A DNA stretch of 40,377 bases, taken from the IMG/VR virus record IMGVR_UViG_3300027759_000176, positions 1 through 40,377 of that record. One strand, 5' to 3'. Below the pieces are notes generated by a model, which was given only the letters and a program-made list of their open reading frames with translations, was not told the origin of the DNA and did not search any database. Position numbers and translations under genes: made by a program. Shown one piece after another: positions 1 through 40,377 of the stretch. Source of the stretch: a virus. How positions within the stretch are numbered: position 1 is the stretch's first letter; each line of letters begins with the position of its first letter.

Positions 1-53
1 TCTTTAGCGGTAGGCAAGTCTGCCTTTAGAGCTTCAATATCATACGATGCCAT
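1..53 (-). CDS. 5' part of the 213-aa late protein (continues at 40286)
   Basis: This is the beginning of the gene annotated at 39645-40286, cut by the window edge. It starts at ATG 53-51 and carries the first 17 codons (MASYDIEALKADLPTAK). It is a duplicate created by linearising the circle and should be counted only once. The sole difference from the other copy is a silent Asp codon. Confidence 0.85.
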   Translation of the reverse strand, partial: MASYDIEALKADLPTAK

Positions 54-144
54 ATAAATACCTTTTAAATTTTAGAGGGACGTTTACCAGCAGTGAACTT
101 GCCACCATTGATATTTTGAGTATGCGGTTCATTAAAGGGATTAG
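1..144. repeat. Terminal direct repeat, left copy (assembly overlap of a circular genome)
   Basis: These 144 bases recur at 40234-40377 in the same orientation with one difference: G at position 18 against A at 40251. The repeat covers the first codons of one late gene and the end of the next, so it lies in coding sequence and looks like the overlap left when a circular or circularly permuted genome is assembled. The mismatch changes a GAC codon to GAT, both Asp, and probably reflects two closely related genomes in the sample. A true physical terminal repeat is possible but less likely. Confidence 0.9.
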
Positions 145-289
145 CTTTGAACGCATTCAATACTGAAGTAGCAATAACTTGTGAACGAGAATGGCTTTCA
201 GCAAACTCTTCTAGCTTTTCATTGATACCTTTAGTAAGACCTTTAGACATAGCCTTACCACCACTGATTACTTTACCGTATGCAGACAT
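65..289 (-). CDS. Small basic late protein, 74 aa
   Basis: This is an unrecognised 74-residue protein in the late block, downstream of the terminase small subunit and upstream of the 213-aa protein. It is rich in Lys and Ser, has no membrane segment, and ends in a basic run (GGKFTAGKRPSKI). A GAGG Shine-Dalgarno sequence lies about 6 nt before the ATG. The neighbouring 81-aa protein is also small, basic and Gly/Lys-rich, so both may be DNA- or capsid-associated virion components. That role is inferred from position only. The 3' end of the gene is repeated at 40298-40377. Confidence 0.75.
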   Translation of the reverse strand: MSAYGKVISGGKAMSKGLTKGINEKLEEFAESHSRSQVIATSVLNAFKANPFNEPHTQNINGGKFTAGKRPSKI

Positions 290-296
290 ATTAGCC

Positions 297-542
297 TCAC
301 TTCAAAAATGAACTATTTTTCAGATAACCATCGTTATCAGTTTTGGTGCAATAAGGCTTTGGAGTAGACAAAGATACCTTATTACCTACCGGGTAAACAT
401 TACCAGCCGCTTTGGGAACACCTTGAGTACCGTGAGTAACGACACCAGATGTACCGCCTTTAACAGCTTCATGTTTAGCAGGGTTCTTGGATATATTGCC
501 TTTGCGATTAGGGGCTTGGGCATAAAGAAAATTAGTACTCAT
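297..542 (-). CDS. Small late protein, 81 aa, unknown function
   Basis: This is an 81-residue Gly/Lys/Asn-rich protein with no recognisable domain or membrane segment. Its ATG (542-540) overlaps the stop of the 48-aa gene upstream as ATGA, so the two are probably translationally coupled. It ends 8 bp before the 74-aa gene. The location among terminase and head genes suggests a minor virion or packaging-accessory role, but nothing in the sequence shows this directly. Confidence 0.7.
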   Translation of the reverse strand: MSTNFLYAQAPNRKGNISKNPAKHEAVKGGTSGVVTHGTQGVPKAAGNVYPVGNKVSLSTPKPYCTKTDNDGYLKNSSFLK

Positions 543-685
543 TTCTTGACCTTTCGTTTGTCATCAGAATCACGCTTCATTGAATAAGCAATGGCAACAG
601 CCTGGTCGGGCTTCTTACCAGCTTTAATCTCTGTCTTAATATTCTTCTCGAATACTTTCTTGGACTTACCATATTTTAAAGGCAT
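539..685 (-). CDS. Conserved 48-aa phage protein (MPLKYGKSKK... type)
   Basis: This is a very small gene of 48 codons, starting MPLKYGKSKKVFEKNIKTEI and continuing with PDQAVAIAYSMKR. The pattern MPL-x-G-KS-x(2)-V-x-x-NI-x-x-E-x-x-x-GK-x-x-x-QAVAIAxS is, from memory, a widespread small protein near terminase genes of podophages; its function is unknown to me. It lies between the small terminase and the 81-aa gene, overlapping the latter by ATGA. The charged C-terminus (DSDDKRKVKK) suggests a soluble, nucleic-acid- or capsid-associated protein. Confidence 0.8.
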   Translation of the reverse strand: MPLKYGKSKKVFEKNIKTEIKAGKKPDQAVAIAYSMKRDSDDKRKVKK

Positions 686-686
686 T

Positions 687-1169
687 TTAAATCTTTCGTA
701 AAGACTGCATGAAATCATCTAAAGCGTCTTCAGCAGATACATCCTCTTCTTTAGTAATGTTCTGCACGTGCTCAATAGAAATAATAGGCGCTCTAGAAGA
801 CTCAAATGTAGCAAGTTTTTCAGCTATCTTGGACTTTTCTTTAATATCAAGCTCATCTGATTGCATTGCCTCAATAAGAACTTCCATCGCAGTCTTGAGT
901 GGAGCAAAACCTTTGGCTACGTGTTCATCATTAAGTTTGTTAAACAAAGCACCGTATTCAGTAACCCGGTTAACAATAGATTTAGGCCGACCAGCCGTAT
1001 GTCTGTGTTCAGGATGATCAATAAGGTTACCCTTTGGTTCCCGTTGCCCTGTAGCTAGTTGTAGAGCTTTCTTCTCAGCCTTTATAAGTGCTTTTCTATC
1101 TCTAGCATCTTGAAGTTTTTCAGGACTAGATACTACTGAGCCTTCAGGACGGATTGGTTGATCAAACAT
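687..1169 (-). CDS. Putative terminase small subunit, 160 aa
   Basis: This is probably the DNA-recognition subunit of the packaging motor, which brings the genome to the large terminase. The protein has a charged N-terminal half (residues 20-60) and a helical C-terminal half with an EKSKIAEKLATFESSR segment followed by an acidic tail (EEDVSAEDALDDF), a layout I associate with small terminases of uncultured podophages. It lies upstream of the large terminase in the same late transcript, separated by four small genes. A good AAAAGGA sequence precedes the ATG. The GNAT-like gene overlaps its start by 8 bp. The assignment rests on composition and context, not on a decisive motif. Confidence 0.55.
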   Translation of the reverse strand: MFDQPIRPEGSVVSSPEKLQDARDRKALIKAEKKALQLATGQREPKGNLIDHPEHRHTAGRPKSIVNRVTEYGALFNKLNDEHVAKGFAPLKTAMEVLIEAMQSDELDIKEKSKIAEKLATFESSRAPIISIEHVQNITKEEDVSAEDALDDFMQSLRKI

Positions 1170-1671
1170 ATTTAATTCCTTTTAAACCTTCTTCAGTACG
1201 TATCCACCCATAACTGCCATTTACAACAAATCCACGCTTGGTATGTATTCTCATAAACCCATCGTGTTCACTACGGATACTTGTTGAGCAAATAATAGGT
1301 ATTGAATTATTACTAGCCCATAGTATATGTTGATCAATCATCTCATTAATTAATCTAACTCTAGTACGTGGAGATAATGTTAAACCAACATGGTGAAACT
1401 TGGCATTACTAATTTCTTCTGTTGAATAGGTAGTATATCCCCCACGATCAAACCAACAATATCCCATTAACTTATTATCTGCATCCCGACAAACAGCTAG
1501 AAACTCTCTACGTTTATCAAATAGCTGATTAGTAGCACATACAGTTAACTGATGTCTAAATACTTGTGGATCAGTATTAAGTACAGTATTACCTTCTGCT
1601 TTTAATAGTATCTGCCCTAGTTCAACAATGTCATCAATGTCGTACAAAGGGTGAGCTAATGTCCATTCCAT
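1162..1671 (-). CDS. GNAT-like acyltransferase-fold protein, 169 aa
   Basis: This looks like a GCN5-related N-acetyltransferase fold. An N-terminal helix (DIDDIVELGQILLKAE) is followed by a central strand pair (REFLAVCRDADNKLMGYCWF), then NAKFHHVGLTLSPRTRVRLINEMIDQ, where a CoA-binding loop and helix would sit, and a final FMRIHTKRGF motif typical of the fold's last helix and strand. The substrate is unknown. GNAT-like proteins near terminase genes occur in several podophages, where some are packaged with the virion. It is the first protein gene of the late block, with an AAAGGAT ribosome-binding site, and directly follows the tRNA. Confidence 0.6.
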   Translation of the reverse strand: MEWTLAHPLYDIDDIVELGQILLKAEGNTVLNTDPQVFRHQLTVCATNQLFDKRREFLAVCRDADNKLMGYCWFDRGGYTTYSTEEISNAKFHHVGLTLSPRTRVRLINEMIDQHILWASNNSIPIICSTSIRSEHDGFMRIHTKRGFVVNGSYGWIRTEEGLKGIKYV

Positions 1672-1687
1672 AACAATCCTTTATTAA

Positions 1688-1763
1688 TGGCTCCTCAAAC
1701 ACGGCTCGAACGTGTGACCTAGTGATTAACAGTCACTTGCTCTACCAACTGAGCTATTGAGGA
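1688..1763 (-). tRNA. tRNA-Asn (anticodon GTT)
   Basis: On the minus strand the sequence folds into a full cloverleaf of 76 nt: acceptor TCCTCAA/TTGAGGA, D-stem GCTC/GAGC, anticodon stem AGTGA/TCACT with loop CTGTTAA, T-stem ACACG/CGTGT with loop TTCGAGC, and discriminator G. The 3' CCA is encoded in the DNA. The anticodon GTT reads AAC and AAU. It is the first element of the leftward late transcript, directly before the GNAT-like gene, and could supplement the host for Asn codons in this AT-rich genome. Confidence 0.96.
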
Positions 1764-2038
1764 ATACGTGAAGTATAAAACTTTTTAGCCAAAAAAAATA
1801 AAAATAGGTTTCGTACTACTTATAGACTGAAGTGGTCTTTGCTGTTGTGTTGGTATGGGAAAAGTTTTTGTAGAAAAATTGAGAATGGGTGAGTGGGCCC
1901 CCTCTTTCTTCCTACTCCGCAGGGTTACCCTCTAACTGGGGGGGTTCTAATGGCTAAGGTGGGGAGGGTCTTGGTTGAGAAACAATGGGGGACAGGTTGA
2001 AATGGATAGTGGGGAGACCGATGATTTATAGGTAGATA

Positions 2039-2250
2039 GCGGGAAAGCTTAGACAGTCAGACAATGCTAGAACGTCAATCACTATGCTTTACTGTTACTA
2101 GTAGCGATGCAATAGAACCATGCTCTAGGGTTGCTTAGTTACTTCGCGTTTTCCATAATGTTTCATTGGAGGAATGCTATTTCAAGCTGGACAATGTAAA
2201 GCTCTACAGTCAATCAATCGGGTTATCAATGTACTCATGCGGGAAAGCTT
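2039..2250 (+). repeat. Direct repeat GCGGGAAAGCTT, two copies 200 bp apart
   Basis: Perfect 12-nt copies lie at 2039-2050 and 2239-2250 within non-coding DNA. The offset of exactly 200 bp and the second repeat pair nearby suggest partial duplication or spaced protein-binding sites. Confidence 0.6.
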
Positions 2251-2346
2251 TAAACGTCCCTGGGTGCTGGGTTTATTCGCGTTCTATAGCTATTTAAATG
2301 CCTGGTGAAATATCATTCATTTATTCATGCGAATCACTATGCTTTA
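2077..2346 (+). repeat. Direct repeat AATCACTATGCTTTA, two copies 255 bp apart
   Basis: Perfect 15-nt copies lie at 2077-2091 and 2332-2346 in the same orientation. They are interleaved with the 12-nt repeat pair. Neither copy is in a gene, so codon conservation does not explain them. Protein-binding sites for replication, packaging or regulation are possible. Confidence 0.65.
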
Positions 2347-2371
2347 AGGCTTTTGATTTTCTTTTTTTCAA

Positions 2372-2392
2372 GACAATATCATTTCAATTGTC
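2372..2392. promoter_or_regulatory. Inverted repeat GACAAT-N9-ATTGTC
   Basis: Perfect 6-bp arms (2372-2377 and 2387-2392) are separated by nine bases. The arm-centre spacing of 15 bp would place two half-sites on nearly opposite faces of the helix. It lies about 30 bp from the TAGG...CCCCTAG motif. A repressor or activator site is possible; no protein is identified. Confidence 0.35.
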
Positions 2393-2420
2393 GCCCAACA
2401 CGCTATTTAACGACAAACTA

Positions 2421-2436
2421 TAGGGTAAACCCCTAG
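2421..2436. promoter_or_regulatory. Candidate operator, copy 1 (TAGGGTAAACCCCTAG)
   Basis: This is a 16-bp semi-palindrome in the divergent control region. It matches sites at 9259-9275 and 13177-13193 in the pattern TAGG-(K/R)-AAAA-CCC(C/T)TAG. All three lie at the head of transcription blocks, which suggests a shared regulator. Confidence 0.5.
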
Positions 2437-2528
2437 TAAATAAATAGTTATGCACACGTTATACATGAAATGGGCGATACACTATATACATGCACTTAAA
2501 CCCTAGGTGCTCTTATAGAAGGCAGTAA

Positions 2529-2756
2529 ATGGAAACCACCACAATCACACAATCACAATTTTTTGAGTGCTCTAGTCGCCAAACGGCAGCTTATGATGAA
2601 ACTGATCTGATTGACTCATGTAATGATCATCAAGCCGATATTCTAGAGTGCTTGGCAGCGGGAGACTACGTAGGCGCGGGACGAATCCTCATGATTCAAC
2701 GTCAGGAGACAATTGATCGCCGTATTAATATTGAACTACATGGCTACGCTAAATGA
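2529..2756 (+). CDS. Small acidic protein, 75 aa, unknown function
   Basis: This is the first gene of the short plus-strand block. The 75-residue product is acidic and Cys/His-containing (C14, C30, H33, C40), with an amphipathic second half (ADILECLAAGDYVGAGRILMIQRQETIDRR). I recognise no family. It is preceded by an AGAAGG Shine-Dalgarno sequence and followed by a 31-aa membrane peptide whose ATG overlaps its TGA. As the first gene after the divergent control region, it is a candidate early protein. Confidence 0.65.
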   Translation: METTTITQSQFFECSSRQTAAYDETDLIDSCNDHQADILECLAAGDYVGAGRILMIQRQETIDRRINIELHGYAK

Positions 2757-2848
2757 AAACTATTGCACTTAATATTATTGGCACTGTATTAATAGTTACT
2801 CCATTATTAATACTATTATTATCTTATTTTGATTGTTTAACCAAATAG
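2753..2848 (+). CDS. 31-aa single-span membrane peptide
   Basis: The frame of 31 codons begins at an ATG overlapping the previous stop (ATGA) and encodes a short Lys-containing start followed by about 20 hydrophobic residues (ALNIIGTVLIVTPLLILLLS) and a short tail. It would insert once in the inner membrane. The tight coupling and clean hydrophobic profile support it being real. Its function is unknown. Confidence 0.55.
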   Translation: MKTIALNIIGTVLIVTPLLILLLSYFDCLTK

Positions 2849-2856
2849 TTTAATTT

Positions 2857-2895
2857 ATAGGGTATTAAGTACCCTATTGATTGCACTATTGCAAT
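2857..2895. promoter_or_regulatory. Two back-to-back inverted repeats upstream of the GP88 gene
   Basis: ATAGGGTA/TACCCTAT (2857-2864 and 2870-2877, 5-nt loop) is followed at once by ATTGCA/TGCAAT (2880-2885 and 2890-2895, 4-nt loop). They fill the only gap in this operon, 21 bp before the GP88 start. They could be operator half-sites or RNA hairpins controlling translation. The first arm shares TATAGGGTA with the candidate operator at 2421. Confidence 0.45.
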
Positions 2896-2916
2896 ATTTA
2901 GCATGAAAGTATTATT

Positions 2917-3564
2917 ATGATTCGCATTTCAGTTACATCAAAATTAGACGGTATCCGTAGTTGGTCATTACAGGCCATTGATACTTGCCCCGGTTCTATA
3001 TCGTCACCAGGTGTATTAGTTGATGCGTGTAAGGGATGCTATGCAACAACTGGCAACTATCGTTTTCCGAACGTGAAAGCTCCTAGATTAGAAAATGGTC
3101 AGGATTGGCAAAGACTTGACTGGGTTGACGATATGGTCAAGGAATTGGATTCGGACCGGTATTTTCGCTGGTTTGATTCGGGTGACGTTTACACTTTAGG
3201 CTTGGCGGAAAAAATTCTAGAAGTTATGCAACGTACCCCATGGGTAAAGCACTGGTTACCTACACGTATGCATAAATTCCCTAAATTCGCGTTAGTGTTT
3301 CGTGAAATGCAAAATTTGGAAAACGTACGCGTCAGATTTTCCAGTGATTCTATAAACGGTGAATATATCGCTGGGTTGCATGGATCTGTAATTGTGGCTG
3401 CAGCCGATACTTTGCCCGATGATCACGTCACACTATGCAAAGCCTACGAAAATGCGGGAAAGTGCAGTGGATGCCGTGCGTGCTACTCAAAAGACGTTGA
3501 TGTTATAGCGTACCCAGCACACGGTAAAACTATGCTGAAAATTATTCGTATCAATAAGGCTTGA
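2917..3564 (+). CDS. GP88-family protein, 215 aa (cysteine-rich)
   Basis: The protein matches the phage 'gene product 88' family as I remember it: an N-terminal SKLDG...SW segment, a CKGCYA motif (C38, C41) preceded by C24, a central FRWFDSGDV strand, and a C-terminal cluster C174, C183, C186, C189 followed by IAYPAHG. The Cys arrangement suggests a metal or iron-sulfur site, and the fold has been compared with radical-SAM-like proteins; the biochemical activity is not known to me. At 215 aa it looks full length. It sits in the short plus-strand block between a pair of inverted repeats and a 46-aa gene. Its base composition is more even than that of the HNH genes. Confidence 0.8.
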   Translation: MIRISVTSKLDGIRSWSLQAIDTCPGSISSPGVLVDACKGCYATTGNYRFPNVKAPRLENGQDWQRLDWVDDMVKELDSDRYFRWFDSGDVYTLGLAEKILEVMQRTPWVKHWLPTRMHKFPKFALVFREMQNLENVRVRFSSDSINGEYIAGLHGSVIVAAADTLPDDHVTLCKAYENAGKCSGCRACYSKDVDVIAYPAHGKTMLKIIRINKA

Positions 3565-3566
3565 TC

Positions 3567-3707
3567 ATGCAATATTGGACTGTACATATAAATAACAGGG
3601 ATGAGGTCGATGTATGGGCCGATTCGCCCGATAGTGCTATTGACTACATATACGAAACACGCGCCTATGATATTTGGGATATATGGTGCGACAGTGTGAA
3701 AGGATAA
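3567..3707 (+). CDS. Small acidic aromatic protein, 46 aa
   Basis: The 46-codon frame starts two bases after the GP88 stop and ends just before a strong terminator, so it is the last gene of the block. The product (MQYWTVHINNRDEVDVWADS...) is acidic, with five Trp and four Tyr. Small acidic early phage proteins of this kind sometimes act as inhibitors or DNA mimics, but no family is recognised and that is only a suggestion. Confidence 0.65.
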   Translation: MQYWTVHINNRDEVDVWADSPDSAIDYIYETRAYDIWDIWCDSVKG

Positions 3708-3709
3708 GG

Positions 3710-3731
3710 AAAGGGCTCAGGCCCTTTTTTT
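3710..3731 (+). terminator. Rho-independent terminator of the GP88 block
   Basis: Stem AAAGGGC (3710-3716), loop TCAG, stem GCCCTTT (3721-3727), with a run of seven T at 3725-3731. It lies directly after the 46-aa gene and before the repeat tract. Confidence 0.93.
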
Positions 3732-3920
3732 GTTTGGCTTAGGCTTTGCTTAGGCTTTTTTTGCTTGGCTACTGTAGACGGGTTTCAACCCGTTTATTGT
3801 GCTTTGCTTCGCGGGTTAACTGTAGGCTTGGCTTTGCTTGGCTTAGGCTTTGCTTTGCTGGGTGACTGTAGGCGCTTTGCTTTGCTCTAGCGTAGGCGCT
3901 TAGGCTTTGCAAGGCTTGAA
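3732..3920. repeat. GCTTTGCTT / ACTGTAGGC iterated repeat tract
   Basis: Non-coding low-complexity DNA follows the terminator. GCTTTGCTT occurs perfectly five times (3743, 3801, 3831, 3847, 3874), often extended to GGCTT or TTAGGC. ACTGTAG occurs at 3771, 3819 and 3865, about 47 bp apart, with a degraded fourth near 3890. A hairpin ACGGGT-TTCA-ACCCGT sits at 3778-3793. No frame is open across it. The tract lies between converging transcription units. Iterons of a replication origin or a recombination-prone spacer are possible readings. Confidence 0.7.
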
Positions 3921-4082
3921 AACACCTTAAAAAAGCGGTGTAAGTGATTGATTTATATGGGAATCTGAAAAATGAAATGTTTTTTTCCTGAAAATCAAGG
4001 CTTAAAACCCCCTACGCTTATGAAAAATTGGCAAAAATTGGCATAGAAATTGAATTTTGCCCCCCTATATATTTTTCAGTTC

Positions 4083-4106
4083 AAAAAAAGGGAGACCCCC
4101 CCCCTT
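4083..4106 (-). terminator. Probable terminator of the leftward early block
   Basis: On the minus strand, AAGGG and CCCTT (4102-4106 and 4088-4092) form a short stem followed by seven T, about 55 bp past the last early gene. A second hairpin, GGTCTG/CAGACC with a 7-nt loop (4119-4137), lies just upstream and could assist. The stem is short and the loop is a G-run, so efficiency is uncertain. The rest of 3921-4159 holds homopolymer C and A runs and nothing else I can name. Confidence 0.5.
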
Positions 4107-4159
4107 CATTTTTTTAAAGGTCTGTTTTATTCAGACCCCCACCCTCATTTTCTAGCCAA

Positions 4160-4519
4160 TCATTTTAAGAATTTGAGTTTGTAAGTGGTTGAGTCAATCA
4201 AACTGGCGATTTCATCTATCGCGTTTTGGATTTCACTCTCTTTTGGAAGCTCTTTTCGTTTGTCAGAAACATACTCTTTCAGCGATTGAAGCTCTTCTAG
4301 TGCTGTATCAGCAGGAGAATAGTAATCAAATGTGTACTCAATCAACTCTTCATTCAGTCCTTGAATTGCTTCTGCTACTGCGTCCACTAGACCAGGCAGT
4401 TCTTCATAAAAGGTTCCAAGTGCCATGTGTTCTGAAAAGCTCTTGCTTCTCAAATGAAGAATGTGTGCATTGGTAGCTGCGTGAAGCAGTGTCAGAATGA
4501 ATTCGCCATCTTGTTTCAT
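4160..4519 (-). CDS. Four-helix (ferritin/Dps-like, DUF5856-type) protein, 119 aa
   Basis: The 119-residue protein is almost entirely helical. It starts with GEFILTLLHAATNAHILHLRSKSFSEHMALGTFYEELPGLVDAVAEAIQG, a pattern I associate with the DUF5856 phage family, whose H-x-x-H...E-H-x-x-L...F-Y-x-x-x-x-x-L-V-D arrangement resembles half of a ferritin/Dps helix bundle (H18, H22, H31 are visible). A Dps-like role in binding metal or protecting DNA is an inference; the family is uncharacterised as far as I know. It is the last gene of the leftward early block and overlaps the DUF1364 gene by 4 bp. Confidence 0.65.
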   Translation of the reverse strand: MKQDGEFILTLLHAATNAHILHLRSKSFSEHMALGTFYEELPGLVDAVAEAIQGLNEELIEYTFDYYSPADTALEELQSLKEYVSDKRKELPKESEIQNAIDEIASLIDSTTYKLKFLK

Positions 4520-4812
4520 ATTAGTCCTTTTTGTTTAAGCAACAATTTAGATCTTTCCATTGCTTCTGTAAATGTATTTTCAACATATTCTAATGACATA
4601 TTAAAAGGTCGTTTCATTTGTCTATCGTATGTGGCATGACAGTTATAACAAGCATACGCTCCTTTTTCATCATTAGCTTTTTTACCCATACCTTTTCCAT
4701 CTATACCCCTATTACTATGCGCCCATACAACACTTTCAGAATTGTAATTACATACACCTGGTAAATTTATTGTGCATTGTTCATTTTTTGCTGATTTTCT
4801 TATTTTTGACAT
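4516..4812 (-). CDS. DUF1364-type phage HNH-like nuclease, 98 aa
   Basis: The protein matches the DUF1364 pattern: SKIRKSAKNEQCTINLPGVC at the N-terminus (C13, C21), then WAHSNRG, GMGKKANDEKGAYACYNCHATYDR with a second Cys pair and His. Four Cys would bind zinc around a ββα-metal (HNH-like) nuclease core, with H31 and H58 as candidate catalytic or metal residues. The family occurs in many phages near recombination genes, often beside RusA or NinG-type nucleases, and is thought to be a recombination nuclease. The start overlaps the end of the upstream HNH/AP2 gene by 13 bp. Confidence 0.75.
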   Translation of the reverse strand: MSKIRKSAKNEQCTINLPGVCNYNSESVVWAHSNRGIDGKGMGKKANDEKGAYACYNCHATYDRQMKRPFNMSLEYVENTFTEAMERSKLLLKQKGLI

Positions 4813-5294
4813 AACGGATTATGAGTATGTAATTTATTAACTGCTTGAATATATGCTTGGTAAGCATCTTCTTTAAATTCAAATCTTCCTAACGCAATTG
4901 TTTTATTGTTATGAGAAATAAAACTAGCCCATTTATTTCTTTTTTTATCAAAACATACGCCTCTTAAACCAGATTTATTTTTAAAATCTAAAACTTTATT
5001 TTCAGAATTTTGTTTTGTGTTTGCTTCTCTAAGATTACAAATTCTATTATCCATTCTGTCATTATTTATATGATCTAAATGTGTTTTTGAAAATATTCCA
5101 TTTATATAAAACCAAGCTAAATGATGTGCTCGATATTTAATATTATTTATAGAAATTAATTTATATCCTTTGTCAGTTTTTGAACCAGCAATATCACCTA
5201 TCAAAATTCTTTTTGATAATTGTTTTTGCCAATAAAAAATACCAGTATTTAAATCATATTTTAAACAATCTAATAGATCTGAATGTTTTAACAT
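4800..5294 (-). CDS. Free-standing HNH homing-type endonuclease with AP2 domain, 164 aa
   Basis: An N-terminal region ending in YRAHHLAWFY leads into HLDHINNDRMDNRICNLREA, a clear HNH core. It is followed by an AP2-like DNA-binding domain (KSGLRGVCFDKKRNKWASF...GRFEFKEDAYQAYIQAV). This order is typical of selfish free-standing HNH nucleases in phages. I chose the ATG at 5294 because GAGG lies 6 nt upstream; ATGs at 5309 and 5306 are possible. The gene is visibly more AT-rich than its neighbours (25% G+C in the 60 bases from 4861), which suggests recent arrival. No interrupted gene is evident around it. Confidence 0.88.
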   Translation of the reverse strand: MLKHSDLLDCLKYDLNTGIFYWQKQLSKRILIGDIAGSKTDKGYKLISINNIKYRAHHLAWFYINGIFSKTHLDHINNDRMDNRICNLREANTKQNSENKVLDFKNKSGLRGVCFDKKRNKWASFISHNNKTIALGRFEFKEDAYQAYIQAVNKLHTHNPLCQK

Positions 5295-5390
5295 ATCGTA
5301 CCTCATCATCGGTAGAAGTCATCACTAAAATAAATTGGCAGGATGGTGATGAATCATCTTTTCCCCCGCTAAAGGTAGCCAATAATAATT

Positions 5391-5720
5391 TTAACTTAAA
5401 AATTTCATTTCTGTACGGCGAGTAAATTCTTGCACTTTGAAGATCTCTATTTTTAACTTGGCAGCTTCCAGCATATAACGTAGATTCTCTTCTACTTCGA
5501 TTGCTGCTTTGAGGCCATCCAATTGTTCAACATATATTGCACTTGCATAAGCATCAATTTCCTTTGCTCCAAGTGCTTTTTCATCTGACTGTCCCATCAG
5601 TCTAGCTTTTACTGTTTTGAGATAGTTTTCAATGTAAATTCTGTTTGCTTTAGCTTGAGCATAAGTACCAGCATTACGCTGGATGTATTCAATAGCTTTA
5701 AGTGGTTCAATTTCCATCAT
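5391..5720 (-). CDS. Helical early protein, 109 aa, unknown function
   Basis: The 109-residue protein is predicted to be largely helical: AIEYIQRNAGTYAQAKANRIYIENYLKTVKARLM, then GAKEIDAYASAIYVEQLDGLKAAIEVEENLRYMLEAAKLKIEIF. It has no Cys or membrane segment. This pattern recurs in small uncharacterised phage proteins near replication genes, but I cannot name it. Its ATG overlaps the upstream stop as ATGA; the next codon is also ATG (TGATG), and either may be used. Confidence 0.75.
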   Translation of the reverse strand: MMEIEPLKAIEYIQRNAGTYAQAKANRIYIENYLKTVKARLMGQSDEKALGAKEIDAYASAIYVEQLDGLKAAIEVEENLRYMLEAAKLKIEIFKVQEFTRRTEMKFLS

Positions 5721-6181
5721 ACAAAGTCCAATTCTGGTGCTTTACTTGTATATCTGTCTAGCGTCATTTTGATGTACTTGGAATAATCAGATCGGCTAAT
5801 ACTTTGTCTTTGCAACTGATGGTACTCAAGCATATTCCTGATGGCTGTAATTCCAACACCTGTAAAACCCATTACTCTTGATTTCTCATACCTTTGGGCA
5901 GCACTCTTTAGTTCTTTTTCAGCAGTTGCACAATCTGGCAATGCTTCTTGTCCAATACCATTACGGGCCATTGTTTCGCAGATGTTTAGGCTACCAGTTA
6001 AGTCCCACCATTCTTGGACTCCACCTTTGCCATTCATCACGGCTTCTAAACTGGTTAAATCTCGCATGGTAAGCATATCCAAAGACTTTTGATCTACTAC
6101 CCTTGCACCAGAGATAGCGTGTCCAACTGCATCAAAACCAGTTGTTGCATAGTGCTGACGTTTACATTTTTTACGACTCAT
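5717..6181 (-). CDS. Early protein, 154 aa, unknown function
   Basis: I place the start at ATG 6181 (MSRKKCKRQHYATTGFDAVG) because AGGA lies 7 nt upstream; an upstream in-frame start at 6235 would add 18 residues overlapping the previous gene. The product has a basic N-terminus and a helical middle (KSLDMLTMRDLTSLEAVMNG, TAEKELKSAAQRYEKSRVMG). It is recognisable as a phage hypothetical protein but I know no function for it. It couples to the 109-aa gene downstream. Confidence 0.7.
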   Translation of the reverse strand: MSRKKCKRQHYATTGFDAVGHAISGARVVDQKSLDMLTMRDLTSLEAVMNGKGGVQEWWDLTGSLNICETMARNGIGQEALPDCATAEKELKSAAQRYEKSRVMGFTGVGITAIRNMLEYHQLQRQSISRSDYSKYIKMTLDRYTSKAPELDFV

Positions 6182-6218
6182 ATCATTCCTATTTATACGA
6201 TCAGTAGCATATACATTG

Positions 6219-6449
6219 TTATAAATGCTTATCAATTAAGACTTGAACACCAATGTCGAGATCTCCATCACCCATCTCTTGCAGCATCATCTTTTGAATG
6301 CTATTGAGCTTAATGTTGATCAGATTTTCGATGGGTTTAGTTCGTTTACGACCTGAGCCTGGACGATAGCCACCCCAAGGCTTTTTAGGGCCACTAAAAG
6401 CAGCATTCTCACGATCTTTCAACCATTGGGGCTTTGGTGTATACACCAT
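6219..6449 (-). CDS. Small basic protein with GGYRPGSGRK motif, 76 aa
   Basis: The 76-residue protein contains WGGYRPGSGRKRTKPI near residue 25, a motif common in small phage DNA-binding or regulatory proteins (GGxRxGAGRK), followed by a helical stretch that could form an Arc-like ribbon-helix-helix (IENLINIKLNSIQKMMLQEMG). A DNA-binding regulator is plausible. It lies 2 bp downstream of the DUF6378 gene and overlaps the long form of the 154-aa gene. Confidence 0.7.
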   Translation of the reverse strand: MVYTPKPQWLKDRENAAFSGPKKPWGGYRPGSGRKRTKPIENLINIKLNSIQKMMLQEMGDGDLDIGVQVLIDKHL

Positions 6450-6451
6450 AA

Positions 6452-6724
6452 TTATCTCGCTACACCTTGCAAGCGATCAGCTACCAATTTGGCATAGCCA
6501 CCAATATCTACCCACGAATCATCGTAATCAGGATCTCCATTGAGAATACGGCCAATCTTGTGAACAATCATTTCAAGTGATTCTTTCTGATCATCGGCCA
6601 GCTTAATCCAGCCTGGATGAATGTGCATGATCGTTTTTAAATCTTGCGTGATCTTGGCATGGCTGACAAAGGTTCCATATCGTTTACCTCGTTCGGTAAG
6701 TGTTGTGGTGATGGTATCAGTCAT
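6452..6724 (-). CDS. DUF6378-type phage protein, 90 aa
   Basis: The protein begins MTDTITTTLTERGKRYGTF and ends with DSWVDIGGYAKLVADRLQGV, with a central KESLEMIVHKIGRILNGDPDYDD. This RG-x-x-YG ... MI-x-x-KI-R-x-L-x-G ... D-S-W-x-D-x-x-GYA layout is the DUF6378 pattern, which resembles all-alpha NTP pyrophosphatases in outline, although its activity is not established. The start at 6724 is chosen because it overlaps the 50-aa gene's stop as ATGA; a longer frame upstream simply shadows that gene. Confidence 0.8.
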   Translation of the reverse strand: MTDTITTTLTERGKRYGTFVSHAKITQDLKTIMHIHPGWIKLADDQKESLEMIVHKIGRILNGDPDYDDSWVDIGGYAKLVADRLQGVAR

Positions 6725-6873
6725 TTTATTTCTTTCGTTAATGGCGCAATTTCTATCTGTTGTCTTAACCATTCTGCACCTCCTAATTTTTTAAGTTTCA
6801 TTCTTTGTTCCCATGTCATACGAATAGTTAATGGATTGGTGTGCCAAGGCACAATTGGTTTAGGTCTAGGCAT
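6721..6873 (-). CDS. Small basic protein, 50 aa
   Basis: A 50-codon gene (MPRPKPIVPWHTNPLTIRMT...) overlaps genes on both sides. Residues 24-41 (QRMKLKKLGGAEWLRQQI) form a short ribbon-helix-like segment seen in small phage proteins and MetJ/Arc-type regulators (x-K-L-G-G-A-x-W-L-R). It could bind DNA. It is coupled to DUF6378 by ATGA and overlaps the preceding gene by 8 bp. Confidence 0.7.
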   Translation of the reverse strand: MPRPKPIVPWHTNPLTIRMTWEQRMKLKKLGGAEWLRQQIEIAPLTKEIK

Positions 6874-7063
6874 TTTTTACTTTCTTTGGAAGTGATTGCC
6901 AGTGTGTCCAGAATTGTTCACCTTGGTAAGGCCCATAAGATGCTACACCGCCAGCACTCAATAGTTGCAACTTGACGTTTCTAGGTGTATCCATCCCAAT
7001 CGGAATCCAATACACATCGGTGCTGACTGCTACTGTTTTATCATTGTTAATTGTGTGTGTCAT
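6866..7063 (-). CDS. Conserved small phage protein, 65 aa
   Basis: The protein carries YWIPIGMDTPRNVKLQLL-x-AGGVASYG followed by FWTHWQSLPKK. I recognise this as a recurrent small protein of Proteobacteria phages and prophages, with no assigned role. It looks beta-rich and soluble. The ATG overlaps the 45-aa gene upstream as ATGA. Confidence 0.78.
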   Translation of the reverse strand: MTHTINNDKTVAVSTDVYWIPIGMDTPRNVKLQLLSAGGVASYGPYQGEQFWTHWQSLPKKVKNA

Positions 7064-7197
7064 TTCTTTTCTTTTCTATATTGCACCCATACCGCGCCTT
7101 GGCTACGCTTGTAACCAGCCGCACGAATCTTTCGATAAGCGTCATCACGACTAGTTGCATGGCTTACGATGGCGATCTCTGCGTCAGTCCATTTCAT
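7060..7197 (-). CDS. Small helix-turn-helix-like protein, 45 aa
   Basis: The 45-codon gene (MKWTDAEIAIVSHATSRDDA...) resembles a minimal Myb/HTH unit: W-T-D-x-E-I-x-x-V, then DDAYRKIRAAGYKRSQGAVWVQ. Such mini-HTH proteins are common in phage early blocks and may bind DNA. It overlaps both neighbours by 4 bp (ATGA). Confidence 0.7.
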   Translation of the reverse strand: MKWTDAEIAIVSHATSRDDAYRKIRAAGYKRSQGAVWVQYRKEKK

Positions 7198-7457
7198 ACT
7201 ATTTTGTTCCCGTAATCGTCAAAGGTTCGTCCTTGTGGTGGCGTGCAAGTGTGGATACTTACAGGGCCAAGCGCACTCATCAGCCGCTTACCGCAGCGGT
7301 GGCAGAAGTTGCGCTCAAGAGCTTGGTCTAATTGTGTTTCAAGAACACCAGCGTCATAGCCCAACTTGAAACTCTCTTGAAGCTCTTTAGCCATACGCTG
7401 CATTTCCTCAACCAGCACGGCCTTTTCGTCCCAGTCTGGTTTGAATGGTTTAGTCAT
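7194..7457 (-). CDS. Small protein with CxxC motif, 87 aa
   Basis: An N-terminal helical half (residues 10-45) is followed by NFCHRCGKRLMSALGPVSIHTCTPP, where C52, C55, H69 and C71 could form a zinc site. This layout is common in small phage proteins of unknown function. The gene overlaps neighbours by 4 bp at each end, within the tightly packed early block. Confidence 0.72.
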   Translation of the reverse strand: MTKPFKPDWDEKAVLVEEMQRMAKELQESFKLGYDAGVLETQLDQALERNFCHRCGKRLMSALGPVSIHTCTPPQGRTFDDYGNKIV

Positions 7458-7636
7458 TTCTTACTTACTTTCTTTGTCATGCACTCTGCGTTATGCACCC
7501 ACACTACAAGATCAATAATTAACTTCCCTGCCAGCGCAGTCACAGCGGGGCTATGTCCTTTTGCCAGTGCCAGCATTTTCTTTGCAAGTGCCGCTGCTTT
7601 GTCTTGGTCTTCTTTTGACAGTGGATAGTCACTCAT
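7454..7636 (-). CDS. Small early protein, 60 aa
   Basis: A 60-residue mostly helical protein: a charged N-terminus (SDYPLSKEDQDKAAALAKKML) and then VTALAGKLIIDLVVWVHNAE, which is amphipathic rather than clearly membrane-spanning. I do not recognise it. Four-base overlaps with genes on either side support it being real. Confidence 0.65.
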   Translation of the reverse strand: MSDYPLSKEDQDKAAALAKKMLALAKGHSPAVTALAGKLIIDLVVWVHNAECMTKKVSKK

Positions 7637-8025
7637 GTGTTCTTCTCCTTCAGTTTGGCTTCGATGGCTAACGTGTAAGACTTATTAGCACGCTCAGTTC
7701 CAATCCATTTCTTCCATGCAGTATTTATCTCATCATCAGTAAGCCCCACCCACTCGCGCTTTGGTGGTGATGTGTAAATTTCGCGGCCCAAACAAATCTT
7801 AAGCGCCGTTTCTTCGGAAATAGGCCATACTTTTACAGTTGTATCCGTCACTTCGATAAGGCTTAATCCTTTAGTTAGGGCATCCTGCTCTGGTTGCGCT
7901 AGGGCTTCTTTGATGGCGGTGATAGCTGCATCTCCGCGATCAATGGCCGCATACGTCTGTTCCGTATCATTGAGTTCTTCCAGCGCCTCAAGCGCCAGCT
8001 TCAGTGCTTCACGTTCTTTAGTCAT
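7633..8025 (-). CDS. Early protein with N-terminal helical repeat region, 130 aa
   Basis: It starts MTKEREALKLALEALEELND, followed by DAAITAIKEALAQPEQ, a compositional pattern very common in uncharacterised phage proteins of Betaproteobacteria and Gammaproteobacteria. The C-terminal half (EWVGLTDDEINTAWKKWIGTERANKSYTLAIEAKLKEKN) resembles the 'LTDDEI' module of the same proteins. The start at 8025 is chosen because it forms TGATG with the upstream stop; a GTG one codon earlier is also possible. Function unknown. Confidence 0.75.
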   Translation of the reverse strand: MTKEREALKLALEALEELNDTEQTYAAIDRGDAAITAIKEALAQPEQDALTKGLSLIEVTDTTVKVWPISEETALKICLGREIYTSPPKREWVGLTDDEINTAWKKWIGTERANKSYTLAIEAKLKEKNT

Positions 8026-8339
8026 CACTGCACCCCTGAGTAATAAATATTTGGTCGCACATAGTTTCCCGTAGTCACCATTCTTGTAACTGCTTTGATG
8101 TAACCATGTGCAGCAGCACTTTTCAGTGTTCTTGCTGCGTGTATGCCAGTCATACCAGTGCGTTTCCCAACGTGGTCATAAGTACACGGGCCAAACTCAA
8201 TAGCAAACTCAATGATTTTTCTAGCACCTAGAGGTAGATGGGCAAAGCCGCTACCAACTGCTGAAGGCTTTGCAATTTCTTGCACAGGCCAAGGTACAAC
8301 GGGTTGCAAAATTGTCTGTGGTTTGTAGGTTGCCATCAT
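8025..8339 (-). CDS. Winged-helix-like small protein, 104 aa (paralogue A)
   Basis: Residues 35-90 look like a winged helix: LGARKIIEFAIEFGPCTYDHVGKRTGMTGIHAARTLKSAAAHGYIKAV, then a wing ending IYYSGVQ. The upstream gene (8336-8653) has the same layout and the same final residues, so the two are tandem paralogues. They probably bind DNA or a protein partner. Two adjacent ATGs lie at the start (ATGA and TGATG overlaps). Confidence 0.72.
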   Translation of the reverse strand: MMATYKPQTILQPVVPWPVQEIAKPSAVGSGFAHLPLGARKIIEFAIEFGPCTYDHVGKRTGMTGIHAARTLKSAAAHGYIKAVTRMVTTGNYVRPNIYYSGVQ

Positions 8340-8653
8340 TGCACTCCTGAGTAATACATGATGCGATTATTGTTATCTGGTTGAGTACCCCAAATACCTT
8401 TAATTAATCCTCGTGCTTTAGCATCACGTATTTGGCTTTTAGATGATGGGACTAATTCCAATGCTTTTACAACTTGGGCTGAAGTTACAGGGCCATTTTT
8501 AATAATGTACTTAAGAATGTTTTTTAACTGTCTTCCATACAACCGTTCTTCTGGTTCAGGTTTTACTTTGTCTATTGATTTAAAAAAGTGAACTAATCCT
8601 AATGGGTGTTTGCCATTAGCAAAGGTAGTTTCTGGTTTATACATCTTGGTCAT
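8336..8653 (-). CDS. Winged-helix-like small protein, 105 aa (paralogue B)
   Basis: It shares with its downstream neighbour an early YKP motif, a helical core (YGRQLKNILKYIIKNGPVTSAQVVKALELVPSSKSQIRDAKARGLIKGI) and the ending IMYYSGVQ. The core looks like a winged helix that compares marks of transcription-factor families, but identity between the two copies is low, suggesting an old duplication. It overlaps the 32-aa membrane peptide by 17 bp and the downstream paralogue by 4 bp. Confidence 0.72.
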   Translation of the reverse strand: MTKMYKPETTFANGKHPLGLVHFFKSIDKVKPEPEERLYGRQLKNILKYIIKNGPVTSAQVVKALELVPSSKSQIRDAKARGLIKGIWGTQPDNNNRIMYYSGVQ

Positions 8654-8735
8654 CTTTAAAAATTAAATACATTACATAACTGGACACTATGATGATTACT
8701 GCCATCACTACTAAAACTAAAAAAAGCGTTTTCAT
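8637..8735 (-). CDS. 32-aa single-span membrane peptide
   Basis: The 32-codon frame encodes MKT followed by about 20 hydrophobic residues (LFLVLVVMAVIIIVSSYVMY) and an acidic tail KDDQDV. Its ATG overlaps the stop of a second tiny membrane peptide as ATGA, and its end overlaps the next gene. The topology is probably N-in with one span. Its function is unknown; modulation of host membrane processes is one option. Confidence 0.55.
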   Translation of the reverse strand: MKTLFLVLVVMAVIIIVSSYVMYLIFKDDQDV

Positions 8736-8821
8736 TTCCACACCATCATGGTAAAAATGAGAACAGTGATGCAACCAACACCCGCAAAAAAGCTAATAGT
8801 GTGACTAATTACAGCGTCCAT
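8732..8821 (-). CDS. 29-aa single-span membrane peptide
   Basis: The 29-codon frame (MDAVISHTISFFAGVGCITV, then LIFTMMVWK) is hydrophobic over about 20 residues. It starts inside the end of the 71-aa gene and is coupled by ATGA to the 32-aa peptide. Two membrane peptides in tandem in a replication block are unusual. Confidence is limited by length. Confidence 0.45.
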   Translation of the reverse strand: MDAVISHTISFFAGVGCITVLIFTMMVWK

Positions 8822-9024
8822 TTTGCTAACCCTGTTGATGAAACTAAGTAATCAGAAGGCTTGTAAACTGATTTACGTGAGTCATACTGTCTAGGGCCAG
8901 CTTCACCCGGCTTTAAAGCTCTAGGTGTTGTACTTACTGGTTTGTACACTTGTACTTTTGGAGCAATAAAGTGCAAGGCTGAATATGCGTTAATACGCAA
9001 TTCTGGTTTTTTAGGCTTGGTCAT
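8809..9024 (-). CDS. Small basic proline-rich protein, 71 aa
   Basis: The product starts MTKPKKPELRINAYSALHFI and has the segments VYKPVSTTPRALKPGEAGPRQYDSR and VYKPSDYLVSSTGLAKWTL. The repeated VYKP recalls the YKP found near the start of the two winged-helix-like proteins downstream, hinting at a shared short motif. An in-frame ATG two codons upstream (9030) is possible. It overlaps the 58-aa gene by 14 bp. Confidence 0.62.
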   Translation of the reverse strand: MTKPKKPELRINAYSALHFIAPKVQVYKPVSTTPRALKPGEAGPRQYDSRKSVYKPSDYLVSSTGLAKWTL

Positions 9025-9187
9025 CTGCAACCTTTGGTGCTACATAGCTAACAGTGACTTCATTAAAGTTGCTGTAATAGCTACCAAATGACACTGTGTT
9101 AAACGCTTCATTGCGATTGGCAATTAAGGAATTTACATGAGTCAAGATGATCTCTGTAACTTCGTCCTTTGTAATTTCAATTTTCAT
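9011..9187 (-). CDS. Small early protein, 58 aa
   Basis: The 58-codon gene (MKIEITKDEVTEIILTHVNS...) has an N-terminal strand and helix and then FGSYYSNFNEVTVSYVAP, which looks beta. It is the first gene after the 84-bp gap carrying the second candidate operator, and GGGTAGATAGAA may serve as a weak ribosome-binding site. I do not recognise a family. Confidence 0.65.
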   Translation of the reverse strand: MKIEITKDEVTEIILTHVNSLIANRNEAFNTVSFGSYYSNFNEVTVSYVAPKVADDQA

Positions 9188-9258
9188 TTCTATCTACCCG
9201 TTTCGTTGAAGAGGCCTCTATCTTAACTTGAAAAACTTGATTGTTTTCACTTATTTTG

Positions 9259-9275
9259 TAGGTAAAAACCCTTAG
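9259..9275. promoter_or_regulatory. Candidate operator, copy 2 (TAGGTAAAAACCCTTAG)
   Basis: This 17-bp semi-palindrome matches the sites at 2421 and 13177. It overlaps the rusA stop codon and heads the 84-bp gap before the small-gene cluster, so it may control an internal promoter for those genes. Confidence 0.5.
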
Positions 9276-9700
9276 TCCAAGCTTTCTTTTATGTAAACCT
9301 CGACCATTCCGACTGTTCCATAGACCTTTTTAGCGTGTAAATCGACTACTTGGCAGTCATCCAGGTAAACAATTCCATTCATTGCGTCTAGAAATGCCTT
9401 GATTATGTTATCGCAGTCGGGTTTCTTGGTTGGTCTTGTCTTCCCTGATAAGCAGTCTGCTGTAGCCTTTTTTGAATAAGAGGCTGGCACTGGCATAGTG
9501 ATGTAGAAACAGGCTGTTATAGGTGTGTCTAATGGCTCTACTTCACCCATTGCTTTATTAGCAACTTCCCGTATTTGGTCTTCATACAGTTTGGTCTTTA
9601 AAGGAGTGTAAGTTGAGACAAAGTTTCCCCGTCTTGCAAATTTCGGGCGTCCTTTGCCTACTGGAGTGCCTTCAAGTTTGAATGCTAATTGAAATGTCAT
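9272..9700 (-). CDS. rusA: RusA-family Holliday junction resolvase, 142 aa
   Basis: RusA resolves four-way DNA junctions formed in recombination and replication. The protein has the family's N-terminal GKGRPKFAR (residues 15-23), the central TKKPDCDNIIKAFLDAMNG with D95 and D97, and VYLDDCQVVDL with D114/D115; these Asp residues form the metal site and K93 is in the expected place. Length (142 aa) is normal for the family. It sits just downstream of the helicase in the replication block and would act on intermediates made by the annealing protein at 14197. Its start overlaps the 73-aa gene upstream. Confidence 0.94.
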   Translation of the reverse strand: MTFQLAFKLEGTPVGKGRPKFARRGNFVSTYTPLKTKLYEDQIREVANKAMGEVEPLDTPITACFYITMPVPASYSKKATADCLSGKTRPTKKPDCDNIIKAFLDAMNGIVYLDDCQVVDLHAKKVYGTVGMVEVYIKESLD

Positions 9701-9893
9701 ATGCTACTTTCACGTCTTTGTGGATTTCTGGAAATGGACAGGAGGCCATGTTTTTGTACTCATAAAGAGCTTCAATTGCATAGTCCCTATCTCGTTCTCT
9801 CAAGTAAAGAAAATGTTTGACCATCTTCTCCTGGTGTTGTTCAAAAAATTGATGGCTTGTGAGGATAATTTGGGTAGAAGTGGAGACTGTCAT
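9672..9893 (-). CDS. Small early protein, 73 aa, between helicase and RusA
   Basis: I place the start at ATG 9893 (MTVSTSTQIILTSHQFFEQH), which has the strongest Shine-Dalgarno sequence seen in the window, AAAGGAGGTGA, 3 to 4 nt away. It begins within the end of the helicase gene and ends within the start of rusA. The protein is helical with charged stretches (LRERDRDYAIEALYEYKN). I do not recognise it, but the position suggests a replication or recombination accessory factor. Confidence 0.7.
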   Translation of the reverse strand: MTVSTSTQIILTSHQFFEQHQEKMVKHFLYLRERDRDYAIEALYEYKNMASCPFPEIHKDVKVAYDISISIQT

Positions 9894-10821
9894 GCTCACC
9901 TCCTTTAAATTGTTGTGAATCTCGATCAAACCAAAGAAGGAATTTAGGCTCACCTTCACCATTACGCTGTTTACGGCATATCAGGAAAGCATCAGCTTCA
10001 CCCTTTTTCATTGATGCCATTCCTTTATTCTCAATGTCATCGGACTTTTCTTTATTCCGATGAACAACAAAAAAATTATCAACGAGATCGGAGATAGCTC
10101 CAGAACCTTTCGCATCATATTTTCCGCATACCTGGTACTCACCACCAGTAGGTTTCTTCATATGGTGGATCAAGTGGATGTGAACTTGGTTATCTCTAGC
10201 CAAAGCTGTCAGTTCATCTACAAAGTTCTTTTGACCGTTATAGTCATCTTCACCTTTTGAACACTTCATTAAGCTATCAATAAAGAAGTGAGTGACCCCT
10301 AACTTCTTTGCACAATATCTAGCTACTGAGATGATTTGATCTTGGTTAACAGTCCCTTGTTGGTCATAAAGCCACAATTTATTGTCTGACCATTCTCCAA
10401 ACTCTGCGTAAAGGCTTGCCAAGGCCTCTATACCCTCGCTAGACTGATATTCTTCAGAGAATGGATTAGTTCCCGCATACATCCTCGCCATTCGACTGAG
10501 GGTCGTTGTAGGCTTCATCTCAAATGAGGCAATACAGACCTTTTGATCTTGTCCCATAAGCGACATTGCTATTTGGGATGTAACCAATGATTTACCATGT
10601 CCATTTTGTCCAGCCCAAAGCGTAACTTCACCCGGTCTAAAACAGAAATCGTTGGTAGTCTTTTCCCACGGCATGAAAATCTTGCGTGTTTTATCAGGAT
10701 TACGCAAATCATGGATAAGGTCATCCATCCATATCTGTGCTGTTTTAACCTTGGTAGAGTTGTCAGTTTCATGTAAGTAAACATTAAAGTCAATGTCGTC
10801 AATAGTAATCATGCTGGACAT
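9841..10821 (-). CDS. DnaB-like replicative helicase (RecA-fold ATPase), 326 aa
   Basis: This unwinds DNA at the phage replication fork. The RecA-fold core shows Walker A GQNGHGKS (residues 71-78), SFEMKP (about 99-104) as in DnaB motif H1a, Walker B THFFIDSLMKC with D182, and IHLIHHMKKP as the later motif. The usual N-terminal DnaB collar domain is absent; residues 1-60 are too short, so the phage protein is a C-terminal-domain-only helicase like those of many phages. The start at ATG 10821 follows GGAGGA by 4 nt; a TTG four codons upstream is less likely. The winged-helix protein at 11943 is its likely loader or initiator. Confidence 0.9.
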   Translation of the reverse strand: MSSMITIDDIDFNVYLHETDNSTKVKTAQIWMDDLIHDLRNPDKTRKIFMPWEKTTNDFCFRPGEVTLWAGQNGHGKSLVTSQIAMSLMGQDQKVCIASFEMKPTTTLSRMARMYAGTNPFSEEYQSSEGIEALASLYAEFGEWSDNKLWLYDQQGTVNQDQIISVARYCAKKLGVTHFFIDSLMKCSKGEDDYNGQKNFVDELTALARDNQVHIHLIHHMKKPTGGEYQVCGKYDAKGSGAISDLVDNFFVVHRNKEKSDDIENKGMASMKKGEADAFLICRKQRNGEGEPKFLLWFDRDSQQFKGGEHDSLHFYPNYPHKPSIF

Positions 10822-11153
10822 AAAGTCCTCCAAATGCGTTTCAAAATATGTTCATGTTCATCACTTGCACCAGCTACACCAGTTCTACAAGCGAGTGAAA
10901 GTTCCTTTGGTTTAGCAGCTTCTACTGCTTGGATTGTTTGTAAAAACAAACTGTTGTACTTTCCAATCTCAAAAATTACGACATTCAGACTTACCAAAGC
11001 TCTAAAGTCCATGTGTTTAGGTTTATCAGAAGGAGTAATCCGAATGTATTGATGGGTTTCATCTAACCATCTTGGACAGTCTCCAACAATAATCCAGACA
11101 CTTTTAGGTGCATGACCTGTTATGCGTAGGTCTACAAGCTGTTTTAAGCTCAT
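10809..11153 (-). CDS. Early protein, 114 aa, unknown function
   Basis: I start it at ATG 11153 (MSLKQLVDLRITGHAPKSVW), just after the PAPS-reductase-like gene's stop, with GGGGAT upstream. The protein has alternating strands and helices (SVWIIVGDCPRW, ALVSLNVVIFEIGKYN, LFLQTIQAVEAAKPKELSLA), suggesting a small Rossmann-like alpha/beta fold. No catalytic motif is visible. It lies between the PAPS-reductase-like gene and the helicase and overlaps the latter by 13 bp. Confidence 0.72.
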   Translation of the reverse strand: MSLKQLVDLRITGHAPKSVWIIVGDCPRWLDETHQYIRITPSDKPKHMDFRALVSLNVVIFEIGKYNSLFLQTIQAVEAAKPKELSLACRTGVAGASDEHEHILKRIWRTLCPA

Positions 11154-11154
11154 A

Positions 11155-11946
11155 TTAATCCCCACAAAAACAAGAAATAGCTTCTTCATTCTGATCAAAC
11201 ATATCTCTTTGTTCTTTGGTGAACTTGATGATCTGAGCATAAGTCGGACGATCTTTTGAAAATCTACCTCCAATCAATTCCTCTTGTGAAGCCCACCAGA
11301 CTGCTCTTTCAGGTTTTTCAGCAACTAAACTAGAAATCTGGTGCAATCCTTTCATAAAGCAAAGATCACAATTTCCAAGATTTGTCATTCCATTCCTAAA
11401 AGTAAGTTGAAGATCAAAATTGTTTGTCTTCCAAAAAGATTGCACATCTGATTGCGAAAAACCAGATTTAGCCAATGGCATTAATTTTGTATCAGTCATC
11501 TTAGCTACTCGTCTTGGTTCATCTGCACGAATACCAACCATTGTTTCAAAGTCATCAATTCCAATGCTTTTGAAATATCTCTCAATGGTAAGAATCTTCA
11601 TTTCTCCTGTACAAAACCTCATTACTGAATTTGGTAAAAATTTCCGTTTCTTGATCAAATCAGAAAATGGCTGACCATTTCTGTTAGCTGTCTCAAAACT
11701 TACAATTTTAAATTTCAAATCAGAAAGATCGTATTCCAACCAAATAATTGGAATATTCCAATGAACTTCACAATCTTTGACAAACTGAAGTGTTTCTTCT
11801 GCTTCTCTTCCTGTATTGCAAAAACAAACTTTTGCATCTTTAGGTAAGCCATTATTTGCCTCTAATGTTTTCCAAAGCATAAAAGCAGAAGTTCTTCCAC
11901 CAGAAAAGCTTATGCAAGTTGGACTGTCAATTAAAAAATGGTTCAT
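11155..11946 (-). CDS. PAPS-reductase-like PP-loop protein with cysteine clusters, 263 aa
   Basis: The N-terminus has the PP-loop SFSGGRTSAF (residues 13-22) that binds the nucleotide in phosphoadenosine phosphosulfate reductases and relatives. Further on, NTGREAEETLQFV matches the family's next motif. Cysteines occur at CFCNTG, RFCTGEMK, NCDLCF and at the C-terminus CFCGD, enough for an iron-sulfur cluster as in the sulfonucleotide reductase/DndC branch. Phage members are common, and a role in nucleotide or DNA sulfur chemistry is often proposed, but the substrate here is unknown. It lies between the winged-helix replication protein (4-bp overlap) and the helicase. Confidence 0.88.
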   Translation of the reverse strand: MNHFLIDSPTCISFSGGRTSAFMLWKTLEANNGLPKDAKVCFCNTGREAEETLQFVKDCEVHWNIPIIWLEYDLSDLKFKIVSFETANRNGQPFSDLIKKRKFLPNSVMRFCTGEMKILTIERYFKSIGIDDFETMVGIRADEPRRVAKMTDTKLMPLAKSGFSQSDVQSFWKTNNFDLQLTFRNGMTNLGNCDLCFMKGLHQISSLVAEKPERAVWWASQEELIGGRFSKDRPTYAQIIKFTKEQRDMFDQNEEAISCFCGD

Positions 11947-12566
11947 TTAAAGCCTGCAAATTGGTTAGTTGGTGCAATGGTGTCATCTTCCCATCTACGC
12001 TGGTTAAGGTAGGTTGCTGGAAATGGAATGAACTGTGTGTTTTGCCATTGTTCAGAGCTAGTCATCACTTCTATGTGGTTCAAGATTAAGTTAATGTCTG
12101 TTACTTTAGCTTTGTTAAACGCTTTCAAAGCCGAAGGCTTGGCTTTCTTGTTTGGATAAGAGCGCCAGAAGGAGATGAAATCGACTGGCTTGGACAATAT
12201 AGGTTCTATTCCTGGTTTAACTTCCTGGTTTGTAGCCAGATTCTGACCCACCCGTCCGTCAGATTCTGACCCACCCCCAGCCAGATTCTGACCTACCCCT
12301 GTCAGATTTAGCTTGTATTGATTAGGTAAAGAAACACCTTCCAATGACTTGTGAATGATGGTCAAGAATCCCATATCTTGTAAGACATTAATGTGAGTCT
12401 TCAAGGTGGAAATACCCATTGAACACTCTTCAGCAAGTAATTTGTGTGAAGGATTGCATTGGCCTGTATGGTGATTACAGTGATTTGCCAATAGAAGAAG
12501 AACCAATTTCTGACCGGAATTGGAAGTCGGTTGGGACAAAGCCCAAGTCATAGCTTGAAAACTCAT
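11943..12566 (-). CDS. Winged-helix replication protein (HTH_36/DnaD-like), 207 aa
   Basis: The start MSFQAMTWALSQPTSNSGQK followed by LVLLLLANHCNHHTGQCNPS and LAEECSMGISTLKTHINVLQDMGFL is the standard N-terminal winged helix of phage replication initiators (lambda O / HTH_36 type). The C-terminal part (FISFWRSYPNKKAKPSALKAFNKAK) resembles the helicase-loading region in such proteins. It probably binds the origin and recruits the helicase at 9841. I use ATG 12566 because that N-terminus is canonical; a GTG at 12620 would extend it. The linker (about residues 109-135) is encoded by a tandem DNA repeat and contains VGQNLA twice. Confidence 0.82.
   Translation of the reverse strand: MSFQAMTWALSQPTSNSGQKLVLLLLANHCNHHTGQCNPSHKLLAEECSMGISTLKTHINVLQDMGFLTIIHKSLEGVSLPNQYKLNLTGVGQNLAGGGSESDGRVGQNLATNQEVKPGIEPILSKPVDFISFWRSYPNKKAKPSALKAFNKAKVTDINLILNHIEVMTSSEQWQNTQFIPFPATYLNQRRWEDDTIAPTNQFAGFK
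12237..12310 (-). repeat. Tandem repeat in the replication-protein linker
   Basis: Three copies of CAGATTCTGACC(C/T)ACCC (plus-strand view) and a fragment of a fourth occur in a row. The outer two are read as VGQNLA and the middle one in another frame as GGGSESDG, because the spacers are not multiples of three. Repeats of this kind in a replication initiator gene are where some phages keep their origin iterons. Confidence 0.7.
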
Positions 12567-12664
12567 TGTGTAACTTTCTGTAAACTCTGAGAAGAAACCA
12601 ACGGCAGGTGCAGAGTTCACTTTTCTCTTAGGGGATCAATCCCAAGATAGCCGGGTTTGTAAAA

Positions 12665-12781
12665 TTATAGCTTTTTAGGTTCTACTGGAGCAGGCTTTTT
12701 CTTGCCAAAAATCTCGTCCCATCTACGTTCATATTCGCCTCTTGGAACTTCAATTGGCCTTGGTGCTGAACCTTTACTCAT
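12665..12781 (-). CDS. Conserved 38-aa phage protein (MSKGSAPRP... type)
   Basis: The 38-codon gene encodes MSKGSAPRPIEVPRGEYERR, then WDEIFGKKKPAPVEPKKL. The pattern MSKGSAPRPF/I-x-V...F/Y-x-x-x-WD-x-IFGKKK is a very common tiny phage protein of unknown function. It overlaps the 63-aa gene's stop by ATGA. The 98 bp after it, before the replication gene, hold only a short inverted repeat (12632-12643). Confidence 0.85.
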   Translation of the reverse strand: MSKGSAPRPIEVPRGEYERRWDEIFGKKKPAPVEPKKL

Positions 12782-12969
12782 TTTGCTCTCCTTATGTCTG
12801 GTTGTTTAGGTGTTACATGGCCTACATGGTAGAACTGGCAATGTGGACAGTGATAGACCTCCATTGGATCACCACGTTTAAAGCCTAATGAAGCTTGTGC
12901 TACGTTATAGGTTGGAAACTTGTGCTTTCCATTGCACTGTGCCTCGATTGAGGTCTTATAAGTCGTCAT
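12778..12969 (-). CDS. Small zinc-ribbon-like protein, 63 aa
   Basis: The 63-residue protein has C12 and a later YHCPHCQFYHVGHV cluster (C41, C44, H48, H51), which could hold a zinc ion. The basic C-terminus (TPKQPDIRRAK) fits nucleic-acid binding. Small HCxxC phage proteins of this type are widespread and uncharacterised. It overlaps both neighbours by 4 bp. Confidence 0.75.
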   Translation of the reverse strand: MTTYKTSIEAQCNGKHKFPTYNVAQASLGFKRGDPMEVYHCPHCQFYHVGHVTPKQPDIRRAK

Positions 12970-13142
12970 ACAAACATACTTTCTATGGATACTGTTTTAC
13001 CAGTGGCTAACTCTAAAGCCCGAGCTAGAAGGGCAACAATAGAAGCTTCAATATCATCTTCTAAAGCGTAGGATTCCGCATAGTCAGTGGCTTCTACAAC
13101 CAAGTTCCATGCGTACGTTGTTTCAAGTTCTTCAATGTTCAT
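12966..13142 (-). CDS. Small acidic helical protein, 58 aa; first gene of the leftward early block
   Basis: The 58-codon gene encodes an acidic helix-rich peptide (MNIEELETTYAWNLVVEATD, DDIEASIVALLARALELATG). It is the first gene read from the divergent promoter region at 13143-13252, so it is likely expressed immediately after infection. Acidic first-expressed phage proteins often target host factors, but no motif shows that here. Confidence 0.7.
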   Translation of the reverse strand: MNIEELETTYAWNLVVEATDYAESYALEDDIEASIVALLARALELATGKTVSIESMFV

Positions 13143-13252
13143 GCCATAAGGCTACCACGAATTTATTTGAAAACCATAGGTGAAAACCCCTAGAAGAAAA
13201 GTTGGAAAAGTCGATACAGTAGAGTCTTCTTAAACGAACTAGAAAGAAAGAA
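13143..13252. promoter_or_regulatory. Divergent early promoter region
   Basis: This 110-bp gap separates the leftward early block from the rightward recombination block, so it must carry promoters in both directions. TTGAAA at 13167-13172 and the candidate operator at 13177-13193 are the visible elements; I found no convincing consensus -10. The plus gene at 13253 is preceded by AGAAAGAAAGAA, a weak ribosome-binding site. Confidence 0.55.
13177..13193. promoter_or_regulatory. Candidate operator, copy 3 (TAGGTGAAAACCCCTAG)
   Basis: This is the third copy of the motif at 2421 and 9259, centred in the divergent early promoter region. Its arms, CTAGGGG and ACCTA on the minus strand, are only partly symmetric, and the central AAAA is constant in all three. 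Confidence 0.52.
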
Positions 13253-13405
13253 ATGAAAATTAAGATGTTGGTTCATGTACGTGAACTTTTTAATGTAGAC
13301 TACGTTCCTCGTTCCACTAATCGCCACAATCAACGGCAGTGGATCAAGTCAGTTAGAGCACTTGGCGATAGCTGGTTATTAGCAAAGCATATAGAACGGA
13401 AGTAG
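13253..13405 (+). CDS. Small basic protein, 50 aa; first gene of the rightward block
   Basis: The 50-codon gene encodes MKIKMLVHVRELFNVDYVPR, then STNRHNQRQWIKSVRALGDSWLLAKHIERK. The RHNQRQWIKSVRALGD-x-WLLAK pattern is a small phage protein I have seen near recombination genes; the function is unknown. It is followed after 1 bp by the 63-aa gene. Confidence 0.75.
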   Translation: MKIKMLVHVRELFNVDYVPRSTNRHNQRQWIKSVRALGDSWLLAKHIERK

Positions 13406-13406
13406 T

Positions 13407-13598
13407 ATGAAGAATTTTATTCAAGAGTTCAAAGAAGAACACGCAAACATCGAATATTGCTGCTATTGCATTGAAGAGCGCGGTAACAAAATGTCTTGCT
13501 GTTCAGAAAACCATTTCGTGCCATTCAGTGACTTGGATGACTCTACGCAAATGGAAATTATCAATGAAGAATACGACACTTACTTTGGAATGAAATGA
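13407..13598 (+). CDS. Small acidic cysteine-rich protein, 63 aa
   Basis: The protein has a cluster YCCYCIEERGNKMSCCSENH (C18, C19, C21, C31, C32, H36) that could bind zinc, flanked by acidic helices. I know this as a recurrent small phage protein but no function is assigned. It precedes the structured RNA. Confidence 0.72.
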   Translation: MKNFIQEFKEEHANIEYCCYCIEERGNKMSCCSENHFVPFSDLDDSTQMEIINEEYDTYFGMK

Positions 13599-13612
13599 TG
13601 TATGATTCGTAT

Positions 13613-13715
13613 ATCGCTGGGGAGCGATTATCTAGTAAGCCTATTAAGGCAGTCTGCACCGTATTAGCGGTGTCTCCCCACATCGAAAGATGAGACTGTC
13701 TTAGTAGGCTTTTTT
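13613..13715 (+). ncRNA. Candidate structured RNA with pseudoknot and terminator-like end
   Basis: A 5' hairpin ATCGCT-GGGG-AGCGAT (13613-13628) is followed by an 18-bp stem with no mismatch and two G-U pairs (13638-13655 with 13693-13710). The long stem encloses two hairpins: CACCG/CGGTG (13657-13672, 6-nt loop) and CATC-GAAA-GATG (13681-13692, GNRA tetraloop). The 7 nt TGGGGAG around the first loop (13618-13624) are a perfect complement of CTCCCCA between the inner hairpins (13674-13680), giving a pseudoknot. Five T follow the stem. It could be a small RNA, an attenuator, or a regulator of the HNH/annealing genes downstream. Confidence 0.72.
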
Positions 13716-13732
13716 ATGTTTGGAAATATCTT

Positions 13733-14185
13733 ATGAAAGCTTGCATCTTATGGACTAAAGCAACTGCTGGTAATGGATATGGCGTAACTTCATATCTTGG
13801 TAAACAAATTTATGCACATAGATTAGCGGCAATAAAAAAGTTTGGATCAATTCCAGAAAAAATGGTTGTTGCTCATACTTGTGATACTCCTTCATGTGTA
13901 AATCCTGACCATCTTTTTATTTGTACACAAAAAGAAAATTTGGCTGATATGTGGAAAAAAGGAAGAGGTGCTAGTGGTGATTTGCATGGACTAAGAAAAC
14001 ATCCTGAATGCTCTGCAAAAGGAGAAAAAGTTGATAGCAGCAAATTAACATCAGAACAAGTTATACAAATTAGAGAAATGTATATTCCAAAAAAAGTACC
14101 TTTGACTTTTATAGCAAAAAAGTTTGGGATTGCTTTTCAAACGGTTAGTAAGATAGTAAACAGAAAATTGTGGAAACACATTTAA
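13733..14185 (+). CDS. HNH homing-type endonuclease with C-terminal HTH, 150 aa
   Basis: The core reads YAHRLAAIKKFG, then VVAHTCDTPSCVNPDHLFICTQKENLADMW, the HNH_3/zinc-HNH pattern of selfish phage nucleases, with two cysteines in the CDTPSCVNPDHL loop. The C-terminal segment SSKLTSEQVIQIREMYI...LTFIAKKFGIAFQTVSKIVNRKLWKHI is a helix-turn-helix DNA-binding module typical of these nucleases. It is AT-rich and lies between a structured RNA and the annealing protein, 11 bp from the latter's start. It is probably mobile and dispensable for the phage. Confidence 0.92.
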   Translation: MKACILWTKATAGNGYGVTSYLGKQIYAHRLAAIKKFGSIPEKMVVAHTCDTPSCVNPDHLFICTQKENLADMWKKGRGASGDLHGLRKHPECSAKGEKVDSSKLTSEQVIQIREMYIPKKVPLTFIAKKFGIAFQTVSKIVNRKLWKHI

Positions 14186-14196
14186 AAGGAATTGAA

Positions 14197-14781
14197 ATGA
14201 TTGAAGACCTGTTAAAACTTGACGTTAGCAAACACATTGAAAAGAAAGCAAATCTTAGTTATTTGTCTTGGGCTTGGGCATGGACTCAAGCATTAAAAGC
14301 AGATAACAATGCTCATTTTCAAGTACAAATGTGGGGCAAACCGGGTGAAGAAAAATGTTATATGGACATTAATGGAACTGGAATGGTTTGGGTTACTGTA
14401 ACAATGTTTGGTAAACCAATTACGTGCCAATTGCCAGTGATGGATCATAGAAATAAACCAATCATTGCTCCTGATGCGTTTGCTGTGAATACCGCAATTA
14501 TGCGTTGCATGGCAAAAGGACTTGCTTTGCATGGTTTAGGATTGTTTATTTATGCTGGTGAAGACCTTCCAGAACAAGATTCAGGATTGATTGACAACCT
14601 GGTGTATGAGATTAAAGATCATTACGAAAAAGATGATCTAGCAGGTATGTACGGCATTTGGGAAGCCATTGCCGACAATGAAGTTCGGATTACAGTGTGG
14701 AAAACACTGGCTCCTGACAGTAAAGTGCGCTCAGCTATTAAAGCGTACAAAGAAAAACTTAACTCAACTGAAAGTAAATAA
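14197..14781 (+). CDS. Single-strand annealing protein (DUF1071/Sak3-like), 194 aa
   Basis: This would pair complementary single strands during phage recombination and replication restart. The N-terminus (KKANLSYLSWAWAWTQAL), the central QLPVMDHRNKPI, and the NTAIMRCMAKGLALHGLGLFIYAGEDLP segment are the signature of the DUF1071 family, now grouped with phage SSAPs (Sak3). I start at ATG 14197, which has AAAAGGA 6 nt upstream; an in-frame ATG at 14170 overlaps the HNH gene. The SSB-like gene follows directly (TAATG), and RusA lies in the opposite block. Confidence 0.88.
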   Translation: MIEDLLKLDVSKHIEKKANLSYLSWAWAWTQALKADNNAHFQVQMWGKPGEEKCYMDINGTGMVWVTVTMFGKPITCQLPVMDHRNKPIIAPDAFAVNTAIMRCMAKGLALHGLGLFIYAGEDLPEQDSGLIDNLVYEIKDHYEKDDLAGMYGIWEAIADNEVRITVWKTLAPDSKVRSAIKAYKEKLNSTESK

Positions 14782-15044
14782 TGTCATCACCTCGTATGGA
14801 TCTCATCGCTATTGTTGGCGAATACAAAAACTCTGCTGGCGAAACCAAGAAGCGGTTCGTTAAGGTGGGTTCACTGTTTAATAGTGACAAAGGTCAGTCA
14901 ATAAAGATTGATGCTGTTCCTGTAGGTTTTGATGGCTGGTTGTCGGTTAAAGAACCTTATGAAGCTGGTGAAAAGCCTGCTCGTCAAAGTAGCGCACCTA
15001 CTCGCCGTGGTGCTGATTTAGGTGATGACGGAATTCCTTTTTAA
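14781..15044 (+). CDS. Small SSB-like protein with SSB-type tail, 87 aa
   Basis: The protein is short, with beta-rich segments (RMDLIAIVGEYKNSAGETKK, RFVKVGSLFN, IKIDAVP, DGWLSVKE) and an unstructured tail ending DLGDDGIPF. An acidic tail ending in D-x-I-P-F is the hallmark of bacterial SSB, through which it recruits partner proteins. The close coupling to the annealing protein (TAATG) supports a single-stranded-DNA-binding role. It is shorter than classical SSB, so it may be a distinct phage type. Confidence 0.72.
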   Translation: MSSPRMDLIAIVGEYKNSAGETKKRFVKVGSLFNSDKGQSIKIDAVPVGFDGWLSVKEPYEAGEKPARQSSAPTRRGADLGDDGIPF

Positions 15045-15057
15045 TCTGGAGATAGTA

Positions 15058-15369
15058 ATGAGCACTAAAAATGTATTGACTGCACCTGAAGTATATAAAT
15101 TGACACAATGGTTGGATCAGAATCCAATTCCTGTTCAAACAATGACTCAAGCTGAATTGGCATTATTGGCAGCTTCAGTATTGCGCTTTGAAGTAACAGC
15201 ATCCAATTGCATCATGGCAGGTAAGAATTTGAATATTCAGGTTGGTCGTCAGAACTATGGAGTTTCAGCCAATCGAAATAATACTCAGATTTTGGCTCAG
15301 GCTATTCAAGATTTGTATTTGAAATTTGGTGTACTTGTTTCTGAAGATTTGATACGTTTAGCAAAATGA
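15058..15369 (+). CDS. Phage protein, 103 aa, unknown function
   Basis: Starting at ATG 15058 (CTGGAGA upstream), the protein reads MSTKNVLTAPEVYKLTQWLD, then ELALLAASVLRFEVTASNC and ILAQAIQDLYLKFG. It resembles a small winged-helix or helical regulator (an EVYKLTQWLD helix followed by 'TQAELALLAASVL'), but I cannot name the family. It couples to the next gene by ATGA. Confidence 0.72.
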   Translation: MSTKNVLTAPEVYKLTQWLDQNPIPVQTMTQAELALLAASVLRFEVTASNCIMAGKNLNIQVGRQNYGVSANRNNTQILAQAIQDLYLKFGVLVSEDLIRLAK

Positions 15370-15617
15370 TTACAGGGGGAAAGCTTTGTGTGGTGAGTAC
15401 CCCTACCCATATGAATATTTTTAATATTTTTTCAAACAAAAACTACACCGATACTGGATCATCATTAATTTCGCAAGAAGGTGAAGTGTTCAGTAAAGTA
15501 TTTAATGGTTACTTATCGCAAGATGGTAATTTAATACAAAAAGTTGGTGATGGTTTTATGAATATGACTACAGGCGTCCAATCATCTTTTGGCGACCCTT
15601 TTGAGGATGAAGAATGA
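15366..15617 (+). CDS. Small acidic protein, 83 aa
   Basis: The frame overlaps genes at both ends by 4 bp. The likely functional part is NIFNIFSNKNYTDTGSSLIS...GDPFEDEE, with short repeats (SQEGEVFSKVFNGYLSQDGN). A start at the internal ATG 15411 is also possible, as the first 15 residues look less conserved in style. No family is recognised; the acidic tail is notable. Confidence 0.6.
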   Translation: MITGGKLCVVSTPTHMNIFNIFSNKNYTDTGSSLISQEGEVFSKVFNGYLSQDGNLIQKVGDGFMNMTTGVQSSFGDPFEDEE

Positions 15618-15916
15618 GCTTTGCACAAGTAGAACTACAGATTATTCATTGGTCTGAAGCACGTAAGATTATCCCTAATGCTACTGCTGAGTCTCAGTTA
15701 ATGAAGCTTGTGAGTGAGCTTGGAGAGCTTGCAGACGCAACACTAAAGAATGATGAAGCTGGCATTATTGATGGTGTCGGTGATGTAATGGTATGTCTTA
15801 TCAACTATTGCGCTTTGAAGCACATTGATTTGACTACTTGCATGAAATCAGCCTATCAGGAAATCAAGGATCGTAAAGGAACCTTGCTGCCCAATGGTGT
15901 TTTTGTAAAAGATTAA
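15614..15916 (+). CDS. MazG-like nucleotide pyrophosphohydrolase, 100 aa
   Basis: MazG enzymes hydrolyse NTPs/dNTPs or (p)ppGpp-like alarmones to the monophosphate. The protein shows the helical E-x-x-E motif (SELGELADATL, E35 and E38) and the second metal motif IIDGVGDVMVCLINYC (D53, D57), with KDRKGTLLPNGVF at the end as in phage MazG-like proteins. At 100 aa it is a minimal single-domain form. Its stop overlaps the stop of the opposing lysozyme gene (shared TTAA at 15913-15916). Confidence 0.88.
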   Translation: MSFAQVELQIIHWSEARKIIPNATAESQLMKLVSELGELADATLKNDEAGIIDGVGDVMVCLINYCALKHIDLTTCMKSAYQEIKDRKGTLLPNGVFVKD

Positions 15917-16422
15917 ACCATTCGAGTAGAGTCTGATTGAACAGAAGAAACTCTGTTTGACCAGCCTCTACCAAATGTTTCCCAAGTTGGAAGTTCTTCT
16001 AGAAATCTCAAACGTGTGTCATTAAACTGAGCAATCAGCCTCATGACATCACAAGCCTTTGCAGCCTTAATTGTTATTGGCCCTATCATTCCATCAGCTT
16101 TGACATTAAGTGTCTCCTGAAGCCATTTAGAGGCTCTACCGGGGCCACTGTTGATAGCAGCATCAAACACAGCGTAATCTAGTCCTGTTGGTAGGTCATC
16201 ACCTGATACACGATCCCAATATTTTTGTTTGTACAGTGGTGCTACATCGTTAATCTTGAGTAGGCGCATATCGTTTTCAGATACGGGGTGTCCTAGCCAT
16301 GCTTCCCAAGTGTTTTTGGTACAACCTAAGTTGGTCATGCCGCCTGGATCAGCCGGGTGATTAACATACCCCCCTTCACTTTTCAATACCAATTCCAATG
16401 ATTTTCCAAAGTTAATATTCAT
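15913..16422 (-). CDS. Endolysin, GH108 lysozyme with PG-binding domain, 169 aa
   Basis: This cuts the glycan strands of peptidoglycan at lysis. The N-terminal LKSEGGYVNHPADPGGMTNLGCT is the GH108 active-site segment, with E16 the catalytic acid. The middle (YWDRVSGDDLPTGLDYAVFDAAINSGPGRASKWLQ) and the end (VKADGMIGPITIKAA...) form the peptidoglycan-binding part (PG_binding_3). Length is normal for phage GH108 enzymes. It has no signal peptide, so it relies on the holin encoded next to it (4-bp overlap). It is the last gene of the late block. Confidence 0.93.
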   Translation of the reverse strand: MNINFGKSLELVLKSEGGYVNHPADPGGMTNLGCTKNTWEAWLGHPVSENDMRLLKINDVAPLYKQKYWDRVSGDDLPTGLDYAVFDAAINSGPGRASKWLQETLNVKADGMIGPITIKAAKACDVMRLIAQFNDTRLRFLEELPTWETFGRGWSNRVSSVQSDSTRMV

Positions 16423-16805
16423 TTAGCGGCAACACCTTTGATTTTTTCAACAGTTCGTAATCCACCTAGACCCAACATACCCATAAGAATAGGCATCATT
16501 TCAGTTAGATCAGCGGAAAAGAGTTGGACAGAATGTCCAGTAAATTCAAGTAAGAGCTTGGCAATGGGAAGACCAATCCAGTTCCAAGTACAAGCAGCAG
16601 CACATACCCACCCCACCGCTGGTCTCCATCCTGATACAAAAACAGAAGGGCTTGCTGCTTCTACCTTATTAATGTCCATTTGGCCTTGAATGACCATTAC
16701 AGCAGCAGCTAATTGTTGCTTTTCAGCTTCAGATTTATCAGGCCAAATCTTATTAATAACATTATTAGCAAGATCAGATACTGCACCCAGTCCAGTAATG
16801 TCCAT
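16419..16805 (-). CDS. Holin, three-TM superfamily type, 128 aa
   Basis: This would make the inner-membrane hole that releases the endolysin. After a soluble, charged N-terminal part with DKSEAEKQQLAAAVMVIQGQMDINKVEAAS and SVFVSGWRPAVGWVCAAACTW, hydrophobic segments follow to MMPILMGMLGLGGLRTVEKIKG; this GWRP...GW pattern is that of the phage three-TM holin family (GTA_holin_3TM-like). It begins inside the stop of a 17-codon frame (TAATG) and overlaps the endolysin by 4 bp. Confidence 0.88.
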   Translation of the reverse strand: MDITGLGAVSDLANNVINKIWPDKSEAEKQQLAAAVMVIQGQMDINKVEAASPSVFVSGWRPAVGWVCAAACTWNWIGLPIAKLLLEFTGHSVQLFSADLTEMMPILMGMLGLGGLRTVEKIKGVAAK

Positions 16806-16858
16806 TATTTACCTTTCAATACATTTTCCAACCAATACCAATAGACAACAAAGGCCAT
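16805..16858 (-). CDS. 17-aa coupled mini-ORF between spanin-like gene and holin
   Basis: A frame of 17 codons (MAFVVYWYWLENVLKGK) exactly fills the gap between its neighbours: it starts at TGATG with the 77-aa gene's stop and ends at TAATG with the holin's start. It is hydrophobic and aromatic at its N-terminal half. It could be a lysis regulator, a relic, or just a ribosome-relay frame that lets the holin be reached by reinitiation. Confidence 0.45.
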   Translation of the reverse strand: MAFVVYWYWLENVLKGK

Positions 16859-17091
16859 CATTTGTCTGTTTTATTATCTAGTTTATCGAATATCTTACTA
16901 ATCATCTCTTTAATCTCACGAATATCTTGTTTGTAATCTTCACGTACAACATATTGTCTTGGCAAATCTTCACGTAGTTTAGCTAAATCAGATTTAAGTT
17001 CTTTTACAGCAGTCCATAGTTCACGGGCAAACCACCCTGTTACTGTCAGTGCTGTACCAGCAACAAGGTTAAAAAGTGATTGGTTATCCAT
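16858..17091 (-). CDS. Membrane-anchored coiled-coil lysis protein (i-spanin-like), 77 aa
   Basis: An N-terminal hydrophobic span (SLFNLVAGTALTVTGWFARE) is followed by a charged coiled-coil region (LWTAVKELKSDLAKLREDLP...DIREIKEMISKIFDKLDNK). That is the architecture of the inner-membrane subunit of two-component spanins, and it sits in the lysis cassette. No lipoprotein partner (o-spanin) is evident, so another membrane accessory role is possible. Confidence 0.6.
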   Translation of the reverse strand: MDNQSLFNLVAGTALTVTGWFARELWTAVKELKSDLAKLREDLPRQYVVREDYKQDIREIKEMISKIFDKLDNKTDK

Positions 17092-17124
17092 GAACTACCC
17101 TAATTGATTATGGTCAAGATTATA

Positions 17125-18567
17125 TTATCTGTTTGGTGGTGGTACACCAATATCCATTGGAGTATAAAACTTACGTGGATCATAAGCAGCACCACGATTA
17201 CCAGCACCTTTACGTTTGGCTTCTTCAATGCGTCTTAGATAATCCATTTGCTCTTGTTCACCAGCACCAGCACCTTTGGAGAACGTAGCAGCTTGGAAAC
17301 CGGGAAACAACGATGAAAGAGCTTCAGCCGCTTTACCACCACCTTTAGAAAACTCACCTTTTGCAACATCTTGACCAGCACTAGCAAGATCAGACAACAA
17401 AAGCAAAGTACCAGCTACCCCACCAACTTTTACTGCTTTACCCGCAAGACCTGTTGTATTTGGAGGCATTGGAGCGCCAATTGATTTACGCAAATCTCTA
17501 GTAGCAGGAGGCCCAACACGTTCTTGATCTAGACCTTTAAGAACTTGTTGTGTTTCTGTATAAGGCCCAAAAGGTTTACCCATTGCTTTGGCAGATTCAA
17601 TTGCACCAGATTGACCCAATGTTTGTCGAGCATAGTTTGTACCGCCAATATCCATTCCTGGAATAAAAGCATAATCTTTTGGTACATCTTTAACAGATTC
17701 AAAAGTTGTAGGTACACGTTTCTTAGATTCACCTTGACCAACTAAAGCATCAAAGCCAGAAGCTGTTTTCAAGGTTTGTTGTGGCATTTCAGGAGCCACT
17801 GCCCCTTTAATCTTTGGTTCTTTTTTAACTGCTTCTACAGGTTTAGGAGCTAAATCTTCTGCTACAGCAGCTTGCTTTTCAACTGTTTGTGCAAATGCAG
17901 CAGGTTCAGCAGCGTTTGCAATAGGGGTTACAGGAACGGTTGTAGCTTTAACTTGAGCAGCAGCACCTGGTGGAATTTCAGGAGGCACTACAGGAGCCGC
18001 AGGAGCATTAGCAAAAGACGTTGGAGTTACAGGTACAGCAACTGGTGGTAATACTGGAGCAGGAACCACACCTGAAGGCTTTTGAGCCATCTTTAACCGA
18101 TGTTCTGCTAGATCAGCTTGAGCATTAGCTTGACGTAATTTAGCTTCAGCCATTGGATCAGCCATAACAGCAGCTTTTTCTACTGGAGTTACAGGAACTG
18201 GATTGGCTGGAGTTTCAATAGAAGGCTCAATACGACCCACAGCAGAATCTAAAGTTGCAGAAGCTTTACGTCTATTAAGTAGAGCATTAATACCTGACAT
18301 TGCAGCACCACCAGCAACAGCAGCAGCAGGAACTTGCATCCATTCAGGGACGCCAAACATTTCATTGTCTTTTAATGATTGTGATTGTTTTGCTTTTTCA
18401 GACTCATAAAATTGAGCAGGAGTAGTTGATTTTGATGGTGCTTCACCTATTCCAATACCGGGTTCACTAGGCCATTCTTTTTGACCTTTAATAAAGTTGT
18501 TAATTTCCTCATCAGAATGTCCTTCTGATTTAGCATTTGCTCTAAATGTGTCTTCATTAAAAGGCAT
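17125..18567 (-). CDS. Ala/Pro-rich internal virion or ejection protein, 480 aa
   Basis: After a helical N-terminus (PFNEDTFRANAKSEGHSDEE...IKGQKEWP) comes a membrane-like stretch (VPAAAVAGGAAMSGINALL, about 80-98), a long Ala/Pro/Val-rich low-complexity middle (residues 115-260) and a Gly-rich C-terminal part with a second hydrophobic segment (VGGVAGTLLLLSDLAS). Such composition and the position between tail and lysis genes are typical of pilot or ejection proteins that enter the host with the DNA in podophages. There is no family match I can name. Confidence 0.6.
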   Translation of the reverse strand: MPFNEDTFRANAKSEGHSDEEINNFIKGQKEWPSEPGIGIGEAPSKSTTPAQFYESEKAKQSQSLKDNEMFGVPEWMQVPAAAVAGGAAMSGINALLNRRKASATLDSAVGRIEPSIETPANPVPVTPVEKAAVMADPMAEAKLRQANAQADLAEHRLKMAQKPSGVVPAPVLPPVAVPVTPTSFANAPAAPVVPPEIPPGAAAQVKATTVPVTPIANAAEPAAFAQTVEKQAAVAEDLAPKPVEAVKKEPKIKGAVAPEMPQQTLKTASGFDALVGQGESKKRVPTTFESVKDVPKDYAFIPGMDIGGTNYARQTLGQSGAIESAKAMGKPFGPYTETQQVLKGLDQERVGPPATRDLRKSIGAPMPPNTTGLAGKAVKVGGVAGTLLLLSDLASAGQDVAKGEFSKGGGKAAEALSSLFPGFQAATFSKGAGAGEQEQMDYLRRIEEAKRKGAGNRGAAYDPRKFYTPMDIGVPPPNR

Positions 18568-18569
18568 GA

Positions 18570-20075
18570 TTAACCCCCCGCTGCTTTAAATAAGTCATTT
18601 AATGATTTCTTAGCTTTGACTGGAGGTGGAGCACCTACAGTTGGACTAGATACTTTTGGTGGTACTGAAGTTACAGGTTTTGACACTTGAGTTTGAGCTT
18701 CAGATAAAACATCATGTATACCATCTGTATATTTATCTTGCAATCTTTTATAAGCATCAGTTTTTACAAAGTTGGCTTCCAGTTCATTTTGAGCAGGAAT
18801 TTGTCCTTGTTTGTAATTTTTAATTGAGTCTTTGTAATACTTATTAAATTCGTCTATAGCTTCAGCACTAAACATTCCTTGTAAAGCTTGAGCGCGTCCT
18901 TGAGCATATTTATCTTCAACTCCAAAAGAAGATGGCAAAGACAAAAATTTAGGAACACCCACTGAATTTGTTAACTCTAAAGTTTGATCTGCAATATTTT
19001 TAGATAAATCTAAGGTTCGCAAAAGCAAAGTTTGAGTTTTATTATCCATTCCACTTAATGCAGCAAATTTTAAAATGTCTGCTTTGGTTTGCGTAATGTT
19101 TTTAGTATTTTCAGCAGAAGAATTTTTAGATGATTGCTTTTGAGCTAATTCACTCATAGACATAGTGACACCTTTATCACTAACAATTCCACCTTTACCA
19201 TTAGAAGTAAAAACACCAGGCAATCCAAAGGCAGTAGTAATTCCCTTAGAAATTACCGTTCCTTCTTTTGAGTTAGCCGCATTATTAGCTTGATCTAACA
19301 AACTAGAACTTTGACTAGCTGATGCAGCAGAACCCTGTGCTTGAGTAGTATTCTGAATTAATTTAGCATATAAATCAGCAGGAAGTTCACCTTTAACATT
19401 ATTAATTAGTTGAAGATTGTCATGAATTTCTTTATATTGAGCACCTAATGCTGGCATTTTTGTTGCCCAAGCATTATTAATTTTATTGTTTTCTTCTAAA
19501 CTTTTGACCCTAGCTTCTGTGCTTAATACGGCTGCTTTTGAAGCAAGTGTTTCACCATACGTTGAAAGACCTACACCTCTAGAGGCATATTCTTCTGGCA
19601 TAACAGGCTGACCTGTTTTAAGATCAATAACAGCTAAAGTTTCACCTAAAGCGTTAGTTCTTTTTTGAAGTTGATTTCCATTCAAATCGTAAACAATACG
19701 TTCTGCAACATCACCTCCAGTAATTTGTTTAGCAGCACCAGCTTTATCACCCATTAAATATTTAATGATAGCTGTTCCATACTGTGGATTGTCAGTTGTA
19801 TTTTTCCAAGCATTAACAGCAGCAAGTCGTCCTTCCTGAGTATTAGCTCCACCTTGTTTATCAATAGGATCTACTACAGATTTAAATTTATCAGTACTTT
19901 GTTGAATTTTTTGAGCGTGTTCAATAGCAGCGTCAGCAATAGGAGTACCAAAATTCTGTTGAGCAATTGACATCAAAGATTTTGGATCACGATTGGCAAT
20001 AGCTAAATCATAAGAAACAGACACATCATTTGCATCTCGTTGTTCAGCAGCTTGTGGAGTAAATTCAAGAGCCAT
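18570..20075 (-). CDS. Large helical internal virion protein, 501 aa
   Basis: The 501-residue protein is mostly alpha-helical and rich in Ala, Gln, Asn and Ser, with a disordered Pro-rich C-terminus (VTSVPPKVSSPTVGAPPPVKAKKS). It has no catalytic motif I recognise; no lytic transglycosylase signature is seen. It lies directly (2 bp) upstream of the 480-aa protein and downstream of three Ala/Gly-rich proteins, a cluster that in podophages encodes the internal core and ejection machinery. Confidence 0.62.
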   Translation of the reverse strand: MALEFTPQAAEQRDANDVSVSYDLAIANRDPKSLMSIAQQNFGTPIADAAIEHAQKIQQSTDKFKSVVDPIDKQGGANTQEGRLAAVNAWKNTTDNPQYGTAIIKYLMGDKAGAAKQITGGDVAERIVYDLNGNQLQKRTNALGETLAVIDLKTGQPVMPEEYASRGVGLSTYGETLASKAAVLSTEARVKSLEENNKINNAWATKMPALGAQYKEIHDNLQLINNVKGELPADLYAKLIQNTTQAQGSAASASQSSSLLDQANNAANSKEGTVISKGITTAFGLPGVFTSNGKGGIVSDKGVTMSMSELAQKQSSKNSSAENTKNITQTKADILKFAALSGMDNKTQTLLLRTLDLSKNIADQTLELTNSVGVPKFLSLPSSFGVEDKYAQGRAQALQGMFSAEAIDEFNKYYKDSIKNYKQGQIPAQNELEANFVKTDAYKRLQDKYTDGIHDVLSEAQTQVSKPVTSVPPKVSSPTVGAPPPVKAKKSLNDLFKAAGG

Positions 20076-20076
20076 A

Positions 20077-20502
20077 TTAAAAGCCTCCCATTAAGATTTT
20101 TTTAGCCATATCGCGTAATGAAGGCGAAGTAGATGTAGGAGCAAATGAAGAAGCAGTAGGAGAAAAATTCTCCATTTGAGTTTCAACAGGAGCAATATTT
20201 GATGCTACTCCTTGTGGCATTACAACATCGCGTGCTGCTTGTGGATTTACACCTATTGTCGTTGGTGCAGATAATGAATAATTTGCATTAGATCCATAAC
20301 CACCTGTTGGAATAGTTGGAGCAACTGCACCTTGGTTTTCTAAAGATGGTTTTTCTTTACCAAAAGAATTTAACCAATCACTAGCACCCGTTTTTTGCAA
20401 CAATAATGCAAGAGCAGCTTTACCAGCATCTCCACCAGTTACAGAATCTAAACTTTGCCAATTACCAAATTCTTGTCCGGCTGCTGTAGTTGCTGTTGCC
20501 AT
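20077..20502 (-). CDS. Gly/Ala-rich small virion protein, 141 aa
   Basis: The protein begins MATATTAAGQEFGNWQSLDS and has a helical GDAGKAALALLLQKTGASDWLNSFG segment followed by a Pro/Ser/Thr-rich tail with a final helix (RDMAKKILMGGF). It lies between two internal-virion candidates, 9 bp and 1 bp away. I infer a core or ejection-associated role. No family is recognised. Confidence 0.6.
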   Translation of the reverse strand: MATATTAAGQEFGNWQSLDSVTGGDAGKAALALLLQKTGASDWLNSFGKEKPSLENQGAVAPTIPTGGYGSNANYSLSAPTTIGVNPQAARDVVMPQGVASNIAPVETQMENFSPTASSFAPTSTSPSLRDMAKKILMGGF

Positions 20503-20511
20503 AATTTGCCT

Positions 20512-21222
20512 TTAAAGTTTAAATCCAGAACTCTTGCCAGAAGTGGTCTGTCCTTGAGTACCAGTAAAGTTAGGTGTTGTAGATGCTTGAGGTGTACCAA
20601 ACACAACAGAAGCATACTTACTGTATAGATCTTGTGGAGCACCAGCGTACCCAATCTGAGCACCAGCAGCTTGATTAGCAGCACCCAAACCTGTTTGACC
20701 AGCACTAATAAGACCTGAAGCAGCAGCAGCTTTATTAGCTTGTACTTTAGCTTGAGCATCAGCAGCAGCCGTTGCTTGACGTTGAGCATTAAGACTAGAC
20801 ATATTCACATCAGCTAAAGCTTGCCTAGACGATCCAAGTCCACCAGCAGCACCATACATGGCATTTTGACCAGCTTGTGATTCACGGGCTGATTCTCGAC
20901 CAGCTTGCAAAGCACCTTGGATCTGATTCTGTTCATACTGAGGATCAAACAAAGATGCAAGGCCAGCAGTACCACCAAGCAAACTAGCTGAACCTACACC
21001 TTGTTGTAAGTTACCAGTTTGTTGTGCAACATTAGTGGCACGTTGAGCAGCAGCCAAAGTAGCTGGAGCAGTTTGTCCATAAACATCACCAGCACCAGCA
21101 ATAGTCTTTTGATAAGCAGGAAGTGCTGTATCAGTAAGAAATTTTGTTTGTGCAGTAATAGCCGCTTCTTGAGCGGGAGATAGTTGTACTTGCGTACTGC
21201 CTGATGATTTTCCACCGCCCAT
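20512..21222 (-). CDS. Internal virion / DNA-ejection protein, 236 aa (GGGKSS start)
   Basis: The start MGGGKSSGSTQVQLSPAQEA, then long Ala/Gln-rich helices (VYGQTAPATLAAAQRATNVAQQTG; AGRESARESQAGQNAMYGAAGGLGSSRQALADVNMSSLNAQRQATAAADAQ), is the pattern of internal core proteins in SU10-like and other podophages, comparable in role to T7 gp14. The protein probably forms part of the channel ejected into the host envelope. A helical region around residues 80-130 contains the most conserved style of sequence. Confidence 0.68.
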   Translation of the reverse strand: MGGGKSSGSTQVQLSPAQEAAITAQTKFLTDTALPAYQKTIAGAGDVYGQTAPATLAAAQRATNVAQQTGNLQQGVGSASLLGGTAGLASLFDPQYEQNQIQGALQAGRESARESQAGQNAMYGAAGGLGSSRQALADVNMSSLNAQRQATAAADAQAKVQANKAAAASGLISAGQTGLGAANQAAGAQIGYAGAPQDLYSKYASVVFGTPQASTTPNFTGTQGQTTSGKSSGFKL

Positions 21223-21224
21223 GA

Positions 21225-21572
21225 TTATTGCCCCTTACCTTGTGATTGAAAGCCTGGTTGATTTATTACAGAGCCGCCAGATTTACCAGAGTTCATTGAA
21301 TTTTGACCAATGCTTTCAGGAGAACCATCTAGCCCACCTTTTGGCATCATACTAGCGTCAGTTATAAATTGATCCGTTGTATTTGGTGAAATGGTATTTG
21401 AATAAGCAGCAGGAGCACCCATAGCAGGTTGTGCAGTATTAGCAGTCAATGTCTGATTACTAGGTTGAATCGAACTCATTCCACTTTTACCACCTTTACC
21501 ACCAGACGATGGAGTAACATTACCACCTGATGCGGTTGGGTTACTTGCTATTACTGATGTAGGTGCGCCCAT
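21225..21572 (-). CDS. Gly/Ser-rich virion-associated protein, 115 aa
   Basis: This 115-residue Gly/Ser/Asn/Thr-rich, probably disordered protein starts MGAPTSVIASNPTASGGNVT and ends NQPGFQSQGKGQ. There is no domain. It is the first of the ejection-protein cluster after the large tail fibre, starting 34 bp past it. It may be a linker or minor core component. Confidence 0.55.
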   Translation of the reverse strand: MGAPTSVIASNPTASGGNVTPSSGGKGGKSGMSSIQPSNQTLTANTAQPAMGAPAAYSNTISPNTTDQFITDASMMPKGGLDGSPESIGQNSMNSGKSGGSVINQPGFQSQGKGQ

Positions 21573-21606
21573 ATTTATCCTTTAATTCCAGTGATTTTAA
21601 CCATCA

Positions 21607-24450
21607 TTACTCTAATAAGAGAATGTTATTTGGTGCTTGAGCCATTGTTACCCAATTAGTACCATCAGATACGACAGTAGACCAATTACCTATTACTGGT
21701 AAAAGAATAGATGTACCAGCAGTAATACTATCAATTGGAACAATATTACTTGTAGCTGAATTAACTGCTTGCACTTGTAAGTTTTTAACTGTTACTGATC
21801 TACCAGGCCACAAAGAAGCAGTAGGGAACGTAAGTACCATTGCTGAGCCAGACTTATTATTAATGATCCAAGTATCAGTATTGGTTATCGTGTAATCAGC
21901 AGTTTGGGTTAAAACAGTCGATACAGGCACATAGTCGGTATTGGCTATAGCAGCACTAATTGATGTTCCATTGCCCTTTAAGACACCAGTAACGCTGGTC
22001 GATAAGGTTAACGCGGGAGTTGCACCACCGCTAGATGTACCAGCCAAACCATTAGAACTAGCAACAGAAATAGACGTAACATAAGTTCCAGCCGATTGTT
22101 TATTGTTGAACGTAGTCCAGTCAGTCGAGGTTAAATACCCACTTACTGAAGTAGTAGCAGCAGGCATACTGATAGCTGGAGTTGTACCACCTGAAGATAC
22201 AACAGGAGCAGTACCTGTAACCGATGTAACAGCGCCTGTTCCTTGATTACCAGCAATAGACACAGCCCATGCTGCATAAGTGCCAGAGCCACCAGTCAAG
22301 TCAACATTAACAACCATCGAGGTTGTAGCGAAAGAAGTGATTACACCTTCCATGAAGTTACTTGGAGTGGTTGTATATGCAAACCGTACCCGAGTACCAA
22401 CAGTAAATGCACTCGATGTAGCCGGAATACCTACAGTAAATGTCTTGCTACCTGTACCAATTGTTGTACTGGTTAAAGATGTTTGACCATAATAACCAAT
22501 GCCAATCTGAGACTGAGCGCCAATGGTCACGATTAAGGATGGTGACTGAGGTGTAGCAGGGCTAACAGTGGCTGGAAAGGTTATCAGTTGGACACCAGTA
22601 ATATCCGAATGCCACACAAGTTCAATATAGTCAGCAGCCGCAAGACTTAAAACATAGTTCCAAGAGATGATCTGTAGACCATTGTTTGAACCATGCTTGC
22701 CAGGAACACCATTTGTACCAGCCCCATCTGTGACGTTTACACCATTAATGCGAATCCACACTGATACGTCTGCAATCGCTGAATTGGGATTGGATAACTG
22801 AGCACTGAACTGAAAGTTGTAGATGCCAGCATTTGCCGCTGTCACTTTAGTTCCACCAACCACACTAAATCCATTCTGCAAGTCAATTGAACCTATGTTC
22901 ATGACATATGCAACGGTTGTACTGGTCGCTGTTACCGTAGATGTATCGTGGTAAGCACCGTAATAACCAATAGCACCAGCCAAAGCTGTAGCACTTGTCC
23001 AAGTAGGTGCAGCACCACCAGCAGAGGTTAGAAACTGTCCTGTAGAGCCTGTTGAGGTATATGCTTGTGCAGTACCTGTACCATAAGTAACACCACCTAA
23101 TGTTGGAGTAGCTGTTGTATTTGTACCACCATTAGCTATTGGCAAGATACCTGTAAAGGTAATAGCAGGAGTTGTCCCGCCACTGGATGCAATGTTTCCA
23201 CTAGCTGTTACGGCTGTAACGTAAGTACCACCAGGTTGTTTGTTATTAAAGGTTGTCCAATCCGTAAAGGATAGATAACCATTTGTAGTTCCAGAAGATT
23301 GTGAAATACTAATAGCAGGAGTAGCTCCACCTGAAGAAGCTATTGGAGCAGTACCTGTAACAGAAGTAACCGTTCCTCCAGCACCAGTAGCACTTAAAGT
23401 TCCACCAACAAAAGTTACTCCACTACCAATGGTTACATTGCTAAATCCACCTGTACCATTTCCATACAGGATAGAGGTTGAAGTACCAGTTGTAAGAGGT
23501 GTAGTCCATGTTGGTACACCAGCACCAGCAGAAGTTAATACTTGTCCAGAAGTCCCTACAGCAGTATAAGCAAGAGCAGTTCCAGTTCCATAAGCAACAG
23601 TACCAGCCACAGGAGCAGAAATACTATTAGTTCCAAGGTGGATCGTAGTGCCAAGAACTGTATTGTTATAAGAAAGAGTATTGGTAGATTGATCGTACCA
23701 AACACGTCCTGCTTTATAAGATGGTGCTGTTAACGCTGTATTGAAATCTATATGAGTAACAGTTTCAATTGCACAATCAAGACCAACTAAATTCTTTATT
23801 AAATCACCAGTAATATAACGATTTAATATAGTCCAAGAACTGGTTCCATATTGATACTGTATGGATTGAGTACCAGCATTAAAGTTAATTGTGCAAATAT
23901 CACCCGTAATAGGATTACGGTTTAAAGCAAATTGACTTTCTGCATTAGTTGGAGCAGAACTATCATTAGCAACACGAAACAATACCCAAGAAACAGGACT
24001 AAAAGATGGTGTTGTAATAATGTCTAAATCAATAGCATTACCATTGTCTTGAACATATCCATCTTCAGGTTTTGTAACAGATACTTTAATCAGAATCTGA
24101 CGACCACCAGTAACGCTATACCAAAAGAATTTAGTTGTACCAAATCCTCCTGTTACTTGTGTCCAAACATAATCTTGTGGATCAGTGGATTCAATGTTAC
24201 TGTTTGTATTGCGTAAACCATAATACAAACGATTAGTTGGACTATTACTAAAGTTTAATTGTCCAGTAATGTTATCTGCATACTTTACAGCTAAGAACTT
24301 GTACAAGTAAGCAATAACTTGACTATCGGGGCCAGTTACTTGTCCAGTAACATTATCAGCAGAAATAGTGCCTTTAAAGTTACTCAACAAATAATTAATA
24401 GCATCAACTACATCATTTTGTGGAGCACCAGAAGATAATGAAAAAGCCAT
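21607..24450 (-). CDS. Large tail fibre / receptor-binding protein with repeats and C1q-like domain, 947 aa
   Basis: The long protein has a structured N-terminal part (1-260), then fibre repeats: VTSVTGTAP(I/V)xSSGG followed by GYL-x-x-TDWTTFNNKQ, seen near residues 360-410 and again near 765-815. Between them is a jelly-roll stretch (IGYYGAYHDTSTVTATSTTV..., with GIYNFQFSAQLSN and SVWIRINGVNV), which resembles C1q/TNF-like domains found in phage fibres. A typical tail-fibre terminal segment follows (ITNTDTWIINNKSGSAMVL...). It probably binds the host surface. The start overlaps the nozzle gene's stop as TAATG. Confidence 0.85.
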   Translation of the reverse strand: MAFSLSSGAPQNDVVDAINYLLSNFKGTISADNVTGQVTGPDSQVIAYLYKFLAVKYADNITGQLNFSNSPTNRLYYGLRNTNSNIESTDPQDYVWTQVTGGFGTTKFFWYSVTGGRQILIKVSVTKPEDGYVQDNGNAIDLDIITTPSFSPVSWVLFRVANDSSAPTNAESQFALNRNPITGDICTINFNAGTQSIQYQYGTSSWTILNRYITGDLIKNLVGLDCAIETVTHIDFNTALTAPSYKAGRVWYDQSTNTLSYNNTVLGTTIHLGTNSISAPVAGTVAYGTGTALAYTAVGTSGQVLTSAGAGVPTWTTPLTTGTSTSILYGNGTGGFSNVTIGSGVTFVGGTLSATGAGGTVTSVTGTAPIASSGGATPAISISQSSGTTNGYLSFTDWTTFNNKQPGGTYVTAVTASGNIASSGGTTPAITFTGILPIANGGTNTTATPTLGGVTYGTGTAQAYTSTGSTGQFLTSAGGAAPTWTSATALAGAIGYYGAYHDTSTVTATSTTVAYVMNIGSIDLQNGFSVVGGTKVTAANAGIYNFQFSAQLSNPNSAIADVSVWIRINGVNVTDGAGTNGVPGKHGSNNGLQIISWNYVLSLAAADYIELVWHSDITGVQLITFPATVSPATPQSPSLIVTIGAQSQIGIGYYGQTSLTSTTIGTGSKTFTVGIPATSSAFTVGTRVRFAYTTTPSNFMEGVITSFATTSMVVNVDLTGGSGTYAAWAVSIAGNQGTGAVTSVTGTAPVVSSGGTTPAISMPAATTSVSGYLTSTDWTTFNNKQSAGTYVTSISVASSNGLAGTSSGGATPALTLSTSVTGVLKGNGTSISAAIANTDYVPVSTVLTQTADYTITNTDTWIINNKSGSAMVLTFPTASLWPGRSVTVKNLQVQAVNSATSNIVPIDSITAGTSILLPVIGNWSTVVSDGTNWVTMAQAPNNILLLE

Positions 24451-26078
24451 TAGAACGCATCCTCAACAATAGATGCTTGCCAGTTTAACGCAGTAAGATT
24501 CCAAGCATCGGTAGAATTATTAGATTCTACTTTGACAGAGTTTGTTCTACCAGAATTCTGTTGAGTTGTTACCCAAGGATTATCTGTAACTACATTTACA
24601 ATTCCAATTTGTCCATACGTTGGAGTTTGAGCAGTTGAATTAGAACTACCTACGGTAATCGTTACCACTCCAGTACCCGCAATTTCAGGAAGTACCCGGT
24701 GAATATATACTTTAGAGCTGTAAGGCACTGGCCCCTTTTCTGTTTGTAGAACCATATTGGTACGTTCAAACAATGTGGGAATAGGCTGATTGTTGATGAA
24801 ACTATTGCCTATGCCTGTTTGTACCAACTTCTGATTTGACACGCCTCCACGGGCGTATGTGACCGTTCTAGAAGCATACTTAAACACTCCATTGACTAAC
24901 TTTGGAGCTTCACAAGCATCACAAGCAAGATCGACATCTTTAGGAGCATTCCAAACTTGAAGGTCATAGCGCCAGGACAACATCTTGTTACACCAGCCTG
25001 TAGATGTTAGATCAGGGTAATAGATTTCAATTTGGTTCTTTTGAGTATTGTTGACCATAAAGATACGATCAGAATGAGCAACACTTAGATTATTAAAGAA
25101 GTAATCACGAACCTTTTGATTACCTAATGGATTAAAGTTAGAACCATCAAATATCCAAATATCACGACTATCAATACCATACACATTAGCATCGGTATTT
25201 GACCAACAATTATTGTTAATAAGGCCACGACCTTGATTAAGCAAACGTACACCAAATACTGGAGTTGTAGAAGACTGATAAGCAATAGGTGAAAAGATTA
25301 CTGTATCCCAATAAGAGCATACATAAAAGTTACCACCTAAAAAGAAACCATCAACAATAGGGCCACGTACTGGAATTTCTTGTTCATTGGCTACGTTTGA
25401 CAATGTAGGCATCCATGTTGCAGGAACTCCAGTATTAGCAAAAGCTTGTGACCAACGTACAGTAGTTGGATAATTTACTGTTGTACCACTAACGTAATCT
25501 TTTGTAATGTTTCCTGCTATCAAAATGTTACCAACATTTGGAGAACAAAAGTTACGTACAAAACCAGCACGAGTAGCAGTTACACCAATGTCATAGTTCC
25601 AAACATAATTATCAGGAGCAGTATCGTACAAAGAAATCTCATTCCGAGTTGGGATGAAATACATGGGTGAACTGATACCATCATTGATAAAGAAGACATT
25701 ACCAACCCAAGAAGTTGTAATGTTTAAATCTTCTGTGTAACCTGGCAAGTAAGCAGCAGGATTAGCGCCTATACCGGGTGTAATGTTTGTAATAGATGTA
25801 GCTGTAACTAAATACCAATTACCGTGACTTGCTGTAGTACGGGTTGCAACAATAAATACCCATTCTGTTTCAGATCGGAAACCACCATCCATAAAAATAG
25901 GTAGATTGGGAATGACAGAAAGAATCTCTTGTTCACCAGAAATCTTTTTAATTCCACGTACATCTGCCTCAACATTTAGTCCACTGTTATATTCATTTGG
26001 GCCTAAAGCATTGCTAGGCACATCTGGACAGAAACTCATGTTGATAAATGGAGTGCGTAAGCGCGTGTAATCTGTCAT
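24450..26078 (-). CDS. Tail nozzle / stabilisation protein (P22 gp10-like), 542 aa
   Basis: The protein is beta-rich with repeated propeller-like strands (WVGNVFFINDGISSPMYFIP; GNFYVCSYWDTVIFSP; RDIWIFDGSNFNPLG; NQIEIYYPD). This is the pattern of the P22 gp10/T7 gp12 type nozzle that extends the portal-adaptor channel to the tail tip. Length (542 aa) fits between those two. It lies downstream of the adaptor and spikes, as expected in podophages, and overlaps the fibre gene by 1 bp. Confidence 0.75.
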   Translation of the reverse strand: MTDYTRLRTPFINMSFCPDVPSNALGPNEYNSGLNVEADVRGIKKISGEQEILSVIPNLPIFMDGGFRSETEWVFIVATRTTASHGNWYLVTATSITNITPGIGANPAAYLPGYTEDLNITTSWVGNVFFINDGISSPMYFIPTRNEISLYDTAPDNYVWNYDIGVTATRAGFVRNFCSPNVGNILIAGNITKDYVSGTTVNYPTTVRWSQAFANTGVPATWMPTLSNVANEQEIPVRGPIVDGFFLGGNFYVCSYWDTVIFSPIAYQSSTTPVFGVRLLNQGRGLINNNCWSNTDANVYGIDSRDIWIFDGSNFNPLGNQKVRDYFFNNLSVAHSDRIFMVNNTQKNQIEIYYPDLTSTGWCNKMLSWRYDLQVWNAPKDVDLACDACEAPKLVNGVFKYASRTVTYARGGVSNQKLVQTGIGNSFINNQPIPTLFERTNMVLQTEKGPVPYSSKVYIHRVLPEIAGTGVVTITVGSSNSTAQTPTYGQIGIVNVVTDNPWVTTQQNSGRTNSVKVESNNSTDAWNLTALNWQASIVEDAF

Positions 26079-26128
26079 TCTGTATCCTATTTATCAAACT
26101 TAAATGATTATACGGCTGCTTAAATTAA

Positions 26129-26329
26129 TCATTTATCTGCCAAAGCAGAAGTAGTAATTTCTCGCAGTGTCAGCATTAAAACAGGCCACAGCATTACTGC
26201 ATACTTACCGTAAGTAGGTGACATGAGGCTTGAGATAAAGCCACTGTTGGCTTCTATGGCGGTTAATAGAGCACCGAGTATTGCTACCCAATAGGTCTTG
26301 GATTTGAGGCGTTGGAGGATGGGGTTCAT
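26129..26329 (-). CDS. Small membrane protein, possible second holin, 66 aa
   Basis: The 66-residue protein has a charged start (MNPILQRLKSKTYWVAILG) and two hydrophobic spans (WVAILGALLTAIEANSGFI; YAVMLWPVLMLTLREITT). This fits small phage holins with two membrane spans. Because a three-TM holin is encoded at 16419, this could be an antiholin, a holin for another step, or a tail-associated membrane protein. It overlaps the tailspike gene by 4 bp. Confidence 0.6.
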   Translation of the reverse strand: MNPILQRLKSKTYWVAILGALLTAIEANSGFISSLMSPTYGKYAVMLWPVLMLTLREITTSALADK

Positions 26330-27597
26330 GTTGTCATGTAATTAAAAGCTAAGATTCTTGAGGCTGTACCACCAGTTGTTTGCGCCGCAAGAAACCCACC
26401 AGATATGGAAAAGGTAATAGCTGTAAGAGTTGATGAAACAACGCTTACAACAGTATCTGTCATCATTAAAACGGCAACCCCAGATGTGGTTCTATCCCGA
26501 ACAAGAACTAGCGCCGAAGCATTTGAAGATGGTGCGGGTACAGGAGTTACCGTTACTGTTCCTGATATTGTGGTTGCAATCTCATCCCTAGCTGAAAATC
26601 CCTTATCGCTTACCAAGGGTTCACCAATTGAAGCAATCGACATACCATTGGTGTAAACCCCATCGTTTCCACCAACAACATTTTGATTGACAACTGTAAT
26701 TTTTGTACCTGCGCTGACGTTATACGAAGCGTCTTGGCAATTATGCTCAAAAATTCGCAAGTCTGAACTACCCGTGCAATCTACGTTTCCAGCAAGAGTG
26801 GATGCGTAGAATCCGCAGTTGTCAAACTCAACTTTTGATAAAGATAACGTAATGTTAAGAGTTACATCAGCGGTAGGTGTAACATTTCCATTCTGTTCAA
26901 AGTGAATGTTTTGGAATTTCAGGCCGCGAATAACATCGCTGAAAACTGTCGTGTTAACTACATAAACAGCCCCCTCATCTTGAAATTCAAACACACTAGC
27001 TGAAATTAATGCTGTTGATGTGCTTTGAATAAACAAACCACGTTTATTGGCTTGAGTGTAACAATCGGTTTCAGAATACTGAAATAATCCCGCATTTGCA
27101 TAATAGCGACTGTAAATAGTTGCTTCACGAAACTGACATCCTTGAATGGCTGCTCCAACAATAGTTTTAGTCGCGCTTGAGTGATAGATGTGATATGCGG
27201 CACGGAAAAAATTACAATTTGAAATTGGGCCAATTCCAGTGTCGATGTCCTTAACCTGAATCAATTTTCCAAGAGTACCACTAGCAGTATTGCGTATGGT
27301 CAAATTAGATATTGCAAAATTGTTGGCTTCTGTAAAAATATCACCAGAGCCTTGGATGATGGTTGTATTTACACCATAGTTTGGCCCACCACCTCCAGCA
27401 CCAATTATTCGTAAATCCTCAAGGTTATAGTTTTCAATACGAAAAGTTCCCGGAGGAAAATATACCGTATTGCAGATTGCTTTTGCGGCGCTTAACGCAG
27501 TGTTACAAAGGGCAACTCCTGTTGGATCAGCACCATAGTCCAAGATATTGGCAACAGTGCCATTTATCATAGAAAAACTGGTTTTAGTAAGAGACAT
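26326..27597 (-). CDS. Tailspike with pectate-lyase-like beta-helix, 423 aa
   Basis: The N-terminus (TVANILDYGADPTGVALCNT...) is the classic start of a Pectate_lyase_3 right-handed beta-helix, followed by YFPPGTFRIENYNLEDLRIIGAGGGG and many short strand turns. This fold often degrades capsular polysaccharide and acts as a depolymerase or receptor binder. No separate anchor domain is visible, so it may dock on the 769-aa protein. Catalytic residues cannot be assigned from sequence alone. Confidence 0.82.
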   Translation of the reverse strand: MSLTKTSFSMINGTVANILDYGADPTGVALCNTALSAAKAICNTVYFPPGTFRIENYNLEDLRIIGAGGGGPNYGVNTTIIQGSGDIFTEANNFAISNLTIRNTASGTLGKLIQVKDIDTGIGPISNCNFFRAAYHIYHSSATKTIVGAAIQGCQFREATIYSRYYANAGLFQYSETDCYTQANKRGLFIQSTSTALISASVFEFQDEGAVYVVNTTVFSDVIRGLKFQNIHFEQNGNVTPTADVTLNITLSLSKVEFDNCGFYASTLAGNVDCTGSSDLRIFEHNCQDASYNVSAGTKITVVNQNVVGGNDGVYTNGMSIASIGEPLVSDKGFSARDEIATTISGTVTVTPVPAPSSNASALVLVRDRTTSGVAVLMMTDTVVSVVSSTLTAITFSISGGFLAAQTTGGTASRILAFNYMTT

Positions 27598-27605
27598 TTT
27601 ATTTC

Positions 27606-28373
27606 CTAAACTTGATAAGTGGCTGTAATAATGATACTGTTAGTAGTAGCTATTGTTCCCACGGCATACATAATTGTTCCCGATGTATCAACAGCACCAC
27701 TAACTGAAAATCCACCATTAATATATAACGCTGGTGTATCTGTTGATGAAGCGTAGGGCAAGTTGGTTGTAACCTGAGCACCAGTAGCACAGGTGATAGA
27801 TGTTGAACCAGATAAATTTAAACGTAATGTTACAACACGACCAACACGGGTATATGTTCCACTAGAACTAAATGTGCCTACAACTGTACATTGACCTTTA
27901 TTAGGAGTCCAAGTCCCTTCCTCATACCAGTTCAGCAACTGACTCGTCATCCCTGCTGCTGGAGTATTGGCGGTGAAATTGATGCCATTACCCGTACCTT
28001 TAGGAACAAAATTTCCGTTAACATCTATGCGAAATTTTTCATAATTTGCAATAGCAAATATCATATTGTTAACCGCAGGAGTAGACAGTGCCATGTCAGC
28101 CACAGCACCTCCAGCAACAATATCACCAGCAGACCCAACATAAGCACGAGCAACACCACTACTTTGAACAACGAAATAACTTCCCGAAGTTAAAACAGTT
28201 CCACTTGTAATTGCCCCAGTTGTAATCAAACTTGCAGCACTTACAGTGCGACCAGCAGTTAAATTGGCAACACTGACTTGTGTAGTCGCCCCACCTTGAA
28301 CAACAGGCAAAGTCTCAGTACCAGCCAGCGGCGTGGTAGCAGAACTTAGTGCTGATATTTTTTTATTAGCCAT
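27606..28373 (-). CDS. Tail fibre-like protein, 255 aa
   Basis: The start KKISALSSATTPLAGTETLP, then VVQGGATTQVSVANLTAGR, is a common adaptor at the N-terminus of phage tail fibres. The middle has AVNNMIFAIANYEKFRIDVNGNF, typical fibre repeat style, and the C-terminal half (WYEEGTWTPNKGQCTVVGTF...) resembles a terminal knob-like domain. It lies between the two beta-helix tailspikes and probably forms part of the same receptor-binding apparatus. Confidence 0.78.
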   Translation of the reverse strand: MANKKISALSSATTPLAGTETLPVVQGGATTQVSVANLTAGRTVSAASLITTGAITSGTVLTSGSYFVVQSSGVARAYVGSAGDIVAGGAVADMALSTPAVNNMIFAIANYEKFRIDVNGNFVPKGTGNGINFTANTPAAGMTSQLLNWYEEGTWTPNKGQCTVVGTFSSSGTYTRVGRVVTLRLNLSGSTSITCATGAQVTTNLPYASSTDTPALYINGGFSVSGAVDTSGTIMYAVGTIATTNSIIITATYQV

Positions 28374-28376
28374 ATA

Positions 28377-30686
28377 TTAAAGTGTGGAAATATATTCGTA
28401 CTGACCATCATTCCACATGAGAATTTTACCTCCGGGTGTTAAAGATATACCAGAGGCTACCCCATTGCTGTAATACACCGATATTGATTGAGTAGAGGCT
28501 GAAGTATTAACTATAAATTGTTTTCTGTTTTTAGATGTATTTGGCACAGCGTTATACACTATTGCACCAACCCTAGTGTTTGTTATTGCTAATGTTTCGG
28601 AATCAGTTGCAAGAATTTGGTAGTCTGTTGGATATGAACCGTAAACTAAACCAGAATGAGCATACCCAATAATTGGAACGCCTGTTGTGGTTGCTTCGTG
28701 GCAATTCTCCAGTACTGTGAACTTTCCATTGAATCCATTACCAGAAGCAAAACCGTATGTATTACAGTTTTTAGCAGAAATAAACCACTGAAAACCCACG
28801 TTTGAACTAGAAGGCTGAGAAGAACTAGCAATTGCTTTAGCTCCCGCAATGGCTAGTCTAAAATTACAGTTATCAACGCTTAACGTGTTTTGAATTCCCG
28901 TAGATGTTCCGGTCCCATAAGTAAATATGCCGTAATTTTTAACACTGAGAAAAATACAATCTCTAACCGCACAGTTATAAAACTGAGTGTAGCTGGTGCT
29001 TACAGCATTTACACCAAAAGCAATGTCTGCAACAGTTGCCGTACTATTGTTTAAAAAGCACGATTGTATAGTTACGTTTTTAGCTTGATTGGCGACAAAA
29101 ATACCGTAATTTAAACACCCCTCAATGTAGCAACCTTGGATTAAAGCGGCAACTACGCCGTAATAAAACGCTATCCCTGTGCCGCAACCTTGAGGGTTGC
29201 AGCCAATTAAGTTTATGTTGGGATATAGCTCACTTGCTACTGGATTAATAGCCTGATCTCCAGCTTGAAAACCAGTGTACCAATTCACAAAATTGCAATT
29301 GGTAAAGTTGAATTCGCCACCAAGGAATGATGTAGCTGCACCCATGTCAATAGATACGCCAATTCCAGATGAGTATATGTACGAGCCAAGTTTCTCTAAA
29401 TTTAACTTATTGGCATAAACATAAAATGCCAATGAAAATTTTACACCGTTTCCAGTGTTATAGGTTGTTCCACCTTCGTTTGTAATAGTTACTCTAGAAA
29501 TGCACGCTTCTGAAATTGGATGTGCCGGGGAAGCTACACCATTAAAAGACAACGCATATCCCGTTGTATTTGCTTTTATTGAAATATCTTCTAGGACAAA
29601 CTTTTCTGCTGAATATGTAGTTGCAGAACTAATGGATAAGCAATCGCCAGTGGTGTTTACAAAGTTTAATACAGACCCCATAGCTCCAGCACCTACTCCT
29701 CCACCGCCTTTTCCTTTAATGGTTAGACCAATAGTTCCAACTAAGGAAATTGGGTTTAGTGAGTAAGAACCTAACTGGAGCAACACTACTCCGTTAGTTC
29801 CATAAGCGCCAGCAGCAGCAAATGCGGCATTGAATGCAGCCGTATTAATAGCAGCAGATGCACCGGGGCTTGCACCATAATCACTAACACTCACACTCTC
29901 ACGCAGCTTAGTCTGCACTGTGGTGGCTACGGCTCCTGTGCCTGCTGGTGTATATCCAACATTAGCTGAACCTGTTGCTCCATTTAATATAGCAATATTT
30001 GCATTTGTTGCTGCTAAGGCTATTACAGTTGCTTTTTCAGTATCAAGTTCATTCAAAGCTGCTTGAACATTGGTAGCTGAAATTCCACCAGCGGGAATGT
30101 TTGTAATTTGAGAAGCAGCACCACTAAAACCAGCAGGAAGTGATTGCTTGTACTTTACAAGAATAATGCTTCCCAAAGGAGCAGCAGTTGTTGTTGTAAA
30201 TGTTGTTGTTGAAAATGTGTAATCAGTATTTGGCGTTTGAGTTACACCATTAATAGACACATCAAGATTGTTAATCACAACAGGATTAGCAGTCATTGTC
30301 CAATTTACTGTAAAACCATTTCCTGTAAACACATCTGCATAAGCAGTTGCATAAACAGAAGAATCACTTAACAAGCCTGGTGTTGACCAAACAACAACTG
30401 TTGGATTGCGTGAATCAATAAAAGCAATTGACATCCATACAGTTCCAAGAGGAACATTGCCAATAAATGAAGACCAACCTACAGGAGGTACTCCAATATT
30501 AGTTAAAAAGTCCCATGATCCACCAGTTGGAGTTGCTGGAGGTGAAGCAGCTTCTGTAAAGATAAACCATTCAAAGTATGTACTGTAATTAATGTCATTA
30601 CCAAGGCCATACAGACCATTTGATTCACTTAGGCCATATAAACCATTGGATTCCGCAAGAGTTCCATAAAGAGTTCCAAAGGACAT
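28377..30686 (-). CDS. Tailspike, anchor plus pectate-lyase-like beta-helix, 769 aa
   Basis: Residues 1-200 form an anchor region that begins with a short repeat (ESNGLYGL twice) and has fibronectin-like or phage-T7-type strands (YADVFTGNGFTVNWTM...VINNLDVSINGVTQTP...TPNTDYTF). A VQTKLRESVSVSDYGASPG junction then leads into a long right-handed beta-helix (VVLLQLGSYSLNPISLVGTIG...) to about residue 700, and a small C-terminal beta domain. This junction is widespread in phage depolymerase spikes. It is the first receptor-binding gene after the adaptor. Confidence 0.85.
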   Translation of the reverse strand: MSFGTLYGTLAESNGLYGLSESNGLYGLGNDINYSTYFEWFIFTEAASPPATPTGGSWDFLTNIGVPPVGWSSFIGNVPLGTVWMSIAFIDSRNPTVVVWSTPGLLSDSSVYATAYADVFTGNGFTVNWTMTANPVVINNLDVSINGVTQTPNTDYTFSTTTFTTTTAAPLGSIILVKYKQSLPAGFSGAASQITNIPAGGISATNVQAALNELDTEKATVIALAATNANIAILNGATGSANVGYTPAGTGAVATTVQTKLRESVSVSDYGASPGASAAINTAAFNAAFAAAGAYGTNGVVLLQLGSYSLNPISLVGTIGLTIKGKGGGGVGAGAMGSVLNFVNTTGDCLSISSATTYSAEKFVLEDISIKANTTGYALSFNGVASPAHPISEACISRVTITNEGGTTYNTGNGVKFSLAFYVYANKLNLEKLGSYIYSSGIGVSIDMGAATSFLGGEFNFTNCNFVNWYTGFQAGDQAINPVASELYPNINLIGCNPQGCGTGIAFYYGVVAALIQGCYIEGCLNYGIFVANQAKNVTIQSCFLNNSTATVADIAFGVNAVSTSYTQFYNCAVRDCIFLSVKNYGIFTYGTGTSTGIQNTLSVDNCNFRLAIAGAKAIASSSQPSSSNVGFQWFISAKNCNTYGFASGNGFNGKFTVLENCHEATTTGVPIIGYAHSGLVYGSYPTDYQILATDSETLAITNTRVGAIVYNAVPNTSKNRKQFIVNTSASTQSISVYYSNGVASGISLTPGGKILMWNDGQYEYISTL

Positions 30687-30694
30687 AATATTTC

Positions 30695-31684
30695 CTACTT
30701 AAAGCTGTAACGGTATGAACGAGGTTGGTATTCAGAGGTCAAATGTTGATCTCCACCAGCCCATTTATCTTTTTGTACTTGGTCGCCAATTAGACCGTAA
30801 GCATCATCAAATCTGCTTTTCCACTTTTGTGATTCTTCAGTATTCTTATTTTTATCATAGTAAGCCTGAAGTGTGCCATACATATAGCCTTCTGGAAAGG
30901 AAGCTAATACGCCATTAGATTGTCCAACTGGATTAAGAGCATCACCAGTAGCACTAAACAAGAATGGAAAAGCTTTTTGATAATAGGCTTTGATAGTTAC
31001 ATTAACACCGGGATTGGGTGTAAAAACATAACGATTACCAACTTCAGAGAATGAAGCACGAATAACCCGTGGAACACCAAATGGTCGAATATACAGTTGG
31101 TCAATCATCCTACGGCGAATAATCTCACGATCACCAACCCGGTCATACACAATCCACGGCCCCATTGCTGTAGCTCCAGCGGGTTGATTAGATGGTTGTG
31201 AATCTTGGAAAAACAAAATAGGCCAGTTCATATCAACTGGAATATCTGCCATACCTTGACTGTCAGTAGTCAAAAATGTTGGATCAGTTACTGAAAATGG
31301 ATCACTACGAAGAGCAGGAAGCTCTAATTTACGCATCTGCATCTCAGCAAGTTGAATACTCGCCAAGATTTCCATAGAAGACTGAGAAGGCATCTTCAGA
31401 ATGGTGCAAGGCAGCGTCAGATTGGCCCATATGCCATCAGGATCAGAAACTACTACATTGGTAGCATTAACAGCTAATACAGCCGTATAGGGCAGCATAG
31501 TGCTTACACCGATAAAGTCACCAGGCATTACAAGAGTACGGGGATCGGCTGAAGTAGTGATTGTTACTACAGTACCACCAGCAATTACTGTGGCAGTAAT
31601 AGAAAGTGGAGATGGGATTGCACCAACCCATTGTGCAACTCTACTTACCAAAGAATTTGCTGATTGAATAAACAGAGCTGCCAT
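30695..31684 (-). CDS. Head-tail adaptor / tail accessory factor (P22 gp4-like), 329 aa
   Basis: This protein would form the ring below the portal. It starts with a helix (LFIQSANSLVSRVAQWVGAI), has a beta insertion (ITATVIAGGTVVTITTSADPRTLVMPGDFI, about 28-60) and then the helical core SSMEILASIQLAEMQMRKLELPALRSDPF, followed by the strand-rich GIYVRP-style segment (YIRPFGVPRVIRASFSEVGNRYVF). That matches P22 gp4/phage-adaptor proteins in outline. Length and position between capsid and tail genes agree. Confidence 0.7.
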   Translation of the reverse strand: MAALFIQSANSLVSRVAQWVGAIPSPLSITATVIAGGTVVTITTSADPRTLVMPGDFIGVSTMLPYTAVLAVNATNVVVSDPDGIWANLTLPCTILKMPSQSSMEILASIQLAEMQMRKLELPALRSDPFSVTDPTFLTTDSQGMADIPVDMNWPILFFQDSQPSNQPAGATAMGPWIVYDRVGDREIIRRRMIDQLYIRPFGVPRVIRASFSEVGNRYVFTPNPGVNVTIKAYYQKAFPFLFSATGDALNPVGQSNGVLASFPEGYMYGTLQAYYDKNKNTEESQKWKSRFDDAYGLIGDQVQKDKWAGGDQHLTSEYQPRSYRYSFK

Positions 31685-31693
31685 TATGTAACC

Positions 31694-32188
31694 TTATTTT
31701 GTAGGTATTGCAGGATTATAGGGCAGTGGAATCTTTCCACTTGGATGACATACAAAATCGCTGTAATACTCATTAACAATTGCGTAAAAAAGAATCTTAT
31801 CTTTCTTTTCCATCTTAATAAGTTCCCATGAACGGTTATTAAAATACTTGGAAGTAATCTCATGCACAAAGCATTTTGGTAACTCCATTGCATGAAATGT
31901 ACCAGCAAAGAATGGATTATCAGTACCATTTTCTTTGTAAAACTCACGCATTTCTTTACAGCGTTGACGAATAGGTTCGACATTCTTTTGTTCATATTGA
32001 ACATACCGAGCACCATCTTGTGATCCAACTTTGTAATTAATGTTGGGTGTCATAAAGGTTTGTGACCAAGTACCTGACTTCACTTCATTAAAAAGTTTGT
32101 CATTTTTGGATAAAACGCCTTCAATACCACCTTCAAGAATACCATCGGAATAGTATTTCTCGTTTACTTGAATATCATCATCAATCAT
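31694..32188 (-). CDS. Late protein between capsid and adaptor, 164 aa
   Basis: This is an unrecognised 164-residue protein with an acidic start (MIDDDIQVNEKYYSDG) and a helical/beta middle (RQRCKEMREFYKENG; FVHEITSKYFNNRSWELIK). It lies where many podophages encode a decoration, head-closure or hypothetical protein. It contains no membrane segment. The promoterless gap upstream holds a terminator, so expression may partly depend on readthrough. Confidence 0.65.
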   Translation of the reverse strand: MIDDDIQVNEKYYSDGILEGGIEGVLSKNDKLFNEVKSGTWSQTFMTPNINYKVGSQDGARYVQYEQKNVEPIRQRCKEMREFYKENGTDNPFFAGTFHAMELPKCFVHEITSKYFNNRSWELIKMEKKDKILFYAIVNEYYSDFVCHPSGKIPLPYNPAIPTK

Positions 32189-32209
32189 TTAATTCTCCAT
32201 GCTTTATAA

Positions 32210-32233
32210 AAGGGGACTGCGAACAATCCCCTT
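32210..32233 (-). terminator. Hairpin terminator after the major capsid gene
   Basis: On the minus strand AAGGGGA and TCCCCTT (32233-32227 and 32216-32210) form a 7-bp stem with a 10-nt loop, followed by TTATAAA. It lies between the capsid gene and the next late gene, the usual place for a partial terminator that makes capsid mRNA abundant. The T-run is short. Confidence 0.65.
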
Positions 32234-32258
32234 CAATAAATTCCCTACAACTTAGGGA

Positions 32259-33416
32259 TTACAGGTAACGCTGAACTTGAGCTGAAGGACGTGGAACAGT
32301 CACAGCAGCACCAGTTGGAGACACAGCGGCAAGCACTGCAACACCAGCTGGATTACGCACAATCAATGTACCTTCCATGATGTACTGATCCAAAGAAGCA
32401 TCAGCAGAACTGAACACTTCATTATTTGGGCCAAGTTCACGCAAAGAACCCCACTGCACCACATCAGGATTCAGGAACAGTACCGAGGTATTGTCCGAAC
32501 CAGTTTGATCCATGACCCAAGAGTCATCAATCTGATAGGTGTAGTTGAAGTCACCTTCGTAAGTACCAATGGTGTCGCCCTTGTCAGCAGGGTTAAAACG
32601 ATTGATCGAACGGCTGGTTGGCAACATATCACTGATATGAGTACGCATGGAAGTTGGAGCAACCATGTTAGTAATCTTCGCATTGAAACGCTGTTCAGCA
32701 GTAGTAACCAATTGCTTGTACAGGAATGGGCTGAACTGTTGCAGGGTAACGCCTGAACCGAACGTGAAGTAGCCAAGACCAGCATTAGGCAACAGACCAT
32801 TGAAAGGCTGATTAGTAGCAGTTGCACTAGTAACGTCATTACCGTCAGAAGTAGCCAAATTCAGAACCGAAGTTCCGTCAGTGTCATTGCCTGAACGAGT
32901 ACCAGCGTACGAGAACAAAGAACCAAAACGGCGACCAGTATTAGGAGCGCCACCGCCTTGAGTTGCAGCTTGACCGCTGTACTTGATAGAAGCACCGTCA
33001 GCACGAACCATTTGAAGTTCAACGTCAAACATGATCTCAGTCAACTGTTTAACTTCTTGGTATGCCTGTGGATCTCCACCAGCTTGTTCAACAGCACGAG
33101 CAGTACCAGTAGCACCAATCACAGTCGAGAAGATCTGTGTGTAGTTACCAATATTTGCACGAGTATTGTCAGCAGCCAGAGCAGTACTAACAGCAGCACC
33201 TTCAAGCTTTGCATTCAAAGCAGGTGTACGGTAGTAATCAACGGGCCAGATGTGCAGAGTCGAATTAACTTTGCGTTTTTTGCTCATAGCCATGTTAGTG
33301 ATCGGGGTACGATCTTTAACATAGTTAGAAACGGTCATATCGAGGTCTTTGACAACGATGTCGGTGGTGTAAGAACCATTACCATTGCCAAGATTGGCGG
33401 AGGTGATTGTAGCCAT
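32259..33416 (-). CDS. Major capsid protein, SU10-type (DUF5309), 385 aa
   Basis: This forms the icosahedral head. The N-terminal TTDIVVKDLDMTVSNYVKDRTPITNMAMSKKRKVNSTLHIWPVDYYR is the SU10_MCP/DUF5309 signature (HK97 fold), with the family's NIGNYTQIFSTVIGATGTARAVEQAGG and the VELQMVRADG helix following. Length of 385 aa is in the normal range. A terminator follows the gene and the scaffold gene precedes it by 15 bp, the usual order. Confidence 0.92.
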   Translation of the reverse strand: MATITSANLGNGNGSYTTDIVVKDLDMTVSNYVKDRTPITNMAMSKKRKVNSTLHIWPVDYYRTPALNAKLEGAAVSTALAADNTRANIGNYTQIFSTVIGATGTARAVEQAGGDPQAYQEVKQLTEIMFDVELQMVRADGASIKYSGQAATQGGGAPNTGRRFGSLFSYAGTRSGNDTDGTSVLNLATSDGNDVTSATATNQPFNGLLPNAGLGYFTFGSGVTLQQFSPFLYKQLVTTAEQRFNAKITNMVAPTSMRTHISDMLPTSRSINRFNPADKGDTIGTYEGDFNYTYQIDDSWVMDQTGSDNTSVLFLNPDVVQWGSLRELGPNNEVFSSADASLDQYIMEGTLIVRNPAGVAVLAAVSPTGAAVTVPRPSAQVQRYL

Positions 33417-33431
33417 GATGTATTTTCCTGA

Positions 33432-34535
33432 TTAACGCTTACGTTTATTTGCCGCAAGCATGGTTGCTAATAGATCCCGAGCCGCATCCTTGTTGCCCGA
33501 ATTTGCTTTCTTTTGAAGTGTTTCAAACTTGTTATCAGGTGCAGTTTTAGCTTTAGCTACAGACTTTTGAGAAGCAGCCAAAGAACCACCAGCATTCCGC
33601 ACTATTGGGCCTTCACGAAACTTCATTCCATCTCGTACCAGACCTAAAAGATATTCATCACTGGAAACCAAATCAATGTTTGGCACACCAGGTACAAATG
33701 AGCCTTGTGCAGACTTCCATTCCTTACCAAGTTTTTCACGAAGGTCAGCAAAGTTAGCTTTGTTAGCAAGGTCTTTATCTGTGAATCCCTGTCTAGCTTT
33801 TTCCAAGGATTCTTGGACGTAGGCTGTACGGGCTTGATAAAACTGACTTACTTTAGGCCGACTATCAGTAATGAACTTAGACTTCTCCTGAATCAAACTA
33901 GCGTTCTGTCGCATTGCTGCTTCAGCTTCACTACGTTGAGTCTCAGTTGTCGCGTTGTCGTAGATTTGCTTCCATTGCTGGTTATATTGTTGCAGAGTCA
34001 CCAATTCGTTTGCCGCTGTTTCCAGTTGAGGAACGATAGTGAATTCCATACCAATTTGCAAACCGTCTAACTCATTACGGCGCTTACTTTCGTACTCTTC
34101 AAAATCAGCTCGTTCTGCTTTCAGTTTGCGAGCATTTTCATGGATAGCACTTCCCTGTCCCAGAATAGAAGCCGCTTTACTTGCTGACATTTCCACAAAG
34201 CCGTTTTCAGCGTCTTTATTGGGAATCTTCAGCATGACATTCGGATTCTGTTCAGCAAAATCTAAGAAGTTGACTGCTTCATTTACACCATCGGTGGATT
34301 CAGCTTCATCTTCAGACCCTACTTCATCTGATTCATTAGAACTACTATCTTCAGGTTCAGCACCATTTTCAGGAGCCGCCTCAGGGGAAGCTTTCGCTTC
34401 TTGTCCTGCTGGTGGAGGTGAACTACTTTCGGGTTGCGGACTGTTACGCTTGTTAGCGGCAATCATTGCAGCGATAGCATCTACCGGGTTACCAGTTTGC
34501 TCAGGGGCGGTGGATTGCTCCATTACGTCTGACAT
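33432..34535 (-). CDS. Scaffolding protein, 367 aa
   Basis: This acidic, Glu/Ala-rich, largely helical and partly disordered protein (N-terminal P/E/S-rich region 1-95, coiled-coil-like middle) ends in a basic, Lys/Arg-rich C-terminus (ANKRKR) that would contact the capsid protein. It lies between the portal-side genes and the capsid gene as expected for an internal scaffold in a podophage. Confidence 0.8.
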   Translation of the reverse strand: MSDVMEQSTAPEQTGNPVDAIAAMIAANKRNSPQPESSSPPPAGQEAKASPEAAPENGAEPEDSSSNESDEVGSEDEAESTDGVNEAVNFLDFAEQNPNVMLKIPNKDAENGFVEMSASKAASILGQGSAIHENARKLKAERADFEEYESKRRNELDGLQIGMEFTIVPQLETAANELVTLQQYNQQWKQIYDNATTETQRSEAEAAMRQNASLIQEKSKFITDSRPKVSQFYQARTAYVQESLEKARQGFTDKDLANKANFADLREKLGKEWKSAQGSFVPGVPNIDLVSSDEYLLGLVRDGMKFREGPIVRNAGGSLAASQKSVAKAKTAPDNKFETLQKKANSGNKDAARDLLATMLAANKRKR

Positions 34536-34544
34536 ATTTATCCT

Positions 34545-34862
34545 TTAAGTGTTAGCTTTTTTAGCAACTTTGCCAAGAAATTCTTGCTTCTCTACGAAGT
34601 CAATAAAATCTCGCACTCCAGCTACATAATGTGCATTAGTAATACGATCTGGGTCATCTTTACTTTCTTCAAGACGCTCCAGTATGTTAAATCGGTAAAG
34701 ATTAAACATTAATCCAAAATCCTCACTTGACATGAGGCGACTGGCTTTTTCGCCATTCTCAATAACTAGAGTTCTACGTGTTGCATCAGCTTCCTTCCAT
34801 GTATCTTTAATCTTTGTACGTTTATTAAAATATTCCCTAATATTAAATACCAAGCTTTTCAT
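34545..34862 (-). CDS. Small helical late protein, 105 aa
   Basis: A 105-residue charged, helical protein: REYFNKRTKIKDTWKEADAT, then ASRLMSSEDFGLMFNLYRFNILERLEESKDDPDRITNAHYVAGVRDFIDFVEKQEF. The same kind of protein occurs between portal and scaffold in some podophages, without a known role. It may assist head assembly. Neighbours are 9 bp away on each side. Confidence 0.68.
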   Translation of the reverse strand: MKSLVFNIREYFNKRTKIKDTWKEADATRRTLVIENGEKASRLMSSEDFGLMFNLYRFNILERLEESKDDPDRITNAHYVAGVRDFIDFVEKQEFLGKVAKKANT

Positions 34863-34871
34863 TATTAATCC

Positions 34872-37019
34872 TTAATCTATTTCTACTGCGGATAGTTTAC
34901 CTTTTTTTGCAGCCATTGCTTCAAACATATCATCAGTATCCATATCTTGCGTTTTACGTTGTGTAAATGCAGTATTTGCTTCAGTATCTTTAACCTTGGC
35001 AGTATTAAGTGCAACCTTACTTGCCAATTCTTGTTCAGCAGCACCAGGAGGTTGTTGTGATTTAGATTGTGCAATCTTAGTAGCTTCTTCAATAGTAGGC
35101 AAATAAGAATCTACGTCCTTAACACCTAATACCCTAAGAGTATCTTCAAATGGTCTACGCAATTTAACAAACAACTCAGGCACTGATGGGTCAAGTTGCA
35201 TCATTGCTGCTGAAAATGAACCTTGCGCTTGAGTAATAAGTTGTTGACGAGTCAAACGGTTCTCATCAGACAAGAATCCAAGTGCCAAATCAATATTAAT
35301 CATGCGGCGATCAATAAACTCAAAGTTCTCAATGGATTTAGCATCCATAAAAGGTTTACCTTTGGCACAAACATTAGCCAACTGCTGAATGTTGTAGTCA
35401 TCAGAGTACTGAACCAAGGTTTTCCAGACAATGTAGATCACATCACGCAGTCCAATAGCGCAATTCTTGACCATTTCATCTTGAATAAGCTGATTTGGAC
35501 CCATTGCAAGTTGAAGTTTGAATCCGCTGTTGCCATCTTTCATGACTTCAGGATTCATTACATCACCGGGGCTGGTCATACCAATCATTGCCATCTTGTC
35601 AGCTTCAAAACGCTGCATAGAGGACTCAACATAAGCCAGATTACCTTGCATAGGTTGAAACTGGAATACGTGTTTGTTGGCATCAAACTTACGGTCAAGA
35701 ATAAACATGGCACTAACACCACGTTGGATTTCTTCCGCATCAATAAACTCAGGATTGACACCAATTCGTGGAGTTGACGATTGCATGGCAAATGACATCT
35801 CTGCACGAGCAATTGAAGTTGCATATTCCTGCATTGGAACCAAGCGTTCAGCCAATGAGTAACCAAAGAAGTTACCTGTAATTGGTTTTGGACACATGGA
35901 TGCCAAAGGAATGAAATCTACTTCTTTAACGTACAAAACATACGAACCTGAGTAACAAACTTCAACAATTTCCTCTTCACCATCACCATCAACGTCTTTA
36001 CGAATCCATGCTGTTGTCAACATGATGACTCGGCTATAACGATCAGCACCAGCAGAAGCAACTACACCTTGACCAGGAACAGGCGTAGAGTCACGAGCGT
36101 GCAAAGCAAGGTCATTCTCCAATGCGCCAGCTTGGTAGGCTCCAGCAGGGCCATAGGCGGCATGATCAGCCAGTTTCTCAAGGTCAACATATGGGAATGC
36201 AGCTTTGCACTCATGAATGGTCATTGGATCGTAAAAACCAACAAAATCCTGATCTTGAATGTTGGAAATTGTGGGGTTACACACAAAGTAATGTTGAGCA
36301 ACGTGCTTAACTTTTACAGTAGTGGAATAACCTGTCAATTTGTACTTGGCACGGTAAATAGTGTTGGCAGATAATGAAGCTTGAATGGTTTCAGCATCAT
36401 TCATATCTGGTGATTCTTGCATTACACCTTGCAAGTCAACATCAATCTTACGCATTTCTTGACGCTTGGCAGTAAGACCTTTTTCACCAGCCAATGTCTC
36501 AAATACACGCAGTTGGTCTTTTGTACCTTCTACTTCTTTGTATTGAGTAACTGGTTCACGTACTGGTGACACCATAACAATGCCATTTTTGTGTAAAAGT
36601 GAATCTTGCGCCCAATCACGGATGATTTGGTAAGAGTCGTTTTTACTGTTGAGCATATATTTAACCATCTCAGTCGCCTGATTGGATTGCTCAGTATCAG
36701 CTTCACTAAAACGTTCAAACTCAAAATTAACCCGACCATTTGGCATCAAGCATTTAGTAATAATGGCGGTAGCGTAATCAACACCAGGTGTAACAACAGG
36801 GTGGATGTAATCAATGCCACGAATTGGCTCAGTAGAGTTACTGACGGCAATATTAAGATAATGGTAATCAGAAAGACGGTTGAAAGTATTTTTAGCTTGC
36901 GTCAATCGCAAGTAATCAACCATCTTTAGATAAACTTCATGGGCTACTTGGAAAACAATACCTTTGTTTCCTTGTGGTGCTTCAATGTAGTCAACAATTA
37001 CGTTCTGTTTATCCAACAT
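34872..37019 (-). CDS. Portal protein, 715 aa
   Basis: This forms the ring through which DNA enters and leaves the head. The length of 715 aa is near that of P22-type portals (725 aa). Recognisable parts include the N-terminal helical start, an IRGIDYIHPVVTPGVDYATAIITKCLMPNG clip-side segment, an acidic loop DVDGDGEEEIVEV, and a FAMQSSTPRIGVNPEFID wing segment, with a C-terminal charged helical tail (SKSQQPPGAAEQELASKVALN...). It lies 9 bp downstream of the large terminase, the usual order. Confidence 0.92.
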   Translation of the reverse strand: MLDKQNVIVDYIEAPQGNKGIVFQVAHEVYLKMVDYLRLTQAKNTFNRLSDYHYLNIAVSNSTEPIRGIDYIHPVVTPGVDYATAIITKCLMPNGRVNFEFERFSEADTEQSNQATEMVKYMLNSKNDSYQIIRDWAQDSLLHKNGIVMVSPVREPVTQYKEVEGTKDQLRVFETLAGEKGLTAKRQEMRKIDVDLQGVMQESPDMNDAETIQASLSANTIYRAKYKLTGYSTTVKVKHVAQHYFVCNPTISNIQDQDFVGFYDPMTIHECKAAFPYVDLEKLADHAAYGPAGAYQAGALENDLALHARDSTPVPGQGVVASAGADRYSRVIMLTTAWIRKDVDGDGEEEIVEVCYSGSYVLYVKEVDFIPLASMCPKPITGNFFGYSLAERLVPMQEYATSIARAEMSFAMQSSTPRIGVNPEFIDAEEIQRGVSAMFILDRKFDANKHVFQFQPMQGNLAYVESSMQRFEADKMAMIGMTSPGDVMNPEVMKDGNSGFKLQLAMGPNQLIQDEMVKNCAIGLRDVIYIVWKTLVQYSDDYNIQQLANVCAKGKPFMDAKSIENFEFIDRRMINIDLALGFLSDENRLTRQQLITQAQGSFSAAMMQLDPSVPELFVKLRRPFEDTLRVLGVKDVDSYLPTIEEATKIAQSKSQQPPGAAEQELASKVALNTAKVKDTEANTAFTQRKTQDMDTDDMFEAMAAKKGKLSAVEID

Positions 37020-37028
37020 TTTTTTATC

Positions 37029-39470
37029 CTAAATTCGTTGTACTTTACCATCAACCGCTTCTGGTCTACGATAGATAAAAGTATTAGCTCGACTTACCAT
37101 TGATTCACCATGACCTTGAACTAATGCCAATATACCAATACGGGCTGAGTCAATATGGTCATCAGGGTCTGAAAACTTACCACCTTCATCAATAGCGTAG
37201 TTTCTAGCTTCATCCAAGAACGCATTACATGATTCATTAATCATTAATGTTTTACGTTCCATTCCTAGACGCATTATATTGATTCCGTAAGACTTATGGT
37301 TAGTTACCTTACCTTGGTCGTTCGCAGGATTAAGAATTGCACCTGGTATACAGTTTAAACCATAATTATCTTCAAATGTCTCGCGAATAGATTGTTCAGT
37401 CAATGTATATCGACCAGCCTGACCAGCATCATGCGGTAAAGCGATTGGAACACCTTTAGATTCCCTGTCCATCAGATAATGAACGTATTCATCTGGCACT
37501 TCACCTCGGGGAATAGTTACTTGACGATGTAAATAGATAATTTCAGCCACTGGATCACGGAAAAAGAAACTAATGACTGTTGGATCATTACGAATACCCA
37601 AGTCAAATGAAATCAGACGTTCCATCTTCTCGTTGTGCATTAAATCAAAGTCAATAGCTTTATAAGTAGGCCATTCCAGCATTGGAAACACAACACCTTT
37701 GCCAACTAGAGGAGTTCCATTCATTCGGCATTCCCTTTCCCAAGGCATAAAATCTCGTGATAGCTGTTCACGTTCTTTTTGTGAGAAAAACTCTTCATCC
37801 CATTCATTTTTGTATGGAACGTCATCCCAACCAACTCTGACATGGGTGTAGCCTTCAATCTTGTCCCAAAACTTACGCACAAGTCCTGACATACCTTTAA
37901 GAGGCGTAAAAGAACACATGACCTGACCATTACGCTGTGCTGTACGTACAACAAGCTCAGAAAAGATTTCATCTGGCGGTTGCTCATCAAGAACAACTAG
38001 GTCAAGCTCAAATCCCTGCAAATGTCGCACTTGTTGGGTGTAATTGGAGAAATACAGTTTTGATTTGCCACCTGAGATGTGCCAGACTTCAATAGCCAAC
38101 ACGTTCGCGCCATCCGTTCTGATTGATTTTGAATCAATGTCTTCGCGTGGGATGGAACCAGTGCCAAGTTTATAGGATTGCTTAATATCATCACAGCCTA
38201 ACAATTTACTTTGAAGCGTTTTAGCGACCTGTTCCCAAGATTCACCACTTGCCATCGCAATAATGGGAGTAGTCCAGACTTTACCCGTCCAACCTTTGGG
38301 ATAACGCCCTGTCAAATGATAAGCAGTCTCATAAGTAGAGGCGATTGTATTGTGGTGAACAATACCACAGCTAATGTAATTTTCAGTACCAGGTACAGTA
38401 AAGTCATATACATCATGGAAGCCAATAGGTTCATACGCTATAATCTTATTAGCATCATTACTAAAAGGATTTAACAATGAAGGCAATTCAATTTGATCTT
38501 GAGCAATTACGCGATCTTGTCGAAGTACAGCAATTAACTCAAGAACGTATTTCTGTAATACTTGGATGTAATCGGTCAACTCTTCAGAGGGCTTGTTATC
38601 GTTTTGGTCTAAATACTCAACGAACCGGGCCACGAGATGGCGAGTTGCATACAGGGTGGAAGGGGGGAAGAAATTTGCTTGGAGGATATTGGTATATATA
38701 TTTTCCAGATCATCCTTATTGCACCAAGAAAAAGAATGTAGCAGAGCATAGACTTGTGATGGAGCAATTTCTTGGTCGGTATTTATTGCGAAGCGAAGTT
38801 GTTCATCACAAAAACGGAGATTCTCAAGACAATCGTATAGAGAACCTTCAAGTTTTTGCTTCAAATTCAGATCACCTAAAGCATGAGTTGACTGGACAAA
38901 TTCCCAATTGGACGCCAGCAGGTTTGGAAGCGATGAAAGCAGGGACTCGCAAAAGACGTATTCAGCTCCAGACTGCAAAACGCGATGCCCAAGGGCGGCT
39001 TCTATCCATCGACCATTTGCCATCCATAGACGAACACATGGCTCCTGTGGCTTTTTAATAGGCTGTATGGCTGTTTTAATAACAACCTTTTTGCCGTCCC
39101 AAGAATTAACTTCAAAAGATTCACCCCGTGCATACATCTCACCATAAGTGATACGTTGACCATTGGGTAGATCTAAAAGTGTTGCTGCTGTACAACATTT
39201 TCCAGTACGGTTAGCCGCGATCATTCCACGGCGTGTATGAGTTGAACCTGTTTTAAAAAAATCAGTTTGATACTTAAATGGCCTAAACCATTTCAAAGTA
39301 TTGAACTGCATATCTTTGGAAACTACATCCCTTGCTGTTTTCATGGCTTTAAGCTGTTCAGGAGTCATCTCTTTGATGTACTTCTTGCCACCAGCAAGTT
39401 GAACAAGGTGCTTTAAGGCTCTATCCTTGTAAATAGGTTGGATGTAATCACTAGCTTCACTCTTCGCCAT
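37029..39470 (-). CDS. terL: Terminase large subunit with in-frame intein, 813 aa (530 after splicing)
   Basis: This is the packaging motor ATPase and nuclease. Without residues 92-374 the Walker A reads AANRTGKT, followed by IASTYETAYHLTGR; Walker B is LVVLDEQ (D495, E496), the coupling motif is CSFTPLKG, and the nuclease acids are D623 (ISFDLGIRND), D681 and D774 (DDHIDSARIG). The intein starts at C92 and ends with N374; splicing would join K91 to T375 and restore GKT. Unspliced protein cannot bind ATP, so splicing is needed for packaging. The middle of the intein is the antisense of a plus-strand HNH gene at 38477-39058. The start ATG overlaps the 62-aa gene by 14 bp. Confidence 0.96.
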   Translation of the reverse strand: MAKSEASDYIQPIYKDRALKHLVQLAGGKKYIKEMTPEQLKAMKTARDVVSKDMQFNTLKWFRPFKYQTDFFKTGSTHTRRGMIAANRTGKCCTAATLLDLPNGQRITYGEMYARGESFEVNSWDGKKVVIKTAIQPIKKPQEPCVRLWMANGRWIEAALGHRVLQSGAEYVFCESLLSSLPNLLASNWEFVQSTHALGDLNLKQKLEGSLYDCLENLRFCDEQLRFAINTDQEIAPSQVYALLHSFSWCNKDDLENIYTNILQANFFPPSTLYATRHLVARFVEYLDQNDNKPSEELTDYIQVLQKYVLELIAVLRQDRVIAQDQIELPSLLNPFSNDANKIIAYEPIGFHDVYDFTVPGTENYISCGIVHHNTIASTYETAYHLTGRYPKGWTGKVWTTPIIAMASGESWEQVAKTLQSKLLGCDDIKQSYKLGTGSIPREDIDSKSIRTDGANVLAIEVWHISGGKSKLYFSNYTQQVRHLQGFELDLVVLDEQPPDEIFSELVVRTAQRNGQVMCSFTPLKGMSGLVRKFWDKIEGYTHVRVGWDDVPYKNEWDEEFFSQKEREQLSRDFMPWERECRMNGTPLVGKGVVFPMLEWPTYKAIDFDLMHNEKMERLISFDLGIRNDPTVISFFFRDPVAEIIYLHRQVTIPRGEVPDEYVHYLMDRESKGVPIALPHDAGQAGRYTLTEQSIRETFEDNYGLNCIPGAILNPANDQGKVTNHKSYGINIMRLGMERKTLMINESCNAFLDEARNYAIDEGGKFSDPDDHIDSARIGILALVQGHGESMVSRANTFIYRRPEAVDGKVQRI
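38439..38444 (+). promoter_or_regulatory. TATAAT box upstream of the antisense HNH gene
   Basis: A perfect -10 hexamer TATAAT ends 32 nt before the HNH ATG on the plus strand. The best -35 at 17-bp spacing is TGGAAG, a weak match. AAAAGGA at 38463-38469 is the Shine-Dalgarno sequence, 7 nt before the ATG. Together these could give the nuclease expression independent of the late transcript, although TATAAT also arises by chance in AT-rich DNA. Confidence 0.4.
38477..39058 (+). CDS. HNH homing endonuclease encoded antisense inside the TerL intein, 193 aa
   Basis: The protein has an N-terminal helix-turn-helix (residues 8-45: QLRDLVEVQQLTQERISVIL then GCNRSTLQRACYRFGL), then a full HNH_3-type core: AEHRLVMEQFLGRYLLRSEVVHHKNGDSQDNRIENLQVF (H91, H110, H111, N119, N123), and a basic C-terminal part. 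It would cut intein-less alleles and drive homing. The gene lies entirely within the intein (39197-38349) on the other strand, with codon first positions facing each other. The final 25 codons lie opposite splicing block B. A good AAAAGGA precedes the ATG. Confidence 0.9.
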   Translation: MKAIQFDLEQLRDLVEVQQLTQERISVILGCNRSTLQRACYRFGLNTQRTGPRDGELHTGWKGGRNLLGGYWYIYFPDHPYCTKKKNVAEHRLVMEQFLGRYLLRSEVVHHKNGDSQDNRIENLQVFASNSDHLKHELTGQIPNWTPAGLEAMKAGTRKRRIQLQTAKRDAQGRLLSIDHLPSIDEHMAPVAF

Positions 39471-39645
39471 AGAAATCGCGCATTGCTAACAAGAGTTGAG
39501 CAGCAGAGGCAAGGTAAAAGATGTCGGAAGGAGAAAGATCACGAGTATTTTGCAAATCCTTTTGAAGAATCTCCAATGTTTTACGCGCACATACTTCTGC
39601 CTGTCCAGACAACTTAGACCTAAAGACCATTGTGTAGTCTTCCAT
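39457..39645 (-). CDS. Small helical protein before TerL, 62 aa
   Basis: From ATG 39645 (which overlaps the upstream TAA as TAATG), the product is MEDYTMVFRSKLSGQAEVCA, then RKTLEILQKDLQNTRDLSPSDIFYLASAAQLLLAMRDFYGEE. It is helical, possibly a small terminase-associated or regulatory protein. A GTG three codons upstream is possible. It ends inside the terL start. The location directly before the large terminase would also suit a small terminase-like partner. Confidence 0.65.
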   Translation of the reverse strand: MEDYTMVFRSKLSGQAEVCARKTLEILQKDLQNTRDLSPSDIFYLASAAQLLLAMRDFYGEE

Positions 39646-40286
39646 TACGCCCACGGATTAGTAATGTTTTTCTCTACGGTCGCAAGAATGTTACGGTCAA
39701 TTAGTGACCAGATGCCGCCACCTTTTTCACCAATACAGTACGCATAGACACCACGACCCTTTTCAGTGAACGTGCCATCAGGACGGCGAAGCAGAATTTC
39801 TTCTGTACGTGGATCAATCCAACTGTACTTTTCAGGAGTCTTTGTACCAAACTTGTTAATACGCTCACCAACAGCAATTTGTTCAATTGGCCCCATGATC
39901 TGATATGTCATTGCGCCATTGTCATACTTGTGAAAGTTGATTTGGACTTTGCGATCAGATTGCGGGTCATGCGGGTGAGGCATATTAGTCGCACCAAAGA
40001 AGTGAACCCGGTTAGAAGTATCAGGCAAATCTTTACTACGTTCTGGAACCTTCTTCATCTCATCAACAGGAATCATTTCCCGTTTATCAACATAAGGATT
40101 CAAATCCGTAATAAAGTCTGACGGAATTTTCTTGCCTTCAAGGGCATTACGAGCCACCAGGTATTGTTCCTCTTTTGGTTTACCAATAAGATCAAGCGAA
40201 ATGCCTGTCTTATCGTAAACAAATTGAGACAAATCTTTAGCGGTAGGCAAATCTGCCTTTAGAGCTTCAATATCATACGATGCCAT
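39645..40286 (-). CDS. Late protein upstream of TerL, 213 aa, unknown function
   Basis: The 213-residue protein starts MASYDIEALKADLPTAKDLS and has an N-terminal helical part (about 1-60), a KREMIPVDEMKKVPERSKDL segment and a beta-rich second half (VHFFGATNMPHPHDPQSD; KVQINFHKYDNGAMTYQIMG; GVYAYCIGEKGGGIWSLIDR). I do not know the family. It lies between the 74-aa gene and the TerL-proximal 62-aa gene. The beginning is repeated at window start. AAAGGT lies 8 nt before the ATG. Confidence 0.75.
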   Translation of the reverse strand: MASYDIEALKADLPTAKDLSQFVYDKTGISLDLIGKPKEEQYLVARNALEGKKIPSDFITDLNPYVDKREMIPVDEMKKVPERSKDLPDTSNRVHFFGATNMPHPHDPQSDRKVQINFHKYDNGAMTYQIMGPIEQIAVGERINKFGTKTPEKYSWIDPRTEEILLRRPDGTFTEKGRGVYAYCIGEKGGGIWSLIDRNILATVEKNITNPWA

Positions 40287-40377
40287 ATAAATACCTTTTA
40301 AATTTTAGAGGGACGTTTACCAGCAGTGAACTTGCCACCATTGATATTTTGAGTATGCGGTTCATTAAAGGGATTAG
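40234..40377. repeat. Terminal direct repeat, right copy
   Basis: This 144-bp repeat of 1-144 differs at one base (A at 40251, G at 18). It shows that the molecule closes on itself. Confidence 0.9.
40298..40377 (-). CDS. 3' part of the 74-aa late protein (full copy at 65-289)
   Basis: This is the duplicate of the last 25 codons and stop of the 74-aa gene, cut by the window end. It is part of the terminal repeat and should be counted only once. Confidence 0.85.
   Translation of the reverse strand, partial: NPFNEPHTQNINGGKFTAGKRPSKI

Follow-up and report, generated by a model that had tools for sequence, protein, structure and literature searches.

A tightly folded RNA of about 105 nt, encoded at positions 13613-13715 on the plus strand of the viral DNA analysed here (IMG/VR record IMGVR_UViG_3300027759_000176, positions 1 to 40,377, hereafter the window), belongs to a family of phage RNAs with at least 98 distinct relatives that share one common fold, made up of P1, P2 (18 bp), P3, P4 and two pseudoknots, PK1 and PK2. 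We consider it probable, with moderate confidence, that these RNAs act in cis as leaders, in which a putative promoter, a double-pseudoknot RNA and, in nearly all members, a terminator-like stem and U-run would together gate the next gene. The family, its fold with two covarying pseudoknots, the promoter-like -10 box, the U-run, a near-fixed spacing to the downstream start codon, the gene partners and the mobility of an RNA-nuclease cassette are all computed from the sequences. They add a class of structured RNA at a control point for the onset of phage DNA replication, and one that selfish nuclease genes appear to have taken over and carried along.

The window RNA and its family

The window RNA is preceded by a putative promoter of its own, the -10 hexamer TATGAT (13601-13606, plus strand), at a position shared with relatives. 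It opens with the P1 hairpin (13613-13628; stem 13613-13617/13624-13628, loop UGGGGA), assigned from folding and covariation. Covariation likewise delineates the P3 hairpin (13656-13673), the P4 hairpin (13681-13692), the J3/4 linker CUCCCCA (13674-13680) and the two strands of P2 (13638-13655 and 13693-13710), which is also marked by its constant length. PK1 joins its 5' strand in the P1 loop (13618-13623) to positions 13675-13680 of the linker, which constitutes its 3' strand and is anti-Shine-Dalgarno-like in type B members, while PK2 joins CUAGUA (13632-13637) to UAUUAG inside the P3 loop (13662-13667). An intrinsic-terminator-like U-run (13711-13715), read from the sequence and matched by T-runs in relatives, lies 3' of P2, and the T at 13710 is a sixth T that doubles as the last stem base of P2. 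The predicted folding energy of 13600-13720 is -49.3 kcal/mol (z = -5.83), a value equalled by 0 of 200 shuffled sequences. A preliminary description of this DNA had recognised the 18-bp stem, free of mismatches and with two G-U pairs, the inner hairpins, one of them capped by GAAA (13685-13688), the exact complementarity between TGGGGAG (13618-13624) and CTCCCCA (13674-13680), and the five T 3' of the stem, all of which are found in the sequence; absent from it were PK2, the -10 box and the fact that the RNA and the HNH ORF that follows form an insertion.

A covariance model built from the window sequence alone (R1) returned a single new match from 86 sources, in locus L018 (47.5 bits, E 1.1e-8), where loop UUGGCGG and linker CCGCCAA replace UGGGGAG and CUCCCCA, that is, a compensated pseudoknot. 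A pattern derived from these two sequences matched 109 stretches of a viral collection, with the upstream complement of the linker present in 68 of them and the remainder mostly due to chance, and R1 applied to 96 sources yielded 72 convincing members, two further rows (the reverse strand of the window and L107) being noise. A relaxed pattern gave at least 120 stretches, old and new, and the family counts are lower bounds. Among the matches listed, an exact linker complement together with at least 8 bp of P2 was present in 146 of 167 core matches, a count in which the window RNA and its relative in L001 are represented more than once. We class members by their linker as type A (CGCCA) or type B (TCCCC or CTCCA), the latter including the window.

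The alignment used below (A3) contains 98 distinct sequences out of 142 filtered matches, with incomplete ones left out. The filter, an exact upstream complement of the linker, favours PK1 and does not act on PK2; its bias is small, because the only matches with 8 bp or more of P2 that it removed were L156 and L163, cut at contig ends, and L260, with one G-U pair. Both patterns fix core letters, so that core positions which appear invariant are partly so by construction, and some of these letters are changed in the Burkholderia relatives. Records from different samples may also be near-copies of one phage. A second covariance model built from A3 (R2) scores members at 70-124 bits and noise at no more than 22.6 bits.

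Covariation of the fold

Across the 98 sequences of A3, the 45 pairs of P1-P4, PK1 and PK2 are paired in 96.7% of alignment cells, against 79.6% after shuffling, and 33 of the 45 show changes on both sides. The covariation score is 0.477, compared with 0.162 +/- 0.005 in shuffles (0 of 500 reached it) and at most 0.101 when the structure is slid along the alignment. PK2, for which no filter was applied, is paired in 93.7% of cells, with compensation at 7 of 7 pairs; PK1, which the filter favours, is paired in 100%, with three of its six pairs compensated and three invariant. Among the helices, P1 (99.6% of cells paired) has changed on both sides at four of five pairs, P2 is compensated at 13 of 18 pairs and is exactly 18 bp long in 98 of 98 sequences, and P3 and P4 are paired in 99.8% and 98.7% of cells, respectively. 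RNAalifold recovers P1-P4 from A3 unaided. Lengths are similarly constrained: the PK2 strand and J3/4 are each 7 nt in all 98 sequences, and variation is found in J1/2 before PK2 (0-7 nt), in P4 and, by one base, in the P3 loop. One P2 position, paired in the window, carries a 1x1 mismatch in 70 of 98 sequences (A-G in 65), and columns 55-73 hold G-U in 98 of 98. Relatives without compensatory changes had been named at the outset as the finding that would speak against the structure; P2 and PK1 covary strongly, and the structure stands. A structured RNA with a genuine pseudoknot is thus strongly supported by both the covariance-model matches and the covariation.

Transcription signals and downstream genes

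Of 97 upstream regions, 76 contain a -10 hexamer that differs from TATAAT by no more than one base, at a distance of 16-24 nt 5' of the P1 loop; in the four control windows the corresponding counts are 0, 4, 4 and 6 of 97. At the other end, a run of at least five T follows P2 in 94 of 98 relatives, and the stem with its immediate U-run is present in the window too. L257, L267 and L272 lack the full run, so that termination would not be universal, and L153 is rearranged after the RNA. On the reverse strand, a consistent promoter that might drive an antisense RNA was not found (no 15-nt bin holds more than 14 of 90).

We examined 146 matches for the next gene; 139 have a downstream ORF and seven run off the contig. 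Among the matches listed, 77 downstream ORFs form one linked cluster of replication initiators, all behind type A RNAs, and the other clusters comprise HNH proteins (33 and 6), GIY-YIG proteins (5) and a small protein (7), the rest being singletons or pairs. HMM checks, made on cluster representatives, identify RIKNW-type (phrog_26426, replication protein) and DUF1376-type initiators, with further initiators matching phrog_270, phrog_2509 and phrog_11233 in L194, L221 and L258, so that most members, those of type A, precede initiators of several unrelated families. Other partners identified in this way are HNH proteins in L236 and L018, a GIY-YIG protein in L225, a ParB-like protein in L240 and an HTH_39 protein in L272. 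The small protein, of about 60 aa, lies directly after the RNA in L280, L250, L100 and four more loci; its representative has no Pfam or PHROG match. The initiators, nucleases, ParB-like and HTH proteins have no metabolism in common. This makes a metabolite riboswitch, which was also considered, unlikely, as no metabolite, amino acid or metabolic theme unites the downstream genes. The earlier suggestions of a riboswitch-like attenuator or a phage small RNA both match the promoter-RNA-U-run anatomy.

A co-oriented start codon is located 29-38 nt past the conserved GAGAC in 136 of 139 cases, with a mode of 31; in L257, one of the three outliers, a GTG at +31 had been skipped by the script. This near-fixed spacing is partial evidence for cis action, since phage genomes are compact and can be expected to have short intergenic gaps anyway. 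Viewed from the initiators, a same-strand RNA is found at 47 of the best 80 RIKNW loci, one of them cut at a contig end, and in L345, L354, L369 and L375 it lies 340-660 nt upstream, leaving room for an inserted gene. Among the nearest 80 DUF1376 loci the RNA is present in only two, and the association is therefore patchy.

Insertion in the window and association with nucleases

In the window, the RNA is flanked by a 63-aa ORF (13407-13598) and a 150-aa HNH endonuclease gene (13733-14185, plus strand; HNH_3, 3.8e-13; phrog_59, 9.5e-29), which is followed by the gene for a Sak-type single-strand annealing protein. The HNH_3 domain scores 49.3 bits against a cut-off of 24.8, and the protein matches only HNH_3 and zf-His_Me_endon, with no RuvC-type match. 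Its start lies 36 nt downstream, compared with the family mode of 31. Directly after the U-run, the sequence reads as a six-codon ORF, MFGNIL (13716-13736, plus strand), whose stop overlaps the HNH start (ATGA), an arrangement that makes translational coupling possible.

Among 80 loci fetched via the annealing protein, blastn detected the RNA in L001 only, and L018 holds a distant copy elsewhere. L001 is identical to the window in 111 RNA columns, and its HNH and 63-aa ORF DNA are 93.6% and 85.4% identical, respectively. In L002 and L003, the 63-aa ORF directly abuts the annealing gene, without the RNA or HNH gene, which identifies the two as an insertion at a gene junction (13599-14196, plus strand, ends approximate) and as a presence/absence polymorphism at one site. 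The proposal that the RNA is a module of the HNH gene is supported for the type B clade, because type B RNAs move with nuclease genes and L002 and L003 lack the window RNA and HNH gene as a unit, but not for the family, whose commonest partner is a replication initiator. Elsewhere in the window, a large ORF on the minus strand (37029-39470) combines a weak, sub-cut-off Pfam match to intein splicing with a C-terminal match to the terminase large subunit, and perhaps encodes an intein-bearing terminase; a tRNA-Asn gene lies at 1688-1763, also on the minus strand.

Among the matches listed, a nuclease gene immediately follows the RNA at 45 loci (both HNH clusters and the GIY-YIG cluster, together with L198, which looks GIY-YIG-like on inspection by eye). 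Behind type A RNAs, all 15 testable loci have a replication initiator as the gene after the nuclease, and two more run off the contig; behind type B RNAs, that gene is an initiator at 2 of 28 loci and a different one at the other 26. In L018, the stop codon of the HNH gene overlaps the start of the initiator gene, placing the nuclease ORF exactly between leader and initiator. On our reading of these arrangements, nucleases would have invaded the RNA-initiator junction, and one RNA lineage would then have joined a mobile cassette of which the window holds an example. That the RNA was carried off by endonuclease genes, as in the window, suggests a portable expression switch taken over by genes for selfish DNA-cutting enzymes. 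Two loci, L142 and its near-copy L168, carry two divergent RNAs, one per type and each followed by a different HNH gene (L142: 2844-2962, minus strand, and 3618-3732, plus strand).

Type B members are further distinguished by a hairpin at the ribosome-binding site (RBS) that repeats the P1 loop motif, present in 12 of 20 CTGGGGAG members, in 8 of 9 CTTGGAGG members and in none of 109 CTTGGCGG members; it also occurs in L260, which the script placed in neither class and whose P1 loop differs by one base. Complementary runs of at least 6 between the J3/4 linker and the RBS are found in 12 of 17 B1 and 8 of 8 B2 members. The linker of many type B members could thus be an anti-Shine-Dalgarno sequence able to kiss either P1 or the RBS. 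Pairing between linker and RBS as a general rule was rejected for type A, where 1 of 67 members has such a run. The window itself has no RBS hairpin, and its linker-RBS run is only 3.

Proposed mechanism and alternative explanations

According to the leader model, transcripts would start at P1, and P1, P3 and P4 would be arranged at a three-way junction held in place by PK1, between the P1 loop and the J3/4 linker, and by PK2, between J1/2 and the P3 loop. P2 and the U-run, placed directly 5' of the RBS of a single gene, would stop most transcripts and release a stable RNA of about 105 nt, while a regulated fraction would read through, or be translated, to express the next gene. Gating would most likely occur at transcription, as the stem and U-run suggest, and perhaps also at translation, given the near-fixed start distance, the type B RBS hairpins and the members without a U-run. 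We infer termination itself, kissing interactions that set the outcome, a signal that acts on the element and a regulatory benefit. The original clients would have been replication initiators, with the element determining how much or when the phage replicates; homing endonuclease genes would then have inserted between RNA and initiator and taken over the leader, and a derived type B clade, the window included, would have become part of mobile RNA-nuclease cassettes. As a tentative extension, on balance unlikely, the released RNA and the leader might compete through the same loops and so form a phage copy-number timer, which would sense copy number or block the initiators of co-infecting relatives and which homing endonucleases would have stolen as a self-limiting expression module, its loop re-tuned to a Shine-Dalgarno mimic.

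Several observations count against the leader reading. The 5' strand of PK2 adjoins the base of P2 and the P3 loop lies at its top, which may make it hard for both to form at once; in the window, the HNH start is 36 nt away and has no RBS hairpin; and promoter and U-run would suit a free small RNA gene. A trans-acting phage small RNA, lying 5' of these genes by chance and binding another RNA or a host protein, has in its favour that its own -10 box and the U-run bound the RNA exactly and that the fold is stable and closed, and it could serve as an incompatibility or immunity factor between co-infecting phages. We nevertheless regard it as rather unlikely, in view of the near-constant distance to one co-oriented start codon, the retention of the RNA before start codons where the U-run has been lost (L257, L267) and its re-use in front of unrelated genes. 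The type A P1 loop UUGGCG with its CGCC partner, 5' of a replication initiator, recalls a repZ-like translational switch, in which PK1 would set ribosome access and a sense or antisense RNA would compete for the P1 loop: TTGGCG is named as the interaction hexanucleotide of the I-complex plasmid rep system (PMC7646527), and the type B linker complements the RBS hairpin. Yet a consistent reverse-strand promoter for an antisense RNA was not found, the partner strand of PK1 is at least about 50 nt 5' of the start rather than at the RBS, and the type A linker does not match its own RBS, which together leave this explanation distinctly improbable.

The remaining candidates fare worse. Although stem and U-run would suffice for an ornate intrinsic terminator that merely insulates the next gene, simple terminators need neither two covarying pseudoknots nor fixed lengths, and some members have no U-run, so that we give this very little credence. 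A role as guide or scaffold for the HNH enzyme, comparable to that of HEARO or omega RNA, is suggested by the position of the window RNA directly 5' of an HNH gene; most members precede replication initiators, however, and the window enzyme has 150 aa and no RuvC-type match, with no Rfam match for the RNA, and we find the idea scarcely credible. Hardly any weight attaches to a DNA element either, be it a hairpin at a replication origin or the target site for homing, even though the element adjoins replication genes, has nuclease genes right beside it and also folds as a DNA strand: the G-U pairs kept on one strand favour a plus-strand RNA, the promoter and U-run fit one strand, and type B copies lie away from initiators.

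Comparison with known regulatory RNAs

The closest working analogue of the proposed leader is that of the I-complex (IncI-alpha/IncB/IncK) plasmid repZ gene with its Inc/RNAI antisense RNA. Both lie 5' of a replication initiator (in the type A majority; the window RNA precedes an HNH gene), and both combine a 5' hairpin, a UUGGCG loop (type A; UGGGGA in the window) and a pseudoknot with a downstream stretch 5' of the RBS. Unlike the plasmid leader, with its antisense RNA, the phage family has no consistent reverse -10 box that we could find; it has a three-way junction, a second pseudoknot and usually its own U-run, and the type B loop is UGGGGA or UUGGAG. We therefore do not regard the phage RNA as a member of the I-complex leaders, and convergence is the sober reading.

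The c4 antisense RNA of phages P1 and P7 is co-transcribed with the gene under its control. A partial resemblance may lie in the complementarity of the linker to the RBS of the next gene in many type B members; type A RNAs and the window RNA have no such complementarity, and the c4 covariance model (RF01695) gives no match even at E values up to 10. Attenuators and riboswitches with intrinsic terminators are likewise structured leaders with a stem and U-run 5' of one gene, but in the phage RNA the pseudoknots engage loops lying to either side of the terminator stem. HEARO and omega RNAs have a partner protein with RuvC and HNH domains (IscB-like); the phage RNA matches no Rfam model of theirs. 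The window nuclease and its relatives are of the same kind as the free-standing phage homing endonucleases (HNH_3, AP2, GIY-YIG). What sets them apart is a conserved structured RNA that travels with them or lies just ahead of their genes; no description of such an RNA was found in the open-access literature searched.

Distribution and occurrence in cultured phages

Rfam 15, searched at gathering and relaxed thresholds, yielded only tRNAs and weak chance matches, those to the window RNA at the relaxed threshold reaching at most 20.9 bits, far below the gathering scores; neither Polynucleobacter-1 (RF01718) nor C4 (RF01695) matched. DNA similarity searches found no match among phages for the RNAs of the window, L095, L236 and L231, and none among plasmids for a type A query; an L267 query gave a 24-nt chance match only. 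In bacterial genome contigs, a pattern restricted to the usual type A forms, and so blind to type B and to the Burkholderia variant, gave 12 matches, none with the fold and none above 18.2 bits with R2, and R2 found no match in 398 genomes of one phylum, a scan run without a positive control. Copies in prophages are possible. We found no prior description of the RNA in the open-access literature, subscription journals and preprints being mostly outside the search, nor in the accessible parts of PMC2864571 and PMC10724649, and it is apparently previously undescribed.

The phage records MW202462 and MW202544 from Manatee Spring carry the RNA; in both, a 'hypothetical protein' is annotated antisense across it (MW202462.1, positions 817-1059 of locus L297; MW202544.1, positions 5900-6142 of locus L298) and is probably not a gene. 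The Burkholderia phages CSP3, DC1, BcepIL02 and BcepMigl also carry it (70-76 bits with R2), in an unannotated gap 5' of a small gene that heads an operon with the initiator and a DnaC-like loader, so that the class has gone unannotated even in named cultured phages. The RNA is not mentioned in the parts of the CSP3 paper (PMC10269572) and JC1 paper (PMC9144972) accessible to us, the latter of which describes the small first gene as HTH-type. In these phages, core pairs that are constant in A3 are altered, with GUCU/AGAC becoming CCGU/ACGG, and PK2 is made of new pairs, such as ACCAGUG with CACUGGU in BcepMigl; in BcepIL02 only about 4 bp of PK2 are visible. Cultured carriers and a covariance model make the function of the RNA directly testable.

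In CSP3, the small first gene and the initiator are separated by a gene labelled 'helicase-like' (positions 3294-3680 of locus L459), whose GIY-YIG homology is noted in the CSP3 paper (PMC10269572); BcepMigl has an HNH gene at the equivalent position (2863-3306 of locus L461). The helicase label may hide a homing endonuclease. An operator-like inverted repeat, CCACGGTGATTCGAACCGTGG, lies 5' of the RNA in BcepIL02 (2490-2510 of locus L460) and BcepMigl (2452-2472 of locus L461).

Follow-up and report, generated by a model that had tools for sequence, protein, structure and literature searches.

Can a protein-splicing element and the nuclease that would mobilize it be encoded on opposite strands of the same DNA? 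This question is raised by a large terminase (TerL) gene in a viral sequence of 40377 nucleotides, the IMG/VR record IMGVR_UViG_3300027759_000176, which is taken at its full length and is called the window here. A sequence-only reading had claimed that the TerL gene contains an intein without an endonuclease in its own frame and that the same DNA carries an HNH endonuclease gene on the other strand. This core claim holds, and the arrangement is recurrent and conserved. The element is very probably an ambisense homing intein, in which one strand encodes splicing and the opposite strand mobility, though cleavage, splicing activity, and plus-strand transcription are inferred. The features of the locus are as follows.

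37029-39470, minus strand: TerL gene with its intein, an ORF of 813 aa, open from end to end; the C-extein matches TerL PHROGs
39198-39470, minus strand: N-extein, residues 1-91
38349-39197, minus strand: intein of 283 aa (C92-N374) in the Walker A P-loop, AANRTGK/C ... VHHN/T
37029-38348, minus strand: C-extein, residues 375-813, including the stop
38973-39014, minus strand: intein block B (GRWIEAALGHRVLQ), with invariant His71; the 3′ end of the HNH gene runs across it
38658-38906, minus strand: intein linker, intein residues 98-180, facing the HNH core and predicted to be disordered
38349-38414, minus strand: intein blocks F and G, residues 353-374, with the terminal VHHN; C-terminal splicing region
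38477-39058, plus strand: HNH homing-endonuclease gene, 193 codons and stop, antisense and wholly within the intein DNA
38498-38605, plus strand: helix-turn-helix at the N-terminus of the HNH protein, residues 8-43 (AlphaFold helices 8-17, 22-29, and 33-43; weak HTH_23 match)
38738-38890, plus strand: HNH core, EHR...VVHHKNG...NRIENL...N..H, residues 88-138 (HNH_3)
38465-38469, plus strand: Shine-Dalgarno sequence AAGGA, 7 nt 5′ of the HNH ATG, within the intein C-terminal coding region
38439-38444, plus strand: TATAAT hexamer, a weak candidate for a -10 box, with no -35 element found

On the minus strand, all diagnostic intein residues are in place (C1, His71 of block B, His282, Asn283, and Thr at position +1), and C1, H71, H282, and N283 are invariant in 66 relatives. 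The intein matches PF14890 at 1e-4 and scores above the TIGR01443 cutoff, and no endonuclease domain was found in its own frame when the window was matched against domain and family profiles, bearing out that part of the sequence-only reading. Profile and structure comparison of the AlphaFold model places the intein in the HINT fold; pLDDT is about 90 or more for residues 1-90 and 251-283 and mostly below 50 for residues 98-180. IMG/VR and GenBank MW202484.1 contain TerL homologues that lack the intein and are 72-95% identical. Since the usual Thr of block B is replaced by Ala in the window (ALGH), the efficiency of splicing is uncertain.

On the plus strand, the HNH gene is complete and has the full core, as had been claimed. 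Its product matches Pfam HNH_3 at 3e-10 and PHROG HNH at 7.5e-24, its catalytic motif is intact, with H91, H111, N119, N123, and N130 invariant in 77 relatives, and its AlphaFold model has a mean pLDDT of 89.7. The proposed helix-turn-helix is supported by the N-terminal helices of this model, the profile match alone being weak, and the proposed Shine-Dalgarno sequence is present and is kept in the relative L011. The gene had been placed between the splicing blocks; it does lie wholly inside the intein, but its 3′ end runs over block B. Codon position 1 of the plus strand stands opposite codon position 1 of the minus strand. Among relatives, the HNH start is ATG in 77 of 79, and a Shine-Dalgarno duplex energy of -4 or lower is found in 57%, compared with 12% of same-phase control windows; a recognisable Shine-Dalgarno sequence is absent from many. 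Judged from these signals, the HNH gene has a translation start of its own, which in most copies is preceded by a ribosome-binding site. The TATAAT box is also present, but its role as a promoter is unsupported, because a promoter scan found no sigma-70 pair for the plus-strand gene (0 vs. 3.9 by chance) and the hexamer reads TACAAT in L011.

The likelihood that the intein frame is open by chance was estimated with 200,000 synonymous-codon shuffles of the window HNH gene, which used its own codons and kept the protein. The frame was stop-free in 26 of these, with a mean of 6.3 stops, so the odds of about 1 in 10,000 given in the sequence-only reading were of the right order of magnitude for one gene. 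Doubt over chance is removed by recurrence, which is the decisive evidence. A first IMG/VR scan with the window HNH protein as query gave the close relatives L011 and L012, both frames being intact in each, along with L013 in the TerL of another group and L014 in a different gene. In a scan of IMG/VR with an HNH alignment, 79 of the best 80 relatives lay wholly antisense in a long minus-strand ORF, although the alignment was built from antisense members and this fraction is no population estimate. Overall, among distantly related phages and prophages, the same layout in one relative register occurs at about 117 loci, which form 79 clusters at 80% HNH amino acid identity; chance antisense ORFs of free-standing HNH genes are mostly in another register. 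The recurrent inteins are mostly 270-346 aa long and nearly all lie in the P-loop, and the HNH ATG is usually 86-161 nt inside the intein C-terminal end.

The host genes are mostly terminases, with one SbcC/Rad50-like gene. Isolated carriers include eight Ymer-group phages of Pectobacterium and Dickeya (among them Pectobacterium phages Ymer and Abuela) and Pseudoalteromonas phage PHS3, while prophage copies are found in the genomes of Enterobacter cloacae DSM 26481, an Acinetobacter, and E. coli MEI003. The 1255-aa terminase ORF at L047:1163-4927 combines an antisense-HNH intein with a weak match to LAGLIDADG close to the C-terminus, and the gene may hold two inteins whose nucleases differ in type. 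At L046:452-3976, the minus-strand ORF encodes 1175 aa, compared with about 840 in close relatives; gene fusion or a second insertion may explain the difference.

Members of the same HNH family also occur as free-standing genes in phages and genomes. One of these (L017:2309-2953, MW202481.1) is flanked by structural genes, and its phage comes from the spring that also yielded MW202484.1. No sense-orientation version of the same HNH within an intein was seen among the relatives retrieved; a Mycobacterium phage methylase (L019) was considered as such a case and rejected, as its HNH match lies inside the methylase gene and no intein match is present. On the HNH tree, the antisense label requires at least 5 changes, 2 of them forced by starred branches, compared with 21.7 in shuffles, but the tree is poorly resolved at depth and cannot prove one origin. 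A stronger argument for a single origin than the tree is the one common register. A separate case is L014:4500-5696, where an HNH-like extein gene contains a Hom_end_hint intein with an apparently truncated antisense HNH ORF in another register. It is possible that L014 marks an independent second origin; a search for its relatives found no second case in its register.

The free-standing relatives also provide a reference for the effect of the overlap on the nuclease itself. Antisense stops per 100 codons number 0.01 in the antisense HNH genes vs. 4.35 in the free-standing ones, and the antisense frame is stop-free in 78 of 79 antisense genes vs. 0 of 59 free-standing genes, with no intermediates. 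Openness was partly a criterion for choosing the antisense set. In the register of the P-loop cases, Phe followed by Ile, Met, Thr, Asn, or Lys forces an antisense stop, and these dipeptides are missing from the antisense HNH proteins (0/268) while being found in their free-standing relatives (76/314). By this measure, the requirement for a stop-free antisense intein frame has shaped the HNH protein. Taken as a whole, the elements are likely to form a widespread class, probably of single origin, with a fixed register, an HNH protein shaped along some 200 codons by the need to avoid stops, and nuclease expression uncoupled from that of the host protein.

Selection on the two frames was separated by classing substitutions according to their effect in both, with pairs 75-93% identical. 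Opposite intein residues beyond 92, dNN/dSN of the HNH is 0.17 (0.13-0.21), ranging over 0.17-0.25, and dNN/dNS of the intein is 1.06 (0.77-1.38). Opposite intein residues 1-92, which include blocks A to B, dNN/dNS of the intein is 0.25 (0.14-0.39) and the HNH value is 0.49. Between the window and L011, the TerL codon positions change at rates of 0.15, 0.09, and 0.49 in the exteins and non-overlapping intein, the third being fastest, and at 0.17, 0.30, and 0.10 in the overlap. This order is inverted because the third position of the HNH codon faces the second position of the TerL codon; past block B, HNH position 3 is the fast position of the overlap. These substitution patterns show purifying selection on the HNH core and the intein blocks, with the linker only kept free of stops, and the roles reverse opposite block B, where the HNH tail follows the intein. 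The reading of the linker agrees with the contrast in AlphaFold confidence between the HINT parts and residues 98-180. The sequence-only reading had proposed measuring dN/dS of both frames and would have been refuted by homologues whose plus-strand frame was broken as often as other antisense frames. That outcome did not occur, as the HNH is under purifying selection in homologues; the two frames, however, are not both constrained in amino acid sequence along the whole overlap.

Evidence for movement as a unit comes from allele comparisons. L066 and L057 have C-exteins that are 82.6% identical and inteins that are 99.8% identical over 933 nt (p=3e-55), with the switch in identity falling exactly at the intein ends. 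The same pattern is found in L056/L053 and others, and the converse in L079/L074, where near-identical exteins contain different intein alleles. In the window family, nucleotide identity is 0.80 for the intein vs. 0.76 for the exteins (p=0.02), so the intein is not clearly more similar. Thus, a mobile unit bounded by the intein ends is seen in relatives (L066/L057, L056/L053) but not in the window family, and the evidence for mobility rests on other family members. Distances of the HNH and the non-overlapping HINT part correlate (r=0.30, 0/2000 permutations). TerL genes of the PHS3 type include dozens of empty alleles as well as full copies, L123 has a stop in the HNH frame with TerL intact, and L194 and L195 have lost the HNH start by deletion, leaving a natural intein of 203 aa that is 97 aa shorter. 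Empty, full, decayed, and HNH-deleted alleles together make up the homing cycle known for inteins. Comparative analysis thereby supports an intact intein, an intact and selected HNH gene, one mobile unit, a sporadic distribution, and one conserved register as firm results. One of the empty alleles, in IMGVR_UViG_3300020048_000440 (L008:6221-6400), is an intein-less TerL 95% identical to the window C-extein in which about 24 codons surrounding the unoccupied P-loop site are duplicated in tandem and in frame (GMIAGNRTGKTISSTYETAYHLT RGMIAANRTGKTIASTYETAYHLT); the duplication may have arisen through break repair at the homing site or as an artefact of assembly.

Each of these lines of evidence bears on other explanations of the overlap. 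A free-standing HNH gene could have hopped into the intein as a safe harbour, targeting some other site without mobilizing the intein. The existence of free-standing relatives and the undetermined cleavage site leave room for this, but it is an unlikely account of a single register and a constant position with respect to block F in 79 clusters, of a mobile unit that stops exactly at the intein ends, and of correlated HNH and HINT distances. It is still harder to uphold true dual coding, in which the intein peptide opposite the HNH would be a functional folded domain selected for its amino acids alongside the nuclease. In its favour, this stretch is always open and keeps a length of 80-200 aa, but past block B the intein dNN/dNS is about 1 or more and HNH position 3 is the fast one, residues 98-180 mostly fall below a pLDDT of 50, and the intein shortened by 97 aa persists in L194/L195.

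In some phages, HNH proteins encoded beside terminase genes are reported to be packaging cofactors (Kala et al., cited in PMC10448857). Such a role in place of homing would fit the predominance of terminases among hosts, yet there is very little to recommend it: most close relatives that have an intact TerL lack the HNH, the HNH decays while TerL remains intact (L123, L194), and one copy lies in the SbcC/Rad50-like gene. The view of the HNH as a dead passenger, or as an antisense ORF that arose by accident, can be virtually dismissed: broken copies do exist (L123, L194, and L195), but purifying selection, invariant catalytic residues, enrichment of Shine-Dalgarno sequences, ATG starts in 77/79 relatives, and the PHROG HNH match all contradict it.

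Under the preferred explanation, an ambisense homing intein, the HINT protein-splicing domain encoded on the minus strand would excise itself from the large terminase after translation, and this self-removal would make an insertion in the P-loop non-lethal to the phage. An HNH endonuclease, translated separately from the plus strand of that DNA, would most likely cut intein-less TerL at the insertion point, an inference made without cleavage data or a recognition sequence. Repair by homologous recombination is then inferred to copy the whole intein, nuclease gene included, into the cut allele. The linker between the splicing blocks would be unstructured, with the absence of stop codons as its sole requirement. 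This layout is inferred to be advantageous in that production of the nuclease would not be tied to the late packaging protein, and the nuclease would not have to fold inside a terminase precursor.

In phages and prophages, the element is a clear case of a long antisense gene overlap in which the products of both strands have protein homologues. It makes testable how antisense overlapping genes stay open and whether uncoupling of the nuclease alters homing, and the isolated phages and complete bacterial genomes that contain it make bench work possible now. It also exposes an annotation error, as pipelines call the HNH or the TerL but not both. In E. coli MEI003 (NZ_CP071263.1, L258:2665-5070), the RefSeq annotation has the antisense HNH as a gene and labels the intact, intein-bearing TerL an incomplete pseudogene that lacks its N-terminus. 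The PHS3 annotation gives a shortened TerL; in Ymer-group records the HNH gene is unannotated, and the paper on these phages does not mention an intein.

Composite inteins with LAGLIDADG nucleases (PI-SceI, PI-PfuI, TliVMA) also join a HINT domain and a homing-type nuclease in one mobile unit, insert in conserved active-site motifs, and pass through a cycle of empty, full, and decayed alleles. Their defining feature, an endonuclease domain that the intein frame itself encodes between blocks B and F, is missing here; instead, the window nuclease is a separate protein from the opposite strand, neither made nor excised with the host protein. Fractured genes, as reported by Dassa in 2009, contain an intein broken into two halves, with a free-standing endonuclease gene lying between them. 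They resemble the window in linking a phage-type intein to a separate nuclease gene, but there the intein and host gene are split, whereas the window TerL is not divided into separate ORFs and overlaps its nuclease antisense in one continuous frame. DnaB/DnaE mini-inteins (1mi8, 4o1r, 1zd7) share the HINT fold (TMt 0.79 to 1mi8, profile E 8e-22) and are not known to have a second gene on the opposite strand. For the nuclease, matches to the HNH model in a fold search were all weak. I-HmuI (1u3e), which is intron-encoded on the sense strand, shares the HNH catalytic core by a weak profile match (E 0.006, residues 88-129), but the window HNH has its DNA-binding helix-turn-helix at the N-terminus.

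Inteins with in-frame HNH domains are known (Dalgaard 1997, as cited in PMC5050341 and PMC8966425). An endonuclease gene on the complementary strand is known from the P1 extension of a Porphyra rDNA group I intron (PMC2585584). Introns of this type likewise combine a self-splicing element with an opposite-strand endonuclease gene, but they lie in rDNA, with no sense protein frame to keep open, whereas both strands are ORFs here. Among the open-access papers searched, none describes an intein with an antisense endonuclease gene, although subscription papers and preprints are not excluded. On the evidence of sequence and predicted fold, the element is an intein that would work like a homing intein, yet it is neither a composite intein, a split intein, nor a fractured gene. 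It would thus represent a third genetic layout for homing inteins, beside the in-frame and split forms.
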